Shown here piece by piece: positions 1-64,000 of a stretch of DNA of 64,000 bases. Source of the stretch: Labrys monachus (GTDB lineage: Bacteria > Pseudomonadota > Alphaproteobacteria > Rhizobiales > Labraceae); NCBI RefSeq assembly GCF_030814655.1, contig NZ_JAUSVK010000001.1, positions 4,595,001 to 4,659,000 on the forward strand. The letters run 5' to 3'. The notes under the pieces were generated by a model, which ran no database searches, had not been told where the DNA came from, and saw nothing but the letters and a program-made list of their open reading frames with translations. The number at the start of each line of letters is the position of its first letter. Within the stretch, counting starts at the first letter, position 1. The position numbers and the translations under genes were made by a program.

Positions 1-33
1 AGCGAGGGAGCGGCCGATGCGCTTGCAGGTTGA
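1..33 (+). CDS. possible 3' end of an upstream Liv-type ABC gene (partial)
   Basis: Frame 1 is open from the window edge to a TGA at 31-33 and would overlap the start of the next gene by 17 bp. In Liv operons the ATPase gene livG normally stands just before livF, so this is probably its tail. Only ten residues are visible, so the identity rests on gene order alone. Confidence 0.25.
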   Translation, partial: SEGAADALAG

Positions 34-727
34 TGGCCTCAACGCCGGCTACGGCCGGGTCCAGGTGCTGCACGACATCTCGATCGTGGTCGACGGCCAG
101 CGCGTCGGGCTGTTCGGCCCCAACGGCCATGGCAAGACCACGCTGCTGCGCACGCTTTCCGGGCTGATCAGGCCGAAGCTCGGTCGCGTCCGCTTCGGCG
201 AGACCGACATCACCGGCCTGTCGCCGCAGGCCGTCGTCGCCGAGGGCCTGATCCATGTGCCGCAGGGCAGCACGCTGCTGCCGCGCATGAGCGTGATCGA
301 GGCGCTGACGCTCGGCGCCTACGCCACGCGCGCCTGGCCGCAGCGGCGCCGGACGCTGGACGAGGTCTTCGCTCTCTTCCCGCGCCTCGCCGAGCGCCGG
401 CACCAGCGCTGCAACACGCTCAGCGGCGGCGAGCGCCAGATGGCGGCGATCGGGGCCGGCCTGATGGGCTGCCCGAAATTGCTGATGCTCGACGAGCCGA
501 CGCTGGGCCTCGCGCCCAAGCTGCGCAGCGAGCTCGCCAGGGCGATCCACGCCATCGCCGAGACCGGCGTCGGCCTGCTCGTCGTCGACCAGGACATCGA
601 CATGCTGCTGGGCCTCTGCGACCGGCTCTATCTCATCGAACAGGGGCGCGTGGCCATGGATATCGCCGATCGGAGCCAGCTCCAGCACCAGGACGTGCTG
701 AAGCGCTATTTCGGGAGCGCGGCCTGA
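17..727 (+). CDS. livF: branched-chain amino acid-type ABC transporter ATP-binding protein (LivF family)
   Basis: Cytoplasmic ATPase that drives a Liv-type (HAAT) importer; 236 aa is the normal LivF length. Walker A is GPNGHGKTT (residues 34-42), the Q-loop is in VPQGST (about 81-86), the ABC signature is LSGGERQ (135-141) and Walker B is LLMLDEP (155-161). The TGA overlaps the ATG of the following permease gene by one base, so the two are translationally coupled. The first genes of the system (livG and the binding protein) are presumably outside the window. The substrate cannot be read from the ATPase; Liv-type systems also carry urea, amides and aromatic acids. It is about as similar in design to the second LivF at 40414-41136, including the unusual His in the P-loop, as members of one family would be. 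Confidence 0.92.
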   Translation: MRLQVDGLNAGYGRVQVLHDISIVVDGQRVGLFGPNGHGKTTLLRTLSGLIRPKLGRVRFGETDITGLSPQAVVAEGLIHVPQGSTLLPRMSVIEALTLGAYATRAWPQRRRTLDEVFALFPRLAERRHQRCNTLSGGERQMAAIGAGLMGCPKLLMLDEPTLGLAPKLRSELARAIHAIAETGVGLLVVDQDIDMLLGLCDRLYLIEQGRVAMDIADRSQLQHQDVLKRYFGSAA

Positions 728-1590
728 TGAGCGCCATCATCGTCAGCGGACTGGTGTCCGGGGCCCTCTACGCCCTCGTCGCCAGCGGCCTGTCCCTGGT
801 CTGGGGCTCGCTCGGCGTCTTCAACTTCGCCCATGGCGTGCTGCTGATGGCCGGCGCCTATGTCGCCTGGTGGGTCTCGGCGCCCGACGGGCTCGGGCTC
901 GGCCTGCCGGTCGGCATCCTCGCCAGCCTGACCTTCCTCATCGTCGCCGGCGCGATCTTCTATTTCCTGCTGGTCCGGCCCTGGGTCGGCAAGGCCAATG
1001 CCGAGCTCGCGGTGATCATGACGACGATCGCCGGCTCGATCTTCATGCAGAACCTGGTGCTGGAAGTGTTCGGCGGCCGCTTCAAGACCATAGACCAGTT
1101 GGTCGAGGGCACGGTCACCGTCGCCGGCACGCCGATCCAGGCGCAGAACCTCCTCACCATCATCCTGGCGCCGCTGCTGCTGGTCGGCCTCTGGCTGTTC
1201 CTGACGCGCAACCGCACCGGCCTCGCTATCCGCGCCGTCGCGCAGAACCAGGATGCGGCGCAGCTCTTCGGCATCAGCGTGCAGCGTGTCTACATCCTCA
1301 CCTTCGCGATGAGCGCCGTGCTCGCGGGCGTGGCGGGCATCCTGCTCGGCGGGCTGTTCAACATCAGCCCCGACATGGGCACCGATCCCCTGCTACGCGC
1401 CTTCGTGGTGGTGGTGTTCGGCGGGCTCGGCAGCCTGCCCGGCACCATCCTCGGCGCCTATGCCATCGGCCTGATCGAAGCCTTCGCCTCCTATTATATC
1501 GGCATCTACTGGACGCCCGTCGTGCTGTTCGCGGTGCTGATCGCTGTCCTGGTCGTCCGGCCGACCGGGCTGATGGGGCGCCCCGCATGA
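727..1590 (+). CDS. livH: branched-chain amino acid-type ABC transporter permease (LivH family)
   Basis: Inner-membrane permease of 287 aa, almost entirely hydrophobic, with the LivH hallmarks SLGVFNFAHG near residues 29-38 and the conserved EAA-like segment FGGLGSLPGT near residues 231-240. It pairs with LivM to form the channel of the importer. The start ATG shares one base with the livF stop and its own end overlaps the next start in an ATGA, as is usual for compact Liv operons. Confidence 0.93.
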   Translation: MSAIIVSGLVSGALYALVASGLSLVWGSLGVFNFAHGVLLMAGAYVAWWVSAPDGLGLGLPVGILASLTFLIVAGAIFYFLLVRPWVGKANAELAVIMTTIAGSIFMQNLVLEVFGGRFKTIDQLVEGTVTVAGTPIQAQNLLTIILAPLLLVGLWLFLTRNRTGLAIRAVAQNQDAAQLFGISVQRVYILTFAMSAVLAGVAGILLGGLFNISPDMGTDPLLRAFVVVVFGGLGSLPGTILGAYAIGLIEAFASYYIGIYWTPVVLFAVLIAVLVVRPTGLMGRPA

Positions 1591-2579
1591 TCCGCGACCG
1601 CTTCACCGCCTGGCGCATCCTCGGCGCCGTCCTCGTCCTGGCGGCGGCACTCGCCGCCCCGCAGGTGCTGACCAGCGCCGTCGCCCAGAACCTGGCGATC
1701 CTCTCGCTGCTCTATGCCGTCGTCGCCTCGAACTGGGACCTGACGCTCGGCTATGCCGGCATCTTCAACTTCGCCCATGTCGCCTTCTTCGGCATCGGCT
1801 CCTATGTCGCGGCGATCTCGACGCTGCAGTTCGACCTGCCGGTCTGGTGGGACCTGGTGCTGGCGGTCGCCGTGGTGATGGTGGTGGGGGCGATCGTCTC
1901 CGCCTTGGCGCTGCGGCTGCGCGGCATCTATGTGGCGCTGGTGACCTTCGCGCTCACCCAGCTCTGCGTCGCCCTCATCAACAGCCAGAAGGACCTCACC
2001 GGCGGCCCCGTCGGCCTGATCGGCGTGCCCGACCTGCAGATCGGCGATTTCGCCTTCGGCTCCGACCCGCGTTCCTATTTCTATGCCGCCGAGATCCTAC
2101 TGATCGCCTCGACGATCGCCATGCGCTGGCTCGCCACCTCGAATTTTGGCCTCAGCCTCGTCGCCCTGCGCGACTATGAGAACTACGCCGTCAGCCGCGG
2201 CATCCCGGCACGCCGGCAGCGGGTGCTCGCCATCGTGATCTCGAGCATCCCGACCAGCCTCGCCGGCTGCCTCTATGCGCATTACCTGATCGTCGCCTCC
2301 CCCGACGTGTTCTCCTTCTCGCTGACCACCCTGCTCCTCACCATGGTGCTGGTCGGCGGCGCCGGGACGATCTACGGGCCTATCCTGGCGGCGTTCGTCC
2401 TCACCGTCGGCACCGAGGAACTCTCCTCGCTCGGCAATTTCCGCTACATGATCGTCGCCGCCCTGATCGTGCTGACGCTGCGCTTCCTGCCCGGCGGCAT
2501 CTGGTCGCTGCGGCGTTGGCGACGGCCGGCGGCCCCCGCTCCGCTTTCGGTTGCTCTCGATGAGAAAGGCGCCCCATGA
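1587..2579 (+). CDS. livM: branched-chain amino acid-type ABC transporter permease (LivM family)
   Basis: Second permease of the importer, 330 aa from the ATG that overlaps the livH stop (ATGA). LivM marks are SNWDLTLGYAGIFNFAHVAFFG near residues 48-69 (family motif of the permease core), LRLRGIYVALVT near residues 109-120 and VGGAGTIYGP near residues 256-265. Longer readings that start inside livH carry no family similarity. The gene ends 43 bp before the preferred start of the next gene, so the transporter and the three enzyme genes downstream are probably one transcript. Confidence 0.92.
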   Translation: MIRDRFTAWRILGAVLVLAAALAAPQVLTSAVAQNLAILSLLYAVVASNWDLTLGYAGIFNFAHVAFFGIGSYVAAISTLQFDLPVWWDLVLAVAVVMVVGAIVSALALRLRGIYVALVTFALTQLCVALINSQKDLTGGPVGLIGVPDLQIGDFAFGSDPRSYFYAAEILLIASTIAMRWLATSNFGLSLVALRDYENYAVSRGIPARRQRVLAIVISSIPTSLAGCLYAHYLIVASPDVFSFSLTTLLLTMVLVGGAGTIYGPILAAFVLTVGTEELSSLGNFRYMIVAALIVLTLRFLPGGIWSLRRWRRPAAPAPLSVALDEKGAP

Positions 2580-2622
2580 ACCCGCCCCCGCCGCCATGTC
2601 CCGCTCTCGCGAGGGCGAACCG

Positions 2623-3384
2623 ATGAGCCGCTTTGCCGGCCGAAGAGCGATCGTCACCGGGGCCGCCGGCGGCATCGGCGCCGCCGTCGTGGCGCGGCTT
2701 CTGTCGGAAGGCGCCGCCGTCGCGGCGCTCGACCGCGACGAGCCGGCACTGGAGCGCCTCGCCGCCGCGCCCTCGCTGCATCGGGTCGCGGGCGATCTGC
2801 GCACACCCGAAACCGCCCGCGCGGCGGTGGCGAAGGCGGTCGGCCTGCTGGGCGGGCCGGCGGAGATCGTCGTCTCCGCCGCCGGCGTCTACGCCCTGTC
2901 GCCGGCCGCGAAGGTCGAGGCGCAGGACTGGGACTTCAACCAGGACATCAATCTCAAGGCGCCCTTCTTCGTCGCCCAGGCCGCCGTCGCGGCGCGGGCC
3001 GCCGGTGCGGCAGCGGCTGCCCAGCCGATGGCGATCGTCAACATCGCCTCGGTGGGCGCCTATCGCTCGGGCACGGGCGATGCCGCCCTCTCCTACAGCG
3101 CCAGCAAGGGCGGCCTCGTCGCCCTCACCCGCAGCATGGCGGCCGAATGGGCGCCGCAGGGCATCCGCGTCAACGTCGTCAGCCCGGGCGTCATCGACAC
3201 CGCCATGGTACGCATCATGGACGATCCCGACGCCGGCTCCGCCTGGCTCGAGGCGCGCGTGCCGATGGGCCGGCTCGGCCGTCCCGACGAGATCGCTGCC
3301 GTCGTTTGTTTCCTTGCCTCCGACGAGGCTTCCTACGTCACCGGCGCCGAACTGATCGCCGATGGCGGCTACATGTGCAGGTAA
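2623..3384 (+). CDS. short-chain dehydrogenase/reductase (SDR, classical)
   Basis: NAD(P)(H)-dependent oxidoreductase of 253 aa. The nucleotide motif TGAAGGIG is at residues 12-19, Asn110 and Ser143 fit the catalytic tetrad, and Tyr158-x3-Lys162 is the YxxxK motif in YSASK. The usual NNAG motif reads SAAG (85-88). Asp37 after the second beta strand (LDRD) favours NAD(H). The start at 2623 has GAGGG eleven bases upstream and gives the usual SDR N-terminus; in-frame ATGs at 2551 and 2596 would add an unstructured leader. It follows the livFHM genes, so it probably acts on the imported compound or a product of it; the substrate is unknown. Confidence 0.9.
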   Translation: MSRFAGRRAIVTGAAGGIGAAVVARLLSEGAAVAALDRDEPALERLAAAPSLHRVAGDLRTPETARAAVAKAVGLLGGPAEIVVSAAGVYALSPAAKVEAQDWDFNQDINLKAPFFVAQAAVAARAAGAAAAAQPMAIVNIASVGAYRSGTGDAALSYSASKGGLVALTRSMAAEWAPQGIRVNVVSPGVIDTAMVRIMDDPDAGSAWLEARVPMGRLGRPDEIAAVVCFLASDEASYVTGAELIADGGYMCR

Positions 3385-3392
3385 GGCCGACC

Positions 3393-4415
3393 ATGACCGC
3401 TCCCGACTACGACCTCTTCGACCTCGGCGCTCTCGCTTTGCAGAGCGGCGCGGTGCTGCCCGATGCGAAGCTCGCCTACAAGACCTATGGCACGCTGTCG
3501 CCGGCGAAGGACAACGTCATCGTCTTTCCCTGCGCCTATAACGGCCTGATCGCCGAGAACGAGGCGCGCATCGGCAACGGCTCCCCGCTCGATCCGGAAC
3601 GCTATTTCATCATCGTCTTCGGGCTGTTCGGCAACGGCCAGTCCTCCTCGCCGAGCAACACGCCAGCGCCGTTCGACGGGCCGCGCTTTCCCAGGGTGAC
3701 GATAACAGACAATGTCCGCGCCCAGCATCGGCTGGTCACCGAGCTTTTCGGCATCGAGCGCGTCCAGCTCGTCACCGGTTTCTCGATGGGTGCCATCCAG
3801 AGCTTCCATTGGGGCGCCCTGTTTCCCGCCATGGTCGAGCGCATCGCGCCGTTCTGCGGCGCCGCCCGCTGCTCCCGCCACAATTACGTCTTCCTGGCCA
3901 GCCTCAAGGCGACGCTGTCGGCGGACGGCCTCTTCCGCGGCGGCGACTATGTCGAAAAGCCGATCGAGGGGCTCAAGGCCTTCGGCCGCATCTATGCCGG
4001 CTGGGCCTTCTCGCAGGCCTTCTACCGCGAGGAGGTCGACCTCAAGGTGATGGGCTTCGCCTCCACCGACGATTTCCTCGAACGCTTCTGGGATACCCTG
4101 TTCCAGGAGCGCGATCCCAACGATCTCCTCGCCATGCTCTGGAGCTGGCAGCATGCCGACATCAGCGCGAACGAACTCTACAACGGCGACTTCCCGGCGG
4201 CGCTGGCGGCGATCGAGGCGCGCGCGACGGTGATGCCGAGCGCGACCGACCTCTATTTCCCGGTTGCGGACAACGAGGCCGAGGTCGCCCGCATGCGCAA
4301 CGCCCGCTGCGTGCCGATCCCCTCGATCTGGGGACATGTCGCCGGCAATGCCGGCGCCAACCCAGCCGATACCGCTTTCGTGAACGCCCGCATCGCCGAA
4401 CTGCTCGCCTCGTGA
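3393..4415 (+). CDS. alpha/beta hydrolase of the homoserine O-acetyltransferase (MetX)-like family
   Basis: Alpha/beta-hydrolase fold protein of 340 aa. The nucleophile elbow is GFSMG with Ser131; Asp286 in SATDLYFP and His315 in IWGHVAGN complete the triad. The layout LAYKTYGTLS near residues 27-36 is typical of MetX and related acyltransferases. True MetX proteins have GGSMGG at the elbow and act in methionine synthesis, whereas this gene sits 8 bp after an SDR in a transporter operon, so a hydrolase or acyltransferase acting on the imported substrate is more likely than methionine synthesis. The gene starts 8 bp after the SDR stop and ends 7 bp before the next ATG. Confidence 0.85.
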   Translation: MTAPDYDLFDLGALALQSGAVLPDAKLAYKTYGTLSPAKDNVIVFPCAYNGLIAENEARIGNGSPLDPERYFIIVFGLFGNGQSSSPSNTPAPFDGPRFPRVTITDNVRAQHRLVTELFGIERVQLVTGFSMGAIQSFHWGALFPAMVERIAPFCGAARCSRHNYVFLASLKATLSADGLFRGGDYVEKPIEGLKAFGRIYAGWAFSQAFYREEVDLKVMGFASTDDFLERFWDTLFQERDPNDLLAMLWSWQHADISANELYNGDFPAALAAIEARATVMPSATDLYFPVADNEAEVARMRNARCVPIPSIWGHVAGNAGANPADTAFVNARIAELLAS

Positions 4416-4422
4416 GGACCCG

Positions 4423-5352
4423 ATGGTCGAATTGACGCGCCTTGCCGTGCTCGAACGGCGCCTGAGGACACTCGCCGCCAGCGCCAACGCCCAATGGGGC
4501 ATCTATGTGCGCTTCCTCGACAATGGCGAGGAGATCGCCATCGAGGCCGACCGCAAGATGGACACGATGAGCCTGATCAAGGTGCCCATCCTGGTCGCGC
4601 TGATGCGGCGCGTCGATCGCGGCGAGGTCAGCCTCGACCAGCCGATCACGCTGGAGGAGGACCACAAGCGGCTCGGCACCGGCGTGCTGCGCCTGTTCGG
4701 CGCCGGCGCGACCTTCCGCCTGCGCGACGCCCTGTGGCTGATGGAGGTGGTGAGCGACAACACCGCCACCGACATCTGCCTGGAGGCGGCCGGCGGCGTC
4801 GCGGCCGTCAACGCCGCCATGGCAGAGCTCGGCATCGACGGCATCGAGATGACCGGCACCGCCCTGGACTGGTTCCGGGCGCTCGGCGGCAGCATGGATC
4901 CCGAACTCGCCCGGATGCCGCCGGGCGAATTCGCGCGCCGCGGCTATCCCGCCCTGGGCGCCGCCGGAACCGCCGATGCCCGCGCGCGCTACCACTTCGA
5001 GGTCGGCCAGCCCTTTTCACTGGCGACGCCGCGGGCCCTCGGCGAACTCCTCGCGCGCATCCACGCCCGGACATGCGCGTCGGAGGCCTCCTGCGCCCTG
5101 ATGCTCGAAATCCTGGCCGGGCAGCAATTGCGCAGCTTCATCCCGCGCTTCGTCTGGGGCGCGGGCATCGCCCACAAGACCGGCAATTTCGAGCCTTTCA
5201 TCGCCTCGGATATCGCGATCGCGACGCCGTGGCGCGGCCCGCCCGTGGTGATGTGCTTCCTCACCGGCCGGTTCAACGGGCAGAAGAACGTGCTGGAGGA
5301 CTGCCTCGGCCGCATGGCCGAACTCGTGGTGCTGGAGGCCGAGACGCGCTAG
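4423..5352 (+). CDS. serine hydrolase with class A beta-lactamase fold, no signal peptide
   Basis: Protein of 309 aa with the three active-site elements of penicillin-recognising enzymes: Ser50-x-x-Lys53 (SLIK), SDN at 111-113 and KTG at 252-254. Unlike secreted beta-lactamases it has a charged, non-hydrophobic N-terminus (MVELTRLAVLERRLRTLA), so it should stay in the cytoplasm. The spacing to the SDR-hydrolase pair indicates co-transcription with a Liv-type importer. Established family knowledge allows beta-lactam, ester or amide hydrolysis; the context suggests that it opens an amide or ester in the imported compound rather than giving antibiotic resistance. That role is inferred. Confidence 0.85.
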   Translation: MVELTRLAVLERRLRTLAASANAQWGIYVRFLDNGEEIAIEADRKMDTMSLIKVPILVALMRRVDRGEVSLDQPITLEEDHKRLGTGVLRLFGAGATFRLRDALWLMEVVSDNTATDICLEAAGGVAAVNAAMAELGIDGIEMTGTALDWFRALGGSMDPELARMPPGEFARRGYPALGAAGTADARARYHFEVGQPFSLATPRALGELLARIHARTCASEASCALMLEILAGQQLRSFIPRFVWGAGIAHKTGNFEPFIASDIAIATPWRGPPVVMCFLTGRFNGQKNVLEDCLGRMAELVVLEAETR

Positions 5353-5365
5353 GCCGGCGCCGGCC
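5352..5365. terminator. 14-bp GC palindrome between convergent genes, possible bidirectional terminator
   Basis: GGCCGGCGCCGGCC begins on the last base of the hydrolase stop codon and lies 25 bp from the stop of the convergent MFS gene. There is no T-run on either side, so termination is only a guess from position. Confidence 0.25.
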
Positions 5366-5390
5366 GCTCGCCTGGCCTGAATGGCGGCGG

Positions 5391-6815
5391 TCAGCCGAGA
5401 TGGAGATCCTTCTGCTGGCTGACCTTGTTGCCGTCCCCGCTCTTCAGGCGATGAAACACGATCGTGGAGAGGATGGTGAGCGCGCCGAGCGTGAGAAAGG
5501 CGTCGTGGATGCCCTCGATCATCACGGCGGGGTTGGAGCGAAGGCTGTCCGGAACGAAGAACGCCGTGGTCAGTCCCGCCGCGGCGACGCCGAAGCTGAT
5601 GGACATCTGCTGCACCGTGCTGGCGATGGAACTCGCATTGCTGGTCTTCTCATCGTCGATGTCGGCATAGACCAGGGTGTTCATGCTCGTATATTGCAGC
5701 GAGGTGAACGCCCCGTAGGAGAACGCCAGCAGCACGATGGCCCAGAGCGGCGTGGCGGGCCCGACCGCCGCGAACAGCATCAGCAACAGGCCGAGGACGA
5801 TGGTATTGGAGATCAGCACGGCGCGGTAGCCGAACCGCCTGAGGACACGCGGCACGAGGAACTTCGTGCTCATGGCCGCGAGCGCCTGCGGCATGATCAG
5901 CAGGCCGGACTGGACGGGCGAGAAGCCGAGGCCGACCTGGTAGAGCAGCGGCAGGAGAAACGGCACGCCGCCGATGCCGAGGCGGGTGAAGAAGCTGCCG
6001 CTGACGGCCGTGCCGAAGGTGCGGATGCGAAACAGCGCCAGTTGCAGCAGCGGGAAGGCCATTCGCGCCGCATGCAGCCCATAGCCCCCGATCAGCGCCA
6101 GCGACAAAGCGAGCAGGCCCAGGATTTCGCCGAGCCCCAGCGTATGATCGCCGAAGATCTCCAGCACATAGGACAACAGGGCGACACCGGAACCGAAGAG
6201 GATGAGGCCGACGACGTCGAGCGGCTTGACGTTCGGCTCGCGATAGTCGGGCAGGTGCAGATAGACGAGGACGAGGCCGGCGATGCCGATGGGCAGGTTC
6301 ACGAAGAAGATGAAGCGCCAATGCAGGTAGTCGACGATCAGCCCGCCCACCAGGGGCCCCAGCATCGGGCCGACCAGGCCGGGGATCGCGACGAAGCTCA
6401 TGGCGCGGATGAGTTCGGCCTTGGCGAAGGTCCGCACCAGCGTGAGGCGTCCGACCGGGACCATCATGGCGCCGCCGCACCCCTGCAGGATGCGGCAGGC
6501 GACCAGGAGATGGATGTTGCTCGCGATGCCGCAGAGCAGGGAACCGAGGGTGAAGAGGCCGATCGCCGAGGCGAACACCTGCCGCGTGCCGAAACGGTCG
6601 GCCATCCAGCCGCTGATCGGGATGAAGACGGCGAGGCTGAGGGTGTAGCTGGCCAGCACCGACTTCATGCTGAGCGGAGCGACCGCAAGCGCCTGCGAGA
6701 TGGTCGGCACGGCCGTGTTCAGGATCGTCGTGTCGAGCGATTCCATGAAGAAGGCGACAGCGACCAGCCAGGGAAGGAGCTGCTTGCTCGATGCGGGGGA
6801 TGGTAGCGGGGGCAC
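5391..6815 (-). CDS. MFS transporter, DHA2 (EmrB/QacA-like) drug:H+ antiporter family
   Basis: Inner-membrane protein of 474 aa with about 14 hydrophobic segments, the usual size for DHA2. Near the N-terminus it has MESLDTTILNTAVPTISQAL, the DHA2 motif of TM1, followed by the loop GWMADRFGTRQVF (motif A, about residues 68-80). Such proteins export drugs or metabolites in exchange for protons. It stands alone, convergent with the hydrolase operon and with its start facing the NHL gene's 3' end. There is no membrane-fusion partner (EmrA) beside it, and the substrate is unknown. Confidence 0.9.
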   Translation of the reverse strand: MPPLPSPASSKQLLPWLVAVAFFMESLDTTILNTAVPTISQALAVAPLSMKSVLASYTLSLAVFIPISGWMADRFGTRQVFASAIGLFTLGSLLCGIASNIHLLVACRILQGCGGAMMVPVGRLTLVRTFAKAELIRAMSFVAIPGLVGPMLGPLVGGLIVDYLHWRFIFFVNLPIGIAGLVLVYLHLPDYREPNVKPLDVVGLILFGSGVALLSYVLEIFGDHTLGLGEILGLLALSLALIGGYGLHAARMAFPLLQLALFRIRTFGTAVSGSFFTRLGIGGVPFLLPLLYQVGLGFSPVQSGLLIMPQALAAMSTKFLVPRVLRRFGYRAVLISNTIVLGLLLMLFAAVGPATPLWAIVLLAFSYGAFTSLQYTSMNTLVYADIDDEKTSNASSIASTVQQMSISFGVAAAGLTTAFFVPDSLRSNPAVMIEGIHDAFLTLGALTILSTIVFHRLKSGDGNKVSQQKDLHLG

Positions 6816-7092
6816 GTCGATGGCACGGCTCCGGGGAGGTCTGTCGCCTGTCCCCTACGCATAGGTCAGGCGTGGCAGCGCCGAAAGCGAAATCTGCCGA
6901 TCCTCGGCTGCTCCGGGCCGAGGCGATGCTGTACCTGCGTGAGGCAACGCCGATCCCCGATCGTTGCCGGGAAGCGGCTGCTTCCGCCGGCGGTCCCGTG
7001 TCTACACCGCTCCCTCGCAGGGCGCAGCGCGCACGGGATGGCCCCGGATCTTCAGCTGCGGCGCCCCGAGGGGGATCGGAGCGCGGAGCCGC
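6816..7092. other. intergenic gap upstream of the MFS gene
   Basis: The 277 bp between the MFS start and the NHL stop must hold the MFS promoter. I see no recognisable operator, RNA gene or repeat; open frames crossing it look like chance GC-rich frames. Confidence 0.4.
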
Positions 7093-7950
7093 CTATGGCG
7101 ACGACGCGTCGATCGGCACGAGCTTGGTCACCCTGTTCGGATTGGGCTCGGCCAGATAGAGCGAGCCGTCCGGGCCGCCCCAGATGCCATGCGCGACGTT
7201 GAGCACGGGCCGGCACCGGCCGAGCCGCTCGCCGGCCGGCGACAGCAGGGTCAGCGAGGGCACGAGGTCGGTGACGTAGAGGCGGTCGTCATCGTCGCCC
7301 CAGATGTCCATCGGCTTCTCGAAGCCGTGCCAGATATCGAGGAGCGCTCCGTCGGCCGAAAAGACCTGCAGCCGATTGTTCTCCCGATCGGCGACGACGA
7401 CGCGGCCGTCGCGCATCACCCAGACGGCATGCGGGGTCATGAACTGGCCGGGGCCGTCGCCCTGGCTGCCCCATCTCTGCAGCAGCGCGCCGTCCGGGGC
7501 AAAGCGATGGATGCGGGCGTTGGCATAGCCGTCCGCGACATAGAGGGTGCCGTCGGCGGCCTGCGCCACGTCGGTCGGATGGTTGAAAGGTTCGTTGGGC
7601 CGATGCCGGCCGCCGATGCCACCGACCCGCCGGCCGTCCCGACAGAGGATCACCTCATGCGCGTCGCGGTCGACCACGAAAAGGATGCCGTCCCGGCCGG
7701 GGGCCAGCATATGGGCGTCCATGACGAGATCGTCGCCCCAGGCGCCGATCGGCTCGCCGGCGGGATCGAAGACGAACACCGCCTTGTCGTCCCCGTCCAC
7801 CAGGCCGTCGCGGCGCACGAGGACGTGGACGTTGCCGCCGGCATCGACCGCAACATCCGTCACGCTGCCCTGCGCCGGCCTCAGGCCCCCGAAGGGGCGC
7901 TCGACGCGGTAGGTCTGGGGCCCCAGGGCCACTCGAAGTTGCCGATCCAT
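7093..7950 (-). CDS. NHL-repeat beta-propeller protein
   Basis: Protein of 285 aa built of repeats of the pattern hydrophobic-x-VAD-R/G-x-NxRhxxF (for example LYVADGYANARIHRF and VVVADRENNRLQVF), which are NHL blades; five to six blades can be counted. The family includes peptidyl-hydroxyglycine amidating lyases, lactonases and sugar-acid binding propellers. No secretion signal is seen, so it is probably cytoplasmic. The start is 63 bp from a LacI-type palindrome at 8014-8029 and the gene is divergent from the LacI-regulated operon, so it may belong to the same regulon, perhaps as a lactonase-like enzyme. Function is not proven. Confidence 0.75.
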   Translation of the reverse strand: MDRQLRVALGPQTYRVERPFGGLRPAQGSVTDVAVDAGGNVHVLVRRDGLVDGDDKAVFVFDPAGEPIGAWGDDLVMDAHMLAPGRDGILFVVDRDAHEVILCRDGRRVGGIGGRHRPNEPFNHPTDVAQAADGTLYVADGYANARIHRFAPDGALLQRWGSQGDGPGQFMTPHAVWVMRDGRVVVADRENNRLQVFSADGALLDIWHGFEKPMDIWGDDDDRLYVTDLVPSLTLLSPAGERLGRCRPVLNVAHGIWGGPDGSLYLAEPNPNRVTKLVPIDASSP

Positions 7951-8013
7951 GCCAATGCCTGCCTATTCTTTGAGCTGTGCCGAAGCCCTGCACCGGGCCG
8001 CCGGCCTGCGTTG

Positions 8014-8029
8014 TAGAAAGCGCTTTCTA
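8014..8029. promoter_or_regulatory. perfect 16-bp palindrome, LacI-family operator
   Basis: TAGAAAGCGCTTTCTA is a perfect dyad with a central CG, the form bound by LacI/GalR regulators. It lies between the divergent NHL gene and the operon that ends with a LacI-type regulator gene. The core GAAAGCGCTTTC matches two other sites in the window (8193-8204 and 54724-54735). Confidence 0.8.
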
Positions 8030-8191
8030 TATCCCGGCGGCCCACGCCGCCCATGCGCCCCCGAGGCGCCGGGACGACGAGGAGCCTAGCCGATTCCTGA
8101 CATGTTTTGAGGCGCCCATGCCCAAAATTTGATGTCGACTTGTCGGCGTGCCGCAACCCATAGTTTTGCCGTTCTGCCCTCAAACGCGGCA

Positions 8192-8205
8192 GGAAAACGC
8201 TTTCT
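8192..8205. promoter_or_regulatory. second LacI-type operator just before the operon's first gene
   Basis: The core GAAAACGCTTTC at 8193-8204 differs from a perfect dyad by one pair and ends 11 bp before the ATG at 8216. Its position over the ribosome-binding region supports choosing 8216 as the start instead of the upstream ATG at 8129, and suggests repression by blocking or looping with the site 178 bp upstream. Confidence 0.65.
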
Positions 8206-8215
8206 TGGCTTGCAG

Positions 8216-9298
8216 ATGCCCGTCCTACTCCAAGGTTTGACCTCGCTGACCGATCCTGTCGACCGCGATATCGCCGTCGACCTGCCGGGCCTTGCCGGCG
8301 AGACGGTGAGGCTCGACGCCCGCGGCTGGCTCGCATGTCCCTCCCTGTACGATGCGGATACGTTCCTGCCGCTGGACGGCGGCGGCCTGCGGGACGGCGA
8401 TGTCGAGACCGCCCTTCGCGGCGGCGTGTCGACCCTCAATTGCAGCGTGGACTGGCATCGCTTCACCGATCCGCGCGAGCGCGGCCCGCTCCTGTCGCTG
8501 GCCGGGTGCAGCCGCCTGCCCTCGGTGCGCCTGCTTCCGACGGCGCCCCCCGACGGCGACAATTCCGGATTTCCGGCATGGCTCGCCGGCTTTGCCGGCG
8601 AGGCGGCCGACCTGCCGGTGCTGAAGGCCTGCAAGCTCTATGCCCGCGCGCCGGACTTCGCGCGCAACCTGGAGGCCGTGTGGAGCGCCGGATGGCTGGC
8701 CATGGTCTTCGTGCAGGATGCGCGGATGGTGGCGGATCTCGCCGAGTCCGGCGGCAGGATCTGCTTCCGCCATGCGACCTCGGTCGACGACGTCGCCGCC
8801 ATGCGCGGCTCGAGACAGGGCACCCGCATCGCCACCTCGCCGCAGTATCTCCTGCCGCTCCCGGCCGATACCCGCCGGAACCTCGTGGTGCGGCCTTCGC
8901 CGCTTAGCGATGAGATCAGGGCGCCCTTCGCCAGGGACGTCCTGTCGCTCGTCGACGTGATCGCCACCGATCACGTCGCGCCCGGCGCGACGGCGGGACC
9001 GGGCCTGCGCCTGCAGCAGCATTTCCTGCCCGCGCTTCTCGCGCTCGCCGAACGGGAAGGGCTCGACAAGGCGGCCCTGCTCGACAAGGCGGGCGCCTCC
9101 GCCGCGGCGGTCTTCGGGGCGGAGCACCGTGACGGCGTGGCGATTCTCGCGCCGCGCAGCGCCGGCGGCACGGCGCCGGAGATCCGCGATCCCGAACGCG
9201 AGCCGTTCTCCGCCGCCCTCTTCACCCATGAAGTGGTGGCGATCGTCTCCGGCGGGAGCGCCGCCGCAACGCCGGCCTTCGGCAAATTCATCCGATAA
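8216..9298 (+). CDS. dihydroorotase-like amidohydrolase homologue with altered metal site
   Basis: Protein of 360 aa that aligns by eye with cyclic amidohydrolases (dihydroorotase/hydantoinase): GWLACPSLYDADTF at residues 37-50 sits where these enzymes have PGxxDxHxH, Lys137/Lys140 lie where the carboxylated lysine is expected (LKACKLY), His186 is in CFRHATS and Asp252 is in ATDHVAP. The two early metal-binding histidines are replaced by Asp48 and Phe50, so the usual two-metal site cannot form as such. It may be a one-metal enzyme, a scaffold or a binding protein. It heads the operon with the ABC importer and FMN enzyme and lies directly behind the LacI-type operator. Confidence 0.7.
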   Translation: MPVLLQGLTSLTDPVDRDIAVDLPGLAGETVRLDARGWLACPSLYDADTFLPLDGGGLRDGDVETALRGGVSTLNCSVDWHRFTDPRERGPLLSLAGCSRLPSVRLLPTAPPDGDNSGFPAWLAGFAGEAADLPVLKACKLYARAPDFARNLEAVWSAGWLAMVFVQDARMVADLAESGGRICFRHATSVDDVAAMRGSRQGTRIATSPQYLLPLPADTRRNLVVRPSPLSDEIRAPFARDVLSLVDVIATDHVAPGATAGPGLRLQQHFLPALLALAEREGLDKAALLDKAGASAAAVFGAEHRDGVAILAPRSAGGTAPEIRDPEREPFSAALFTHEVVAIVSGGSAAATPAFGKFIR

Positions 9299-9313
9299 CA
9301 AAGGGGAACCAAG

Positions 9314-10198
9314 ATGATAGGACGCCTACTCGCCTCTCTCACGCTCGGCCTGGCCGCCGGCCTGTTGCTCTCGCAGCTGCCGGTCAAGGCGGCCGAGCTG
9401 CCGACCGTCGAGGCGTTCGGCAAGACGCCGGAATGCGCCGCGCTGCGGACCAAATATCCTGCCCTCACCGGCAAGAAGCTCACCATCGGCCTCGGCGGCT
9501 ATACGGTCGGCTTCGAGGCGCCCAGCGCCGCCGACCCGACCGTCATCGAAGGCCTCGACCCCGACCTCATCAATTACATGAGCGCCTGCCTGGGCTTCAC
9601 CTACGAATTCCAGAACGGATCCTTCAACGTCCTGCTGACCTCGATCACCAGCGGGCGGGCCGATATGGGCCCCTCGCTCTACGTCACCGACGTGCGCCGC
9701 AAGCAGGTCGCCTTCATCTCGAACTTCGCGGTCATCGACGGCTCGGTGGTGCGCAAGGGCGAGGCGCACAAGATGACATCGCTCGACAGCCTGTGCGGCG
9801 CCACGGTGGCGGCGGCAGCCGGCACCTATGAAGCCGTCAATCTCGTTCCACCGCAGTCGGAGAAGTGCAAGGCGGCGGGCAAGCCCGAGGTCAACCTGCT
9901 GCTCGTCCAGAACACCGACAACAGCGTGCAGGCCGTGCAGAGCGGCCGGGCCGACATCTATCTGACCGCGCTGTCCGACGCCAACGCCCTGGCCAAATCC
10001 GCCTCGGGCCTCGAGAACGCCTTCTCGATCGACCTGCCGATCCTCAACGGCTTCCCGATCGCCAAGGAGAACACGCTGATGCGCGGGGCGGTGCTCGATG
10101 CGATGAAGGCGATCCAGGCGCAGGGCATCGAGAAGGTCCTGCTGGCGAAATGGGGCCAGGGCGCGGAGTCCGAGCGTCCCGCCGAAGACAAGGAGTGA
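9314..10198 (+). CDS. polar amino acid-type ABC transporter substrate-binding protein (family 3)
   Basis: Periplasmic binding protein of 294 aa. A signal peptide covers about residues 1-26 (hydrophobic LLASLTLGLAAGLLL, cleavage after a VKA-like site). The mature part has the SBP_bac_3 pattern: KLTIGLGGYTVGFE, GLDPDLINYMSACLG, FNVLLTSITSGRADMG and a C-terminal KENTLMRGAVLDAMK region. It delivers ligand to the fused permease-ATPase encoded 43 bp downstream. The family binds amino acids and related small compounds; the ligand is unknown. RBS AAGGGGAA lies before the ATG. Confidence 0.9.
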   Translation: MIGRLLASLTLGLAAGLLLSQLPVKAAELPTVEAFGKTPECAALRTKYPALTGKKLTIGLGGYTVGFEAPSAADPTVIEGLDPDLINYMSACLGFTYEFQNGSFNVLLTSITSGRADMGPSLYVTDVRRKQVAFISNFAVIDGSVVRKGEAHKMTSLDSLCGATVAAAAGTYEAVNLVPPQSEKCKAAGKPEVNLLLVQNTDNSVQAVQSGRADIYLTALSDANALAKSASGLENAFSIDLPILNGFPIAKENTLMRGAVLDAMKAIQAQGIEKVLLAKWGQGAESERPAEDKE

Positions 10199-10241
10199 CG
10201 GCGAAGACGAGGCGAAGCGCCGGCATCCACGAGGAAGAGGC

Positions 10242-11825
10242 ATGGAAGCGTTCTTTCACTACCTGACCCTGCCCTTCCTGCTGGAAGGCTGCCTGATCGT
10301 CGTCGCCCTGATGGTGCTGTCCCTTCTCGGCGGCCTGGTCGTCGGCCTCGGCCTGGCGCTGGCGAGCGATTCGAAGCGCTGGTGGCTGCGCTATCCCGTG
10401 CGCGCCTATATCTACATCATCCGCGGAACGCCCCAGCTCCTCCAGCTCATCCTGCTGTTCAACGTGCTGCCGCAGGCCGGCATCTATCTCAGCGCGTTCA
10501 CGAGTGCGCTGCTCGCCCTCACCATCAACGAGACCGCCTTCTGCGCGGAGATCATCCGCGGCGGCATCGGCTCGGTCGACCGCGACCAGCGCATGGCGGC
10601 GGAGGCCTTCGGCTTCTCCCGCGGGACGGAACTCTTCGTCATCGTCCTGCCCCAGGCCCTGCGCGCCATCATCCCGACCCTCGGCAACGAAGCCGTCGGC
10701 CTGCTGAAATCGACCTCGCTCGCCTCCGTGGTCGGCGTCAACGAGCTGACGCTGCGCAGCCAGACCATCGTTTCGCAGAATTTCGAGTTCCTGCCGGTGC
10801 TCGTCGCCTCCGGCACGATGTATATCGTCATGTCGACGGTGCTGGCCTGGGGGCAGCAATATATGGAGCAGCGCTTCAGCCTGGCGGAGAAGGCCAGGCG
10901 CGGCGCGGTCCGCCCGCTCCCGAAAGCCGGCGCCGGCCTGCCCGCGGAAACGCCGCCTCTCGACGTCCCCGCCCCTCGGGCCGCAGACCTGCAGACGGCC
11001 GGGACGCTGCTGGCCTTCGAAGGCATCCATATCGGCTATCGCGGCGTCGAGGTCATCAAGGGCGTCGACCTGCGCATCCGAGCGGGCGAGGTGGTCGCGC
11101 TGCTCGGGCGTTCCGGTTCCGGCAAGAGCACGCTGCTGAAATCGGTCCTCGCGCTGACCACGCCGACCGCCGGCCGCATCCTGGTCGCCGGCAAGCCGAT
11201 CGGGTCGGCGGGGACCGGACGGCCTTTGCCCTATCGGAAGCTCGTCCAGGCCCGCGCCGCTGCCCGGATCGGCATGGTGTTCCAGAACTTCGCCCTCTTC
11301 GGACATCTCACCGCGCTCGAGAACGCCATGTCCATCCCGCGCTGGGTTCAGCGCCTGGCCTCCAACGAGGCCGCCCATCGCGGCCGCGTCGCCCTGATCA
11401 AGGTCGGCCTGGCCGGGTTCGCCGACCGGCTGCCCCATGAATTGTCCGGCGGCCAGCAGCAGCGCGTCGGCATCGCCCGCGCGCTCGCCGGCGACCCGCA
11501 GTTGCTCCTGTTCGACGAGCCCACCTCGGCGCTCGACCCCGAGCTCGTCGGCGAAGTCAACCAGACCATCCGCTCCCTCGCCCATACCGGCATCACCATG
11601 TTGCTGAGCACCCACGACATCGGCTTTGCGGCGAGCGTCGCCGACCGCATCGTCTTCCTCGACGGCGGCCGCATCGCCGAGGAAGGCGGGCCGGACATCC
11701 TCGCCCGCCCCGCCACCCCGGCGCTGGCCTCCTTCCTCCGGCACATGCCGGCCGAGGAAGGGCGCGGCGAGCCGGAGGTCGCGCTCCCCGTAAGCATCGG
11801 GCAGAGCGCCGGAGCAGAGCGATGA
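10242..11825 (+). CDS. fused amino acid ABC transporter permease and ATP-binding protein
   Basis: Single chain of 527 aa. Residues 1 to about 215 are a HisM/GlnP-type permease (IIRGTPQLLQL near residues 62-72, the EAA loop around ERDQ..AAEAFG, five hydrophobic segments). After a Pro/Ala-rich linker (about 225-255) comes a GlnQ-type ATPase with Walker A GRSGSGKST (about 288-296), signature LSGGQQQR (about 401-408) and Walker B LLLFDEP (about 421-427). Two separate genes are the usual arrangement; fusion makes a symmetric dimer the likely transporter. The ATG of the FMN enzyme gene overlaps the stop by four bases (ATGA). Confidence 0.92.
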   Translation: MEAFFHYLTLPFLLEGCLIVVALMVLSLLGGLVVGLGLALASDSKRWWLRYPVRAYIYIIRGTPQLLQLILLFNVLPQAGIYLSAFTSALLALTINETAFCAEIIRGGIGSVDRDQRMAAEAFGFSRGTELFVIVLPQALRAIIPTLGNEAVGLLKSTSLASVVGVNELTLRSQTIVSQNFEFLPVLVASGTMYIVMSTVLAWGQQYMEQRFSLAEKARRGAVRPLPKAGAGLPAETPPLDVPAPRAADLQTAGTLLAFEGIHIGYRGVEVIKGVDLRIRAGEVVALLGRSGSGKSTLLKSVLALTTPTAGRILVAGKPIGSAGTGRPLPYRKLVQARAAARIGMVFQNFALFGHLTALENAMSIPRWVQRLASNEAAHRGRVALIKVGLAGFADRLPHELSGGQQQRVGIARALAGDPQLLLFDEPTSALDPELVGEVNQTIRSLAHTGITMLLSTHDIGFAASVADRIVFLDGGRIAEEGGPDILARPATPALASFLRHMPAEEGRGEPEVALPVSIGQSAGAER

Positions 11826-12874
11826 GCATCAAGACGGATCTCCACGCGGCGGCGAGACGCGCCCTCGGCGAAGAACTCCATCGCTATGTGCAGGGACAGC
11901 CGATCGATCTGGCCGAAGGCGCCGGCGACCCGAACGAGGCGGCCTTCGCCGCCTACCGGCTGATCCCGCGGACGATGCGCGGCCAGGCCGGCATCGACCT
12001 CGCCACGCCCTTCTTCGGAGAGGACCTGCCGGCCCCCCTCGCCGTGGGCGCCTATGCCGCCGACCGCCTCCTGTCGCCGGACGGCATCGGCCCGATCGCG
12101 AAAGTCTGCCATGCGCTCGGCCTGCCGCTCATCGTCTCCGAGGAATGCATCACGCCGCTGGCGGAGATCGCGGCGATGCATGGCCGGCTCTGGCTGCAGC
12201 TGCGCGCCGCCGGGCCGAAGGATCGCGTCCTCCGCCTCGTCGACGAGGCGGCGCGGCACGGCGCCCGGGGCGTGGTGCTGACCGTGCTGGCGCCGGTGCA
12301 TCCGCGCCCCGGCCTCCATCCGGGCGGCGTCGACATCGCCGGACGCATCGGCGAGCGGGGCTGGAGCACCATCGGCGATCCCTCCGGCGTCGCCGCCCTG
12401 CCGCCCTTCCCGGCCTGGAGCTGGACGGATGTCGCCGACGTGCAGCGCCACGCCGCGGCAGCGGGCCTCGCCGTCATCGCCAAGGGCATCCTGCATCCCG
12501 ACGACGGCGCCGCCGCGCTCGAAACGGGATGCGCCGGGCTGCTGGTCTCCAACATCGGAGCGAGGCAGTTCGGGCGCTGGGTCGCCGCCGTGGACCGTAT
12601 CGGCACCGTCCGGGCGCGCTGCGGCGACAAGGCCGCGATCCTCGTCGACGGCGGCATCCGCAACGGCGGCGACATCGTGATCGCCAGCCTGCTCGGCGCC
12701 GACATCGCGGTCGTCGTGCGGCCGGTGATCCTGGCCCTGGCGGCGGGCGGAGAGAGCGCGGTGCGCCGTCTTCTGCTGTCCCTCATCGACGAGACGGCGG
12801 CGATCGCGAGCTGGATGGGCGCGGCGAAGCTCGGCGATCTCGGCGCCGACCAGATCATCCGCGCACAGGCCTAG
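11822..12874 (+). CDS. FMN-dependent alpha-hydroxy-acid oxidase-like protein lacking the catalytic histidine
   Basis: TIM-barrel flavoprotein of 350 aa in the lactate/glycolate oxidase family. Visible FMN features are Lys221 (VIAKGI) and the phosphate-binding DGGIRNGGD with the following LGADIAVVVRP. The signature that normally reads SNHGxRQ is SNIGARQ (243-249): the catalytic base His is Ile245, while the substrate-binding Arg248 is kept. The enzyme may therefore run a different reaction or be a sensor/binding protein. It overlaps the ABC gene by four bases and ends two bases before the LacI gene's ATG, so it is part of the same transcript. Confidence 0.82.
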   Translation: MSIKTDLHAAARRALGEELHRYVQGQPIDLAEGAGDPNEAAFAAYRLIPRTMRGQAGIDLATPFFGEDLPAPLAVGAYAADRLLSPDGIGPIAKVCHALGLPLIVSEECITPLAEIAAMHGRLWLQLRAAGPKDRVLRLVDEAARHGARGVVLTVLAPVHPRPGLHPGGVDIAGRIGERGWSTIGDPSGVAALPPFPAWSWTDVADVQRHAAAAGLAVIAKGILHPDDGAAALETGCAGLLVSNIGARQFGRWVAAVDRIGTVRARCGDKAAILVDGGIRNGGDIVIASLLGADIAVVVRPVILALAAGGESAVRRLLLSLIDETAAIASWMGAAKLGDLGADQIIRAQA

Positions 12875-12876
12875 CC

Positions 12877-13959
12877 ATGCGGGGAAAGCGATCCGGATCC
12901 CGATCGACGATAGCGGATGTGGCGGACCGCGCGGGCGTCTCGGCGGCGACGGTATCGCGGGTGCTCAACGGCGGATATCCCGTTTCCAAGCCCATCCGCG
13001 ACAGGGTGCTCGCCGCCGTCTCGGACATCGATTATGTCCAGAACGCCCATGCTCAGGCCCTCGTCCAGGCGAGGACGGGCATCGTCGGCGTGGTGCTGGC
13101 CGACGTGTCGGATCCCTTCTATTCGGAGATCATCCGCCCGATCCAGAGGATCTGCAACGAGAACGGACGCCTGATCGTCATCGGCAGCACGCAGGGCGAC
13201 GCGGCGACCGAGGATTCCTATCTCCAGACCCTCCGCAGCCAGCGGGTCGATGCGGTCATCGTGCTCGGCGGCGGCAGCGACGACGAGAGGATCCAGTCCT
13301 CCATCGTCCGGCAGTCCGCCGCCTTCGCCCGCGACGACCGCAAGCTCGTCCTCTGCGGACGGCCGACGCCGCCGGGCGCCAGCGGCGTCCTCGCCGTCGA
13401 GGTCGACAATTTCGACGCCGGCCGGCAGGCGACACGCTGCCTCGTGCGGGAGGGGCATCGGCGCATCCTGTTCGTGGGCGGCCCCGCCGGCTCGACCACG
13501 TCGCGGGATCGCCTGCTCGGATTTCGCAGCGAGGCCGAGCAGCTCGGCCTCGCCCCGTCCGACTATGCCGTCGAGGAAGGCGATTTCAGCCGCAGGTCCG
13601 GCTATGACTGCGTCCGGCGCCTCCGGCCGCTGGAGGCCGGCTTCACCGCCGTGTTCGCGGCAAACGACCTCATGGCCGTCGGCGCCATGGCGGCGCTGCG
13701 CGAGGCGGGCGTCGCCGTGCCTCGGGACATGTCGGTCATCGGCATCGACGACGTCCCGCTCGCGGCGGACATGGTCCCGCGCCTCAGCACCGTGCGGCTG
13801 CCCCTGGAGGAGATGGGTGCCCTCGCAGCGCGGATCGCGCTCGGCCTCGACGCGGAACCGCCGCCGGTCCCGCTGCCGGTCGCGCTCGTACGCGGCGCCA
13901 CGGTGGCACCGCCGAGGCCCGGCGGGCATCGGGAGCCGATCTCGCCGCTCCATCCCTGA
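12877..13959 (+). CDS. LacI-family transcriptional regulator
   Basis: Regulator of 360 aa with the N-terminal helix-turn-helix TIADVADRAGVSAATVSRVL (residues 11-30), a hinge helix region around 45-60 and a periplasmic-binding-protein-like ligand domain (IVGVVLADVSDPFYSEI, then DDERIQSS, and the C-terminal VIGIDDVPLA). It is the last gene of the operon that begins at 8216, so it probably controls its own operon by binding the GAAARCGYTTTC sites found upstream. The effector would be the imported substrate or a product. Confidence 0.92.
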   Translation: MRGKRSGSRSTIADVADRAGVSAATVSRVLNGGYPVSKPIRDRVLAAVSDIDYVQNAHAQALVQARTGIVGVVLADVSDPFYSEIIRPIQRICNENGRLIVIGSTQGDAATEDSYLQTLRSQRVDAVIVLGGGSDDERIQSSIVRQSAAFARDDRKLVLCGRPTPPGASGVLAVEVDNFDAGRQATRCLVREGHRRILFVGGPAGSTTSRDRLLGFRSEAEQLGLAPSDYAVEEGDFSRRSGYDCVRRLRPLEAGFTAVFAANDLMAVGAMAALREAGVAVPRDMSVIGIDDVPLAADMVPRLSTVRLPLEEMGALAARIALGLDAEPPPVPLPVALVRGATVAPPRPGGHREPISPLHP

Positions 13960-13971
13960 TGGGTCGCGGAC

Positions 13972-13991
13972 GCGCGGCATAGCGGCCGCGC
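13972..13991. terminator. GC hairpin between convergent operons, possible bidirectional terminator
   Basis: GCGCGGC and GCCGCGC form a 7-bp stem with loop ATAGCG in the 40-bp gap between the LacI gene and the convergent sugar-binding-protein gene. There is no T-run, so strength is doubtful. Confidence 0.35.
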
Positions 13992-13999
13992 CGCCGACC

Positions 14000-15223
14000 T
14001 CATTCGGTCGGCACGATCTCGACCTTGGGCACCTTCGCGTCGCCGGTGAAGAACTGGTCGAAATAGGCGTCGTCGACGAGATGGAGGTCCTTGCCGTTGG
14101 CGAAACAGGTGCTCTGCACCGTCATCGACGGCTCGTAGTAGTCGTCGAGGTTGGCGTTGGTGATGCTGGGCAGCGGGAAGAAGATGGTGTTGACCTTGGG
14201 CTTGCGCCCGACCATCGCGTGGAGCGCCGGAACGAAGGCCTCATAGGCGGTCGGGCCGCCATCCTGCACCAGGGTGATGGTATCGAGCTTCTGCTTCTTC
14301 CAGAAAGCGAGGAAGCTGCAATTGTTGGTCACGTCCGTGACGATCGGAACGGGACGGCCCGACTGCTGGAAGGCCTGCCCGATGCCGACGCCCATATTGC
14401 CCGTCGACCAGGCGGCATCGACCTTCTGCGGATGGGTGGCGAGGAATTTCAGCATCTCCGACTTGGCGACCGAGCCCGTCCACATGCCGTAGAGGTCGCC
14501 GGTGACCTCGATGCCGGGATAGGCCTTGGCCGCCTCCAGGAAGGCATCCCGGTTCGCCGCCGTGTCCGAGGTGCCGGGCTGGCCGTTCATCATCACGACG
14601 TTGCCCTTGCCCTTCAGCGCCTTCATGATCCAGTCGCCCTGCGCCTTGGCGTAGAAATAGGCGTTCCTGGCGACGTTGAGGGCGCCGGGGCAGGTCACCG
14701 GCGCATCGATGGTCACCACGAGGATGCCCTTGTCGAAGGCGTCCTTGATGGCGGAGCACAGGCCGGTGGCGGAACCGGGATAGCTCATGATCAGATCGCA
14801 GCCCTGGGCGATCTGGGCTTTCAGCTGCGTCAGTTCGAGATTGATGTCGCCATTGGAGTTGGTGACGATCAGGTCCGGCTTGGCGAGGCCCTGATCGGCC
14901 AGTTGCCTGGTGAGAGCCTTCAGTTCGGCCACGAGGTTGGCCCGCCAGGAATTGCCCAGATAGGAATCATTGTGGCAGATCTGCCAGGGCGGCGCGTGCG
15001 GCTTCCAGTTGGCGAGCGGGTCGCTGACGATGTCGGCGGAATACCAATAACCGTCGTAATACTGAACGGCGTCCTTCGGGACGGCCGCCAACGCCCTGGC
15101 CTGCTCCTCCACAGTCGGCGCCGCGGCCCCGACGGACGACAGACCGAGGGCCGCGATCGCAGCCGCAATGACGCACGCCGCGCAAAGGCGCAGCAATTTC
15201 TTGCACATCTCAAAGCCGAGCAT
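14000..15223 (-). CDS. sugar-type ABC transporter substrate-binding protein (second of two)
   Basis: Periplasmic binding protein of 407 aa with a signal peptide (charged start CKKLLRL then AACVIAAAIAALGL). The mature part has the type I periplasmic fold marks of the RbsB group: VTNSNGDINLELTQLKAQIAQGCDLIMSYP region, VTIDAPVTCPG and GDWIMKALKGKGNVVMMNG. The ATG at 15223 has GGAG ten bases upstream; a GTG at 15232 lies too close to that RBS. It is the last gene of the minus-strand operon that begins with another, unlike binding protein at 20258, so one membrane complex probably serves two receptors. Confidence 0.88.
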   Translation of the reverse strand: MLGFEMCKKLLRLCAACVIAAAIAALGLSSVGAAAPTVEEQARALAAVPKDAVQYYDGYWYSADIVSDPLANWKPHAPPWQICHNDSYLGNSWRANLVAELKALTRQLADQGLAKPDLIVTNSNGDINLELTQLKAQIAQGCDLIMSYPGSATGLCSAIKDAFDKGILVVTIDAPVTCPGALNVARNAYFYAKAQGDWIMKALKGKGNVVMMNGQPGTSDTAANRDAFLEAAKAYPGIEVTGDLYGMWTGSVAKSEMLKFLATHPQKVDAAWSTGNMGVGIGQAFQQSGRPVPIVTDVTNNCSFLAFWKKQKLDTITLVQDGGPTAYEAFVPALHAMVGRKPKVNTIFFPLPSITNANLDDYYEPSMTVQSTCFANGKDLHLVDDAYFDQFFTGDAKVPKVEIVPTE

Positions 15224-15292
15224 CACGTTCACTCTCCGAGGTCTCGTTGAATATTGCCGTACGGCGCTGCCGGATTTGGGTGGGCCAGGCCG

Positions 15293-16303
15293 TCAGCGCC
15301 GAAGGAGCCCATCAGACATCACGGCGACGATGATGATGGCGCCCTTGAGGATCGCCTGATAGGCGGGCCCGACCCCGGTCACGCTCAATCCGTTGTCGAT
15401 CACGCCGATGATCAGCACGCCGAGAAACACGCCGAGGATGCTTCCCTTGCCGCCCGACAGGCTGACGCCGCCGATGGCGACGGCGGCGATCGTCGACAGT
15501 TCCAGCCCCGTCGACTGGGCCAGCGTCGCGCTCATGTAGCGCGACATGCTGATGACGGCGCCGATCGCGTAGAAGAAGCCCGCGGCGGCGAAGACGGCGA
15601 TGCGGACCCGCACGACCCGCACACCGCTGATGAAGGCGGTGCGCGCATTGCCGCCCACGGCGTAGATCTCCGCGCCGAAGGCCGTGCGATGCAGCAGGAA
15701 ATGGCTGAGGGCCACGACGATGAAGAACAGGATCACCGGGTTGGGGACGTGCAGCAGGCTTCCCTGGCCGATAAAGGCGATGCTCGCCGGCAGCTTATCG
15801 ACGAAGCCGCTGCCCGTGACCTGATAGGCAAGCCCGTTGCCGATCTGCCAGGCGCCGAGGGTGACGATCAGGGCGGGCAGCCGCAGCCGGGCGACGAGTG
15901 TGCCGCTGGCGGTGCCGAACGCCACGCCGACCGCGATCATCGCGGCGATGCCCAGGACCGGCGATATCGGCGTGCCGAACAGGCTGTATTGCGGATTCAT
16001 CGTGATGAGGCTGCCGCCAGTCATCAAGGCGGCCGCCATCACCCCGCTCACCGAGAGGTCGAGGCCCGCCGTCAGCACCACCATCGCCTGTCCGCATGCC
16101 GCGATGCCCCTGATGGAAGACTGGATCAGCACGTTGGAAAGGTTCTCCAGGCCGATCGTGGCCCCGCGCGTGATCACGGCGAAGACCGCGACGAGCAGGA
16201 CGAGGATCGCAAGGCGGATGACATTGCCGCTCGTCAGCAAGTCGAGCCTCGCGCGCCTGTCACGGGAGAGTGCCGCCGCATTCTGTTGGCCGTCGACCGA
16301 CAC
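15293..16303 (-). CDS. sugar-type ABC transporter permease (RbsC family), second
   Basis: Permease of 336 aa with about eight to ten hydrophobic segments. The RbsC-type blocks GLDLSVSGVMA, VARLRLPALIVTLGAWQIGNG (split about residues 115-135), FGAEIYAVGGNARTAFISG and AIGGVSLSGGKGSILG are visible. The start is taken as GTG at 16303 because GGAGG lies seven bases upstream; readings that begin further up run inside the neighbouring permease gene. It probably forms a heterodimer with the 16324-17307 product. Confidence 0.88.
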   Translation of the reverse strand: MSVDGQQNAAALSRDRRARLDLLTSGNVIRLAILVLLVAVFAVITRGATIGLENLSNVLIQSSIRGIAACGQAMVVLTAGLDLSVSGVMAAALMTGGSLITMNPQYSLFGTPISPVLGIAAMIAVGVAFGTASGTLVARLRLPALIVTLGAWQIGNGLAYQVTGSGFVDKLPASIAFIGQGSLLHVPNPVILFFIVVALSHFLLHRTAFGAEIYAVGGNARTAFISGVRVVRVRIAVFAAAGFFYAIGAVISMSRYMSATLAQSTGLELSTIAAVAIGGVSLSGGKGSILGVFLGVLIIGVIDNGLSVTGVGPAYQAILKGAIIIVAVMSDGLLRR

Positions 16304-16323
16304 GATCGTTCCTCCGAATAGGG

Positions 16324-17307
16324 TCAGGGCGTCGCCTGATCGAGCTGTCCGCGGCTGCGGAAGAACTCCATCGAGACGGCCAGGATGATGATGACGCCCT
16401 TGACCGTGTTCTGGACGTCGGTGCTCGCCCCCATCGCTCCGAGTCCGCTGTCGATGACGGCCAGGATCAGGGTGCCCAGCAGGACGCCGAGGATGGTGCC
16501 GCGCCCGCCATAGATGCTGACGCCGCCGACCGCCACGGCGGCGATGCTGTCCAGTTGCAGCCCGCTCAGGGTGCGGATGGAAACCGACATCATCCGGGAT
16601 TCGATCGACAGCGCGGCTAGGCCGACCATGAGGCCCGAAATGACGAAGACCAGGAACTGGACGCGCCGGACCTTGATGCCGGACAAATACGCGCTCGATG
16701 CATTGCCGCCGATGGCGTAGACGGAGCGCCCGAAGGACGTGTGCCGCAGCACGAAATGGGCGATCGCGAACAGAAGAAACATCTCGATCACCGGGAAGGG
16801 TATGCCGGCGATCTTCCCCTGCCCGACGATGCCGAGCGCCGGCGGCAGGTTGGTGATGGTGTAGCCGCCGCCCACGACCTGGGCGAGGCCGAAGCCGATC
16901 TGCCACGTCCCCAGTGTGGCGATCAGCGCCGGCACACGCAGCCGCGATACAAGCAGGCCGTTGGCCGCCCCCATCGCCATGCCGACGAGAAGGATGATGG
17001 CGACGCCCGCCGCCACCGGCCAGGGATCGCCGCCGACGATGTTCAGGTCGAACCGGCTCGTCATCGTCGAGGCGGCGAGCACGCTCGCAAACACGCCGAT
17101 GCCGTAGAGCGAGACGTCGATCGCGCCGGTCAGCACCACGAAGGCCTGCCCGATCGCGGCAATGCCGATGATGGAGCTCTGCAGGAGGATGTTAGACAGG
17201 CCGAGCGCGCTATAGGTGGTGCCATTGGTCAGGAGACCGAAGACCGTCACCAGCAAGACGAGGATGACTGCGCGCAGGAAGTCGTCATTCCGCACCATGC
17301 CGCTCAT
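16324..17307 (-). CDS. sugar-type ABC transporter permease (RbsC family), first
   Basis: Permease of 327 aa with the family blocks GAIDVSLYGIGV, VSRLRVPALIATLGTWQIGFG region, FGRSVYAIGGNASSAYLSG and AVGGVSIYGGRGTILG. Its ATG overlaps the stop of the ATPase gene (ATGA) and it ends 20 bp before the second permease. The two permeases share the same motifs but clearly differ in sequence, so they are old paralogues and not a recent duplication. Confidence 0.9.
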   Translation of the reverse strand: MSGMVRNDDFLRAVILVLLVTVFGLLTNGTTYSALGLSNILLQSSIIGIAAIGQAFVVLTGAIDVSLYGIGVFASVLAASTMTSRFDLNIVGGDPWPVAAGVAIILLVGMAMGAANGLLVSRLRVPALIATLGTWQIGFGLAQVVGGGYTITNLPPALGIVGQGKIAGIPFPVIEMFLLFAIAHFVLRHTSFGRSVYAIGGNASSAYLSGIKVRRVQFLVFVISGLMVGLAALSIESRMMSVSIRTLSGLQLDSIAAVAVGGVSIYGGRGTILGVLLGTLILAVIDSGLGAMGASTDVQNTVKGVIIILAVSMEFFRSRGQLDQATP

Positions 17308-18866
17308 TTCCAGCCTCCCGCCGCAACCTTCTCAGCCGCGCCGTCGCGGGCCCTGTTGCCTTTGGCCACCGCCAGTTCGAGCAGGTCGCGCTCGCTCACC
17401 GAATCGGAGGCGACCTCACGCCGGATCCGGCCCTGCGACATAATTAGGATGCGGTCCGACGCGACCAGGATTTCGCGCATGTCCGACGACAGCAACAGCA
17501 CCCCGATGCCACGCTCCCTGGCCTGGCTGCGGATGACGTCATAGATCTCCTGCCGGGCGCCGACATCGATGCCGCGCGTCGGTTCGTCGAGGATCAGGAG
17601 CCGCGAGCCGGCGGCCAGCCATTTGCCGATGACGACCTTCTGCTGATTGCCGCCGCTGAGGAAGTCGATGAGCTTCGCCGGCTCCCTGGGCCGCAGCCGG
17701 ACCTCGTCGATGATGCCGGCCACCAGGTCGCGGACACGGCGCTTCACCAGCGTGCCGGCCCTGGCGACGCGGCCCAGCGCGGGCAGGACGACGTTGAAGG
17801 CGACGGACTGGTCCTGCACGATGCCCTCGGCCTGGCGATCCTCGCTCACGAAGCCGATGCCGAGGCGCCGGGCCTTGCTGGGCGTCATGGCGCGGACGTC
17901 GACGTCGATCCCCTCGATGCGCAGCCGGCCCCTGATCCGGGTGCCCTCGGGCAGCGCGCCGACGATCGCACGGGCGAGTTCGCTCTTGCCGGCCCCGACC
18001 ACGCCTGCGATGCCGACGATGCAGCCCTTGTCGACCCTCAAATCGACCTGCTCGAACAGCCCGTCGGCGCTCAGGCCCGTGATCTCGAGCAGGTGCTCGC
18101 CGCCGTCCCGATAGACCTGCCTCGACACCGCCTCGCCGCCCATCGGCTTGCCGGTCATGGACTCGATGAGCTGCGGCATGTCGATCTCGCCGATGCGGCA
18201 GCAGGTGGCGACGGCCCCGTCGCGCAGGATCGTCACGCGATCCGCCAGGGAGAAGATCTCGTCCAGCTTGTGCGAGATGTAGACGATGGCGACCCCGCGC
18301 CGCTGCAGGCGCCGGACGAGATCGTAGAGGCTATCGATCTCGACCCGCGACAGCGCGGATGACGGCTCGTCCATGATGAACACGGCCGGATCATAGGACA
18401 GGGCGCGGGCGATCTCGACCTCCTGCTGATCGGCGATCTTGAGGGTCCCGACGACCGCGTCGGGCGAAACGGCGCTGCCGAGCTGGTCGAGCAGCCGCTT
18501 CGCCTCGCTGCGTGCCTTCGGCCAGTCGACCTTGCCCCGGCGCGTCGGGAGCCGCCCGAGCAGGATGTTCTCGGTCACGCTCAGGAAACGGACGAGGCCG
18601 AACTCCTGGTAGACCATCGAGACGCCGTTCCGCTGGGCGTCGAAGGGGCTGGCAAAACGGACAGGCTCGCCGCGGACATGGTATTCGCCGCTGTCGGGCC
18701 GATAGACGCCCATCAGGATCTTCATCAGCGAGCTCTTGCCGGCGCCGTTCTCACCGAGCAGCGCATGGACCTCGCCGGCGCGCAGGTCGAGGGCGACGTC
18801 CTTCAGGATCCTGACGCTCCCGAAGGACTTGTTGATGCCTTTCACGCTCAGCACGATGTCGTTCAC
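17304..18866 (-). CDS. sugar-type ABC transporter ATP-binding protein with two nucleotide-binding domains (RbsA/MglA family)
   Basis: Cytoplasmic ATPase with tandem domains, 520 aa from a GTG at 18866 (RbsA-type proteins are about 500 aa; an ATG at 18917 would add 17 residues). Domain 1 has Walker A GENGAGKSS (38-46), a degenerate signature LKIADQQEVEIARAL and Walker B VFIMDEPSSAL. Domain 2 has GVVGAGKSE, signature LSGGNQQKVVIGKWL and Walker B LLILDEPTRGID. It energises the two permeases encoded directly downstream. The 150-bp gap to the first binding-protein gene may hold an mRNA stability structure, but none was clear. Confidence 0.92.
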   Translation of the reverse strand: MNDIVLSVKGINKSFGSVRILKDVALDLRAGEVHALLGENGAGKSSLMKILMGVYRPDSGEYHVRGEPVRFASPFDAQRNGVSMVYQEFGLVRFLSVTENILLGRLPTRRGKVDWPKARSEAKRLLDQLGSAVSPDAVVGTLKIADQQEVEIARALSYDPAVFIMDEPSSALSRVEIDSLYDLVRRLQRRGVAIVYISHKLDEIFSLADRVTILRDGAVATCCRIGEIDMPQLIESMTGKPMGGEAVSRQVYRDGGEHLLEITGLSADGLFEQVDLRVDKGCIVGIAGVVGAGKSELARAIVGALPEGTRIRGRLRIEGIDVDVRAMTPSKARRLGIGFVSEDRQAEGIVQDQSVAFNVVLPALGRVARAGTLVKRRVRDLVAGIIDEVRLRPREPAKLIDFLSGGNQQKVVIGKWLAAGSRLLILDEPTRGIDVGARQEIYDVIRSQARERGIGVLLLSSDMREILVASDRILIMSQGRIRREVASDSVSERDLLELAVAKGNRARDGAAEKVAAGGWK

Positions 18867-19016
18867 GTCGGGGCCTCGATTGCGTTTCGGGAGGACGCGC
18901 AGCAGGTCGGCCGGCACGCCGGTGGGCGGGTCTCCCGACCCGCCTCCTTCACCTCTCGGGGCGGTTCGGACGACCGGACGCTTTTCAGAGGTTTCGCGCG
19001 CCGCGGGCCGGCCCCG

Positions 19017-20258
19017 TCAATAGCCGAGAAGGCGCTTGCGGTCGTCCAGCCCGGGTGTCGGCAGGCCCATTTCCCGGGTGTCGAGGACCGGCCATTCGTT
19101 CCACTTGCCGAGCGGCATGTCGGTGAAGGCGACGGTCCCGCCCCACATATGGGCCGCATCGGTGTCGATGGTCTTGCCGGTCAGCATCGGCATCGGCAGG
19201 AGGACGCGCCGCGGCAGCTTCACCTTGCCGGAGATGGCGTCGCCATCGGCGAGCGGCTGCTTCAGGACGGTGTGCCAAAGGAACTGCTTCACGACGACGT
19301 CGATCTGGTGCCACGGATTGTTGGAGACGGTGTAGTCGAACGTTCCGTCGCGCAGCGGCGCGAGCATCGCCTTGTCGATGTCCTGGAGGACGACCACGAC
19401 ATGATTGGGATCGCCGGCGGGCGCCAGCCTGTCGACCGCCCTCAAACCTTCGATGATGGCGCCGGCGTCGCCGAACTGCGGATAGATCGCCTTGATGTCG
19501 GGGTAGCGGGCGAAGGCATCCTGGATCGCCTTGGTCATCACCTCGGGCTGGCCCGCGGTGTCGACGGATTCGACCACCTTGACGAGGGGACTTCCCGCCA
19601 GGCCCAGACCGACGCCATGGTGGCGCGCCTGGCAGATCGGCAGGGAGCGCATGCCCCAGATCTCGAGGACGCGGTAGGGTTTGTCGGGCGTGGCCCCGCT
19701 CGCCTTGGCGAGTTCGACGAATTTGGCGCCGATCTGCCCGTTGCCCTCCGGCTTGTCGGCGTCATAGCCGGCAAAGCCGGTCAGCTTGTCGGTGTTGGCC
19801 GGCAAGACCCAGTTGTAGACGTCGATCCCGGCCTCGACGGCCCGGTCGATGGTCGAGGCCATCGCCGTCGGATCAATCGGATGCATGATGACGGCGTCAT
19901 AGGCATGGGTGGCGATGGCATCCTCGAGCAGGCGCGTCTGGGTGGGCACGTCGAACTCGGCCGAGACCATGGTGAAGGTCGCGCCGGCCGCCTGCAGCTG
20001 GGTCTTCAGCAGGTTCTGGGCCACGACCTGGTAGTCGTCTCCCATCCACACCGGCAGATAGAGGACGCGGTAGGGCGAGCCGTCCTTCTTCACGGCCAGC
20101 CCCTTATAGGGATCCCACGTCACGCCGCCGGGATCGATGAGGTTCTTGATCGTGCCCCAGTCCTTCTCCGGGATGAAGTCCGGCCGTGCGGCGTCCTGCG
20201 CCGCTGCACCGAACGTCATGGACAGCGCCAGCACGGCCGCTGAGAAAAATCTTATCAT
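19017..20258 (-). CDS. sugar-type ABC transporter substrate-binding protein (first of two)
   Basis: Periplasmic binding protein of 413 aa. The N-terminus MIRFFSAAVLALSMTFGAAAQ is a clear signal peptide. The mature chain shows YRVLYLPVWMGDDYQVVAQ, a DAVIMHPIDPTAMAS block and VSNNPWHQIDVVV, a type I periplasmic fold of the sugar-binding group. The ATG at 20258 follows GGGGGAGG, a very strong RBS that decides the start. It is the first gene of the operon and probably the main receptor; it bears little likeness to the second receptor at 14000-15223. Confidence 0.9.
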   Translation of the reverse strand: MIRFFSAAVLALSMTFGAAAQDAARPDFIPEKDWGTIKNLIDPGGVTWDPYKGLAVKKDGSPYRVLYLPVWMGDDYQVVAQNLLKTQLQAAGATFTMVSAEFDVPTQTRLLEDAIATHAYDAVIMHPIDPTAMASTIDRAVEAGIDVYNWVLPANTDKLTGFAGYDADKPEGNGQIGAKFVELAKASGATPDKPYRVLEIWGMRSLPICQARHHGVGLGLAGSPLVKVVESVDTAGQPEVMTKAIQDAFARYPDIKAIYPQFGDAGAIIEGLRAVDRLAPAGDPNHVVVVLQDIDKAMLAPLRDGTFDYTVSNNPWHQIDVVVKQFLWHTVLKQPLADGDAISGKVKLPRRVLLPMPMLTGKTIDTDAAHMWGGTVAFTDMPLGKWNEWPVLDTREMGLPTPGLDDRKRLLGY

Positions 20259-20686
20259 CGCCTCCCCCTTATTCTTATGATCGATCCCCGCCGCGCCCGT
20301 TAAGTGCCCGCACGGCTGAACCGTGACGAAGAGAATCGAGAAAGTTTCGCCGCTCCTGCGTGACAGAGCTTCCGCAACTTCAGCAGAACCTCTTCCTCCC
20401 TCGCGGGTCGCGAAATTTATCCTTAGGGGGTACGGCAAAAAGCTTCGAATCGTCGTTCGCCATGGGCCCATCGCCGATGGAGAAAGGACTTGCCGACGCT
20501 CGGTACGATCGTCCCGTCGGCGGCGTGACGCCATCGCCGGCAGCTCGCGGTCGCCCGGAAGCCCTTTCCACAGGGTTCATCGACGCGGCCCCTGCTTTGG
20601 ATGTAGGGTGCGGCGGACGGCGATCGGGATGACATCCGATGGGTCGGTCTGAAGCCCGCGCGGCAGATATTTCCCATCGAGGCGTC
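20259..20686. other. divergent intergenic region upstream of the sugar importer and the MgtC-like gene
   Basis: About 430 bp that must hold both promoters. It includes a short stretch of lower GC around 20405-20460. I found no clear operator, riboswitch or RNA gene. Open frames here lack family similarity and RBSs and were not called. Confidence 0.4.
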
Positions 20687-21952
20687 ATGGCGGTCGACAT
20701 GGATGAGATGATCCTGCGTCTCGGCCTGGCGCTCGCCATCGGCCTGCTGGTCGGCGTCGAGCGCGGATGGCGCGAGCGCGCCGAGCCGGCCGGAAGCCGC
20801 ACCGCCGGCATCCGGACCTACGGTATTTCCGGCCTGCTCGGCGGATTGTTCGCCGCTCTCGCGGCGGCGCTCGGCGCGGCCTATGTCTTTGCCGCCGGCT
20901 TCATCGGCTTTGCCGCAGTCCTCGCCTGGTTCAAGGCGCACGAAGCCGCGCATGACCGCGATTTCAGCGTCACCGGCGTCGTCGCCGGCCTGTGCGTCTT
21001 CGCGCTCGGCGGCCTGGCGGTGACCGGCGATCACCGTGCGGCCGCCGCCGGCGGTGCCGCCCTGGCCGGCGTGCTGGCCAGCCGCGACCTCCTGCACGGC
21101 CTGCTGCGGCGCATCACCTGGATCGAACTGCGTTCCGCCATCGTCCTCGTCGTCATGAGCGCCATCGTGCTGCCCTTGCTGCCGAACCGCACGATCGACC
21201 CCTGGGGCGGGCTCAATCCGCGGGAAATCTGGCTCTTCACCGTGCTCACCGCGGCCATCTCGTTCCTCGGCTATATCGCGGTTCGCATCCTCGGGCCGAC
21301 AAGAGGTCTCCTCGTCAGCGGGCTGGCGGGCGCGCTCGTATCCTCGACCGCCGTGACGATCGCGTTTGCGCGCATCGCCAAGGCCGGAGGCGATGCGCGT
21401 CCGCTGGCGGGCGCCGCCGCGCTCGCGGCGATGATCTCCCTTCTCAGGGTCACGGCAATCGTGCTGATCGTGCAGCCGCTTGCCTTCGGCATCATGGGCC
21501 CGGCCGCGATCGCGGCGGCGGCGGTGTTCGCCGCCGGCGGTGCGATCCTCCTGATGCGCGGGACCCACGGGTCGGAAGCATCCGACACGTCCCGCAATCC
21601 GTTCGAACTGGGCACCCTGCTGTTGTTCGCCGCGCTGCTCGCAGTCGTCGCGACCGCCAGTGCCGCCCTCGTCGCCCGGTTCGGCAGCGCCAGCCTCGTC
21701 GCCACCTCCGTCTTGTCCGGCACGTTCGATGTCGACGTGGCCGTCCTCAGCGCGCTCAGGCTCCAGGACCTGAACGTGCCGCTCGACACGATCGGCGAGG
21801 CCGTCCTCGGAGCGCTGTCCGCAAACGCGCTGGGACGTCTCGCTTTGGCGATTTTTTCCGGACCACCGTCCTATTGGCTGCCCCTTGCCGCCACGACGAT
21901 GCTGGCGGCAGCCGGTGGCGTCGCCGTGTTCCTGTCGCTTCCCTCGTTCTGA
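20687..21952 (+). CDS. MgtC/SapB and DUF4010 family membrane protein
   Basis: Inner-membrane protein of 421 aa with about ten to twelve hydrophobic segments. The N-terminal part has the MgtC/SapB pattern LGLALAIGLLVGVERGW and GIRTYGISGLLGG, and the C-terminal half is DUF4010-like. The start ATG at 20687 has GAGG four bases upstream; an ATG at 20639 is an alternative. MgtC proteins aid survival at low magnesium or in hosts; the long DUF4010 type is of unknown function. It is convergent with a metal ATPase gene, which is compatible with a role in metal or ion homeostasis. Confidence 0.85.
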   Translation: MAVDMDEMILRLGLALAIGLLVGVERGWRERAEPAGSRTAGIRTYGISGLLGGLFAALAAALGAAYVFAAGFIGFAAVLAWFKAHEAAHDRDFSVTGVVAGLCVFALGGLAVTGDHRAAAAGGAALAGVLASRDLLHGLLRRITWIELRSAIVLVVMSAIVLPLLPNRTIDPWGGLNPREIWLFTVLTAAISFLGYIAVRILGPTRGLLVSGLAGALVSSTAVTIAFARIAKAGGDARPLAGAAALAAMISLLRVTAIVLIVQPLAFGIMGPAAIAAAAVFAAGGAILLMRGTHGSEASDTSRNPFELGTLLLFAALLAVVATASAALVARFGSASLVATSVLSGTFDVDVAVLSALRLQDLNVPLDTIGEAVLGALSANALGRLALAIFSGPPSYWLPLAATTMLAAAGGVAVFLSLPSF

Positions 21953-22049
21953 CGCGGGCGGGAAACCGCGCCGGGTGCCGATCGGCTCGTCCGGACCGCA
22001 GAGAGATGTCGCCGGCCGGAGGCCTCGATTGCCGGGCCGCGCTCCGCCC

Positions 22050-24365
22050 TCATTCTCCGTCAGCATCCAGCGACCGGTAGATTTCGTCCTCCTGGGCGAA
22101 ATGCAGGCGCGTGATGGCTTCGAGGCCGTGCAGCAGGCGCTCGATCTCGTAGCGCTGCTCCTCGCCCGGGCCGTCATCGGGCAAGGCCTCGCGCAGCGAG
22201 GCCAGGTTATGGACCTGGCGCTGGATCTCCATATGGGTTCGGCTCATTCCCGCCAGGGCATCCCGCGCGCCGCTCCGCCGGCGCAGGCCCGCATAGACGC
22301 GCTCGTCCCGCTCTTCGTGGGGCAGCAGCCGTTCGTGCAGCACGCCGTCCAGCCTCGCAAGCTCCTGCCGGACATCCGGGCCCGGCAGATGCGGCAGGCG
22401 TGCGGCGGTGGCTCGGATGTCGTCGATCACATCGCCGAGGGTCCGGTGTTCGGCCTCGAGCGCCGGCACGTCCTCCTCGCCGGCTTCCCTTCGCCGGAGG
22501 ATCCGGATCGGACCGGCCAGCGCCCGCAGCGCGTTCAGGATGACGGCGACGTCGATCGCCTCCTGGAGCAAGGCTCCCTCGACCGGCGTCAGATAGCCGA
22601 AGGCGGCGGCGACCATGCCGAGGAGCGACAATCCCATGCCGGCATAGACGCTCTGCAGGGCGATCGCGCGCGAGCGCCGGGCGATCCGCATCGCGCTGAC
22701 CAGCCGGTCCAGCCGGTCCACCAGGATCACGACGTCGGCCGCCTCCGACGAGGCCGCCGCACCGCGGGCGCCCATGGCGACCCCGATGTCGGCGGCGGCG
22801 AGAGCCGGGGCGTCGTTGACGCCGTCGCCCACCATGAGGACCGGGCCGTTCGCCCGCTCCGCCTCCACTGCCATGGTCTTGTCCTGGGGCTTCATCTCGC
22901 TGCGGACGTCGTCGACGCCCAGGAAGGCGGCGACGCCCGCCGCGAGGTCGGCCCGGTCGCCGGTCACGAGCACGATGCGCCGGACGCCGGCATCGCGCAG
23001 GTGGCGCAGCACCGTGCCGGCCTCGGGCCGGACCTGGTCCGCCAGCAGGAGGGCTCCGGCGATCGTTCCGTCTACCGCGACCACGACGGCCACGGTTCCC
23101 TCGCGCCGGATCCAGGCCCCGATCTCCCGGGAGAACGGCGAAGAGGCAGCCTGCGCGCTGACGAAATCCCAGCCGCCGACGAGCACCTCCCGCTCGCCCA
23201 CCCGCCCCGCGACGCCCGATCCCGCCACCTCGCGGACATCGGTCGGCGTGTCGAGCGCGAGGCCGCGCTCGCGCGCGGCGGCGACGAGGGCCCGCGCCAC
23301 CACATGGGGCGAACCCTGGTCCAGGGAGGCCGCGAGCCTCAGGAACTCGGTCGGATCGAGATCGTCGCGTACCCTCATATCGATCAGGCGCGCGCGGCCG
23401 TCCGTGACCGTGCCGGTCTTGTCGAGGAGAACCGTCCTGACCCCGGCGAGCCGTTCCAGCGCCCCGCCTCCCTTGACGATCACCCCGCGCTTGGCGCAGC
23501 GCGATATGCCGGAGATGATCGCGACCGGCACGGCGAGGATCAGCGGGCACGGCGTGGCGACGACGATGACCGCAAGGGCCCTGACCGCCTCCCCGCTCCA
23601 TGCCCATGCCCCGCCGGCGATCGCCAGCGTCAGCGCCAGGAACAGCAGCGCGAAACGGTCCGCCAGCCGCGCCATCGGCGCCTTCGCCTCCTGCGCCGCC
23701 TCGACCAGCCGGATGATGCCGGCATAGGTGCTGTCGGCGGCGGCGCTCTCCGCCCTGAGATCGAAGGCGTCGCCGGCATTGGTGACGCCGCTCATCACGG
23801 GCTCGCCGACCCTGCGCCGCACCGGGAGGGCCTCGCCGGTGAGGGCGGATTCGTCGAGCACGGCGACGCCCGCCCCGACCGTACCGTCGACCGGCACGAC
23901 TTCGCCGCGGCGTACGAGCACCCGGTCGCCCGGCACCAGCTCGGCCAGCGCGACCTCCTGCAGGCCTCCCTGGGCGTAGCGGGCGGCGGTGCGCGGCATG
24001 CGGCTCAGCAGGGCCGTCATCTCGCGCCGCGCCCGTCTCTGGGCGAACCCCTCCAGGGCCTCCCCGCCGGTGAACATCAGCGCGACGATGATGCCGGCCA
24101 GGTGCTCGCCGAAGAGCAGGGCACCGGCCATCGCCAGGGCGGCGATGAGGTCGAGGCCGAACTCGCCCCGGCGCAGGCTGACGACGATGTCGACGACGAG
24201 GATGGCGAGAACCACGGCGGTGCCGGCCACCCAGATCGATGCGGCAAGACCGGCCTGTCCCGCATACAGGGCCACCGCGCCGGCGAGCAGCGCTGCGGCG
24301 AGCAAAGGGAGGAGGAAGGGCTTGGCGGCGTGCCAGCCCCGGGACAACGCATGGACGAGCGGCAA
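22050..24365 (-). CDS. P1B-5-type metal-transporting ATPase with C-terminal hemerythrin domain (Nia-like)
   Basis: Inner-membrane heavy-metal ATPase of 771 aa. It has TGE (177-179), the metal-site motif TPCP in a transmembrane helix (271-274), the phosphorylated DKTGT (315-319), SPH for the HP motif and GDGVNDAP. The last 140 residues are a hemerythrin-like domain with HEERDE, HMEIQRQVHNL and HFAQEDEIYR. TPCP plus a hemerythrin tail is the known P1B-5 design, whose rhizobial member Nia exports nickel and iron. No N-terminal metal-binding domain is present. The start is TTG at 24365 because GGGGAGG lies six bases upstream and a longer reading would run through the cytochrome gene. It follows the cytochrome b561 gene by 53 bp. 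Confidence 0.9.
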   Translation of the reverse strand: MPLVHALSRGWHAAKPFLLPLLAAALLAGAVALYAGQAGLAASIWVAGTAVVLAILVVDIVVSLRRGEFGLDLIAALAMAGALLFGEHLAGIIVALMFTGGEALEGFAQRRARREMTALLSRMPRTAARYAQGGLQEVALAELVPGDRVLVRRGEVVPVDGTVGAGVAVLDESALTGEALPVRRRVGEPVMSGVTNAGDAFDLRAESAAADSTYAGIIRLVEAAQEAKAPMARLADRFALLFLALTLAIAGGAWAWSGEAVRALAVIVVATPCPLILAVPVAIISGISRCAKRGVIVKGGGALERLAGVRTVLLDKTGTVTDGRARLIDMRVRDDLDPTEFLRLAASLDQGSPHVVARALVAAARERGLALDTPTDVREVAGSGVAGRVGEREVLVGGWDFVSAQAASSPFSREIGAWIRREGTVAVVVAVDGTIAGALLLADQVRPEAGTVLRHLRDAGVRRIVLVTGDRADLAAGVAAFLGVDDVRSEMKPQDKTMAVEAERANGPVLMVGDGVNDAPALAAADIGVAMGARGAAASSEAADVVILVDRLDRLVSAMRIARRSRAIALQSVYAGMGLSLLGMVAAAFGYLTPVEGALLQEAIDVAVILNALRALAGPIRILRRREAGEEDVPALEAEHRTLGDVIDDIRATAARLPHLPGPDVRQELARLDGVLHERLLPHEERDERVYAGLRRRSGARDALAGMSRTHMEIQRQVHNLASLREALPDDGPGEEQRYEIERLLHGLEAITRLHFAQEDEIYRSLDADGE

Positions 24366-24418
24366 GGCTTGCCTCCCCGGAGCAGAACGCACCCTTTCGG
24401 CGAAAAATCCCAAAGCGC

Positions 24419-24955
24419 TCAGCGGTGTGCGGGCGGCAGCATGCGCCGCAGCACGCCGTCGCGATCGGCGAATTGATGATAGAGCGCCGCGAGCGCGTGG
24501 CCGGCCGCCAAGGCGATCAGCGCATAGGATGCGAGTTCGTGCACCTCGGTCAGCGGGCGAAAGATCTCCGGCGTCCGTGCGAAGGGCGAGCCGGTCTGGA
24601 ACAGGCCGAAATCGATGCCGCGCCCCCGAAAGAGCAGCGTCGGAATGCCGATCGCCGGTATCAGGATCATCAAGACGTAGAGCAGGACATGGATCACCGC
24701 CGCGGCGCCCCGGCTGAGCGCTCCGACCGTATCCGGAAGCGGCGGAGGCCTGTGCGTGAGACGCCATGCGAGCCGCACGATGCTGAGGACGAGCACCGAC
24801 AGGCCGACGAGAACGTGAACGTTCACCACGGCCCCGGTCCAGCTCTCGGGGAAGGCGTCGATCGTCAAGCCGAGCCCGAAGGCGATCACGATCAGCAGGG
24901 CGATCGCCCAGTGAAGGATGACAGCAACCGTTCCGTAGTGATCGGGTCCCGACAT
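24419..24955 (-). CDS. cytochrome b561
   Basis: Diheme b-type cytochrome of 178 aa with four transmembrane helices. Candidate heme ligands are His15 in ILHWAIAL, a His in VNVHVLVGL, one in VIHVLLY and one in AAGHALAALYHQF. Such proteins pass electrons between quinol and other acceptors such as superoxide. It is the first gene of a pair with the P1B-5 ATPase and lies 57 bp behind an FNR/FixK-type box, which links both to low-oxygen conditions. Confidence 0.9.
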   Translation of the reverse strand: MSGPDHYGTVAVILHWAIALLIVIAFGLGLTIDAFPESWTGAVVNVHVLVGLSVLVLSIVRLAWRLTHRPPPLPDTVGALSRGAAAVIHVLLYVLMILIPAIGIPTLLFRGRGIDFGLFQTGSPFARTPEIFRPLTEVHELASYALIALAAGHALAALYHQFADRDGVLRRMLPPAHR

Positions 24956-25012
24956 GGTCTCACCTGCCTGTAAGTTGATGCCTCACCGAAGCACAGGCGG
25001 CAATTGCTGTTC

Positions 25013-25026
25013 TTGATCTGGCTCAA
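25013..25026. promoter_or_regulatory. FNR/FixK-type box upstream of cytochrome b561 and the P1B-5 ATPase
   Basis: TTGATCTGGCTCAA matches the FNR/FixK consensus TTGAT-N4-ATCAA at nine of ten fixed positions. It is 57 bp from the cytochrome start, compatible with an activator at about -41. No other function is obvious in the 172-bp gap 24956-25127. Confidence 0.6.
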
Positions 25027-25127
25027 CGGCTGGCTGCGAAGCGGAGCGATCCCTGCTTCGTCCTTGCGCCGCCGGCCTGCCCTGGGGGCGTCGAAGGCTC
25101 CGCTGGTCGGAAGGCCGGCGGCGACCT

Positions 25128-26006
25128 TCAAAGCCTCTGATCGGGAAAGGCCGCGACGAGCGCCTCGATGAAGGCGGTGACCCTGCTGCTCACCAGCCTG
25201 CGCGAGACATGGAGCGCCCAGGCAGCCACCGGCCGGTCGTCCACCACGCCCCAGCAGGAAAGGCGTGCAGCCGCCAGATCGCGCGCCACCATGGATCGGG
25301 GCAGCAGGGCAGCCCCGGCCCTGGCCAGCACCGCGTCGCGCACCATGAGGAGCGAGGAGAGCCGCAGGATCGGATCGGGCATCAGGTCCTCCGATCCGGA
25401 CTCCCTCCTCATCCGCCACGTCGCACCCGGAGCCGTGGTGCTCAGCACGACGGCCGGCACCGTCGGAGCCCTGCCCGGCAGGCAGGACGGACGAGCCATG
25501 GAGGGCGGCGCCACCACCATCATCTCGTCCCTCAGGAAGCAGCGGCCGATCAGGCGGTCGTCGGGCGCCGGATTGATGCGGATGACCACATCATAGCCCT
25601 CCTCGATCGGATCGACGAAGCGGTCCTCCGCGGTGATCTCGAGTCGAACCTCGGGGTAGGCGGCGGAGAATTCCGCGGCGATACGGCCGAGGGCGATGTG
25701 GGACAGCAGCATCGGCGCGCTGACGCGCAGCCGGCCCCGCGGCCGGCCGATGCCGGCGCCGACCGTCTCGCCCGCTTCCGCGATCTCCCGCAGAAGGCCT
25801 TCGGTACGGGCATGCAGGGCCGCGCCTTCCTCGGTCAGCGGCGAGGAGCGCGATCCACGCTCCAGGAGACGCACGCCGAGGCTGTCCTCCAATTCGGCGA
25901 TATGCCGCGAGAGCGTCGCCTTGGATTGCCCGCTGGCACGGCTGGCCCGCCCGAGCCCGCCATGCGTCGCCACGAGATTGAAATCCGCGAGAGCGCGAAG
26001 GTCCAT
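25128..26006 (-). CDS. LysR-family transcriptional regulator
   Basis: Regulator of 292 aa with a winged HTH (VATHGGLGRASRASGQSKATLSRHIAELE near residues 12-40, where Gly/Ser-rich positions replace the usual SFxxAA) and a LysR substrate domain. ATG at 26006 is chosen; a TTG at 26018 would add four residues. It is divergent from the NAD(P)-binding protein and cupin genes, the classical LysR arrangement, and the shared 115-bp gap holds a dyad at 26020-26041. Confidence 0.9.
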   Translation of the reverse strand: MDLRALADFNLVATHGGLGRASRASGQSKATLSRHIAELEDSLGVRLLERGSRSSPLTEEGAALHARTEGLLREIAEAGETVGAGIGRPRGRLRVSAPMLLSHIALGRIAAEFSAAYPEVRLEITAEDRFVDPIEEGYDVVIRINPAPDDRLIGRCFLRDEMMVVAPPSMARPSCLPGRAPTVPAVVLSTTAPGATWRMRRESGSEDLMPDPILRLSSLLMVRDAVLARAGAALLPRSMVARDLAAARLSCWGVVDDRPVAAWALHVSRRLVSSRVTAFIEALVAAFPDQRL

Positions 26007-26019
26007 CAGATGTTCCAAT

Positions 26020-26041
26020 AATGAGACGTAATGTCTTCATT
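26020..26041. promoter_or_regulatory. imperfect dyad in the LysR-divergent promoter region
   Basis: AATGAGAC (26020-26027) and GTCTTCATT (26033-26041) form an inverted repeat with one bulged base around a 5-bp centre, in the spacing and place expected for a LysR recognition site. It starts 14 bp from the LysR ATG. Confidence 0.5.
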
Positions 26042-26121
26042 TTGGCACCTTCCACGCATTTATGGAACAGTTATATTCACCCTCAGCGAGGGGCGATGCC
26101 CTTCATTCTGTGGAGGCTGAC

Positions 26122-26751
26122 ATGAAAATTCTGGTATTGGGCGCCACTGGCGGCACCGGCCGCCTGATCGTCCGCGACGCCCTGGCAAAGGGGCATGAGG
26201 TTGTGGCCCTCGTCCGTTCGAAGGCCCGGGCCGCCGGCCTTGCGGGCGCCGAACTCGTCGAAGGCGACGCCCTGGACGAAGCGGCATTGACCCGTGCAAT
26301 GGCTGGCTGCGACGCGGTCGTCAGTTCGCTGGGCACCGCCATGAGTCCCTTCCGCGAGGTCACCACGCTCTCGACGGCGACGCGCGCGCTCGTCGGCGTG
26401 ATGGAACGGCAGGGGGTCCGCCGGCTGGTGTGCATCACCGGCATGGGCGCCGGCGACAGCCGCGGCCATGGCGGCTTCCTCTATGACCGGCTGATTCTCC
26501 CCTTGCTGCTGCGCAAGGTCTACCAAGACAAGGACCGCCAGGAGGACGCGATCCGCGCCAGCGCGCTCGATTGGATCATCGTCCGGCCGACGGTGCTCAA
26601 CGACGAACCGGCCCGCGGCCGCGTCCGTGCGCTGACCGACCTGTCCGGCGTGCATGGCGGCAAGATCGCGCGCGCCGACGTCGCCGATTTCGTCGTGCAG
26701 CAACTGACCGCCGACACATGGCTCCGCCAGACACCGCTCATCACCTGGTGA
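26122..26751 (+). CDS. NAD(P)-binding protein, atypical SDR (NmrA/SDR5-like)
   Basis: Rossmann-fold protein of 209 aa with the glycine motif GATGGTG near residues 8-14 (MKILVLGATGGTGRL). The YxxxK catalytic pair of classical SDRs is absent, as is usual in the atypical NAD(H)-binding group; ITGMGAGDSRGHGG and WIIVRPTVLNDE are typical blocks. GGAGG six bases before the ATG fixes the start at 26122. Members act as NADPH-dependent quinone or flavin reductases or redox sensors. It probably forms a LysR-controlled transcript with the cupin gene 44 bp downstream. Confidence 0.85.
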   Translation: MKILVLGATGGTGRLIVRDALAKGHEVVALVRSKARAAGLAGAELVEGDALDEAALTRAMAGCDAVVSSLGTAMSPFREVTTLSTATRALVGVMERQGVRRLVCITGMGAGDSRGHGGFLYDRLILPLLLRKVYQDKDRQEDAIRASALDWIIVRPTVLNDEPARGRVRALTDLSGVHGGKIARADVADFVVQQLTADTWLRQTPLITW

Positions 26752-26795
26752 AGGGCGCCGGCAATTCCGTGTGAAGACCCTCAAGGAGATCCGAA

Positions 26796-27341
26796 ATGAT
26801 CCGCTCCCCCCATGACGCTTCTTCGCCTGCGCTCCCGATCCCGGCCGACGACCCCAGCCGCACCTTGACCGTCGCCGATCCCGACGCCCCCGATGCGCAT
26901 CATGTGGCGGTCGCGGGCGGCCTCTACACGATCCTGGTGTCGGGCGCCCAGACGGACGGCCGCTATTGCCTGGTCGACATGCTCGTGCCCGACGGCGGCG
27001 GGCCCCCGGCGCATCGCCATGACTTCGAAGAGATGTTCACGCTGCTCGAAGGCGAGCTCGAATTCACCTTTCGCGGCAGATCGCTGACCGTGCGCGCGGG
27101 ATCGACCGTCAATGTTCCCGCCAACGCCCCGCATGCCTTCCGGAACGTGTCGGGGTCCGTGGCCCGCATGCTGTGCATGTGCACGCCGGCTGGCCAGGAC
27201 GAATTCTTCATGGCGGTCGGGGATCCCGTCGAAAGCCGCAATTCGGCGCCGCCTGCGCCGACCCCGCAGGAACGGGCCGAGAAAGGCAGGCTGATCGAGG
27301 CGCTCCTGCCCCGATACCGCACCGAGATGGCCAAGGCATGA
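26796..27341 (+). CDS. cupin-domain protein
   Basis: Single-domain cupin of 181 aa. Motif 1 is PPAHRHDFEEMFTLLEGELEF (metal ligands His-x-His-x(3-4)-Glu) and motif 2 is NVPANAPHAFRN with the last ligand His. These ligands mark a metal-binding cupin such as a dioxygenase, isomerase or small-molecule sensor. AAGGAG lies seven bases before the ATG. It follows the NAD(P)-binding protein and ends just before the MarR operator repeat. Confidence 0.85.
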   Translation: MIRSPHDASSPALPIPADDPSRTLTVADPDAPDAHHVAVAGGLYTILVSGAQTDGRYCLVDMLVPDGGGPPAHRHDFEEMFTLLEGELEFTFRGRSLTVRAGSTVNVPANAPHAFRNVSGSVARMLCMCTPAGQDEFFMAVGDPVESRNSAPPAPTPQERAEKGRLIEALLPRYRTEMAKA

Positions 27342-27361
27342 GGCATAGCTGTCGCGAAAGA

Positions 27362-27398
27362 ATATAAGAAGGAAACTTTGCAGTTTTCCTTCTTATAT
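27362..27398. promoter_or_regulatory. 14-bp perfect inverted repeat in front of marR-like gene
   Basis: Arms 27362-27375 (ATATAAGAAGGAAA) and 27385-27398 are perfect reverse complements around a 9-bp spacer. The repeat is AT-rich in a GC-rich region and ends 14 bp before the MarR ATG, so it is most likely the autoregulatory operator overlapping the promoter. It could instead act as a terminator for the cupin gene, but no T-run follows. Confidence 0.65.
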
Positions 27399-27412
27399 GA
27401 TACAGCTCCGGC

Positions 27413-27862
27413 ATGAATGAGCAATCAGCCGGTTCCGACGATGCGCGCGCCCTCGCCCTGGCGGGCGATCTGCGCGTGCTCATCGGCAAATTGAAACGAA
27501 GGCTGCGCGAGCAGGCCTCCCTAGGCGATCTGCCCCCGTCGCGAATGTCGGTGCTCGCCCGCCTGGAGCAGAGCCCGGCGACCGTGACGGCGCTCGCCGA
27601 GGCCGAAGGGGTACGGCCGCAATCCATGGGCGCGACGGTTGCGGCGCTGGAGGCGGCCGGCCTGGTCAGCGGCGAGCCCGACCCGTCGGACGGACGGAAG
27701 ACGATCTGGTCTCTCACCCCCGCCTTCCGCCAGCGGATCGAGGCTGGCCGCGCGGCGCGAGCGGATTGGCTGTTCCGGGCCATCCGCCGAGAACTCGACG
27801 CCGCCGAGCAGGCGCAACTGGCGGCCGCTCTCGAACTCGTCAAGCGGCTCGTCGACACCTGA
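27413..27862 (+). CDS. MarR-family transcriptional regulator
   Basis: Regulator of 149 aa with the winged HTH core MSVLARLEQSPATVTALAEAEGVRPQSMGATVAALEAAGLV and the wing EPDPSDGRKTIWSL (each within residues 44-101). MarR proteins repress efflux or catabolic genes and release DNA on binding phenolic or oxidant ligands. The genes that follow (isochorismatase-like, small membrane protein, MFS exporter) are its likely targets. Confidence 0.88.
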   Translation: MNEQSAGSDDARALALAGDLRVLIGKLKRRLREQASLGDLPPSRMSVLARLEQSPATVTALAEAEGVRPQSMGATVAALEAAGLVSGEPDPSDGRKTIWSLTPAFRQRIEAGRAARADWLFRAIRRELDAAEQAQLAAALELVKRLVDT

Positions 27863-27904
27863 TCCGAGCCGCCGTTTCCCGCACGCCACTCAGAAGGACA
27901 CACC

Positions 27905-28468
27905 ATGACCGTAACCACGCTCGACCCGAACACGGCGCTCGTCGTCGTCGACCTCCAGAAGGGCATCGTCGCCTATCCCACCGTGCATCCCATCGCCGAG
28001 GTCGTGAACCGTGCCCGCCAGCTGGTCGATGCGTTCCGCACCCGCGGGCTTCCCGTCGTGCTCGTCAACGTGGCGGGCGGGGCACCGGGCCGGACGGAGC
28101 GGCCGCGCCACAGCGAACCGTTCCCCGCCGGATTTACCGACCTCATCCCCGAACTCAACCGCCAGCCCGGCGACATCGTCGTGACCAAGCGGACATGGGG
28201 GGCCTTCGCCAGCACGGATCTCGAAGCCCGATTGAAGGCGCGGGGCGTCACCCAAATCGTGGTCGTCGGCGTGGCCACGGGGACAGGCGTCGAAGCGACG
28301 GCGCGCCAGGCCTATGAGCAGGGGTTCAACGTCACCCTCGCCATCGACGCCATGACCGACACACGGGCTGAGGCGCATGAGTACAGCATCGCCCAGGTTT
28401 TCCCGCGGCTGGGCGAAACGGGCACGGTGCAGGAGATCATCGGCCTGCTCGGGCAGAGGAGCGCTTGA
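27905..28468 (+). CDS. isochorismatase-like hydrolase without the catalytic cysteine
   Basis: Protein of 187 aa with the isochorismatase fold: Asp16 in VVVDLQ and Lys95 in VVTKRTWGAF are the first two members of the Asp-Lys-Cys triad. The third position reads GVATGTGVEATAR, so the expected Cys is Gly128. Isochorismatase itself does not need a cysteine nucleophile, and a subgroup of this superfamily lacks it, so hydrolysis of an ether or another role is possible. It lies 42 bp after marR and 2 bp before the next gene. Confidence 0.82.
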   Translation: MTVTTLDPNTALVVVDLQKGIVAYPTVHPIAEVVNRARQLVDAFRTRGLPVVLVNVAGGAPGRTERPRHSEPFPAGFTDLIPELNRQPGDIVVTKRTWGAFASTDLEARLKARGVTQIVVVGVATGTGVEATARQAYEQGFNVTLAIDAMTDTRAEAHEYSIAQVFPRLGETGTVQEIIGLLGQRSA

Positions 28469-28470
28469 GA

Positions 28471-28797
28471 ATGAACTGGCTTCATCTCCTCTCCTGCTTC
28501 TTCGGCGGCGCTTTTCTCTGCAATGCCGTTCCCCATTTCGTCGCGGGCGTGAGCGGGCGTCCCTTCCAGAGCCCGTTCGCCAGTCCGCCCGGCGAAGGCC
28601 TGTCCTCGTCCACCGTCAACATGCTCTGGGGCTTTCTCAACTTCGTCATCGCCTACGCTCTCTGCCGATACGGCGATTTCGACCTGCGAATGACACCGGA
28701 TGTCGTCGCCCTCGGGCTCGGCGTTCTCCTCATAGGCCTCCTGTCGGCGCGCCTCTTCGGCCGCTTCCACGGCGGCAATTCGCCGGAGGCGCGATGA
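28471..28797 (+). CDS. small membrane protein of unknown function
   Basis: Protein of 108 aa with three hydrophobic stretches (LHLLSCFFGGAFLCNAVPHF, VNMLWGFLNFVIAYALC, VVALGLGVLLIGLLSARLF). ATG at 28471 stands two bases after the previous stop and the end overlaps the MFS start by four bases, so translation is coupled to both neighbours. No known family is recognised; similar small proteins often accompany MFS exporters. Confidence 0.75.
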   Translation: MNWLHLLSCFFGGAFLCNAVPHFVAGVSGRPFQSPFASPPGEGLSSSTVNMLWGFLNFVIAYALCRYGDFDLRMTPDVVALGLGVLLIGLLSARLFGRFHGGNSPEAR

Positions 28798-30026
28798 GCG
28801 CTTCGGCTGCAGCCGTCTTCCGTTCGCTGGGAAACGCCAATTACCGCCTCTGGGCGGCCGGCGCCTTCGTGTCGAATGTCGGAACCTGGGTGCAGCGCAC
28901 GGCTCAGGACTGGCTCGTTCTCACCGAGCTCACGCAGCACAATGCCTCGGCCGTCGGCGTGGTGATGGCGCTGCAGTTCGGGCCCCAGCTTCTCCTCCTG
29001 CCCTGGACCGGCTTTGCGGCCGACCACTTCAACCAGCGCAAGCTCCTCATGCTCACCCAGGCGACGATGGGCGGGCTCGCTTTGGCATTGGGCGTCCTCA
29101 CCGTCACCGGCCTCGTCCAGCTCTGGCATGTCTATGTGTTCGCCTTCCTGTTCGGATGCGCGGCGGCCTTCGACGCGCCGGTGCGCCAGACCTTCGTCGC
29201 GGAGCTGGTGGGCGACGAAGATCTGCCGAACGCCGTCGCGCTCAATTCCACCTCGTTCAACGCGGGGCGCATGGTCGGCCCGGCTGTCGCCGGCCTGGTC
29301 ATCGCCTCGATCGGCACCGGCTGGGCCTTCGTGATCAACGGGGCCTCCTTCGTCGCCGTGCTCGGCTCTCTCTTCCTGCTGCGCACGCATGCGCTTCATT
29401 CGAGCGCCAGGGCCTCCCGCGCCAAGGGAAGTCTCCTCGCGGGGTTCCGCTATGTCTGGAATCGTCCCGATCTGCGGACGATCCTGATCATGCTCTTCCT
29501 GATCGGCACGTTCGGGCTGAATTTCCCGATCTTCATCTCGACCATGGCGGTCGGGGTCTTTCATGCCGATGCCGGCGGCTTCGGGCTCCTCTCGTCGGTC
29601 ATGGCCGTGGGGACGGTCGCCGGGGCCCTGCTGGCCGCCGGCCGGGACAGGCCGCGTTTCGTGTCGCTGCCGGTCGGCGCCGGCGTGTTCGGGCTGGGCT
29701 GCACGCTCGCCGCGATCGCGCCCGGCTATTGGCTGTTCGGCGGCGCTCTCGTGGTCGTCGGCATCGCGGCGATGACCTTCACCAACACGACGAACAGCCT
29801 GATGCAGCTCTCGACCGAACCGGCGATGCGCGGACGGGTGATGGCGATACGGGTCGCCATCGCGCTCGGGGGAACGCCCATCGGCGCGCCGATCGTGGGC
29901 TGGGTCGCCGACAATTTCGGCCCTCGCTGGGCGCTGGGCATCGGCGCGGCCTCGGGCTTCGCCGCCGCCCTCGTCGCCCTCCGCCACCTTGCGGGCCGGC
30001 ACGGCGCCTTTCAATCCAGGCATTGA
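28794..30026 (+). CDS. MFS transporter (MFS_3, enterobactin exporter-like)
   Basis: Membrane protein of 410 aa with about twelve hydrophobic segments. NYRLWAAGAFVSNVGTWVQRTAQDWLV near residues 13-39 is the first-helix pattern of the EntS/MFS_3 group, and FAADHFNQRKLLM is the loop between TM2 and TM3. It probably exports a small compound; with MarR and the isochorismatase-like gene it makes a ligand-induced efflux/detoxification operon. Its ATG overlaps the preceding gene (ATGA). Confidence 0.88.
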   Translation: MSASAAAVFRSLGNANYRLWAAGAFVSNVGTWVQRTAQDWLVLTELTQHNASAVGVVMALQFGPQLLLLPWTGFAADHFNQRKLLMLTQATMGGLALALGVLTVTGLVQLWHVYVFAFLFGCAAAFDAPVRQTFVAELVGDEDLPNAVALNSTSFNAGRMVGPAVAGLVIASIGTGWAFVINGASFVAVLGSLFLLRTHALHSSARASRAKGSLLAGFRYVWNRPDLRTILIMLFLIGTFGLNFPIFISTMAVGVFHADAGGFGLLSSVMAVGTVAGALLAAGRDRPRFVSLPVGAGVFGLGCTLAAIAPGYWLFGGALVVVGIAAMTFTNTTNSLMQLSTEPAMRGRVMAIRVAIALGGTPIGAPIVGWVADNFGPRWALGIGAASGFAAALVALRHLAGRHGAFQSRH

Positions 30027-30225
30027 CAAGCCTGCGCCCCAGGCGCGGCGCCCTGCGGCAGGGCCGGGATGCCGGCCGGAGAAGACTTGATGTCGTAAGG
30101 AAAATGGAGCAGCTGAATTTCCCACCTGCGCAGGAAACGACTTTCGTGCGTCCGGCCGCAGAGGCGGGACCTCTCGTTCCCGGTTGCCGTTATAGGAGTA
30201 ACCCCGAGCAGGCGAGGAGATCCCA

Positions 30226-32241
30226 ATGGTCCAAAGCGGGCGTCCCGGCGCTGGAGACGAGCCCTTCGAGGCCGAGGCGCACCGGCAGCCGCGCGACGAT
30301 CGAGAATTCCTGAACACCTTGATCGACACCACGCCCGAATGCATCAAGGTCGTGGGGTGCGACGGCCGCCTGCTGAGGATGAATGCGGCCGGCCTCGATA
30401 TGATCGAGGCTCCCGACTGGCAGACGGCGTGCGACACGGACCTCATGGCGCTGATCGCACCGGAGCATCGGGCCGTGTGGCGCGAAAACCACGAGCGCGT
30501 CTGCAAGGGGGAGAATCTCGCCTGGACGTTCGACATCATCGGCTTCAAGGGCACGCGCCGACATATGGAGACCCACGCGGCGCCGATTGCTCTCGATGAC
30601 GGAACCGTGGGGCAATTGGCCATCACACGCGACGTGACGGCCCGCACGATGGCCGAGCGCGACCTCCAGAGAGCGAACGACCTGCTCGAGCGAAGGGTCC
30701 GCCAGAGGTCGGACGAACTGGCGGCCGTTCTGGGCCGGCTGAGCGACAGCGAACGGCGCTTCGAACTCCTGGTCAGGAGCGTCACCGACTACGCCATCTA
30801 CATGCTGGACCCGACGGGGCGGGTCATCAGCTGGAACGCCGGCGCCGAACGCATCAAGGGCTATTCGGCGCAGGAGATCATCGGCCAGGATTTCTCCCGC
30901 TTCTATACCGAGAAGGACCGCAAGTCGCATCTGCCCCAGCGCGGACTGAATACGGCCACGCGCGAGGGGCGCTTCGAAGCCGAGGGCTGGCGCGTCCGCA
31001 AGGACGGCAGCCGCTTCTGGGCGAGCGTCGTCATCGACGCCATCTACGACCGCGGGGAGATCATCGGCTTCGCCAAGGTGACGAAAGACATCACCGAGCG
31101 GCGGAACGCCGAGGCGCGGCTCCGCCAGTCGCAGAAGATGGAGGCGATCGGCCAGTTCACCGGCGGCGCGGCGCATGACTTCAACAACCTGCTGATGGCG
31201 ATCCTCGGCAGCCTGGAACTGCTGCGCAAACGCCTTCCCGACGACCGGCGCATGCTGGCCCTGGCCGACAATGCGATCCTCGCCGCCAAGCGGGGCGCGC
31301 TCCTGACCCAGCGGATGCTCGCCTTCGCCAGACGCCAGGAACTCAAGCAGGAGCCGGTCGACATCGCGGCGCTCGTCAGCGGCATGCGTGACCTGATCGA
31401 GCAATCCATCGGCCCGGCGGTGTCGCTGGTCTCGAGGTTCCCCCCTCGCCTGCCTCCCGTCCTGAGCGACCTCTCCCAGCTCGAGACGGCGATCCTCAAC
31501 CTCGCCCTCAATGCCCGCGACGCCATGCCGAAAGGCGGTACCATCACCATCTCGGCGCATCAGGAGAGCATCGGCGTCGATCATCCGACAGGACTGCACC
31601 CTGGCGTCTATTGCTGCCTGCAAGTCGGCGATACGGGCCACGGCATGGATGAAGCCACGCTCGCCAGGGTCACCGAGCCGTTCTTCACGACGAAGGACAT
31701 CGGCAAGGGCACCGGCCTCGGCCTGTCGATGGCGGACGGCCTCGTCGCGCAGTCCGGCGGCAAGCTGCAGATCGAAAGCCGGCTCGGCGAGGGAACGACG
31801 GTGAGGCTCTGGCTGCCCGTCGCCGAGGACGGCCCCGCGCAAGGCGCGGACGGCGCCCGGTCGGACGAGACCCAGACCGCGTCCGCCCAAAACCAGCTGG
31901 TCATCCTTGCAGTCGACGACGACAGCCTCGTGCTGATGAACACCGTCGCCATGCTGGAAGACATGGGCCACAAGGTGCGCGACGCGATCTCGGCTGAAGA
32001 GGCGCTGGCCATCATCGACACGGATCCGAGCATCGACCTCGTCATCTCCGATCAGGGCATGCCGAAGATGACGGGTGTGCAGATGAGCGCCGTGATCGGG
32101 CAGCGCCGCCCCGGCCTGCCGGTGATCATCGTGACGGGCTATGCCGACCTTCCGGAGGGAAGCACCGGTTTTGCGGGACGGCTGGCAAAACCCTTCTCGC
32201 AGCAGGATCTCGCCCGGGCCGTCGCCGCGATCACGCGATGA
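30226..32241 (+). CDS. hybrid sensor histidine kinase: PAS-PAS-HisKA-HATPase-receiver
   Basis: Soluble signalling protein of 671 aa. PAS domain 1 lies about residues 25-140, a short coiled coil about 143-175, PAS domain 2 about 180-300, HisKA with His317 in GGAAHDFNNLL, the ATPase domain with NLALNARDAM, GDTGHGMD and GTGLGLSM, and a C-terminal receiver with Asp609 in VISDQGMP and Lys in LAKPF. No membrane segment is present, so the signal is cytoplasmic (redox, light or small molecule). There is no adjacent response-regulator gene. The 199-bp gap upstream has a short GC hairpin at 30050-30064 after the MFS gene, but no clear promoter. Confidence 0.92.
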   Translation: MVQSGRPGAGDEPFEAEAHRQPRDDREFLNTLIDTTPECIKVVGCDGRLLRMNAAGLDMIEAPDWQTACDTDLMALIAPEHRAVWRENHERVCKGENLAWTFDIIGFKGTRRHMETHAAPIALDDGTVGQLAITRDVTARTMAERDLQRANDLLERRVRQRSDELAAVLGRLSDSERRFELLVRSVTDYAIYMLDPTGRVISWNAGAERIKGYSAQEIIGQDFSRFYTEKDRKSHLPQRGLNTATREGRFEAEGWRVRKDGSRFWASVVIDAIYDRGEIIGFAKVTKDITERRNAEARLRQSQKMEAIGQFTGGAAHDFNNLLMAILGSLELLRKRLPDDRRMLALADNAILAAKRGALLTQRMLAFARRQELKQEPVDIAALVSGMRDLIEQSIGPAVSLVSRFPPRLPPVLSDLSQLETAILNLALNARDAMPKGGTITISAHQESIGVDHPTGLHPGVYCCLQVGDTGHGMDEATLARVTEPFFTTKDIGKGTGLGLSMADGLVAQSGGKLQIESRLGEGTTVRLWLPVAEDGPAQGADGARSDETQTASAQNQLVILAVDDDSLVLMNTVAMLEDMGHKVRDAISAEEALAIIDTDPSIDLVISDQGMPKMTGVQMSAVIGQRRPGLPVIIVTGYADLPEGSTGFAGRLAKPFSQQDLARAVAAITR

Positions 32242-32242
32242 A

Positions 32243-32488
32243 TCAGCGGCCGGCGCGGCTGCCGGCCATGCGCGCGGTGCTCTTCACACGGCGTTTCGGC
32301 GGAGCCTCCTCGACCTGCTGGGCTTCCAGCAGCAGGCGGGCCTCCCTGAGCTGGCGCGTCTTGAGCTCCCGGCGGTCAACCTCCGCCTTGACGATCTCGC
32401 GGGCGGCGCTGTCGGTGATCTGCGCCTTGGCTTCCGACTTGGTGCGTGTGGTACGAACCGGATTTTCCGTAACGATACCGCCGGTCAT
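32243..32488 (-). CDS. small charged protein of unknown function
   Basis: Protein of 81 aa, rich in Lys, Arg, Glu and Ala and without hydrophobic segments; the central part SAAREIVKAEVDRRELKTRQLREARLL is likely to be a helix or coiled coil. AAGGAG lies eleven bases before the ATG. The gene ends one base from the kinase stop (convergent). The terminator of the cold-shock gene stands only about 25 bp before its start, so it has little room for a promoter of its own. No family recognised. Confidence 0.65.
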   Translation of the reverse strand: MTGGIVTENPVRTTRTKSEAKAQITDSAAREIVKAEVDRRELKTRQLREARLLLEAQQVEEAPPKRRVKSTARMAGSRAGR

Positions 32489-32512
32489 GTTGCATCGATC
32501 TCCTTGCGAACA

Positions 32513-32542
32513 CTCAAAGAAAAAGCCGGGCCACAGCCCGGC
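32513..32542 (-). terminator. rho-independent terminator of the cold-shock protein gene
   Basis: On the minus strand GCCGGGC-TGTG-GCCCGGC (32542-32525) is followed by TTTTTCTTT. It lies about 65 bp after the cold-shock gene stop and is a textbook intrinsic terminator. Confidence 0.85.
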
Positions 32543-32607
32543 CCTCTGCCGATCCTACAATCTGTGCCGGTCCATCCGGTGTCACGGGTCGAAGAAAAGA
32601 CGAGAAC

Positions 32608-32817
32608 TCAGGCCGCCTGGAGATTCTCCGCGGTGGTCTTGCCGGAACGATTATCCTTGACGATGTCAAAGCTCAGCTTCTGCCCCTCGACGATCGTGCT
32701 CATGCCAGCCCTTTCGACGGCGGAGATATGCACGAAGACATCCGACGCACCGCTGTCCGGCTGAATGAAGCCAAAACCCCTGGTGGAATTGAAGAACTTT
32801 ACGGTTCCCGTATTCAT
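32608..32817 (-). CDS. cold-shock protein (CspA family)
   Basis: Single cold-shock domain of 69 aa, the family's usual size. RNP1 is STRGFGFIQP and RNP2 is DVFVHISAV; it binds single-stranded RNA and DNA. The ATG at 32817 follows GAAGGGAAT. The 150 bp upstream (32818-32970) have lower GC and could be the long 5' leader common to csp mRNAs. It ends in its own terminator. Confidence 0.93.
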   Translation of the reverse strand: MNTGTVKFFNSTRGFGFIQPDSGASDVFVHISAVERAGMSTIVEGQKLSFDIVKDNRSGKTTAENLQAA

Positions 32818-33115
32818 GACGATTCCCTTCAACCGCTGATAGAAATGTGTCGGCCATACTCGGCACAGCAGACATTCAGTCGATTTTGAGAGGAAAGATC
32901 GCCAAGGCGCCGCGGCACTGAGACAAAGTTCAACCAGCAAGATCGATATTTTACTTCTATCCGGGAACCGTGTTGGAAACAAGGCGCCTTTCGGGCAGGC
33001 CGGCAGGCATGGGCCCGCGCGGGCGCGAAAGGCATCCGCGCCGCAATCGTCCGAATCCGCCCCGCAGCGCCATCATGCGCCGGGGCCTGTCGGAACCGCC
33101 CGCCTCGGCCGCCCG
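32818..33115. other. intergenic region with probable csp leader
   Basis: About 300 bp between the cold-shock gene and the FAD-linked oxidase stop. The part next to csp is AT-richer than its surroundings and is a candidate cold-shock leader; the rest is GC-rich and shows no recognisable gene. Confidence 0.4.
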
Positions 33116-34495
33116 TCACGGGGGCAGGACGCGTTCGCGGTTGAGGATGTCGGCGGGGTCGAGCGCGCGCTTGAGGAGGCGCATCAGGTCGAGTTCGGCG
33201 GGCGACCGGCTGAGCCCCAGATAACGCCGCTTGAGGACGCCGATGCCGTGCTCGGCCGAGATGCTGCCGCGGAGGTCGCCGACGATGCCGTAGACGATCC
33301 CGGCGATTTCAGCCTCCTGATGCTCGTCGGGCGGATAGACCGCCAGATGCAGGTTGCAGTCGGCGAGGTGGCCGAAGGCGACGAGGATGGTGCCGGGGCG
33401 AGCGGCCTCCAGCCTCGACCGCAGCATGTCGATCGCTGCCGCCATGCGCCCGGGCGCGACACTGATGTCGAAATGCGTGGCCTTCGGCATGAAGCGATGG
33501 AATTCGTAATTCGCCTCGCGATAGGCCCAGAAATCCTGCCGGTCCCGCAGGGACTGGGCGATCAGCGCGTCGCCGATCGATCCCGCCTCGGCAAGCTCGC
33601 CCAGGGCGTCGGAAAAGGCCGCCTGCGCGGCGTCGCCCTCGCCGAGGGCCACTTCGACCAGCACCGTGATCTCGGGTGTTTCCGCGAACGGCCTGCGCTG
33701 CGTCGCCATGCGCAGGGTGACATCCATATATTCGCGCCACATCGCCTCGAAGGCCATCAGCCGCCCGGGAAAGCGGCGGTCGATCGCATCCAGCACGGCA
33801 TAGGCGTGATCGACGCTCGCGCATGCGCACAGGGCAGCCTGCGGCGGCGCCGGCTGGAGCTGCAGCGCGAGCGAGACCCGCGTGACCACGCCGAGCGTGC
33901 CCTCGCTGCCGATCATCAGCTGCGTCCAGTCATAGCCGGTATTGTTCTTGGGCAGGGTGTTGAGGCCGGTGACGACCGTGCCGTCGGCGAGGACGGCTTC
34001 GAGGCCGAGCACGTTGCGGCGGGTCATGCCGTAACGCAGGACCTGAATCCCGCCGGCATTGGTGGCGACGTTGCCGCCGATGGTGCAGCTGCCGCGAGCG
34101 CCCAGATCGACGCCGTAGAACAGGCCGGCCTCAGCGGCCGCCGCCTGCACCGTGGAGAGCGGCGTTCCCGCACGCACCAGCATCGTCCGGCCGACGACAT
34201 CGACATCCTCCACCCCGTCGAGGCGCTCCAGCGAAAGCGCGATCTCGCCCGGTCTCGGCTGCGCGCCGCCGGCCAGGCCGGTCATGCCGCCCTGGACGAC
34301 CACCGGCTGCCCCAGCGCATGGCAGAGTCGCAGGACCTCGGCGACCTCGCCGGTGTCGGCCGGCAGGACGACCGCCCGCGGCGGGCAGGGAGGAATCTCC
34401 GCGGCGTCGGCTCGGCTGCGCGCGGGGATGTCGTCCCCCGTGCGGACATGCCGCGCTCCGACGATGCCGCGAAGCGAAGCGGTGATATCTGTCAT
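33116..34495 (-). CDS. FAD-linked oxidase, D-2-hydroxyacid dehydrogenase (GlcD/D-LDH) family
   Basis: Flavoprotein of 459 aa. The PCMH-type FAD domain has VVVQGGMTGLAGGAQP, GARGSCTIGGNVATNAGG and a GSEGTLGVVT block; the C-terminal FAD-oxidase domain has the metal/substrate segment VAFGHLADCNLHLAV and the closing ISAEHGIGVLKR. This pattern fits D-lactate, D-2-hydroxyglutarate or glycolate dehydrogenases. The ATG at 34495 has GGAG five bases upstream; a longer reading adds only charged residues. It stands alone, 95 bp after the antiporter gene on the same strand. Confidence 0.9.
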   Translation of the reverse strand: MTDITASLRGIVGARHVRTGDDIPARSRADAAEIPPCPPRAVVLPADTGEVAEVLRLCHALGQPVVVQGGMTGLAGGAQPRPGEIALSLERLDGVEDVDVVGRTMLVRAGTPLSTVQAAAAEAGLFYGVDLGARGSCTIGGNVATNAGGIQVLRYGMTRRNVLGLEAVLADGTVVTGLNTLPKNNTGYDWTQLMIGSEGTLGVVTRVSLALQLQPAPPQAALCACASVDHAYAVLDAIDRRFPGRLMAFEAMWREYMDVTLRMATQRRPFAETPEITVLVEVALGEGDAAQAAFSDALGELAEAGSIGDALIAQSLRDRQDFWAYREANYEFHRFMPKATHFDISVAPGRMAAAIDMLRSRLEAARPGTILVAFGHLADCNLHLAVYPPDEHQEAEIAGIVYGIVGDLRGSISAEHGIGVLKRRYLGLSRSPAELDLMRLLKRALDPADILNRERVLPP

Positions 34496-34590
34496 GGATG
34501 CTCCGTCGACGTCATTCGTTCCAATTCCTGTCGCATCTCGCGCCGGCGATCCGCTCCGGCGGACCCGCCGCTTTCGGTCCTCCGCCGACG

Positions 34591-35862
34591 TCATCGATCG
34601 TCATGGGCGCCGGAGCTGCGAGGCTCCGGATAGAGGTAGCCGATCACGCGCTCGATCGTGAGGCCCTGAACCAGGATCGTGAAGAGCACCACGCCGTAGC
34701 AAACGAACAGGATGTCGGCCTGCCATGCGACGGATGGGAGGCTGAGCGCAAGGGCGACGGAGATGCCGCCGCGCAGTCCGCCCCAGGTGAGCACAGCGAC
34801 GCCCGGCCAGCGGTTCGGATTGCGGGCATGCAGCCAGTAGATGGGAACGATCACGCTCACGGCCCGAACCGCCAGCGCCAGCGGCACCGCCAGGACCGCC
34901 GCGAGCAGGGAATAGGGCTCGAAACGCAGGCCGAGCACTTCGAAGCCCAGCAGGAGGAACAGCAGCGCGTTGAGGATTTCCTCGATCACCGACCAGAACA
35001 AGGTGAGGTTCTGCCTCGTGGTCTCGCTCATCGCACGGCGCCGCGCCCTGCTCCCGATCAGCAGGCCTGCGACCACGACCGCGATCGGGCCGGAGGCGCC
35101 GAGGGCGTTCGCCAGTGCATAGGTGCTGGCCGTGAGGGCGAGCGAGATGGTGATCTCGAGAATGTATTCGTCGATGCGGCGCATGGCCTGATAGGCGATC
35201 CAGCCGGTGACCGCCCCGATCGCCAGCCCGCCGCCGATCTCCCGGGCGAAATCGAGCTCTATGCCGGCCGGCGAGATCAGCTCGCCCTTCGAGGCGACCG
35301 CCAGCGCGCCGGTGAACAGCACGACCCCGATCCCGTCGTTGAACAGGCTTTCGCCGGCCATCACCGCCTGCAGATATTTCGGCAGTCCGATCCTGGCCAG
35401 CACGCCGGCGACCGCGATCGGATCGGTCGGCGCCAGAATGGCGCCGAGAACGATGCACCAGGACAGCGGCACCGCCGCTCCGACGAGCCCGAAGACGAGC
35501 CACATGCCGACGCCGAACAGCACGGTGGCGATGACGACGCCGAAGGTCGCCAGCAAGAACACGGTGAGCTTGCGGTTCCAGAGCGCAGCCATGTCCACCT
35601 GCAGCGCGCCCGCGAAGAGGAGGAAGGACAGCGCGCCGTTGAGGAAGGTATTCGGCAGGTCCTTGATGCCGAGCACCTGCTGCGACCAGCTTCGCAAGTC
35701 CAGGGCCGGGAGCAGGATGTCGAGGCAGACGACGCACAGCGAGGCGAACAGGGCGACGATCATGAGGCCGATGGAACTCGGCAGCCGCAGGAATCGGTAA
35801 TTGACGAAGCCGAAGACGGAGGCGAGGCAGAGCAGGATGGCGATGAGGGAAAGTGCCGACAT
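34591..35862 (-). CDS. cation/proton antiporter (CPA1, NhaP-like)
   Basis: Inner-membrane protein of 423 aa with about twelve hydrophobic segments. The CPA1 ion site is visible as GAILAPTDPIAVAGVL and GESLFNDGIGVVLF (the ND pair), and GGLRGGISVALALSLP is the conserved late helix. It exchanges Na+ or K+ for H+ to control pH and salt. GAGG lies four bases before the ATG at 35862. Downstream of a LysR gene on the same strand by 86 bp. Confidence 0.9.
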   Translation of the reverse strand: MSALSLIAILLCLASVFGFVNYRFLRLPSSIGLMIVALFASLCVVCLDILLPALDLRSWSQQVLGIKDLPNTFLNGALSFLLFAGALQVDMAALWNRKLTVFLLATFGVVIATVLFGVGMWLVFGLVGAAVPLSWCIVLGAILAPTDPIAVAGVLARIGLPKYLQAVMAGESLFNDGIGVVLFTGALAVASKGELISPAGIELDFAREIGGGLAIGAVTGWIAYQAMRRIDEYILEITISLALTASTYALANALGASGPIAVVVAGLLIGSRARRRAMSETTRQNLTLFWSVIEEILNALLFLLLGFEVLGLRFEPYSLLAAVLAVPLALAVRAVSVIVPIYWLHARNPNRWPGVAVLTWGGLRGGISVALALSLPSVAWQADILFVCYGVVLFTILVQGLTIERVIGYLYPEPRSSGAHDDR

Positions 35863-35948
35863 GGAGCCTCGCAAGCTGGCCACGGGAATCGGGATAGACG
35901 GTGGCGACGGGACACAATGCGGAAAGCCCGCCGGGTGTCCACATCGCC

Positions 35949-36848
35949 TCAGCGCGTAGCGCGCAGGCAGGCGGCGACGAAGGCGCGCAGCTTCGGCTGG
36001 CGACGGCTGGCCCTCGGAAAGCAGATGAACAGGCTGTCCCGGGCGGGAGCGAAGGCCTGGAGGACGGGCTCCAGCGTGCCCTCGGCGAGTTCGGCCTGCG
36101 CCTGCAGGCTCGATGTGTAGGCGAGGCCCATGCCCTGCCGGGCAAGGGCCCTGAGCAGGCCCGCATCGTTGACCTCGACGCCGCCGGGCGGCTCGATGGA
36201 CAGCGCCTGGCCGTCGCGTTGGAATTCCCAGCGATAGACGTCGCCGACATCCGGGCGCCGGTAGCGGATGCAGTCGTGCCGCGCGATATCCTCGGGCAGA
36301 TACGGCCGTCCGCGCCTCTCGAAATAGCCCGGCGCGCCGAGCACCACCCAGGCGAAGGGCGGGGTGACGCGGACGGCGAGCATGTCGCGGTCGATATATT
36401 CCCCGATACGGATGCCGGCATCGTAGCCGCCGGCGACGATCGGCGCATGGGTGTCGTCGACGGTGATCTCGACCTTCACGTCCGGATAGGCCTGCCGGAA
36501 GCCGGGCAGCACCGGCTCGAGGACATGCGGCAGTGCGATCCGATGCACGAGCAGGCGCAACGTGCCGGCCGGCTTCACGCCGAGCTGCACGAGATCGTCG
36601 AGGGAGGCGGTGATGGTCTCGGCGGGCTGGCCGATCTGTCCGAGCAGGCGCTCCCCCGCTTCGGTCAGCGCGACCGAGCGCGTCGTGCGATGGAAAAGCG
36701 GCAGGCCGAGCCGCGCCTCCAGGCCCTGCAGCGCCTGGCTCACGGCGCCCGGCGTGACCCCGAGCTCGGCGGCCGCGCGGCGGAAGCTGCCGCAGCGGGC
36801 GATCGCCAGGAATTCGGAAAGGCCGTCGAAGGGATCGGTGCGCGCCAT
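35949..36848 (-). CDS. LysR-family transcriptional regulator
   Basis: Regulator of 299 aa with the typical HTH block FLAIARCGSFRRAAAELGVTPGAVSQALQGLE (within residues 12-45) and a C-terminal effector domain. The ATG at 36848 gives the usual short N-terminus (MARTDPFDG). It is divergent from the aldo/keto reductase gene across a 124-bp gap and is the probable regulator of that gene. Confidence 0.92.
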   Translation of the reverse strand: MARTDPFDGLSEFLAIARCGSFRRAAAELGVTPGAVSQALQGLEARLGLPLFHRTTRSVALTEAGERLLGQIGQPAETITASLDDLVQLGVKPAGTLRLLVHRIALPHVLEPVLPGFRQAYPDVKVEITVDDTHAPIVAGGYDAGIRIGEYIDRDMLAVRVTPPFAWVVLGAPGYFERRGRPYLPEDIARHDCIRYRRPDVGDVYRWEFQRDGQALSIEPPGGVEVNDAGLLRALARQGMGLAYTSSLQAQAELAEGTLEPVLQAFAPARDSLFICFPRASRRQPKLRAFVAACLRATR

Positions 36849-36972
36849 GCTGTTCCCGCTGCGAGAGCGCGATAATATAGCGTGGCTGAACACGGTATGG
36901 AACGCAGCCTCGCTTATCCTGAACAAACGGGGTGCCTAGCTAAGGGATGCGACCATCCACAGGAGCGGACAT

Positions 36973-38016
36973 ATGCGCTACAAGACACTCGGCGGCACGG
37001 GGCTTCTCGTCTCGGAGATCTGCCTGGGCACCATGACCTTCGGCGGCAAGGGCTTCTGGACCGCCATCGGCAGCCTCGACCAGGGGGTGGCCGACGACAT
37101 CGTCGCCCGGGCGCTCGACGCCGGCGTCAACTTCATCGACACCGCCGACGTCTATTCGGAAGGGCTGTCGGAGGAGATCACCGGGCGTGCCATCGCCAAT
37201 TCGGGACGCGGGCGCGCCGACATCGTCCTGGCGACCAAGGTCTACGGCCCGACCGGCGCCGGCCCCAACGACCGGGGCGCCTCGCGCGGGCACATCATGG
37301 CAGGCGTGAAGGCGAGCCTGAAGCGGCTGGGAACCGACTATATCGACCTCTACCAGATCCATGGCTTCGATCCGCTGACCCCGATCGAGGAAACGGTGCA
37401 GGCGCTGGACGATCTCGTGCGCCAGGGACATGTGCGCTATGTCGGCGTGTCCAACTGGTCCGCCTGGACGATCATGAAGGCGCTCGGCATCGCCGACAGC
37501 AAAGGCTGGACGCGTCCCGTCACGCTCCAAGCCTATTATACGATCGCGGGCCGCGACCTGGAACGCGAGATCGCGCCCCTGCTCCTGGCTGAAAAGCTCG
37601 GCCTGATGGTCTGGAGCCCGCTCGCCGGCGGGCTGCTCTCCGGCAAATACAGCCGCGACGGCGAGGGCCCGGACGGCGCCCGCCGTGCCTCGTTCGACTT
37701 CCCGCCGGTGAATCGCGCGCGGGCCTTCGACTGCGTCGATGCCATGCGGGAGATCGCGGACGCTCACGGCGTTTCGGTCGCCCGCATCGCCCTCGCCTAT
37801 GTGCTCGCCAAGCCCTTCGTCATGTCGGTGATCATCGGGGCCAAGACGACGGAGCAGCTCGACGACAATCTGGCGGCGATCCGCGTCGACCTCACGGCGG
37901 AGGAAATGGAGCGCCTCGACAGCGTCAGCGCGCTGCCGTCCGAATATCCCGGCTGGATGCTCGAACGCCAGGGCGCCGGGCGCGTGCCCGCCCCCGCCAA
38001 GAAGGCCGACGCGTGA
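36973..38016 (+). CDS. aldo/keto reductase
   Basis: NADPH-dependent TIM-barrel reductase of 347 aa. The tetrad is visible: Asp and Tyr in FIDTADVYSEG, Lys in LATKVYG and His in YQIHGFD. The C-terminal cofactor segment is VIIGAKTTEQLDDNL. The family reduces aldehydes and ketones; the LysR neighbour suggests induction by a reactive carbonyl or phenolic compound. Confidence 0.92.
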   Translation: MRYKTLGGTGLLVSEICLGTMTFGGKGFWTAIGSLDQGVADDIVARALDAGVNFIDTADVYSEGLSEEITGRAIANSGRGRADIVLATKVYGPTGAGPNDRGASRGHIMAGVKASLKRLGTDYIDLYQIHGFDPLTPIEETVQALDDLVRQGHVRYVGVSNWSAWTIMKALGIADSKGWTRPVTLQAYYTIAGRDLEREIAPLLLAEKLGLMVWSPLAGGLLSGKYSRDGEGPDGARRASFDFPPVNRARAFDCVDAMREIADAHGVSVARIALAYVLAKPFVMSVIIGAKTTEQLDDNLAAIRVDLTAEEMERLDSVSALPSEYPGWMLERQGAGRVPAPAKKADA

Positions 38017-38119
38017 GGGAAGAGGCCGCGTGAGGGCGTAGCCGTTGCCGTCGCAGCGCGTCCGCCCCGTCCGCCGTCCGGCGGATGAGGCAACATGACG
38101 CATGCGGCGGCGGCGACGG

Positions 38120-38374
38120 CTAGCCGAAGCGCCTGCGCACCGGCTCTCCCGCCACCACGAGCTGATAGCGCTCGCTCTCGCAGAGGGTTTCGACGGGAAG
38201 TTTCGTCCGGGCGCCCCAATCGGCCACCATCAACAAATCTTCCCGCTCTTCCTCGATATATTTCAACAAGGCGTTCGGATTCGAGTAATAAAATCTTATA
38301 AATTCATCCGATACGACAGTTTCGAGCTTGGCTTCAAGCTGCAGCTCTTTCTTTTGCCTGATAGTGACTTTCAT
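38120..38374 (-). CDS. hypothetical protein in a low-GC patch
   Basis: Protein of 84 aa starting MKVTIRQKKELQLEAKLE; charged, no membrane segment, no family recognised. ATG at 38374 is chosen because upstream codons have another base use; GGGGAA lies about ten bases before it. The 5' half of the gene and the 120 bp before it are clearly richer in A and T than the surroundings, a sign of transfer from another source. Confidence 0.5.
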   Translation of the reverse strand: MKVTIRQKKELQLEAKLETVVSDEFIRFYYSNPNALLKYIEEEREDLLMVADWGARTKLPVETLCESERYQLVVAGEPVRRRFG

Positions 38375-38591
38375 CTGTACGTAATTCCCCGGACGCGACG
38401 TAAAATAAGAGTGGCTTCGACGAAGCGTTCCTTTCGTGGAGGCCCTGCCAGCGCGACGGTTCCATGATACAGGCGACATGCGCGGCGCGTCATGGAAAAT
38501 TAACTTTTATACCCGCTATCCCCCGCCTTTCCACAGGCCGGCGAATCGGCGCGAGCGGTCATAAATCCTTCATGAGGCGGCCGCGATGCCG

Positions 38592-39554
38592 CTATCGCTG
38601 CAGGCCGCGGCGCTGGCTGCGGTCGAGCAGAGTGAGGATGCCGCCCGGGGCAAGGCGCAGGATGAGTACGATGACGACCGCGACGACGATGAACCGCGCT
38701 TCCTCGAAGCCCTGGAAGCCGGCGAGCGTCTCCGTCACGAAAGTCAGCGCCAGAGCGGCCGCGATCGGGCCGTAAAGGTTGCCGGCCCCGCCCAGCAACA
38801 CCATCGACAGCACCAGCGAGGTCGTGCCGAAGCCGAAGACGTCGGGCGAGGCCACCCGCAGATAGATCGCATAGAAGCCGCCCGCGATGCCGGTGAAGAT
38901 GGCGCTGAGGACGAGCGCCATGACGCGCTGGCGGGGAACCGAAATGCCGCGCGCGGCCGAATAGTCCTGGGCGTCGCGCACCGCCTTCAGCGACTTGCCG
39001 AAGGGCGAGGCGGTGACGGCGCGCAGGAACAGGGTCGACAGCACCAGCAGGGCGAGCGCGACATAATAGTAGCCGAGCTTGAAGTCGCGGATGAAGCTGT
39101 AGCCGCCGAGCTGCAGGAAGGGAATGCGCACCATGCCTTCGCCGCCGCCGGTGATCTGCGACTGGCTCAGCACCAGCTGCAGGGCGAGCTGGCTGAAGGC
39201 GAAGGTGACGAGCACCACATAGATGCCCTTGAGACGGGCGACCGGCGTGGCGATCAGGAAGGCGGTCACCGCCGCGGTGACGCCGCCGCAGGGGATGGCG
39301 AGCCAAGGATCGATGCCGAAGGTCTTGGCACCGATCGCGGCCGTGTAGACGCCGACGCCGAAGAAGGTGAGATGGCCGAAATTGAACACGCCGCAATAGC
39401 CGAGGCTGAGATTCCAGTTCGACGCGACGACGGCGAACACGAAGGCGACGATGAACAGATGCCGCGTATAGCTGTCGGTGGCGACGAGCGGCGCCAGGGC
39501 CAGCGCGAGCAGCACGGCGAGCGGCAGCAGGAGACGGACGGCGCGCGGCATCAT
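38592..39554 (-). CDS. livM: branched-chain amino acid-type ABC transporter permease (LivM family), second system
   Basis: Permease of 320 aa with SNWNLSLGYCGVFNFGH, LKGIYVVLVTFAFSQL and LLGGAGNLYGPIAAA. It closes the minus-strand operon. The start is the first of two adjacent ATGs (39554), which overlaps the livH stop as ATGA and has GGGAGG three bases upstream. It forms the channel with the 39551-40414 product. Confidence 0.92.
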   Translation of the reverse strand: MMPRAVRLLLPLAVLLALALAPLVATDSYTRHLFIVAFVFAVVASNWNLSLGYCGVFNFGHLTFFGVGVYTAAIGAKTFGIDPWLAIPCGGVTAAVTAFLIATPVARLKGIYVVLVTFAFSQLALQLVLSQSQITGGGEGMVRIPFLQLGGYSFIRDFKLGYYYVALALLVLSTLFLRAVTASPFGKSLKAVRDAQDYSAARGISVPRQRVMALVLSAIFTGIAGGFYAIYLRVASPDVFGFGTTSLVLSMVLLGGAGNLYGPIAAALALTFVTETLAGFQGFEEARFIVVAVVIVLILRLAPGGILTLLDRSQRRGLQR

Positions 39555-40414
39555 GACCTCCCGAACAGGCCGTTCGGCCGAAAGACGAGAACGACGATCA
39601 TCAGCACGAACAGGATGAAGGGGGTCCAGTAGAGGCCGACCCAGAACACCAGGACCGCTTCCAGGAGCCCGATCACATAGGCGGCGCCCGCCGTCGCGCC
39701 GAGGCTGCCGAGCCCGCCGAAGATGACGACGATCATCGCCTTGACCAGGGGCCCGGACCCCATCTCCGGCGTGATGAAGCGGATGGACCCGAGCAGCGCC
39801 CCCGTCAGCCCGGCCAGGGCCGCCGAGAGCCCGAAGGCGGTGGCGAAGGCGACGGGCACGTCGATGCCGATCAGGGCGGCGGCATCCTGGTTCTGCCCGA
39901 CGGCACGCAGGCTGCGGCCCCGGTTGGTCACCACGGTGAAGCGCCACAAGGCGAGGAGCACGACGGGGGCGAGCACGACGATCAGCGCCTCATGCGCGGA
40001 GATGGTGGCGCCGAAGATCGAGACGTCGCCGCCGACCAGGCGCGGCAGCTGCTTCAGCCGCGCGCCCCAGACGATCTGCGCGCCCTTCTCCAGCACGATC
40101 ATGCCGGCAAGCGTCGTCATGCAGGTGGCGAGCAGCATGTGCCGGCTGCCGTAGAATGGCCGCACCAGGAGATATTCGATGAGCACGCCGCAAAGGGCCG
40201 CAGCAGCCGTGCCGGCGACGATGCCGGGGATCAGCCCGAGCCCCGCAGGCTCGCTGACCGTCCAGGCGACATAGGCGCCGATCATCATCAGGGCGCCATG
40301 GGCGAAGTTGAAGACGCCGAGCGTCGTCCATACCACGCTGAGGCCGCTGGCCATCAGGGCATAGAGCGAGCCGAGCAGGACGCCCGAGACGAGGATCGCC
40401 GCCATGGATGCCAT
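39551..40414 (-). CDS. livH: branched-chain amino acid-type ABC transporter permease (LivH family), second system
   Basis: Permease of 287 aa with TLGVFNFAHGALMM near residues 31-44 and FGGLGSLGATAGAAYVIG near the C-terminus. Its ATG shares a base with the livF stop (TGATG) and its stop overlaps livM. It is the same length as the LivH of the first system at 727-1590, and similar in design, but the sequences differ widely, so the two systems should have different substrates. Confidence 0.92.
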   Translation of the reverse strand: MASMAAILVSGVLLGSLYALMASGLSVVWTTLGVFNFAHGALMMIGAYVAWTVSEPAGLGLIPGIVAGTAAAALCGVLIEYLLVRPFYGSRHMLLATCMTTLAGMIVLEKGAQIVWGARLKQLPRLVGGDVSIFGATISAHEALIVVLAPVVLLALWRFTVVTNRGRSLRAVGQNQDAAALIGIDVPVAFATAFGLSAALAGLTGALLGSIRFITPEMGSGPLVKAMIVVIFGGLGSLGATAGAAYVIGLLEAVLVFWVGLYWTPFILFVLMIVVLVFRPNGLFGRS

Positions 40415-41136
40415 CAGTGCGCCTCTCCGCCGAAGTAAAGCTGCATCACCTCGTCATGGTCGATCGGGTGGGCACGGTCGATCTCGCGCGCCACGCTGCC
40501 ATGCTCGATCATGTAGAGACGGTCCGTCAGCGACAGCAGGAACTCCACGTCCTGCTCGACGACGACGAGCGGCACGCCGGCCTGCGCGATCTTGCCGATG
40601 GCTTCGGCGAGTTCCTGCTTCAGCCGCGGCGAAAGGCCGAGCGTCGGCTCGTCCAGCATCAGGAGGCGCGGCGCGCACATCAGCGCGCAGCCGATGGACA
40701 GCATCTGCCGCTCGCCGCCCGAGAGCGTCCGGGCGAGCTGCCGGCGGCGTTCCGCCAGCCGGGGAAACAGCGTCAGGACCTGGTCGAGGCGCTCGCTGCG
40801 GCCCGGACGCACGCGCGGGCCGAAGGCGGCGAGCTCCAGCGTCTCGCCGATCGCCATGTCCCCGAACAGCGTGTTGCCCTGCGGGGAATGGATGAGGCCG
40901 GCATCGACCGTCCTCACCGGGCGCTGGTTGGTGATGTCGGCGCCGGCGAAGGTGATGCGGCCGGTGGAGACCTTCAGCAGCCCGGAGATCGCGCGCAGCA
41001 GCGTCGTCTTGCCATGCCCGTTGGGACCGAACAGGCCGATGGATTCATGTGGCCCGACATGGAGGGAGAGCCCCCGCAGCACGGTGATGGCGCCATAGCC
41101 GGCGCCGACATTCTCGACGGTCAGGAGCGGTGTCAT
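40414..41136 (-). CDS. livF: branched-chain amino acid-type ABC transporter ATP-binding protein (LivF family), second system
   Basis: ATPase of 240 aa with Walker A GPNGHGKTT, signature LSGGERQM and Walker B LLMLDEPTLGL. It lies 10 bp after livG and overlaps livH by one base, so the four transporter genes are tightly coupled. Confidence 0.92.
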   Translation of the reverse strand: MTPLLTVENVGAGYGAITVLRGLSLHVGPHESIGLFGPNGHGKTTLLRAISGLLKVSTGRITFAGADITNQRPVRTVDAGLIHSPQGNTLFGDMAIGETLELAAFGPRVRPGRSERLDQVLTLFPRLAERRRQLARTLSGGERQMLSIGCALMCAPRLLMLDEPTLGLSPRLKQELAEAIGKIAQAGVPLVVVEQDVEFLLSLTDRLYMIEHGSVAREIDRAHPIDHDEVMQLYFGGEAH

Positions 41137-41146
41137 TGCGACCTCG

Positions 41147-41881
41147 TCATTGCGACCTCTTGCCGAGATAGGCTTCGACGACGTCGGGGCGCCGCACCAC
41201 GGCCGAGGGCTCGCCTTCGGCCAGCACCTCGCCCTGGTTGAGGATCAACAGGCGCTGCGACACCGACAGCAGCAGGGCGAGCACATGCTCGATGAGGAGG
41301 ATCGTCACCCCCGACGCATTGACGTTGCGGAGCAGCGCGTCCAGCTGCTCGATCTCCGGCCGCGTCAGCCCCGAGGCGGGCTCGTCCAGCATCAGCACCG
41401 CCGGGCGCGACACCAGGGCCGAGGCGATCATCAGCTGCTTCTTCTCGAACACCGACAATTCGGAGGAGAGCATGTCGCGGCGGCCGCCGTCGAAGGCGAC
41501 GAGAGCGAAGGCCTCGTCCGCCCGCCTCGCGGCGGTGCGGCGGTCGACGCGGCCGTTGTAGACGGCGCTGATCTCCAGCGAATCGGCCGCGCTGAGATCG
41601 GGAAACTCGGCGTCCTTCTGGAAGGTGCGGCACAGGCCCGCCCGCGCGATGGCATAGGCCGGCCTGCCGTCGATGCGCTCGCCCTTGAAACGCACCTCGC
41701 CGGACGTCGGTCCGAAGGGAATGCCGGTGATGATGTTGAAGAGCGTGCTCTTGCCCGAACCGTTCGGCCCGGCGATGCCGAACATCTCGCCGGGGCGGAC
41801 CTCGAACGACACGTCCCGGACGGCCCTGAGCCCGCCGAAGGATTTGGAGACGTTCGTCGCGCTGAGGATGGGTGTGGTCAT
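41147..41881 (-). CDS. livG: branched-chain amino acid-type ABC transporter ATP-binding protein (LivG family)
   Basis: ATPase of 244 aa with Walker A GPNGSGKST, Q-loop region CRTFQKDAEF, an unusual signature region SELSVFEKKQLMIASAL (LSxxxxK where LSGGxxR is usual) and Walker B VLMLDEPASGL. The LivG-type length and the order G-F-H-M behind a LivK-like gene identify it. The degenerate signature is seen in some LivG subgroups. Confidence 0.9.
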   Translation of the reverse strand: MTTPILSATNVSKSFGGLRAVRDVSFEVRPGEMFGIAGPNGSGKSTLFNIITGIPFGPTSGEVRFKGERIDGRPAYAIARAGLCRTFQKDAEFPDLSAADSLEISAVYNGRVDRRTAARRADEAFALVAFDGGRRDMLSSELSVFEKKQLMIASALVSRPAVLMLDEPASGLTRPEIEQLDALLRNVNASGVTILLIEHVLALLLSVSQRLLILNQGEVLAEGEPSAVVRRPDVVEAYLGKRSQ

Positions 41882-42074
41882 CGTGCTCCGATCGGGCCTG
41901 CGGGGGAACGCGGCGGGAGAGGTGTCAAAACCTGTTTGAATTCCATGCGGTCATGTCAGGCGGGGGAAGAGGATCATGGCATGGAGCGGCGTCCCGGCCC
42001 ATGGCCCCCCTTCCCTCGCCGCGACGCGGCTCGCCCGACATGACGGACACTCGGAAGGCTGGGAGGACGGACCG

Positions 42075-43310
42075 TCACTTCATCCAGGAAGGCTGGGCGA
42101 AGTCGCCCGTCCTGTATTGCGGCGGATAGAACATCACGCGCTTGCCGTCCTGGATCTGGTAGAACTGGATCGGCACGTGCTCGTTGTCCTGCACGGTCAG
42201 ATGGGTCGCCGGATCGAAGGCGACGCGGCCGACGGCGGTCATCTTGTCGGTCTTGGCGATGGCGGCACCGATATCGTCATGCTTGGTGGCATCGCCGACC
42301 TTCCTGAGCGCATCGGCATAGATCATCACCTGCTCGTAGAGCATGACGGCGGCGCTGCCCGGCTCGTTATGATAGGTCCCCTCGTATTTCTTCACGAGTT
42401 CGTCGGCGCGCGGATTGCTCGCGGGCGGCAGCATGCCGCCGAGCATGTTGTAGACGATGCCGGAGGACTTCTCCTTGGTGAGCTTGAGGAATTCGGGAAC
42501 GGACGGCGCATATTGGATGAAGACGAGGCTGTCCGTCGGGTTCTCCATGAACTGAGTCATGAAGGTCGCGGCATTGGAGGAGACATAGTCGGTGTTGATC
42601 AGCAGGGCCGGCGGGTCCTGCCGCACCTTGGCGAGGAAGGAGCGCCAGTCGTTGATCTCGCCGAAGGGCAGCAGGTCGTCCTGCGTGATCTGCCAGCCCG
42701 CCGCCTTGAACGCCTTGACCATGCCCTCGGCGATGCCCTTCGAATAGGGATTGTCCGAGGCGATCATCGCCACCTTCTTGTTCGGCAGCTTCAGCTTGCC
42801 GGCTGCCACGAGGCTGTCGATGACGGGCACGATCTCGGTGTTGTAGCCGTCATAGGACGGCGTGAGCGACCAGACGGTGCCGAAATCCTGCGGCTTCGGA
42901 CTGATGATGTCCTTGGTCTGCTGCGAATTGGCGGAGACCATGTAGATCATGTCCTGCTCGGCCATCATCTCGATCTCGAAATTGGTGCCGGAGGCATAAT
43001 TGGCGAAGATGGCGCCCATCGCCCGGTCGCCCAGCAGGCGCTCGGCGGCGGTGGCGACGGCGTCGGAGCTGGCTTCGCCGACATCGCCGACCACCACTTC
43101 GAACGTGTTGCCGCCGATGCCGCCGGCCTTGTTGAGGTCGTCCACCGCCATCTTCACGCCGCGCACTGCGTCCTCACCGTCGGAGGCCGCCTTGCCGGTG
43201 ACGGGCGCGAGCACGCCGAGCTTGATGATGTCGGCCTGCGCGGCGCCGACCAGGATGCCATATATCGAAACGCCGAGCGCGAGAGCACCCAGTATCTTCC
43301 TTGCGATCAT
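42075..43310 (-). CDS. branched-chain amino acid-type ABC transporter substrate-binding protein (LivK-like)
   Basis: Periplasmic receptor of 411 aa with a signal peptide (MIARKILGALALGVSIYGI, cleavage near AQA-D). The mature protein begins IKLGVLAPVTGKAASDG, the usual start of Peripla_BP_6 receptors, with GVKMAVDDLNKAGGIGG and FANYASGTN. It is coded 33 bp after the M20 gene and 193 bp before livG; the gap holds no recognised gene. The catabolic genes before it suggest that the ligand is an amide, a formyl or carbamoyl amino acid or similar. Confidence 0.9.
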   Translation of the reverse strand: MIARKILGALALGVSIYGILVGAAQADIIKLGVLAPVTGKAASDGEDAVRGVKMAVDDLNKAGGIGGNTFEVVVGDVGEASSDAVATAAERLLGDRAMGAIFANYASGTNFEIEMMAEQDMIYMVSANSQQTKDIISPKPQDFGTVWSLTPSYDGYNTEIVPVIDSLVAAGKLKLPNKKVAMIASDNPYSKGIAEGMVKAFKAAGWQITQDDLLPFGEINDWRSFLAKVRQDPPALLINTDYVSSNAATFMTQFMENPTDSLVFIQYAPSVPEFLKLTKEKSSGIVYNMLGGMLPPASNPRADELVKKYEGTYHNEPGSAAVMLYEQVMIYADALRKVGDATKHDDIGAAIAKTDKMTAVGRVAFDPATHLTVQDNEHVPIQFYQIQDGKRVMFYPPQYRTGDFAQPSWMK

Positions 43311-43343
43311 CGGATAGTTCCCCTTCTGACGGTCTCTGGTTTT

Positions 43344-44654
43344 TCAGCGAGTGCCGCAATTGTCGATGATGGCTGCCGCGATCACCTTCGTCGTTTCCAC
43401 CAGGCTGGCGATATCGACGCATTCGTCATTGCCGTGGAAGCCGTCGCCGCTCGGACCGTAGATCACCGGCACGACGCCGGCCCCGGCGTAGTGGGCGGCA
43501 TCCGTCACCGCCTCGAAGCCCTTCACCTCCGGCGCCCTCGCCTGCACCTCGCCGGCGCGCTGCACGAGGGAGCGCACCAGCGGATGGTCGACCGGCGTGT
43601 TCACCGGCGGGAAGTTGAGGTCGAACAGATCCCACAGGATCTTCGGCGGGTTGTCGCGCATCCAGGCGTCGGCGGCGGCGAAATGGTGGACGAAGGTCTC
43701 GAACTCCGCCTTCACGTCCTCGAAGCGCTCGTCGGGCATGAATTTGAAGTCGAGATCGAGGGTGACGACGTCCGGGATGATGGCGGCATTGGTCATGATC
43801 AGCGGGGTGCCGTCGGGGCCCATGCCGGCGCCGCCGCGGATGACGCCCGGATTGATGGTGGCAAGGCCCGGCGGCAGCAGCGGATGCCAGTTGTCGCGGC
43901 CGCGCGAGGCTTCGAAGTCCCTGAGGGCATGGAGGAAGCGGGCGGCGAGCTCGATGGCGTTGACGCCCGGCTCCAGGCGGCCGGCGACATGGGGCTGCGG
44001 ATAGATCGAATTGAAGCGCCAGCCCGCATGGGCCGCCTTGCCGAAGATGGTGACGCGCACCCAGGTGAGGCCGCCCTCGGCCGGCACGACATTGCCCCAG
44101 GTCGGTTCGGCGATCAGCGCCCGCCTGGCGAGCTTGCCGCGCTTCACGGCGTCCATCGCCCCGAAGCCGCCGGCCTCCTCGTCGACCACGGTGTGGATCG
44201 ACAGGCGGCCTTCGAGTTCGATGCCGGCCTTGCGGACGGCATGGGCCGCGGCGATGCAGGCGGCCACACCGCCCTTCATGTCGACCGCTCCGCGTCCCCA
44301 GACGCGGCCGTCGGCGACTTCGCCGCTGAACGGCTCGCGCTTCCAGGCCTTGGCATCGCCCGCCGGCACCACGTCGACATGGCCGCACAGGATGAAGCTC
44401 TTCTCCTCCGAGCCCGGCCAGTTCGCCACGACGTTCGGACGGCCGGGAAAGACATCCCAGCGCTCGGTGCCGAAGCCGTCGGCGTGCAGGCGCGCCTCGA
44501 CGAGATCCTGCACCGCGGCTTCGCGGTTCAGTGCGGCGTCCTGCTGGAACTTCGGATTGACGGAGGGTATGCGGACGAGGTCCGACGTCAGGCTGACGAC
44601 ATGGTCCGGATCGGCATCGATGGCGGCCCAGGCCGCCTTGATCGCATCGTTCAT
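43344..44654 (-). CDS. M20-family metallohydrolase (ArgE/DapE-like deacylase)
   Basis: Cytoplasmic zinc hydrolase of 436 aa. Metal ligands are His92 and Asp94 (GHVDVVP), Asp125 (RGAVDMKGG) and the Glu159-Glu160 pair (VDEEAGG); the last ligand His lies near the C-terminus (DGFHGNDE). The family removes acyl, carbamoyl or peptide groups from amino acids. ATG at 44654 overlaps the preceding stop and has GAGGGGAA ten bases upstream. The order in the operon suggests action on a compound brought in by the Liv-type system. Confidence 0.9.
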   Translation of the reverse strand: MNDAIKAAWAAIDADPDHVVSLTSDLVRIPSVNPKFQQDAALNREAAVQDLVEARLHADGFGTERWDVFPGRPNVVANWPGSEEKSFILCGHVDVVPAGDAKAWKREPFSGEVADGRVWGRGAVDMKGGVAACIAAAHAVRKAGIELEGRLSIHTVVDEEAGGFGAMDAVKRGKLARRALIAEPTWGNVVPAEGGLTWVRVTIFGKAAHAGWRFNSIYPQPHVAGRLEPGVNAIELAARFLHALRDFEASRGRDNWHPLLPPGLATINPGVIRGGAGMGPDGTPLIMTNAAIIPDVVTLDLDFKFMPDERFEDVKAEFETFVHHFAAADAWMRDNPPKILWDLFDLNFPPVNTPVDHPLVRSLVQRAGEVQARAPEVKGFEAVTDAAHYAGAGVVPVIYGPSGDGFHGNDECVDIASLVETTKVIAAAIIDNCGTR

Positions 44655-45298
44655 GCTGCGGTTCCCCTCAATTCCTCGACGAGGCCGTCGGTCGTGACCT
44701 GCCGGCAATAGCCCCTGATCGTCCTCAGGGAGTGGTCGTGGCGCTCCTGCGAATAGGTCGCGCAGGCGTCGGTGACCTGGGTGACGAGATAACCGAGGTC
44801 GCAGGCGTCGCGGATGGCGCTTTCGACGCATTGGTCGGTGATCAGGCCGCTGATCACCAGCTGGCGCACGCCGAGATTGCGCAGGAGATAGTCGATATGG
44901 GTGGAGACGAAGACCGACGAGGAGGTCTTCGGCAGCCAGATCTCGTCGTCGGCCGGGGCGAGTTCGTCGAGCACCCGGCCGTCCCACGAACCCTTCGGCA
45001 CGTGGAAGCCGGTGATCTTGTAGTCGAGGCTGCGGTCGCGCCCGTCCTTGGTCAGGCTCTCGATCGTGGTGTAGAGCACCTCCACCCCGGCCTTGCGGCA
45101 GGCGGCCTGGAGGCGCTGCATATTGGGGATCACCCTGGTTTCCAGTTCGCGGAAATACCAGCCATATCGGCTCTCGAACTCGGCTTCCGACAGGCCGGCG
45201 AACTCGGCGCCCTTGCGATGGGCCGCGAAGTTCTGCACGTCGATGAAGAGCAGGGCCGACTGGCCCGGCTCGAGCGGGACTTCGCGCGTCAACGTCAT
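44651..45298 (-). CDS. cysteine hydrolase of the isochorismatase superfamily (carbamoyl or ureido amidohydrolase-like)
   Basis: Enzyme of 215 aa with an intact Asp20-Lys124-Cys157 triad (FIDVQN, PKTSSSVF, TDQCVESAIRDA). The group includes N-carbamoylsarcosine amidohydrolase, nicotinamidase and ureidoacrylate hydrolase. It overlaps both neighbours by four bases (ATGA each), so it is translated together with the formylglutamate-type and M20 hydrolases. The substrate is probably a carbamoylated or amide compound. Confidence 0.88.
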   Translation of the reverse strand: MTLTREVPLEPGQSALLFIDVQNFAAHRKGAEFAGLSEAEFESRYGWYFRELETRVIPNMQRLQAACRKAGVEVLYTTIESLTKDGRDRSLDYKITGFHVPKGSWDGRVLDELAPADDEIWLPKTSSSVFVSTHIDYLLRNLGVRQLVISGLITDQCVESAIRDACDLGYLVTQVTDACATYSQERHDHSLRTIRGYCRQVTTDGLVEELRGTAA

Positions 45299-46068
45299 GA
45301 AAGGTGATCCTCGATTAACTCGCCGAGACATGCCGCCAGCAGACCGGCCCAGCGGTCGCATCCCTCCTCGGTCAGGAGGTGGTCGTTGCGGATCTCGATG
45401 AGGCTGTGCGGCAGGTTCCGGCGCTCGCCGTGCTGGGGGACGAACCAGTCCGACATGTCGTCGATGGCATAGGGCTGGTTCATGCCGACCTGCAGGTCGG
45501 GCCGGCGCCGCGAGAGCGCCCTCGCCAAGGCGTGCGAGGTGGCGACGTCCTTGCGGAACAGGAAGCCGATGTCCCACGGCCGGGAAATGCCGGCGAGCAC
45601 GGGCGTGAAGCTGTGGATCGCAATCGCGATGCGGCGGGGCGCGGCGTCGAGGATGCGATCCAGCGCCTCGCGATAGGGCAGGAAGATCTCGGCGATGCGC
45701 CGGCACCGATCCTGCGGGCCGAGACCGCAATTGCCGGGCACCGTGATGCCGTCGCTGACCTCGGGGATGAGGTCCCGCGCGTCGTCCGGGCGGTTGCAGT
45801 CGATGACGAGCCGGCTGTAGCGCTGCATGACGAGCGGCGCGCCGAAGGCAGCCGCCAGCTTGCGGGCGACGCTGGCGGCGCCGATGTCGTAGGCCACATG
45901 CTTGTCCATGTCCGCCGGCCGCAGGCCGAGCCCGGCGAGAGCGGCCGGGACGGCGCGCCCGGCATGCTCGCAGACGATGACGAGCGGGTGGCGGCTGTCC
46001 GCATTGACGAGTTCGACCGGCTCGGGATCGCCGGGCTGCAGCAGGATGCGATCGGCCGCCAGGATCAT
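45295..46068 (-). CDS. N-formylglutamate amidohydrolase family protein
   Basis: Hydrolase of 257 aa with the family blocks VIVCEHAGRAVP, HVAYDIGAASVARKL, SRLVIDCNRP and AIHSFTPVL. Members cleave N-formylglutamate or related N-formyl amides. ATG at 46068 is chosen; a GTG at 46098 would add ten residues. It is the first gene of a long minus-strand operon (hydrolases then Liv-type importer) and lies 110 bp from an RpiR-type operator. Confidence 0.88.
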   Translation of the reverse strand: MILAADRILLQPGDPEPVELVNADSRHPLVIVCEHAGRAVPAALAGLGLRPADMDKHVAYDIGAASVARKLAAAFGAPLVMQRYSRLVIDCNRPDDARDLIPEVSDGITVPGNCGLGPQDRCRRIAEIFLPYREALDRILDAAPRRIAIAIHSFTPVLAGISRPWDIGFLFRKDVATSHALARALSRRRPDLQVGMNQPYAIDDMSDWFVPQHGERRNLPHSLIEIRNDHLLTEEGCDRWAGLLAACLGELIEDHLS

Positions 46069-46177
46069 CGCGCCCGACCTGCCGTGCCAGGGATGCACGC
46101 GGCATTCGCAGTGCCGGCGGACGGTCTTGCAGGATTGATCGGTGGGGCATCAAACGTCATGTGCATACCTCATGATG

Positions 46178-46195
46178 ATGAATAAAATTCTTCAT
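46178..46195. promoter_or_regulatory. RpiR-type operator between divergent catabolic operons
   Basis: ATGAATAAAATTCTTCAT is an imperfect palindrome with an AT-rich centre, similar to sites reported for RpiR/HexR regulators in proteobacteria. It lies in the 200-bp AT-rich gap between the hydrolase/transport operon and the rpiR gene. Confidence 0.55.
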
Positions 46196-46269
46196 TGTCA
46201 ATCCGATGTTACAAATTGACGAAAAAAATCCAGTGTGACAAAGCTGATTCACATTTGTGGGGATCGAGC

Positions 46270-47124
46270 TTGGACCTGCGCGACGAAATCCAGTCCATGT
46301 CGGAGACGCTGACACCGGCCGAGCGCAAGCTCGCGGCGGTGCTGCTTTCCGATTATCCCTTCGCCGGGCTCGATACGATCCAGAGTCTCGCCCGGCGCAC
46401 GGACGTCTCGGCGCCGTCGATCGCCCGCTTCGTGCAGAAGCTCGGCTGCAACGGCTATCAGGAATTCCAGCGCCGGCTGATCGGCGAGCTCAAGGATGGC
46501 CGACGCTCGCCGGTCGATCTCCGCCAGCCCTCCGGCCCGGTCGAGGACGGCTTCCTGCGCCACTTCCTGGCGCGCACCGCCGGCACGCTGCGCGCCGCCA
46601 CGGATGTGGTGACGGAAGCGCAGTTCGAGCGCATATCCGCCCTCCTCGGCGACGAGAAGCGCTCGATCTACATTATCGGCGGCCGCATCAGCGACCCGAT
46701 CGCCCAGCATTTCCTGCGCCATCTGCGCCAGGTCCGCCGCAATGTCTTCCACCTGCCGCCGGATCCGGAGGCGTGGCCGGAATATCTGCTGCGCATGCGT
46801 CCGCGCGACCTGCTGGTGATGGTCGATTTCCGCCGCTACCAGCGCATGCTGGACGAACTGGCGAAGACGGCGAGCCAGGAACGCGGCGTCGGCATCATCC
46901 TGGTGACCGACCGCTGGATCTCGCCGATCGCCACCTCCGCCACCGAGGTGCTGGCGCTGCCGGTCGAGAACGACACCGCCTGGGACACCTATGTCGGCGC
47001 CCTCGCCGTGCTGGACGCGGTGACCGCCCGCGTCTCCGAGCTCGACTGGGATGCGACCCGCAAGCGCATCGAAGCCTGGGACGAGGTCCGCCTTCGCATG
47101 GGGATAAAGCAAGATGATCGCTGA
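46270..47124 (+). CDS. MurR/RpiR-family transcriptional regulator
   Basis: Regulator of 284 aa: N-terminal HTH_6 (LTPAERKLAAVLLSDYP, then TDVSAPSIARFVQKLGCNGYQEF) and a C-terminal SIS domain (RSIYIIGGRISDPIAQHF). SIS domains sense phosphosugars, though some RpiR proteins control amino-acid or nucleoside catabolism. The start is TTG at 46270, with GTGGGGA six bases upstream; an ATG at 46294 is possible. It overlaps the ligase gene by 11 bp and is divergent from the hydrolase operon. Confidence 0.88.
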   Translation: MDLRDEIQSMSETLTPAERKLAAVLLSDYPFAGLDTIQSLARRTDVSAPSIARFVQKLGCNGYQEFQRRLIGELKDGRRSPVDLRQPSGPVEDGFLRHFLARTAGTLRAATDVVTEAQFERISALLGDEKRSIYIIGGRISDPIAQHFLRHLRQVRRNVFHLPPDPEAWPEYLLRMRPRDLLVMVDFRRYQRMLDELAKTASQERGVGIILVTDRWISPIATSATEVLALPVENDTAWDTYVGALAVLDAVTARVSELDWDATRKRIEAWDEVRLRMGIKQDDR

Positions 47125-48427
47125 GAAGATGATTTTCGCCGCCACCTCCGACATTGCCGGCCAGGTGCGCGGCAAGTCGTTTCCGGCGGCGATGCTGGAG
47201 AAACGGCTGCGCCGCGGCGTCGGCTGGACGCCGACCAACGTCCAGATCACCTGCTTCGACAGCATCGGCGACAGTCCCTATGGCGCCCTGGGCGACCTCC
47301 TCCTGGTGCCGGATCCGGCCGCCCATGTCCATGTCGACTTCGAGGACGGGACGCCGCCGGAGGACTTCATGCTCGGCGACATCGTCACGCTGGAGGGGGA
47401 TCCCTGGGAGTGCTGCACGCGCTCGATCCTAAAATCGGCGCTCGCCCGGCTGAAGGCGGTCGGCGGCTTGCGCCTGGTCGGCGCCTTCGAGCACGAATTC
47501 CACCTGAAGGGACCGGCCGGCGCCAGCCGCCCCTCCTACAGCCTCGCCGGCTATCGCGACCGCTCGGCCTTCGGCAGCACGCTGATGGCCGCCCTCGACG
47601 CCGCCGGGCTCGAGGCGGACACCTTCATGAAAGAGTTCGGCCCCGACCAGTATGAGGTGACGATCGGCCCGAGCCGCGGCGTCGCCGCCGCCGACGCCAG
47701 CGTGATCCTGCGCGAGATGATCCATGCCACGGCCAGGCGCTACGGCGAGGCTGCGAGCTTCACGCCGATCCGCCACCCGGACGGCGTCGGCAACGGCGTC
47801 CACATCCATTTCAGCTTCGAGGGCGCCGACGGCAGGCCCGCGACCTATGATCCGCAGGGGACGCACGGCATGGCGCCGAAGACGGCCTCCTTCGTCGCCG
47901 GCATCCTCAAATATCTCGACGCCATCGTGGCGTTCACGGCGCCATCGGCGATCTCCTATCTGCGGCTGACGCCGCACCGCTGGAGCGCCGCCTTCAACAA
48001 TCTCGGCGTGCGCGACCGCGAGGCATCCGTCCGTATCTGCCCGACCACGGCGAGGGACGTCGATTCGATCGCCCGCCAGTTCAACATCGAATACCGCGCC
48101 GCCGACGGCGCCGCCTCCCCGCACCTCGCTTTGGCGGCGATCGCCTTCGCCGGTGCCCAGGGCATCGAGGAAGGCCTGCCGGCTCCGCCCGCGACGCAGG
48201 AAGACCTGTCGCTGCTCGACGCCGCCGCCCTGGCCGCGCGCGGCTATACCCGCCTGCCGCAGGGGCTCGACGAGGCGCTCGCCCGCATGATGGCGAACGA
48301 CATTGTCCGCGGCTGGTTTCCCGCCCGCTTCTGCGAGATCTACCGAGACCACAAGCTGTGCGAATTGCGCCACGTCGCTGCGATGGACGCGGCCGCCCGC
48401 TGCGCGGCCTATGAAGCGGTGTATTGA
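47114..48427 (+). CDS. glutamine-synthetase-family ligase (gamma-glutamyl-amine-ligase-like)
   Basis: Ligase of 437 aa. The catalytic domain shows FEHEFHL, FMKEFGPDQYEVTIGPS, GNGVHIHFSF and RLTPHRWSAAFNN, which parallel the E-x-E, NGAG/H and R blocks of glutamine synthetase. The N-terminal beta-grasp domain is reduced. GS-like ligases outside nitrogen assimilation attach glutamate to amines. Its link to rpiR by an 11-bp overlap and to formylglutamate-type hydrolases suggests a gamma-glutamylation route in catabolism rather than ammonia assimilation. Confidence 0.85.
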   Translation: MIAEKMIFAATSDIAGQVRGKSFPAAMLEKRLRRGVGWTPTNVQITCFDSIGDSPYGALGDLLLVPDPAAHVHVDFEDGTPPEDFMLGDIVTLEGDPWECCTRSILKSALARLKAVGGLRLVGAFEHEFHLKGPAGASRPSYSLAGYRDRSAFGSTLMAALDAAGLEADTFMKEFGPDQYEVTIGPSRGVAAADASVILREMIHATARRYGEAASFTPIRHPDGVGNGVHIHFSFEGADGRPATYDPQGTHGMAPKTASFVAGILKYLDAIVAFTAPSAISYLRLTPHRWSAAFNNLGVRDREASVRICPTTARDVDSIARQFNIEYRAADGAASPHLALAAIAFAGAQGIEEGLPAPPATQEDLSLLDAAALAARGYTRLPQGLDEALARMMANDIVRGWFPARFCEIYRDHKLCELRHVAAMDAAARCAAYEAVY

Positions 48428-48463
48428 AGCCTCCCGGGAGCCCACCGGCGCTTACAGGAAGAT

Positions 48464-48491
48464 GCGGACCGGAAGTCCGCGCTCCCGATCA
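48464..48491. repeat. palindromic repeat at a gene 3' end, copy 1
   Basis: GCGGAC-N5-GTCCGC followed by GCTCCCGATCA. The TCA is the stop codon of the minus-strand deacetylase gene. The same unit recurs at 49663-49691. Confidence 0.6.
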
Positions 48492-49376
48492 AAGGCTGGC
48501 GATGGCGCCCGCCCCGGTCCGCAGCGGGTTCTTCGCCTTCCACGCATCCACCGGGTTCGCCGCCTTCCAGGCCCCGGCATAGGCGCCCAGCGTCGTGAAG
48601 CGCACGCCCGCCTGTTCCTTCATGCGGCCGACCAGCCGGTCCAGCATAACCAGGCGATGGGCGCGGCCGATGAATTCGGGGTGCATGGTCAGCGTGTAGA
48701 CGCCGCCCGGGCAGTTCTTCAGCGCATAGTCGAAATCCGCCCACCAGATCGCCTCGACGTCGGCGGGATTGGAATAGCCCGTGTTGACGCCGGGGACGTA
48801 TTCGAAGGCCGGATAATCGTCGAGGCCCCAGGTCACCGGCAGTTCGACGAGACCGGTCGTCGGCCCGAAGACATAGGGGTCGTCGAGCGTCCACTGGTCC
48901 CGCTTGCGTAGGTAATAGGGGTAGAAATCATGCCCCATGCAGCTGGAATCATAGAGGAATCCGAACTCTTCCAGCAGTTCGACGGTATTCTCGCTGAAGT
49001 CCCAGGCCGGCGAGCGGTAGCCCAGCGGCCGCACGCCGACCCGCTCGAAGGCTTTCAGGCCGAGTTCGAGAATGCGCTTCTCGCCGTCCCGGTCGAACTT
49101 GGCGGGGTTTTCGTGGACCCAGCCGTGATGGCCGAATTCGTGGCCCGCATCCTTGATCGAGCGGATCAGGTCGGGAAACGCGCAGACGGTGTGGCCGGGA
49201 ACGCAGAAGGTCGCGGAGACCTCGTGCCGGGCGAGAAGCTCCAAAAGCCGGGGAACGGCGACCAGGGCGAACTCGCCCCGCGAGATCATGCTGGGATTGC
49301 GGCTCCCCATCGAGCCGATCCAGGCAGACATCGCGTCGAGATCGAAAGTCAGGCAGACGGAAAGCGGATCGGTCAT
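48489..49376 (-). CDS. polysaccharide deacetylase-family protein (allantoinase/PuuE-like)
   Basis: Cytoplasmic metalloenzyme of 295 aa. TFDLDA near residue 10 gives the catalytic Asp-Asp, HEFGHHGWVHENP the metal-binding His pair and GYRSPAWDFSENT the substrate Arg. It lacks a signal peptide, unlike chitin or peptidoglycan deacetylases, and resembles the allantoinase (PuuE)/imidase group that opens cyclic ureides. The context of amide hydrolases supports ureide or imide ring opening. AGGTG lies before the ATG. Confidence 0.85.
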   Translation of the reverse strand: MTDPLSVCLTFDLDAMSAWIGSMGSRNPSMISRGEFALVAVPRLLELLARHEVSATFCVPGHTVCAFPDLIRSIKDAGHEFGHHGWVHENPAKFDRDGEKRILELGLKAFERVGVRPLGYRSPAWDFSENTVELLEEFGFLYDSSCMGHDFYPYYLRKRDQWTLDDPYVFGPTTGLVELPVTWGLDDYPAFEYVPGVNTGYSNPADVEAIWWADFDYALKNCPGGVYTLTMHPEFIGRAHRLVMLDRLVGRMKEQAGVRFTTLGAYAGAWKAANPVDAWKAKNPLRTGAGAIASL

Positions 49377-49539
49377 GGCGGCACCTGTATGCGGGGGAGC
49401 GGATTGAACCCTCAAGACGGCCCCAAGGCAAGGCCGCGGCATCCGCCCTCCCGCCCGAAGGCGGTTCGCTCGGCATCGGCGCCATCGCGCGCCTGCCCGC
49501 CGCGTCGGCAAGTTGGCCGGGAAAGGCGCAACGATGGAG

Positions 49540-49558
49540 GGGCGATCACCGATCGCCC
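49540..49558. repeat. hairpin repeat
   Basis: GGGCGATC-ACC-GATCGCCC, followed on the plus strand by TTTCT. It could be a terminator or part of an intergenic repeat with the hairpin at 49593. Confidence 0.45.
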
Positions 49559-49592
49559 TTTCTGGAACCGCACAGCCTGCGGGAAAGGAAGA

Positions 49593-49612
49593 GGTCGATC
49601 GGGTGATCGACC
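49593..49612. repeat. hairpin repeat
   Basis: GGTCGATC-GGGT-GATCGACC, a perfect 8-bp inverted repeat with a four-base loop, 34 bp from the similar hairpin at 49540-49558. Confidence 0.45.
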
Positions 49613-49662
49613 CTCCAATCGAGCCCGAGTCCGCACTGGGAACGCTACGCCTGTAGCAAAGA

Positions 49663-49691
49663 GCGGACAGGGATGTCCGCGCTCCTGATCA
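49663..49691. repeat. palindromic repeat at a gene 3' end, copy 2
   Basis: GCGGAC-N6-GTCCGC followed by GCTCCTGATCA; TCA is the stop codon of the peroxiredoxin gene. It matches the copy at 48464-48491 in sequence and in position relative to the stop codon, so it probably works as a transcription or mRNA 3' end structure. Confidence 0.6.
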
Positions 49692-50348
49692 GGCGGAGGG
49701 CTGCTTGGTCTTGCGGATATAGGGCAGGATGGACTCGTAGCTGCCGAAGCGCTTCTTGGCGTCCTCGTCGGACACGGAAGCCATGATGATCACGTCGTCG
49801 CCCTGCTTCCAGTCGGCCGGCGTGGCGACCTGGTGCTTGGCGGTGAGCTGGATCGAATCGATGGCGCGCAGGATCTCCGCAAAATTGCGGCCGGTCGACA
49901 TCGGATAGGTCAGGATCAGCTTGACCTTCTTGTCCGGGCCGACGACGAAGACGGACCGCACCGTCTGGTTGTCGGCGGGCGTGCGGCCTTCCGAGGTGTC
50001 GCCGGCGGCGGCGGGCAGCATGTCGTAGAGCTTGGCGACCTTGAGGTCGCGGTCTCCGATCATCGGATAATGGACCTCGTGGCCGGTCGCCTTGGCGATG
50101 TCGGCCTTCCACTTGTTGTGGCTTTCGACCGGATCGACCGAGATGCCGATGATCTTGGCGTTGCGGCGGGCGAACTCGTCTTCCAGGCCGGCCATGGTGC
50201 CGAGCTCGGTGGTGCAGACGGGGGTGAAATCCTTGGGATGGGAGAACAGAACGGCATAGCCGCTCCCGATCCAGTCATGGAAATGGATCGGTCCCTGGGT
50301 CGTCTCGGCGGTGAAGTCCGGCGCGACGTCGTTGATGCGAAGGCTCAT
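49689..50348 (-). CDS. 1-Cys peroxiredoxin (Prx6/AhpC-TSA family)
   Basis: Cytoplasmic thiol peroxidase of 219 aa, the Prx6 length. The peroxidatic Cys45 lies in FTPVCTTELG; no resolving Cys is present. The C-terminal domain begins after VFVVGPDKKVKL. It reduces hydrogen peroxide and organic peroxides. AGGAG lies six bases before the ATG. It is flanked by hydrolase genes on the same strand but has its own gaps of 181 and 312 bp. Confidence 0.92.
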   Translation of the reverse strand: MSLRINDVAPDFTAETTQGPIHFHDWIGSGYAVLFSHPKDFTPVCTTELGTMAGLEDEFARRNAKIIGISVDPVESHNKWKADIAKATGHEVHYPMIGDRDLKVAKLYDMLPAAAGDTSEGRTPADNQTVRSVFVVGPDKKVKLILTYPMSTGRNFAEILRAIDSIQLTAKHQVATPADWKQGDDVIIMASVSDEDAKKRFGSYESILPYIRKTKQPSA

Positions 50349-50529
50349 CCTGTGCTCCTGTCCTGTGGGTTGGAGGCCGTCTGTCGTAGCGATCGAGGGC
50401 GGCGGAAATGTGTGATTCAATCCGTCTATAAATTCAAGAGAATTAGAGGAAATAAAGCGGGAACGCCGCCGTCCCGATCCGCCTCCCAGGCCCGCCCCGC
50501 CCTGTCATGCGGCGCTTGCCGCATGCGAT

Positions 50530-51351
50530 CTACAGGCGATAGCTCGCCGGCCGCCTGTCCTTCCAGGGATGGAGCTCGAACCGCCCGGCTTCGATGATGA
50601 TCGACTTGTCGCGGGCGCGATCGAGATCGACGCTCGCCACCGTCAGCCCTTCGTCGCGGCCGGCATTGTGAAGCACCGTCCCCGAGGGATCGACGATCTG
50701 GCTCTGCCCGAGGAATTCGGCCCCGCCTTCGCGGTCGGCGCGGTTGGCGACCAGCAGGTAGACGAAATTCTCGGCGGCGCGCACCCGGGTGAAATATTCC
50801 GCCAGCAGGACGGACTGGACCGGCCAGTTCGTCGGGAGCGCGACGAGGTCGGCGCCTTCGAGCGCCAGCGTGCGCATCACCTCGGGAAAGCGGATCTCGT
50901 AGCAGATGGCGATGCCGAGGCGGCCGGCGCGGGTGTCGAAGAGGGAAAGGCCGGCCTCCTCGGGCTCGTCGACGAAACGGTCGCCGCCGAGGAAGGGCAG
51001 ATGCTGCTTGCGATGGATGCCGATGATGCCCTGCGGGCCGAGCAGCGCCGCCGAATTGTGGAGCCGCCCGCCCCGCCGCTCGAGGAAGCCGACCACGATC
51101 TCGATGTCGAGCCGGGCGCATTCGGCGGCAATCCGCTGCATAGGCGCGTCGTCCGCGGCAATGGCGCTGCGCCAGGCGCTTTCGCGATCCTCGAACATAT
51201 ATCCCGACAGGAAACATTCCGGGAAGACGACGAGCCGCGCCCCTCTCGCCGCGGCGTCGGCCATGTAGCCGGTCAGCGCCTCCAGATTGGCCTCGACGTC
51301 ACCGAGGACGGAGGGCACCTGGGCCACAGCAAGGGTCACCAGCTTCGACAT
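50530..51351 (-). CDS. carbon-nitrogen hydrolase (nitrilase superfamily amidase)
   Basis: Enzyme of 273 aa with the Glu-Lys-Cys triad: Glu45 in FPECF, Lys in HRKQHLP and Cys in AICYEIRFPE. It begins with VTLAVAQVPSVLGDVEANL, a normal nitrilase-superfamily start, and needs no leader. The group cleaves aliphatic amides, N-carbamoyl amino acids or omega-amides. The window has many amide-cleaving enzymes, and this one probably serves a similar purpose. Confidence 0.9.
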   Translation of the reverse strand: MSKLVTLAVAQVPSVLGDVEANLEALTGYMADAAARGARLVVFPECFLSGYMFEDRESAWRSAIAADDAPMQRIAAECARLDIEIVVGFLERRGGRLHNSAALLGPQGIIGIHRKQHLPFLGGDRFVDEPEEAGLSLFDTRAGRLGIAICYEIRFPEVMRTLALEGADLVALPTNWPVQSVLLAEYFTRVRAAENFVYLLVANRADREGGAEFLGQSQIVDPSGTVLHNAGRDEGLTVASVDLDRARDKSIIIEAGRFELHPWKDRRPASYRL

Positions 51352-51468
51352 GTCCGATCCTGCGAATCATCCGGTCCATACATCGAAGAGCCCTCGCACG
51401 AACCAAACCGGGCGGGCAACATCATCCGGCGGCATGTCCGGTCCTCCGCTCGCCGCGGGACGGGCTGC

Positions 51469-51523
51469 AATCCCTGCGATTGAAAGGCAAGAATCGGAGT
51501 TTGGCGCGGCTGCGCTGCGCCTA
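51469..51523. repeat. possible imperfect repeat, copy 1 (compare 52110-52165)
   Basis: The segment upstream of the SnoaL-like gene resembles the one upstream of the oxygenase gene: both have TGCR-ATT-GAAAG-CAAG, then CGGAGT and TGCGCCT. The match contains several gaps, so a shared origin is only suggested. Confidence 0.3.
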
Positions 51524-51583
51524 CTCCTCCGTTCGGGCCGCCGGCGGATGCCGGCATCCCGGATCAATCGAAAGGAAGCTGGA

Positions 51584-52057
51584 ATGAGCAAAGAGGATGA
51601 CAACAAGGCCGTCGTCATGCGGTGGTTCACCGAGTTCTGGGGAGAAAGCTGCAACCTGTCCGTCGTCGACGCCGTCGCCGCGCCGGACATGCTGCTGAAA
51701 TATTCGCTTCACGAACCGCGCCGCGGCCGTGACGACATCAAGGCCTTCATGACCGATTTCCGCGCGGCGTTCCCCGACCTCGGATTCCGGGGGACGGCGG
51801 CGCTGATCGCCGAAGGCGACTATGTCGTCGGCCAGTGGGAAGGCGGCGGCACCCATACGGGCCCGGCCTTCGCGGACTTTCTGATCGGCTCGCTGCCCGC
51901 CGCGACCGGCCGGACGATGCACTTCACCGGCACCACCGTCCTGAAGGTCGTCGGCGGCCGGATCGTCGAGGAAATCGGCCTCGACGATGGCGTCACGGCG
52001 CTCACCCAACTCGGCCTCATCGCGGCCTGTCCGCAGCCGCAGCAGGCGACGCGCTGA
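51584..52057 (+). CDS. SnoaL-like/ester-cyclase-family protein
   Basis: NTF2-fold protein of 157 aa with the SnoaL block MRWFTEFWGESCNLSVVDAVAAPDM and VVGQWEGGGTHTGP, GTTVLKVVGGRIVEE. Family members are polyketide cyclases, hydratases or small-molecule binding proteins. AAAGGAAG lies eight bases before the ATG. No partner genes for polyketide synthesis are near, so the exact role is open. Confidence 0.82.
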   Translation: MSKEDDNKAVVMRWFTEFWGESCNLSVVDAVAAPDMLLKYSLHEPRRGRDDIKAFMTDFRAAFPDLGFRGTAALIAEGDYVVGQWEGGGTHTGPAFADFLIGSLPAATGRTMHFTGTTVLKVVGGRIVEEIGLDDGVTALTQLGLIAACPQPQQATR

Positions 52058-52109
52058 TGCGGTCGCGGGGAGGCTCGCCTGCGGGCCTCCCCTTTCGGCC
52101 TGAGGCCGG

Positions 52110-52165
52110 CGAACGCCATCGCATTCGAAAGCAAGCACCGGAGTGAGCGCCGCGCGATGCGCCTG
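52110..52165. repeat. possible imperfect repeat, copy 2 (compare 51469-51523)
   Basis: See the copy at 51469-51523; each copy lies 40-60 bp before the start of a plus-strand gene. Confidence 0.3.
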
Positions 52166-52202
52166 TACTTTCGACGGTGACGACCATGAAGGAGCAATCG
52201 AT

Positions 52203-52985
52203 ATGACACGCATCACGGGAGACGCGGCATCTGCCGAGGAGAGGCCCGATCCCACCGCTGCCCCGGCTGCCGCGATGCCGTCCGTGGAGGCGCGGGTTTC
52301 GGGCCTCGACTGGCACAGGCTGGCGGAGGAGCTCGACGGCTTCGGCTGCGCCGTGATCGAAAAACTCCTCTCGCCCGGGGAATGCCGCGCCATCGCCGGT
52401 CTCTATCCGCAGGAGGCCCATTTCCGCAGCCATGTGCACATGGCGCGGCACGGTTTCGGGAAAGGCGAATATCGCTATTTCAGATATCCCCTTCCCGATC
52501 TCCTCGGCGGCCTGCGCAGCGCGCTCTATCCACCCCTGGCCGCCATCGCCAATGCCTGGAACGAGCGCATGGGCATGGCGCAGCGCTACCCCGACCGGCA
52601 CGCCGATTTCCTCGGGCAATGTCACGAGCAGGACCAGACCCGGCCGACGCCGCTGCTGCTGCAATATGGTCCGGGCGACTTCAACTGCCTGCACCAGGAC
52701 CTTTACGGAGACCTCGCTTTTCCCCTGCAGGTCGCGATCCTCCTGTCCGAGCCCGGCAGGGACTTCACCGGCGGCGAGTTCGTCCTCACCGAACAGCGAC
52801 CGCGCATGCAGAGCCGGGCCGAGGTGGTGCCGCTCCGCCAGGGCGACGCCGTGGCCTTCGCGGTGCACGACCGGCCCGTGAAAGGAACGAAAGGCTACTA
52901 TCGCGTCAATCTCCGGCATGGCGTCAGCCGCCTGCGCTCCGGCAGGCGCCACACCGTCGGCATCATCTTCCACGACGCGACATAG
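52203..52985 (+). CDS. 2-oxoglutarate/Fe(II)-dependent oxygenase-like protein
   Basis: Protein of 260 aa with a double-stranded beta-helix core. Probable iron ligands are His164 and Asp166 (CLHQDLYGD) and His239 (RHGVSRLRSG), followed by Arg for the 2-oxoglutarate carboxylate. LLSEPGRDFTGGEFVLTEQ is a typical strand block. GGAG lies eight bases before the ATG at 52203; an upstream in-frame start at 52143 is less likely. It may hydroxylate a protein or small molecule; the substrate is unknown. Confidence 0.85.
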   Translation: MTRITGDAASAEERPDPTAAPAAAMPSVEARVSGLDWHRLAEELDGFGCAVIEKLLSPGECRAIAGLYPQEAHFRSHVHMARHGFGKGEYRYFRYPLPDLLGGLRSALYPPLAAIANAWNERMGMAQRYPDRHADFLGQCHEQDQTRPTPLLLQYGPGDFNCLHQDLYGDLAFPLQVAILLSEPGRDFTGGEFVLTEQRPRMQSRAEVVPLRQGDAVAFAVHDRPVKGTKGYYRVNLRHGVSRLRSGRRHTVGIIFHDAT

Positions 52986-53019
52986 ATCGAGGCCGACCGG
53001 CGCCGGTCCCGTCGCGGCC

Positions 53020-53745
53020 TCACGCCCGGTGCGGATCCTGGCCTTCCGGCAGCGCGCGCCGGGCCAGTACCGCCGCCCTGAGGGCCGCGACGGCGCTGCC
53101 GGGCGTGGTGATGACGGGGGCCGCCGTCGCCAGCGCCGTGCGGCCATGGGCGCGGGCGAGCGAGAACTGGCCGAGGACGACGGCATCGACCTCGCCGAGG
53201 CCGGCGGCCGCCTCGGCGACCAGGGCGTCGTGCCGCTCGCCGTCGCCGGCCTTGAGCGCCTCGAGCGCTCCCGCGGCCACGGCCGAGACGACAGTGACCT
53301 CGCGGCCTTGCGCGGCCGCCATGGCATGCAGCTCCTGCTCCAGCGAAAGCCGGGAGGGCTCGAAGGAGACGACGAGGCCGATGCGGTCGCCGGCGCGGAG
53401 GGCGGTCTCGAAGGCGGCCTCGTTCGGCCTCAGCACGGGAATCGCGGCGCGGGCCTTGACGGCGTCGATCGCCGGCCCGAAGGCGGAGCAGGTGAAGAGG
53501 ATGCCCGCCGTGCGCCCGCCCCTGCCGCCATGCGCGGCAACATAGTCGGCGAGGGTGTGGAAGCGGGCGACCATGCCGTCGTCGAGCCGGCCGGCATCGG
53601 CGCGGTCGACGGCCAGCGAGGTGTCGAGCAGGTCATAGGCGAAGGCTTCCGGCCAGCCTTGCGCGAAGGCCTCGCGGGCCGGCGCGACCGATTCCTCGAG
53701 CGCATGGATCATCGCGATGCGCGCGACGGCGTCACTCGCCGGCAT
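53020..53745 (-). CDS. Asp/Glu/hydantoin racemase-superfamily protein with one catalytic cysteine
   Basis: Protein of 241 aa with Cys86 in LFTCSAFG, the first catalytic Cys of the Asp/Glu racemase fold. The second Cys expected near VVLACTGM is absent: the segment reads VVLGQFSLARA. A one-base racemase mechanism is therefore unlikely; isomerases or decarboxylases of this superfamily (for example arylmalonate decarboxylase) also work with one Cys. It overlaps the dehydrogenase gene by 14 bp and probably acts in the same pathway. Confidence 0.8.
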   Translation of the reverse strand: MPASDAVARIAMIHALEESVAPAREAFAQGWPEAFAYDLLDTSLAVDRADAGRLDDGMVARFHTLADYVAAHGGRGGRTAGILFTCSAFGPAIDAVKARAAIPVLRPNEAAFETALRAGDRIGLVVSFEPSRLSLEQELHAMAAAQGREVTVVSAVAAGALEALKAGDGERHDALVAEAAAGLGEVDAVVLGQFSLARAHGRTALATAAPVITTPGSAVAALRAAVLARRALPEGQDPHRA

Positions 53746-54667
53746 GGCGGGCCTCCTTCCGCGCGGCGAGGATGCGGGTGATCGCCTCGTCGCGGGCCGC
53801 TTCGAGTTCGGCGATCGAACGTCCCGCCGCCTCGGCCGCCACCCCTTCGACCAGCATGGCGCAGATCTCCGGCGTCAGGCTCGGCGAGCCCAGCGTCGCC
53901 CAGCGCCGTTCCTGGCTCGGCCCGAGATGTTCGAGGTAATGGGCGATGCCCTCGCCGCCGCCGCCGAGATGATAGGCCATGTGGGCGCCGACCGCCGACC
54001 AGCGCAGGCCCGGGCCGTTGACCAGCGCCGCATCGACGGTGGCGACGTCGGCGATGCCCTCGGCGACGATGTTGACCGCCTCGCGCCAGAGGGCGGAGGC
54101 CAGGCGGTTGGCGACATGGCCGACGGCGTCGCGGTTGAGGACGACCGCCTCGCGCCCGAGCGACCGGTAGAAACCGGCGGCGCGCTCGCGCAAGGCGGCA
54201 TCGCGCGCATAGATCTCGACGAGCGGCATGATGTGCGGCGGGTTGAAAGGATGGGCGGTGACGAAGCGGCCGGGATGGCGCATGTCGCGCGCCAGCTCCG
54301 ACCAGGTCAGCGAGGAGGTGCTGCTGGCGATGACGGCATCCGGCGGCGCGGCGCCTTCGATCCGGCCATAGAGTTCGCGCTTGAGCGGCACCGATTCGGG
54401 GGCGTTCTCCTGGATCCAGGTGGCGGCGGCCACCGCCTCCTCCAGCGTGCGGGCGACGAGAAGGCGCCCGTCCCGCTCCGTGCCCCGCCCCTCGATGCGG
54501 CGGACCTGGCGCCGCGCCCCTTCGACGCGCTCGAGGAGAGGCTCCGCCGCCGGCGACGCCGGATCCCACACGGCGACGTCGTGGCCATGGGCGGTGAAGA
54601 GGGCCGACCAGCTCTCCCCGATCAGGCCGCAGCCGATGATCGCGATCGTTTCCGGCCCTTGCGCCAT
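53732..54667 (-). CDS. 3-hydroxyacyl-CoA dehydrogenase family protein (short 3-hydroxybutyryl-CoA/carnitine dehydrogenase type)
   Basis: NAD-dependent dehydrogenase of 311 aa with the glycine motif in AIIGCGLIGES near residues 9-19, Asp after strand two (VWDP), the catalytic His in VTAHPFNPPH and Asn in VGHVANRLASAL. Single-domain proteins of this size act on 3-hydroxybutyryl-CoA, carnitine or L-gulonate. ATG at 54667 follows AGGAGGAG. A LacI-type core lies 57 bp upstream. Confidence 0.88.
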   Translation of the reverse strand: MAQGPETIAIIGCGLIGESWSALFTAHGHDVAVWDPASPAAEPLLERVEGARRQVRRIEGRGTERDGRLLVARTLEEAVAAATWIQENAPESVPLKRELYGRIEGAAPPDAVIASSTSSLTWSELARDMRHPGRFVTAHPFNPPHIMPLVEIYARDAALRERAAGFYRSLGREAVVLNRDAVGHVANRLASALWREAVNIVAEGIADVATVDAALVNGPGLRWSAVGAHMAYHLGGGGEGIAHYLEHLGPSQERRWATLGSPSLTPEICAMLVEGVAAEAAGRSIAELEAARDEAITRILAARKEARHAGE

Positions 54668-54722
54668 GTTGGCTCCTCCTGCCTGCGGATTCGCGCCAGC
54701 CTGCCACGCCCGGCGCTGCCTT

Positions 54723-54736
54723 CGAAAGCGTTTTCG
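54723..54736. promoter_or_regulatory. third GAAARCGYTTTC site, LacI-type operator before the dehydrogenase-racemase pair
   Basis: CGAAAGCGTTTTCG is symmetric apart from the two bases next to the central CG. The core GAAAGCGTTTTC fits the same pattern as the two sites near 8014 and 8192, which suggests control by the LacI regulator at 12877 or a close relative. Confidence 0.5.
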
Positions 54737-54833
54737 CAACGTTCGCACCGCCGGGCCAAGGCGGCGGCCGCGGCAAGGCGGCGCCTCTCTGCCGAATTTT
54801 CCCCGGCCGGATGGAAGCCGCGGCTCAAACCTG

Positions 54834-54864
54834 TTGACAAGCGCCGCCCTGCTTGCTTTGTAAT
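54834..54864 (+). promoter_or_regulatory. promoter of the amide-sensing operon
   Basis: TTGACA at 54834-54839 is a consensus -35 box; TTTGTAAT at 54857-54864 is the -10 region at about 17-19 bp spacing. Transcription should start near 54870, just before the hexaloop hairpins of the leader. Confidence 0.6.
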
Positions 54865-54873
54865 CATGATTAA

Positions 54874-54928
54874 GCGGAAGGCAGTTTCCGCCACATCGGC
54901 CTTCAGCGGCCATCGGGCAGTTTCGCCC
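54874..54928 (+). promoter_or_regulatory. leader hexaloop hairpins, probable ANTAR (AmiR) binding RNA
   Basis: Three short hairpins with six-base loops follow the promoter: GCGGAA-GGCAGT-TTCCGC (54874-54891), GGCC-TTCAGC-GGCC (54898-54911) and GGGC-AGTTTC-GCCC (54915-54928). ANTAR proteins bind pairs of hexaloop stem-loops, the second of which overlaps a terminator. The third hairpin here shares GCCC with the 5' arm of the terminator at 54925. Loop bases fit the A1 rule only in the third hairpin, so the exact protein site is uncertain. Confidence 0.6.
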
Positions 54929-54975
54929 CACGGCATCTCATGACATCCATGGGATAGCGTGGGGCTTTTTGTTTT
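54925..54975 (+). terminator. leader terminator (attenuator) in front of the amiC-like gene
   Basis: GCCCCACG (54925-54932) pairs perfectly with CGTGGGGC (54958-54965), followed by TTTTTGTTTT. It ends 7 bp before the amiC ATG, so it must be bypassed for any expression of the operon. The 5' arm is shared with the hairpin at 54915-54928, making the two structures exclusive. Confidence 0.85.
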
Positions 54976-54982
54976 GGGCTCC

Positions 54983-56122
54983 ATGAGCAGGTTTCGCATC
55001 GGTATCCTCTATTCGACCGAAGGGCCCTATGCGGCCCTGGGGCGGGACTGCCGCGACGGCGCCGAGCTCGCCGTCGAGGACCTGCGGGCGGAGCATGCGG
55101 ATGTCGGCATCGAGCCCGTCTTCGGCGACCCGAAAGGCCAGGCGCCGCTCTATCTCGACCTCGCGCGCGCCATGCTGCGCGACCAGGGCTGCCGGCACAT
55201 CGTCGGCACGGTGACCTCGCTGGCGCGCAAGGACGTCATCCCCCTCATCGAAAAGCATGACGGGCTGCTCTGGTACATGTGCCCCTATGAGGGCTTCGAG
55301 GCCAATGAGAGCGTGATCTACACCGGCGCCTGCCCGAACCAGCATCTCCTGCCGCTGTTCGACCATTTGCTGCCCCGCCACGGCTCGCGCGTCTATCTCG
55401 CCGGCGCGAATTACGTCTGGGGCTGGGAGATGAACCGGCTGGCGCGCGAACTGGTGGCGCAGGCCGGCGGCGAGGTCGTCGGCGAGCGATGCCTTCCGTT
55501 GGAGGAGACGCATGTCGACCGCCTGATCGCTGACATCGAGCAGCGCCGGCCGGACTTCATCCTCAACAATCTGATCGGCCCGGCGAGCTATGCCTTCCTG
55601 GCCGCGATCCGGCGCCTCGCCGACCGCGACCCGTCCTTCGCTCCGGAGCGCCGCCCCGTGGTGAGCTGCGACCTCACCGAATGCGAACTCGGCGAGATCG
55701 CGGACGGTGCCGCGATCGGCCAATTGGCGACGGCCTCCTATTTCGACAGTCTCGCCACGCCTCGCAACCTCGCCTTCAAGCGCCGGGTCGCCGCCCGGTT
55801 CGGGCCGCACCGCCGGGTCTCCAGCTTCTTCGCCGGCGCCTACACCGCCGTCCGGCTCTGCGCCGAGACCATCCTGGCCGCCGGCGGCGACGACCCGGCA
55901 GCGATCCGCGGCAGGCTGCATGCCGGTCCGGCCGAGACCGTGCTCGGCCCCCTCGCCGTCGATCCGCGCACCAACCACGCCGCGCTGCCCTTCCATCTCG
56001 GGCGCATCAACCGGGAGGGTGGCTTCGACATCCTCGCCTCGAAGCCGGCGATCGCCGCCGACCCCTATCTGATCGGCGACCGGACCCGCCGCGCCGCTCC
56101 GCATCTGAGGCTGGTCCGATGA
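54983..56122 (+). CDS. amiC: AmiC-like ligand-binding sensor protein
   Basis: Periplasmic-binding-protein fold of 379 aa without a signal peptide, hence cytoplasmic like AmiC of Pseudomonas. It starts FRIGILYSTEGPYAALGRDCRDGAELAVED and has ANYVWGWEMNRLARELVAQAGGEVVGE and FFAGAYTAVRL, close to AmiC/urea-binding (FmdD/UrtA) receptors. ATG at 54983 is chosen; the in-frame GTG at 54959 would place the start inside the terminator stem. The Shine-Dalgarno region is weak (TTGGG). AmiC binds amides and controls the antiterminator AmiR, whose gene overlaps by four bases. Confidence 0.85.
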   Translation: MSRFRIGILYSTEGPYAALGRDCRDGAELAVEDLRAEHADVGIEPVFGDPKGQAPLYLDLARAMLRDQGCRHIVGTVTSLARKDVIPLIEKHDGLLWYMCPYEGFEANESVIYTGACPNQHLLPLFDHLLPRHGSRVYLAGANYVWGWEMNRLARELVAQAGGEVVGERCLPLEETHVDRLIADIEQRRPDFILNNLIGPASYAFLAAIRRLADRDPSFAPERRPVVSCDLTECELGEIADGAAIGQLATASYFDSLATPRNLAFKRRVAARFGPHRRVSSFFAGAYTAVRLCAETILAAGGDDPAAIRGRLHAGPAETVLGPLAVDPRTNHAALPFHLGRINREGGFDILASKPAIAADPYLIGDRTRRAAPHLRLVR

Positions 56123-56703
56123 GCACCACACCGAGCTTCAACGGCTGGCATGCCGCGGTGCTGCACCGCCTGGACGACGGCATCGAGCGGCTGGGCCGGC
56201 AGCTCGAACGGCTCGGCCTCGCCGTCACCGTGCAATGGGCCCCGCTCGACCTCGCCCGCATCAATCCCGACATCGTGCTGGTGGATGCCGACCAGGGCTG
56301 GGACGGCCTGCTGCCCTGGCAGGCCGGCGCCGCGCCGATGCCGCTCGTCGCGCTGCTCGGCTCCGAGGCGCCAGGGCGCATCGCCTGGGCGATGGAGCAT
56401 GGCGCCGGCGCGCTGATCGCCAAGCCGGTCGCTTCCTCCGCCGTCTACCCCTCCCTCGTCATGGCCGTCCACATGCATGCGCAGCGTCTGGCCATGGCCA
56501 AACGCTGCGCCGACCTCGAGGAACGCATGCGCCTGAGGCCGCTGGTCCATGGCGCCGTGCACGCCATCATGGCGGCCCGGCTGGTCGACGAAAGCGCCGC
56601 CTACAGCCTCCTGCGCTGCACCGCCATGCGGCGGCGGCTGACGATCGAGCAGATCGCCGCCGGCATCGTCGCCGGGCAGGAACCCGTGCCGGAGGCGGTC
56701 TGA
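56119..56703 (+). CDS. amiR: AmiR-like ANTAR-domain transcription antiterminator
   Basis: Protein of 194 aa: N-terminal pseudo-receiver domain (DIVLVDADQGWDG, without a clear phosphorylation pocket), a coiled coil (AKRCADLEERMRLRPLVHGAV) and a C-terminal ANTAR domain (HAIMAARLVDESAAYSLLRCTAMRRRLTIEQIAAGIV, about residues 147-185). ANTAR proteins bind leader RNA and prevent termination. Its gene follows amiC and the operon leader has a terminator, which makes the function well supported. Confidence 0.88.
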   Translation: MSTTPSFNGWHAAVLHRLDDGIERLGRQLERLGLAVTVQWAPLDLARINPDIVLVDADQGWDGLLPWQAGAAPMPLVALLGSEAPGRIAWAMEHGAGALIAKPVASSAVYPSLVMAVHMHAQRLAMAKRCADLEERMRLRPLVHGAVHAIMAARLVDESAAYSLLRCTAMRRRLTIEQIAAGIVAGQEPVPEAV

Positions 56704-57551
56704 TGCGGGTGATGCTCGCGCTCCTGCGCCGCCCGGCCGCGATGGTCGGGCTCGTCATCGTCGGGCTGGTCGTGGTCGGCGCGCTGCTGGCGCCCTGGCT
56801 CGCGCCCTTCTCGCCCGACGACCAGATGTTCGACGGATTGTCGCTCGACGGCGCGCCGCTGCCGCCGAGCGCCCATTACCTGCTCGGCACCGACACGCTC
56901 GGCCGCGACCTGCTTTCCCGCCTGCTGTTCGGGGCGCGCACCTCGCTCGTCATCGGCCTCGTCGCCAACGGCACGGCGGTGGCGATCGGCCTCCTGGTCG
57001 GCATCGTCGCCGGCTACACGCGCGGGATGTTCGGCAACATGCTGATGCGCTTCACCGACCTGATGATGGCGTTTCCGGCGCTGCTGCTGGCGATCGCGCT
57101 GGCGGCGCTGCTGAGGCCGAGCCTGTGGATCGTGGCGCTGGTGATCGCGCTGGTGAACTGGGTGCAGGTGGCGCGCATCGTCTACACCGAGACGCGCGGC
57201 CTGGCGGAGCGCGACTTCATCACCGCCGAGCGCTCGCTCGGGGCCGGGCACGGCCGCATCCTGTTCTTCCACATCCTGCCGCATCTGATGCCGACGGCCA
57301 TCGTGTGGGGCACGCTCGGCATCGCCACCACAGTGCTGCTCGAAGCCACGCTCAGCTTCCTCGGCATCGGCGTCCAGCCGCCGCAACCCTCCTGGGGCAA
57401 CATCATCTATGAGAGCCAGAGCTATTTCCAGGATGCGCCCTGGCTGGTGTTCATCCCCGGCGCGGTGATCCTGGCGACCGCCCTCTCCTTCAACCTGATC
57501 GGCGATGCGCTGCGCGACATCCTCGATCCGACGCAGCGCGGCAGGGGCTGA
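56703..57551 (+). CDS. peptide/amide ABC transporter permease (DppC family)
   Basis: Permease of 282 aa with LLGTDTLGRDLLSRLLFGARTSL, the DppC/OppC N-terminal motif, and the EAA loop ARDFITAERSLGAGHGRILFFHILPHL-like segment before the last helices. It forms a heterodimer with the DppB-type product encoded next. The ATG overlaps the amiR stop by one base. Confidence 0.92.
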   Translation: MRVMLALLRRPAAMVGLVIVGLVVVGALLAPWLAPFSPDDQMFDGLSLDGAPLPPSAHYLLGTDTLGRDLLSRLLFGARTSLVIGLVANGTAVAIGLLVGIVAGYTRGMFGNMLMRFTDLMMAFPALLLAIALAALLRPSLWIVALVIALVNWVQVARIVYTETRGLAERDFITAERSLGAGHGRILFFHILPHLMPTAIVWGTLGIATTVLLEATLSFLGIGVQPPQPSWGNIIYESQSYFQDAPWLVFIPGAVILATALSFNLIGDALRDILDPTQRGRG

Positions 57552-57552
57552 C

Positions 57553-58473
57553 ATGGCATTGTTCCTGGCCCGGCGCCTGCTGCAGGCGGCCTTCATCCTC
57601 CTCGGCGTCGCCGCCATCACCTTCGTCCTGCTCTATTGCCTACCGGCGGACCCGGCGGTGCTGATCGCCGGACGCAGCGCCACGCCGCCGATGGTCGCCG
57701 CCATCCGCCACGAGCTCGGGCTCGACCAACCGCTGATCCTGCAGTTCCTGCACTATCTCGACGGCCTGCTGCATGGCGACCTCGGCCGCTCCTACACGCA
57801 GAAGACGGCGGTGGCGCCGCTGATCCTGGCGCGGCTGCCGGCGACCCTGGTGCTGATGGCGGCCGGCATCCTCGTCGAGGTCGCGCTCGGGCTGACCTTC
57901 GGCATCATCGCCGCGGTACGCCGCGACGGCCTGACCGACCGCGTCGTGATGATGCTCTCCTTCGTCGGCGTGTCTTCGCCGCAATTCGTGGTGGCGCTGC
58001 TGCTGCTCTATGTCTTCGCGGCGACGCTCGGCTGGTTCCCGATGTCGGGCTTCGGCACGCCGGCCCATGTCGTGCTGCCCGCCCTCACGCTCGGCGTGCT
58101 CGGCGCCGGCTGGTATGCGCGCATGGTGCGCTCGGCGATGATCGAGGTGCTGCGCCAGGATTACGTCCGCACGGCGCGCGCCAAGGGCGTCCCCGCCGCA
58201 AGGGTGGTGCTGCGCCATGCCCTGCCGAACGCCCTCCTGCCGATCATCGCGATGATCGGCATCGATATCGGCCAGTTCATGGGCGGTGTCGTCGTCGTCG
58301 AGGCCGTCTATGGCTGGCCCGGCATCGGCCAGCTCGCCTGGCAGGCGATCCAGCAGGTGGACGTGCCCATCATCATGGGCGTGACGCTGGTGTCCGCGCT
58401 CGCCATCGTGCTCGGCAACCTCGTCGCCGACTTCATCGCCCCCTTCGTCGACCCGCGCATCCGCGCGCAATAG
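57553..58473 (+). CDS. peptide/amide ABC transporter permease (DppB family)
   Basis: Permease of 306 aa with the DppB start FLARRLLQAAFILLGVAAITFVLLY, LGLDQPLILQFLHYLDGLLHGDLGRSY (split near residues 57-82) and the EAA loop QDYVRTARAKGVPAARVVLRHALPNALLP. It begins one base after the dppC stop, an order (C before B) that is the reverse of the usual dppABCDF. Confidence 0.92.
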   Translation: MALFLARRLLQAAFILLGVAAITFVLLYCLPADPAVLIAGRSATPPMVAAIRHELGLDQPLILQFLHYLDGLLHGDLGRSYTQKTAVAPLILARLPATLVLMAAGILVEVALGLTFGIIAAVRRDGLTDRVVMMLSFVGVSSPQFVVALLLLYVFAATLGWFPMSGFGTPAHVVLPALTLGVLGAGWYARMVRSAMIEVLRQDYVRTARAKGVPAARVVLRHALPNALLPIIAMIGIDIGQFMGGVVVVEAVYGWPGIGQLAWQAIQQVDVPIIMGVTLVSALAIVLGNLVADFIAPFVDPRIRAQ

Positions 58474-58502
58474 CAGGCCCAGAGATCTCAGAGGAGAACA
58501 GC

Positions 58503-60122
58503 ATGCTGAAGAATTTGCTCAAATATACGGCGTTGGCGACGGTGCTCGCCCTTGCTCCCGCCGCCGCCCAAGCGGAGACGCCGAACCGCGGCGGCACCAT
58601 CACCGTGACGTTCAAGGACGACATCGCGACCCTCGATCCGGCCATCGGCTATGACTGGCAGAACTGGTCGATGATCAACGGCCTGTTCTCGCGCCTTGTC
58701 GACTACAAGCCGGGCTCGACCGTGCTCGGCCCGTCGCTGGCCGATTCCTACACCGTCTCGCCGGACGGCAAGAGCTACACCTTCAAGCTGCATCCCGGCG
58801 TCAAGTTCACCAACGGGCGCGAGATCACCGCCGCGGACGTGAAATATTCGATCGAGCGCGCCGTCAATCCGAAGACCCAGGGGCCCGGGGCCGGCTTCTT
58901 CCATTCGATCGTCGGCGCCGACAAGCTGACGGCCGGCACCGCCCAGGCGATGGACGGCATCGTCGCGGTCGACGACCACACAGTGCGCTTCGACCTCGTC
59001 CAGCCCGACGCGACCTTCCTCAACGTGCTCGCCCTCAACTTCGCGTCAGTCGTGCCGAAGGAAGCGGTCGAGGCGGCGAACGGCGATTTCGGCAAGCATC
59101 CGGTCGGCTCGGGCGCCTTCATGCTGAAGGAATGGACGGTGGGCCAGCGCCTGGTGTTCCAGCGCAACCCGGACTATTTCGTCAAGGAGCGTCCCTATAT
59201 CGACGGCTTCACCATCGAGATCGGCCAGGAGCCGCTCGTCGCCCTGCTGCGCCTCCAGAAGGGCGAGGTCGACATCGCCGGCGACGGTATTCCGCCGGCC
59301 AAATATCTGGAGATGAAGAAGTCGCCCGATTTCGCCGGCATGATCGTCGACCGCGACCAGCTCGAAACCAGCTATGTGACGCTGAACACGCAGGTCAAGC
59401 CCCTCGACAATCCCAAGGTGCGCCAGGCCCTCAACATGGCGATCAACAAGGACCGCATCGTGCGCATCATCAACGGGCGCGCCACGCCCGCCAACCAGGT
59501 GCTGCCGCCGCTGATGCCGGGCTACGACAAGGACTACAAGGGCTATGCCTATGACGTCGCCAAGGCCAAGGCCCTGCTCGCCGAGGCGGGGCTGCCGGAC
59601 GGCTTCTCGACCCAGCTCTATACCTCCAACACCGATCCGCAGCCGCGCATCGCCCAGGCGATCCAGCAGGATCTCGCCGCGGTCGGCGTCAAGGCCGAGA
59701 TCAAGGCGCTCGCCAATCCCAACGTGATCGCCGCCGGCGGTACGCAGGGCCAGGCGCCGATGGTGTGGTCGGGCGGCCTCGGCTGGATCGCCGACTTCCC
59801 GGATCCCTCCGACTTCTACGGACCGATCCTGGCCTGCGGCAGCGCGGTCGCGGGCGGCTGGAACTGGTCCTGGTACTGCAACAAGGACATCGAGCCCCGG
59901 GCGCAGGCGGCTGACGCGATGCCGGTTCCCGCCAAGGCGGCCGAGCGCAATGCGGTGTGGGCGCAGATCTTCACCGAGATCCAGTCCAAGGACGCGCCCT
60001 GGATCCCGGTGTTCAACGAGCGCCGCGTCGTGGCGAAGTCGAAGCGCATGGGCGGCCCGGACGAGGTCTACATCGACCCGACCCGCGTCATCGACTACGA
60101 CGCGATCTATGTGAAGCCATAA
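58503..60122 (+). CDS. peptide/amide ABC transporter substrate-binding protein (DppA/SBP family 5)
   Basis: Periplasmic receptor of 539 aa with a signal peptide (LLKYTALATVLALAPAAAQA) and the family 5 motifs GGTITVTFKDDIATLDPAIGYD, LADSYTVSPDGKSYTFKLHPGVKFTNG and VRQALNMAINKDRIV (each within the first 320 residues). GAGGAGAA lies before the ATG. It binds oligopeptides or, given the AmiC/AmiR sensor and formamidase around it, an amide. The gene is followed by a large inverted repeat before the next coding region. Confidence 0.92.
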   Translation: MLKNLLKYTALATVLALAPAAAQAETPNRGGTITVTFKDDIATLDPAIGYDWQNWSMINGLFSRLVDYKPGSTVLGPSLADSYTVSPDGKSYTFKLHPGVKFTNGREITAADVKYSIERAVNPKTQGPGAGFFHSIVGADKLTAGTAQAMDGIVAVDDHTVRFDLVQPDATFLNVLALNFASVVPKEAVEAANGDFGKHPVGSGAFMLKEWTVGQRLVFQRNPDYFVKERPYIDGFTIEIGQEPLVALLRLQKGEVDIAGDGIPPAKYLEMKKSPDFAGMIVDRDQLETSYVTLNTQVKPLDNPKVRQALNMAINKDRIVRIINGRATPANQVLPPLMPGYDKDYKGYAYDVAKAKALLAEAGLPDGFSTQLYTSNTDPQPRIAQAIQQDLAAVGVKAEIKALANPNVIAAGGTQGQAPMVWSGGLGWIADFPDPSDFYGPILACGSAVAGGWNWSWYCNKDIEPRAQAADAMPVPAKAAERNAVWAQIFTEIQSKDAPWIPVFNERRVVAKSKRMGGPDEVYIDPTRVIDYDAIYVKP

Positions 60123-60129
60123 ACGCGAC

Positions 60130-60278
60130 CACCCTCCCCTGGAGGGGGAGGGTCGGCCTGCAAGGCCGGGGTGGGGTGAAAACGCAACGTTCGAGATCAG
60201 GGTGAGGCCAAGATTTCCCGCAAGGGAATCACCCCACCCCGACACTTCGTGTCGACCCTCCCCCTCCAGGGGAGGGTG
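60130..60278. repeat. large palindromic intergenic repeat between dppA-like and formamidase genes
   Basis: Outer arms 60130-60155 and 60253-60278 are perfect 26-bp reverse complements, each itself nearly palindromic around CCCTCCCC/GGGGAGGG. Inner arms 60167-60179 and 60229-60241 are a further 13-bp perfect match. In RNA this gives a long structured hairpin inside the operon mRNA. The composition resembles mosaic intergenic repeats common in Hyphomicrobiales. Confidence 0.85.
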
Positions 60279-60349
60279 AAACTTTCGACCGAACGCATCA
60301 CCTGCGCGCCCTGCAAAATCCCATCTCCCAAGGCAGGAAAGGTCCCATC

Positions 60350-61290
60350 ATGTGCGTGGCATGCGACTACACCATCCATCGCAAGAACCACCATCTCGGC
60401 TGGAACCGCGACTTCGAGCCGGTGCTCACCGCCATGCCGGGCAAGACCATCCATTTCGAGTGCCTGGATTCGTCCGGCGGCCAGTTCGATGCCGATTCCA
60501 CCGCCGAGACCGTCAAGACCATGGATTTCTCCCGGGTCAATCCGGTGACCGGGCCCGTCTATGTCGAGGGCGCCGAACCCGGCGACGTGCTCAAGGTCAC
60601 GATCCGGCATTTCGCCCCGTCCGGGCTCGGCTGGACCGCCAACATTCCGGGCTTCGGCCTGCTGGCGGACCAGTTCATCGAGCCCGCCATCCATATCTGG
60701 AAATATGACCCGGCCTCGATGGCGCCGTCCCTGTTCGGGCCGGGCGGCAAGGTGCCGCTGAAGCCCTTCGCCGGCACCATCGGCGTCGCGCCGGCCGAGC
60801 CCGGCCTGCATTCGGTGGTGCCGCCCCGCCGCGTCGGCGGCAATCTCGACATCCGCGACCTCACGGCCGGCGTGACGCTCTATCTGCCCGTCGAGGTGCC
60901 GGGCGCTCTGTTCTCGATCGGCGACACCCATGCCGCACAGGGCGACGGCGAAGTCTGCGGCACGGCGATCGAGAGCCGCATGGACGTCGACGTCACCCTC
61001 GACCTCGTCAAGGACACGCCGCTGCAATCGCCCCGCTTCACCACCCCCGGGCCGGTGACGCGCCATCTCGACGCCGCCGGCTACGAAGTCACCACCGGTA
61101 TCGGCCCCGATCTGATGACCGGCGCCCGCGAGAGCGTCATGCGCATGATCGACCTGCTGACCGCCGAGCACGGGCTGTCGCCGGTCGACGCCTACATGCT
61201 CTGCTCCGTCTGCGGCGACCTGCGGATCAGCGAGATCGTCGACATGCCGAACTGGGTGGTGTCGTTCTACTTCCCGCGGATCGTGTTCGC

Positions 61291-61294
<4 letters not shown>
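60350..61294 (+). CDS. acetamidase/formamidase family protein (FmdA-type)
   Basis: Amide hydrolase of 314 aa with the family segments NHHLGWNRDFEPVL, GPVYVEGAEPGDVLKV, GDTHAAQGDGEVCGTAIE and CSVCGDLRISEIVD (all visible between residues 14 and 300). It releases ammonia from formamide, acetamide or a related short amide. It lies between the transporter receptor and the ATPase gene, so the operon both senses (AmiC), imports and cleaves the amide. The stop overlaps the next ATG by four bases. Confidence 0.9.
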
Positions 61295-62973
<1,679 letters not shown>

Positions 62974-63341
62974 ATCAGGCCCCTGTCCCGGCGAGAGGGG
63001 CGGACGCTAAGAAAATGAGCTGCCTTCTCCCGACCCGGGAGAAGGTCCCGGCAGGGGGATGAGGGCCTGAACTTCGACGCAGATCGCTCAAAATCGCGCT
63101 TCAATTGTCGAAGTTCAGACCCTCATCCGGCGCTTCCGCGCCACCTTCTCCCGACCCGGGAGAAGGAAAAACGCGCTATATTCTGCAAACTTGGCGTCAA
63201 AAGGCTATTTTGTAGCAGCTTTCATCGACCATCTGACCTCAGCGAGATGCGCACGACGCGCTTTCCGCTCCTCTCGGGTGAGGGCCCGTTTGAGAGGCTG
63301 ATTTTGCCACGATGTAGATCGGGCACATGGCGCCGGGCCTC
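62974..63341. other. gap after the amide operon
   Basis: Holds the large inverted repeat and about 170 bp of lower-GC DNA up to the antitoxin stop. No gene could be supported; a 74-codon frame on the minus strand overlaps the antitoxin and has no family similarity. Confidence 0.5.
63023..63166. repeat. second large palindromic intergenic repeat, after the amide operon
   Basis: Outer units 63023-63046 and 63143-63166 are each self-palindromic (CTTCTCCCG...CGGGAGAAG), and inner arms 63057-63078 and 63107-63128 pair over 22 bp with one mismatch. It lies 49 bp after the ATPase stop and may end the operon transcript or stabilise it. Confidence 0.85.
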
Positions 63342-63662
63342 TCAGCCCAGCACTTGCAGCCCATGCTTTTGAATAAGGGTCAGGAGCTTCAAGGCCATTC
63401 CGCTGGGTCGTTTTGCTCCAGATTCCCACTTTTGCACGGTGGACACACTTGTGTTGAGATAGCGCGCAAAAATAGGCTGGCTCACATGGTTACCTTCGCG
63501 GAGGGCCTTGATGTCCTGAGGTCCAAGTTCCGCTGGAACAGCCAGGCAAGCGTCGTCAAAGCTTCGGAGCGTCTCCTTATCGATCGTTCCGGCCCGATAC
63601 ATATCCTCGACCGAAGTATAGACCGCTTCGAAGGCATCGCTTTTGAATTTCTTATGCGGCAT
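63342..63662 (-). CDS. XRE-family antitoxin (HigA/NadS-like)
   Basis: DNA-binding antitoxin of 106 aa with a C-terminal HTH (PAELGPQDIKALREGNHVSQPIFARYLNTSVSTVQKWESGAKRPSG, about residues 38-82). The ATG at 63662 has GGAG seven bases upstream and overlaps the toxin stop codon by 11 bp, the usual toxin-then-antitoxin order of the higBA/relE-nadS type. The reading frame is intact, unlike that of the toxin. Lower GC than the rest of the window. Confidence 0.85.
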   Translation of the reverse strand: MPHKKFKSDAFEAVYTSVEDMYRAGTIDKETLRSFDDACLAVPAELGPQDIKALREGNHVSQPIFARYLNTSVSTVQKWESGAKRPSGMALKLLTLIQKHGLQVLG

Positions 63663-64000
63663 GACAGATCTCCACGATAGCTCCGATTTCCAGTTCAGCT
63701 GCGACATCTGCGGATGTCTTTCGTTGGTAGAGCCCCGCCAGTTTGCGGAATTCCGCCAATTCGGCGTCGGTTATGTTTGGTCTATCTTTTTCGCGAACAA
63801 ATAGACATAAATCCAAAACTCTCCGCTCTTCGCCAAAATGATCGATCTGTACATATTGTCTTTCAGGCGTTTCTTGAAGACCCTCCTCCTAGATCATCCG
63901 CCTGCCCGGATGCGACCTGCCTGATCGCCTTGCACAATTCCGTGTCCGATATCCGTGCCTTGCGTGCAGCTTTGGCGAACCATGCGGTTTTGAATGTTCG
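63652..64000 (-). pseudogene. RelE/HigB-like (Gp49 family) toxin gene with two frameshifts, 5' end outside the window
   Basis: From the right edge the minus strand codes TFKTAWFAKAARKARI and CKAIRQVASGQADDLGGG, then another frame gives KKRLKDNMYRSIILAKSGEF and WIYVYLFAKK, then a third gives DRPNITDAELAEFRK and VEICHAA before the stop at 63654-63652. Together these make one HigB/RelE-like toxin of about 115 aa. The frame changes fall at 63879-63883 (a run of G, one base short) and 63787-63791 (a run of five A, one short). The gene is therefore broken in this sequence, or two bases were lost in sequencing. No piece is long enough to be found as an ordinary open frame. Confidence 0.8.

Follow-up and report, generated by a model that had tools for sequence, protein, structure and literature searches.

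A predicted AmiC-AmiR antitermination leader lacking the canonical G4 loop base in Labrys monachus and related Rhizobiales

Introduction

How is an operon controlled when the genes for its own sensor and antiterminator lie directly behind its leader? This question is raised by a locus of Labrys monachus, whose genome consists of a single contig of 6.9 Mb. A stretch of 64,000 nucleotides (hereafter, the window) contains genes resembling amiC and amiR, preceded by a short leader with several hairpins and followed by genes for an importer and an acetamidase/formamidase family enzyme. Antitermination is described as the established mechanism for other proteins with an ANTAR domain (PMC3369931, PMC3369936). 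An earlier note, made from the letters of the window, had proposed a self-controlled attenuator of this kind. The genes, the leader, its relatives and its loop bases were, thus, examined for what they say about this proposal.

Genes of the operon

The features of the locus are collected in Table 1. The upstream neighbour is a divergent 3-hydroxyacyl-CoA dehydrogenase-like gene, and the promoter motif and the leader lie between this gene and amiC. The earlier note had called the first two genes AmiC- and AmiR-like, and profile and structure comparisons bear this out for both: the first is a Peripla_BP_5 protein closest to Pseudomonas aeruginosa AmiC among PDB entries, while the second combines an AmiR_N domain with a C-terminal ANTAR domain. 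A structural model of the latter (pLDDT 91.8) comprises a receiver-like domain, a long helix and three ANTAR helices, and a fold search with this model returned AmiR (1qo0, E 4.8e-10, TM 0.58) and EutV with RNA as top matches.

Table 1. Predicted features of the amiC-amiR locus, in window positions.
Feature	Positions	Strand	Basis and remarks
Promoter: -35 TTGACA (54834-54839), -10-like TGTAAT (54859-54864), spacer of 19 bases	54834-54864	+	TTGAC in 81/82 clade leaders
P0, accessory 5' hairpin GCGGAA-GGCAGT-TTCCGC	54874-54891	+	-9.5 kcal/mol; in many but not all relatives
P1 hairpin GGCC-TTCAGC-GGCC, directly 5' of P2	54898-54911	+	-7.5 kcal/mol; stem kept, loop size and sequence free
P2 antiterminator hairpin GGGC-AGTTTC-GCCC, predicted AmiR target	54915-54928	+	-6.9 kcal/mol; in 82/82 leaders
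Intrinsic terminator hairpin GCCCCACG..CGTGGGGC	54925-54965	+	-27.7 kcal/mol; 5' arm has GCCC in common with P2
Terminator U-tract TTTTTGTTTT	54966-54975	+	T-runs at the same place in the alignment of clade leaders
amiC-like ligand sensor (Peripla_BP_5)	54983-56122	+	Pfam, 322.7 bits; best PDB match P. aeruginosa AmiC 1pea, E 4.6e-50
amiR-like antiterminator: AmiR_N receiver-like domain, long helix, ANTAR	56119-56703	+	Pfam AmiR_N 38.5 bits, ANTAR 36.2 bits, both over cut-off
DppC/OppC-type permease	56703-57551	+	Pfam
DppB/OppB-type permease	57553-58473	+	Pfam
Family 5 substrate-binding protein (SBP_bac_5)	58503-60122	+	347.6 bits
FmdA/AmdA acetamidase/formamidase family enzyme	60350-61294	+	212.6 bits; NCBIfam formamidase 131.1 of 500 bits, below cut-off
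Fused DppD-DppF-type ATPase	61291-62973	+	Pfam, NCBIfam

Since amiC and amiR, and likewise amiR and dppC, overlap by a few bases, co-transcription is likely. The gap before fmdA measures about 230 bases and contains a palindromic repeat. The arrangement that had been described, with an attenuator preceding the sensor gene and an importer plus an FmdA-type enzyme downstream, was found in full, and loci with the same operon belong to the Rhizobiales. One of them (L082) is on plasmid pRL11 of Rhizobium leguminosarum 3841, also listed as R. johnstonii 3841. All seven genes keep their order at 60 of the 65 rhizobial loci; among the exceptions, the contig ends first in L056, L067, L072 and L106, and L064, on a long contig, has the first four genes only, without the last three.

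Two side observations concern the spaces between genes. Long, near-palindromic, GC-rich intergenic repeats occupy 60129-60278, between the binding-protein and fmdA genes, and 63027-63162; matches of the Rfam family MIR8670 on these repeats are below the cut-off and look like chance. In one genome (L163, about 2000-3200, reverse strand), amiC and amiR are parted by some 1.2 kb of inserted sequence, yet the leader and the following genes of the operon persist.

The ligand of the sensor was approached through its binding pocket, for which we take the P. aeruginosa AmiC residues to be Y83, S85, Y104, T106, Y150 and Y152. In a comparison covering 77 of the 78 clade rows, S85 and Y104 are kept in all 77 and Y150 in 76, whereas Y83 (to I, V or A), T106 (to C) and Y152 (to W) are replaced in every one. 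The clade probably has a single ligand in common, one other than plain acetamide. The label "amide sensor" stands insofar as the protein is of AmiC type but, because three presumed pocket positions are replaced throughout, acetamide itself is in doubt as the ligand. With an FmdA-type enzyme and a peptide-type importer in the operon, formamide-like or larger amides may be considered.

The receiver-like domain of AmiR has two invariant residues, Asp55 and Lys101 (counted from the second codon), present in all 103 lineage members and placed at the ends of model strands 3 and 5, the sites of the phosphoacceptor and the switch lysine in a true receiver. No conserved acidic pair follows strand 1, so that phosphorylation is doubtful. 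AmiR is described in PMC3369936 as a non-phosphorylated pseudo-receiver. A second input is nevertheless conceivable.

Architecture and folding of the leader

The leader between the upstream gene and amiC has about 110 bases and is accompanied by the TTGACA promoter motif. The promoter motif of the earlier note was found at its place, and the window's own copy is included in the conservation count of Table 1. A consensus promoter scan of 54650-63900, which takes spacers of 16-18 bases and requires A at the second -10 position, returned no promoter; it misses this one because the spacer is longer and TGTAAT lacks an A at that position. The terminator range given previously (54925-54975) is correct for hairpin and U-tract together. 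The overlap proposed between the P2 hairpin and the 5' arm of the terminator is likewise present: GCCC at 54925-54928 is both the 3' arm of P2 and the start of the terminator. The term "hexaloop hairpins" fits P1 and P2, whose loops have six bases in the window, but less well P0, for which the energy model gives a four-base loop, though it can be drawn with six.

The leader (54865-54985) folds better than any of 200 dinucleotide shuffles (z -3.58). In folds of the growing transcript, P0, P1 and P2 form first, and the terminator displaces P2 once its base is completed at 54965. Enforcing P2 in the full fold costs little (-49.1 versus -50.4 kcal/mol predicted), and the base of the terminator beside the U-tract is then lost. 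Sequence and comparison, thus, show one GCCC, downstream of the conserved promoter motif, for which P2 competes with the intrinsic terminator, and both structures persist in relatives.

The great strength of the terminator (Table 1) would also suit a fixed attenuator, or a stand-alone small RNA ending at its own terminator, with amiC transcribed from another promoter and AmiR acting elsewhere. This is quite improbable: the distance from terminator hairpin to amiC start is only 17 bases in the window and about 20-40 in most of the clade, the competition between P2 and terminator is kept in all 82 leaders counted, and the covariance model described below (150 candidates scored) returned no second site in the own genome.

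Conservation in relatives

The leaders counted comprise 82 sequences (L001, which is the window, L005, L016-L029, L031 and L044-L108), 79 of them distinct. A P2 hexaloop overlapping the terminator occurs in every one of these members of the amiC-amiR clade under a search pattern that fixes the stem letters as [GA]GGC/GCC[CT], and a freer script gave the same overlap in 78/78 members with distinct AmiR. For L045, L054 and L100, the terminator rule initially failed or settled on an incorrect site; all three pass in the 82-leader count. L030, a 3.5 kb locus showing no AmiC, was omitted; a longer stretch contains its leader, and about 1.2 kb is inserted there between amiC and amiR.

Covariation was scored over the 79 distinct leaders on structures taken from one sequence, L047, against shuffle controls that remove relatedness only in part. 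Pairing in the antiterminator helices extends to 95.1% of cells (27-64% with partners slid), and 35 cells have double changes (7.3 +/- 2.3 in shuffles); two of the five measures, namely pairs with double changes (85/500) and further pair types (225/500), do not rise above the shuffles. Within these helices, P1 has double-sided changes in all three tested pairs, with 88.5% of cells paired. P2 is paired in 100% of cells, with double-sided changes at the outer pair only; three of its four pairs are invariant and, hence, uninformative either way. Pairing in the terminator stem covers 96.7% of cells; 6 of its 11 pairs have double-sided changes, a number reached by 3/500 shuffles, and double-change cells number 17 versus 3.5 +/- 1.6 in shuffles. 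Alignment column 67, the outer P2 base common to both stems, contains C or U; in 79/79 leaders this base has a partner in P2 and in the terminator alike, so that both competing stems are preserved. An unguided RNAalifold consensus draws P2, places the terminator in another register and leaves P1 undrawn, with a small covariation term (-0.65).

The earlier note had named loss of the hairpins or terminator in relatives as one of two observations that would speak against it. In the alignment, these elements are conserved, with compensatory changes in the terminator and P1, and the proposal comes through this half of the comparison.

The 5' part of the leader is less constant. Among 52 leaders with an ATTAGGC-like motif, a set to which the window leader does not belong, a 5' stem of 4 bp or more is present in 43, compared with a mean of 28.8 and a maximum of 37 over 200 shuffles. 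P0 was considered as a conserved first hexaloop and rejected, as the remaining 9 leaders have no 4-bp stem and the loop is not constant. Just before the P1 stem, ACAT is kept in many leaders of the alignment, though it is unpaired in the predicted structure.

A further conceivable mechanism is an attenuator in which a ribosome on a short leader reading frame chooses between P2 and terminator. The window has an ATG at 54866, opening a frame of 25 codons, and ATGAC precedes P1 in many relatives. Nevertheless, comparison by eye shows that the relatives' ATGAC frames diverge through single-base changes in the P1 region (for example, L020 versus L047), and that L016, L018, L022 and L024 have no ATG there, which makes leader-peptide control extremely improbable.

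Loop bases and predicted recognition by AmiR

Published descriptions place A1 and G4 in both loops of the nasF, eut and amiE leaders and call these bases critical for NasR and EutV (PMC3369931, PMC3369936), and EutV Tyr164 is described as stacking on G4 (PMC8934654). In the present clade, position 1 of the P2 loop is A in 81/82 leaders, and position 4 is G in only 2/82. None of P0, P1 and P2 in the window leader has a loop with both A1 and G4. Nor is there a second upstream hexaloop with these bases: the P1 loop varies in size among relatives, and the window's P1 loop (TTCAGC) and P0 loop both depart from the rule. The view of this leader as a canonical ANTAR target, therefore, had to be given up, while its other part, a P2 hexaloop that begins with A and overlaps an intrinsic terminator, was confirmed. 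Judged by its sequence, the leader is an ANTAR target in layout, minus one defining base and the dual hexaloop.

In a tree of AmiR, 37/43 rows of the lineage lack G4 and 6/43 have it; the 49 rows of the tree were chosen from 128, one per distinct loop plus a sample, so that rare loops are over-represented. The own genome contains two more amiC-amiR pairs (L003/L109 and L002/L111; G000:C1:4509906-4513738), divergent and adjacent, about 81-85 kb before the window start. The leaders of these paralogs have hexaloops with A1 and G4 (ACAGAC in L002, AAAGAG in L003), unlike the window leader.

Compared with the RNA contact residues of EutV as given in PMC8934654, the window AmiR keeps the equivalents of R142, E160, Y164, R168, M172 and R175, and replaces K143 (by P), K147 (G), K149 (V), N173 (R) and R177 (T). 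The idea that loss of Lys149 accounts for the loss of G4 was rejected: AmiR of the paralogs L002 and L007 also has Val there, yet G4 persists in their leaders. Positions 143 and 147 (EutV numbering) are Pro/Gly in the window, Arg/Lys in L002 and Lys/Gln in L003. A tentative explanation, to which we give somewhat less than an even chance, is that recognition follows another code in this alphaproteobacterial AmiR lineage, depending on one A1 hexaloop on a GGC/GCC stem, with no flipped-out G4 and perhaps with the P1 helix as second contact. Paralogous antiterminators would then be kept from acting on each other's targets by their distinct loops, and AmiR positions 143 and 147 would be candidate specificity residues.

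Distribution of the leader

A covariance model was built from leaders of the same clade, with a limited number of candidates scored per genome (150 in the own genome, and stricter filters in the order-wide search). It gave a single match in the own genome, at 58.5 bits. Among 297 genomes of the order, matches occurred in 15, one each, and 13 of these 15 lie before amiC. One of the two others precedes a gene that, by eye, resembles a nitrate transporter binding protein, and has the canonical loops AACGAA and AGAGCC. This match ties the leader class to ANTAR leaders, even though leaders of the other type had served to train the model. The second (L162) is weak (E 9.3e-4), and the gene after it is presumably mutM-like.

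These matches also bear on the idea that a small molecule, or another RNA-binding protein, acts on the leader directly, with AmiC and AmiR as passengers. The non-canonical P2 loop is compatible with such a riboswitch-like element, as is the retention, in many leaders, of P0 and of the ACAT before P1. It is, nevertheless, very improbable, given the position before amiC in 13 of the 15 genomes and the canonical ANTAR loops of one of the two remaining matches; furthermore, an Rfam search of 52000-64000 found no family at its cut-off, the best score in the leader being 18 bits versus 49.5.

In the wider AmiC lineage, the leader stands directly before amiC in 19/25 rows by script and in 3 more by eye, these three being among the six rows for which the script gave no P2 (L006, L144, L145, L146, L149 and L150). 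In the Pseudomonas-type lineage, whose 25 rows contain five places twice, only one row has it there, the own-genome paralog L109. A script seeking only loops that start with A found a hexaloop-terminator element further upstream in 2/5 longer Pseudomonas-type stretches (loops AACAAG and AAAAAA). The spread of the leader across the wider lineage, against a single Pseudomonas-type row, makes a leader before the sensor a lineage trait and not a peculiarity of this genome. Among the matches listed in searches of openly accessible full texts, no paper on a rhizobial amiC-amiR leader was found.

Proposed mechanism

The leader is likely a protein-controlled transcription attenuator, predicted to be worked by the operon's own AmiC and AmiR, with P2 stabilised by AmiR that a ligand has freed. 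When there is no inducer, AmiC would hold AmiR, and most RNA polymerase would stop at about 54975. Binding of a ligand, probably a small amide-like compound, to AmiC would release AmiR, which could then dimerise through its long helix and bind the P2 loop with its ANTAR domain, recognising this loop without the usual G4. With P2 held closed, the terminator stem would be shortened and parted from the U-tract, and polymerase would read on into amiC-amiR-dppC-dppB-SBP-fmdA-dppDF.

AmiR and AmiC would themselves be products of this read-through, forming a closed, self-regulated unit that should reinforce itself while the inducer lasts and be shut afterwards by the co-made AmiC. The positive feedback loop predicted by the earlier note would, thus, be too simple a description: as the inhibitor AmiC and the activator AmiR are made together, feedback is predicted to be positive only while inducer is present. 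Self-control had also been put forward as a contrast with Pseudomonas. This contrast falls away, as PMC5259723 reports that the whole ami operon of P. aeruginosa is transcribed by antitermination; on that report, self-control is not new.

Comparison with known systems

The P. aeruginosa amiEBCRS operon has the same components, namely an AmiC sensor, an AmiR antiterminator and an attenuator in the operon leader, with the regulator genes inside the controlled operon according to PMC5259723. It differs in that its leader precedes amiE, whereas that of Labrys lies directly before amiC, and in its amiE-B genes, where Labrys has a Dpp-type importer and an FmdA-type enzyme. The proteins differ too: AmiC pocket positions differ between the clade and P. 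aeruginosa, and Asp55 and Lys101 of the window AmiR correspond to Ser and Gln in P. aeruginosa AmiR. The amiE loops, by published description, have A1 and G4 (PMC3369931), in contrast to the P2 loop of the window.

Canonical dual hexaloop RNAs (nasF, eutP/G/S/A) resemble the window leader in that the 3' arm of P2 is the 5' arm of the terminator and that the loop begins with A1. The window leader departs from them by the missing G4, by a first hairpin that is not a conserved hexaloop, and by an extra P1 helix with a free loop beside P2. A Klebsiella plasmid operon is described as combining amiC and amiR with an amidase and an ABC importer (PMC13209695), and Labrys has fmdA in place of its amiE. 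In the sequence of another Klebsiella plasmid, a branched-chain-type transporter and an FmdA-family gene precede amiC.

Judging from these comparisons, the predicted mechanism itself is of a known kind, and the novelty is a conserved leader class without the G4 base that was thought essential. That so many AmiR leaders, conserved as a set, lack G4 suggests that the A1/G4 rule fails for this lineage, or that recognition has changed. Published motif models keep both bases; a search insisting on A1 and G4 would overlook leaders of this kind. For the rhizobia that carry it, the leader and its operon appear to form a regulatory unit complete in itself, apparently with one site per genome, that would serve the scavenging of amides and nitrogen.
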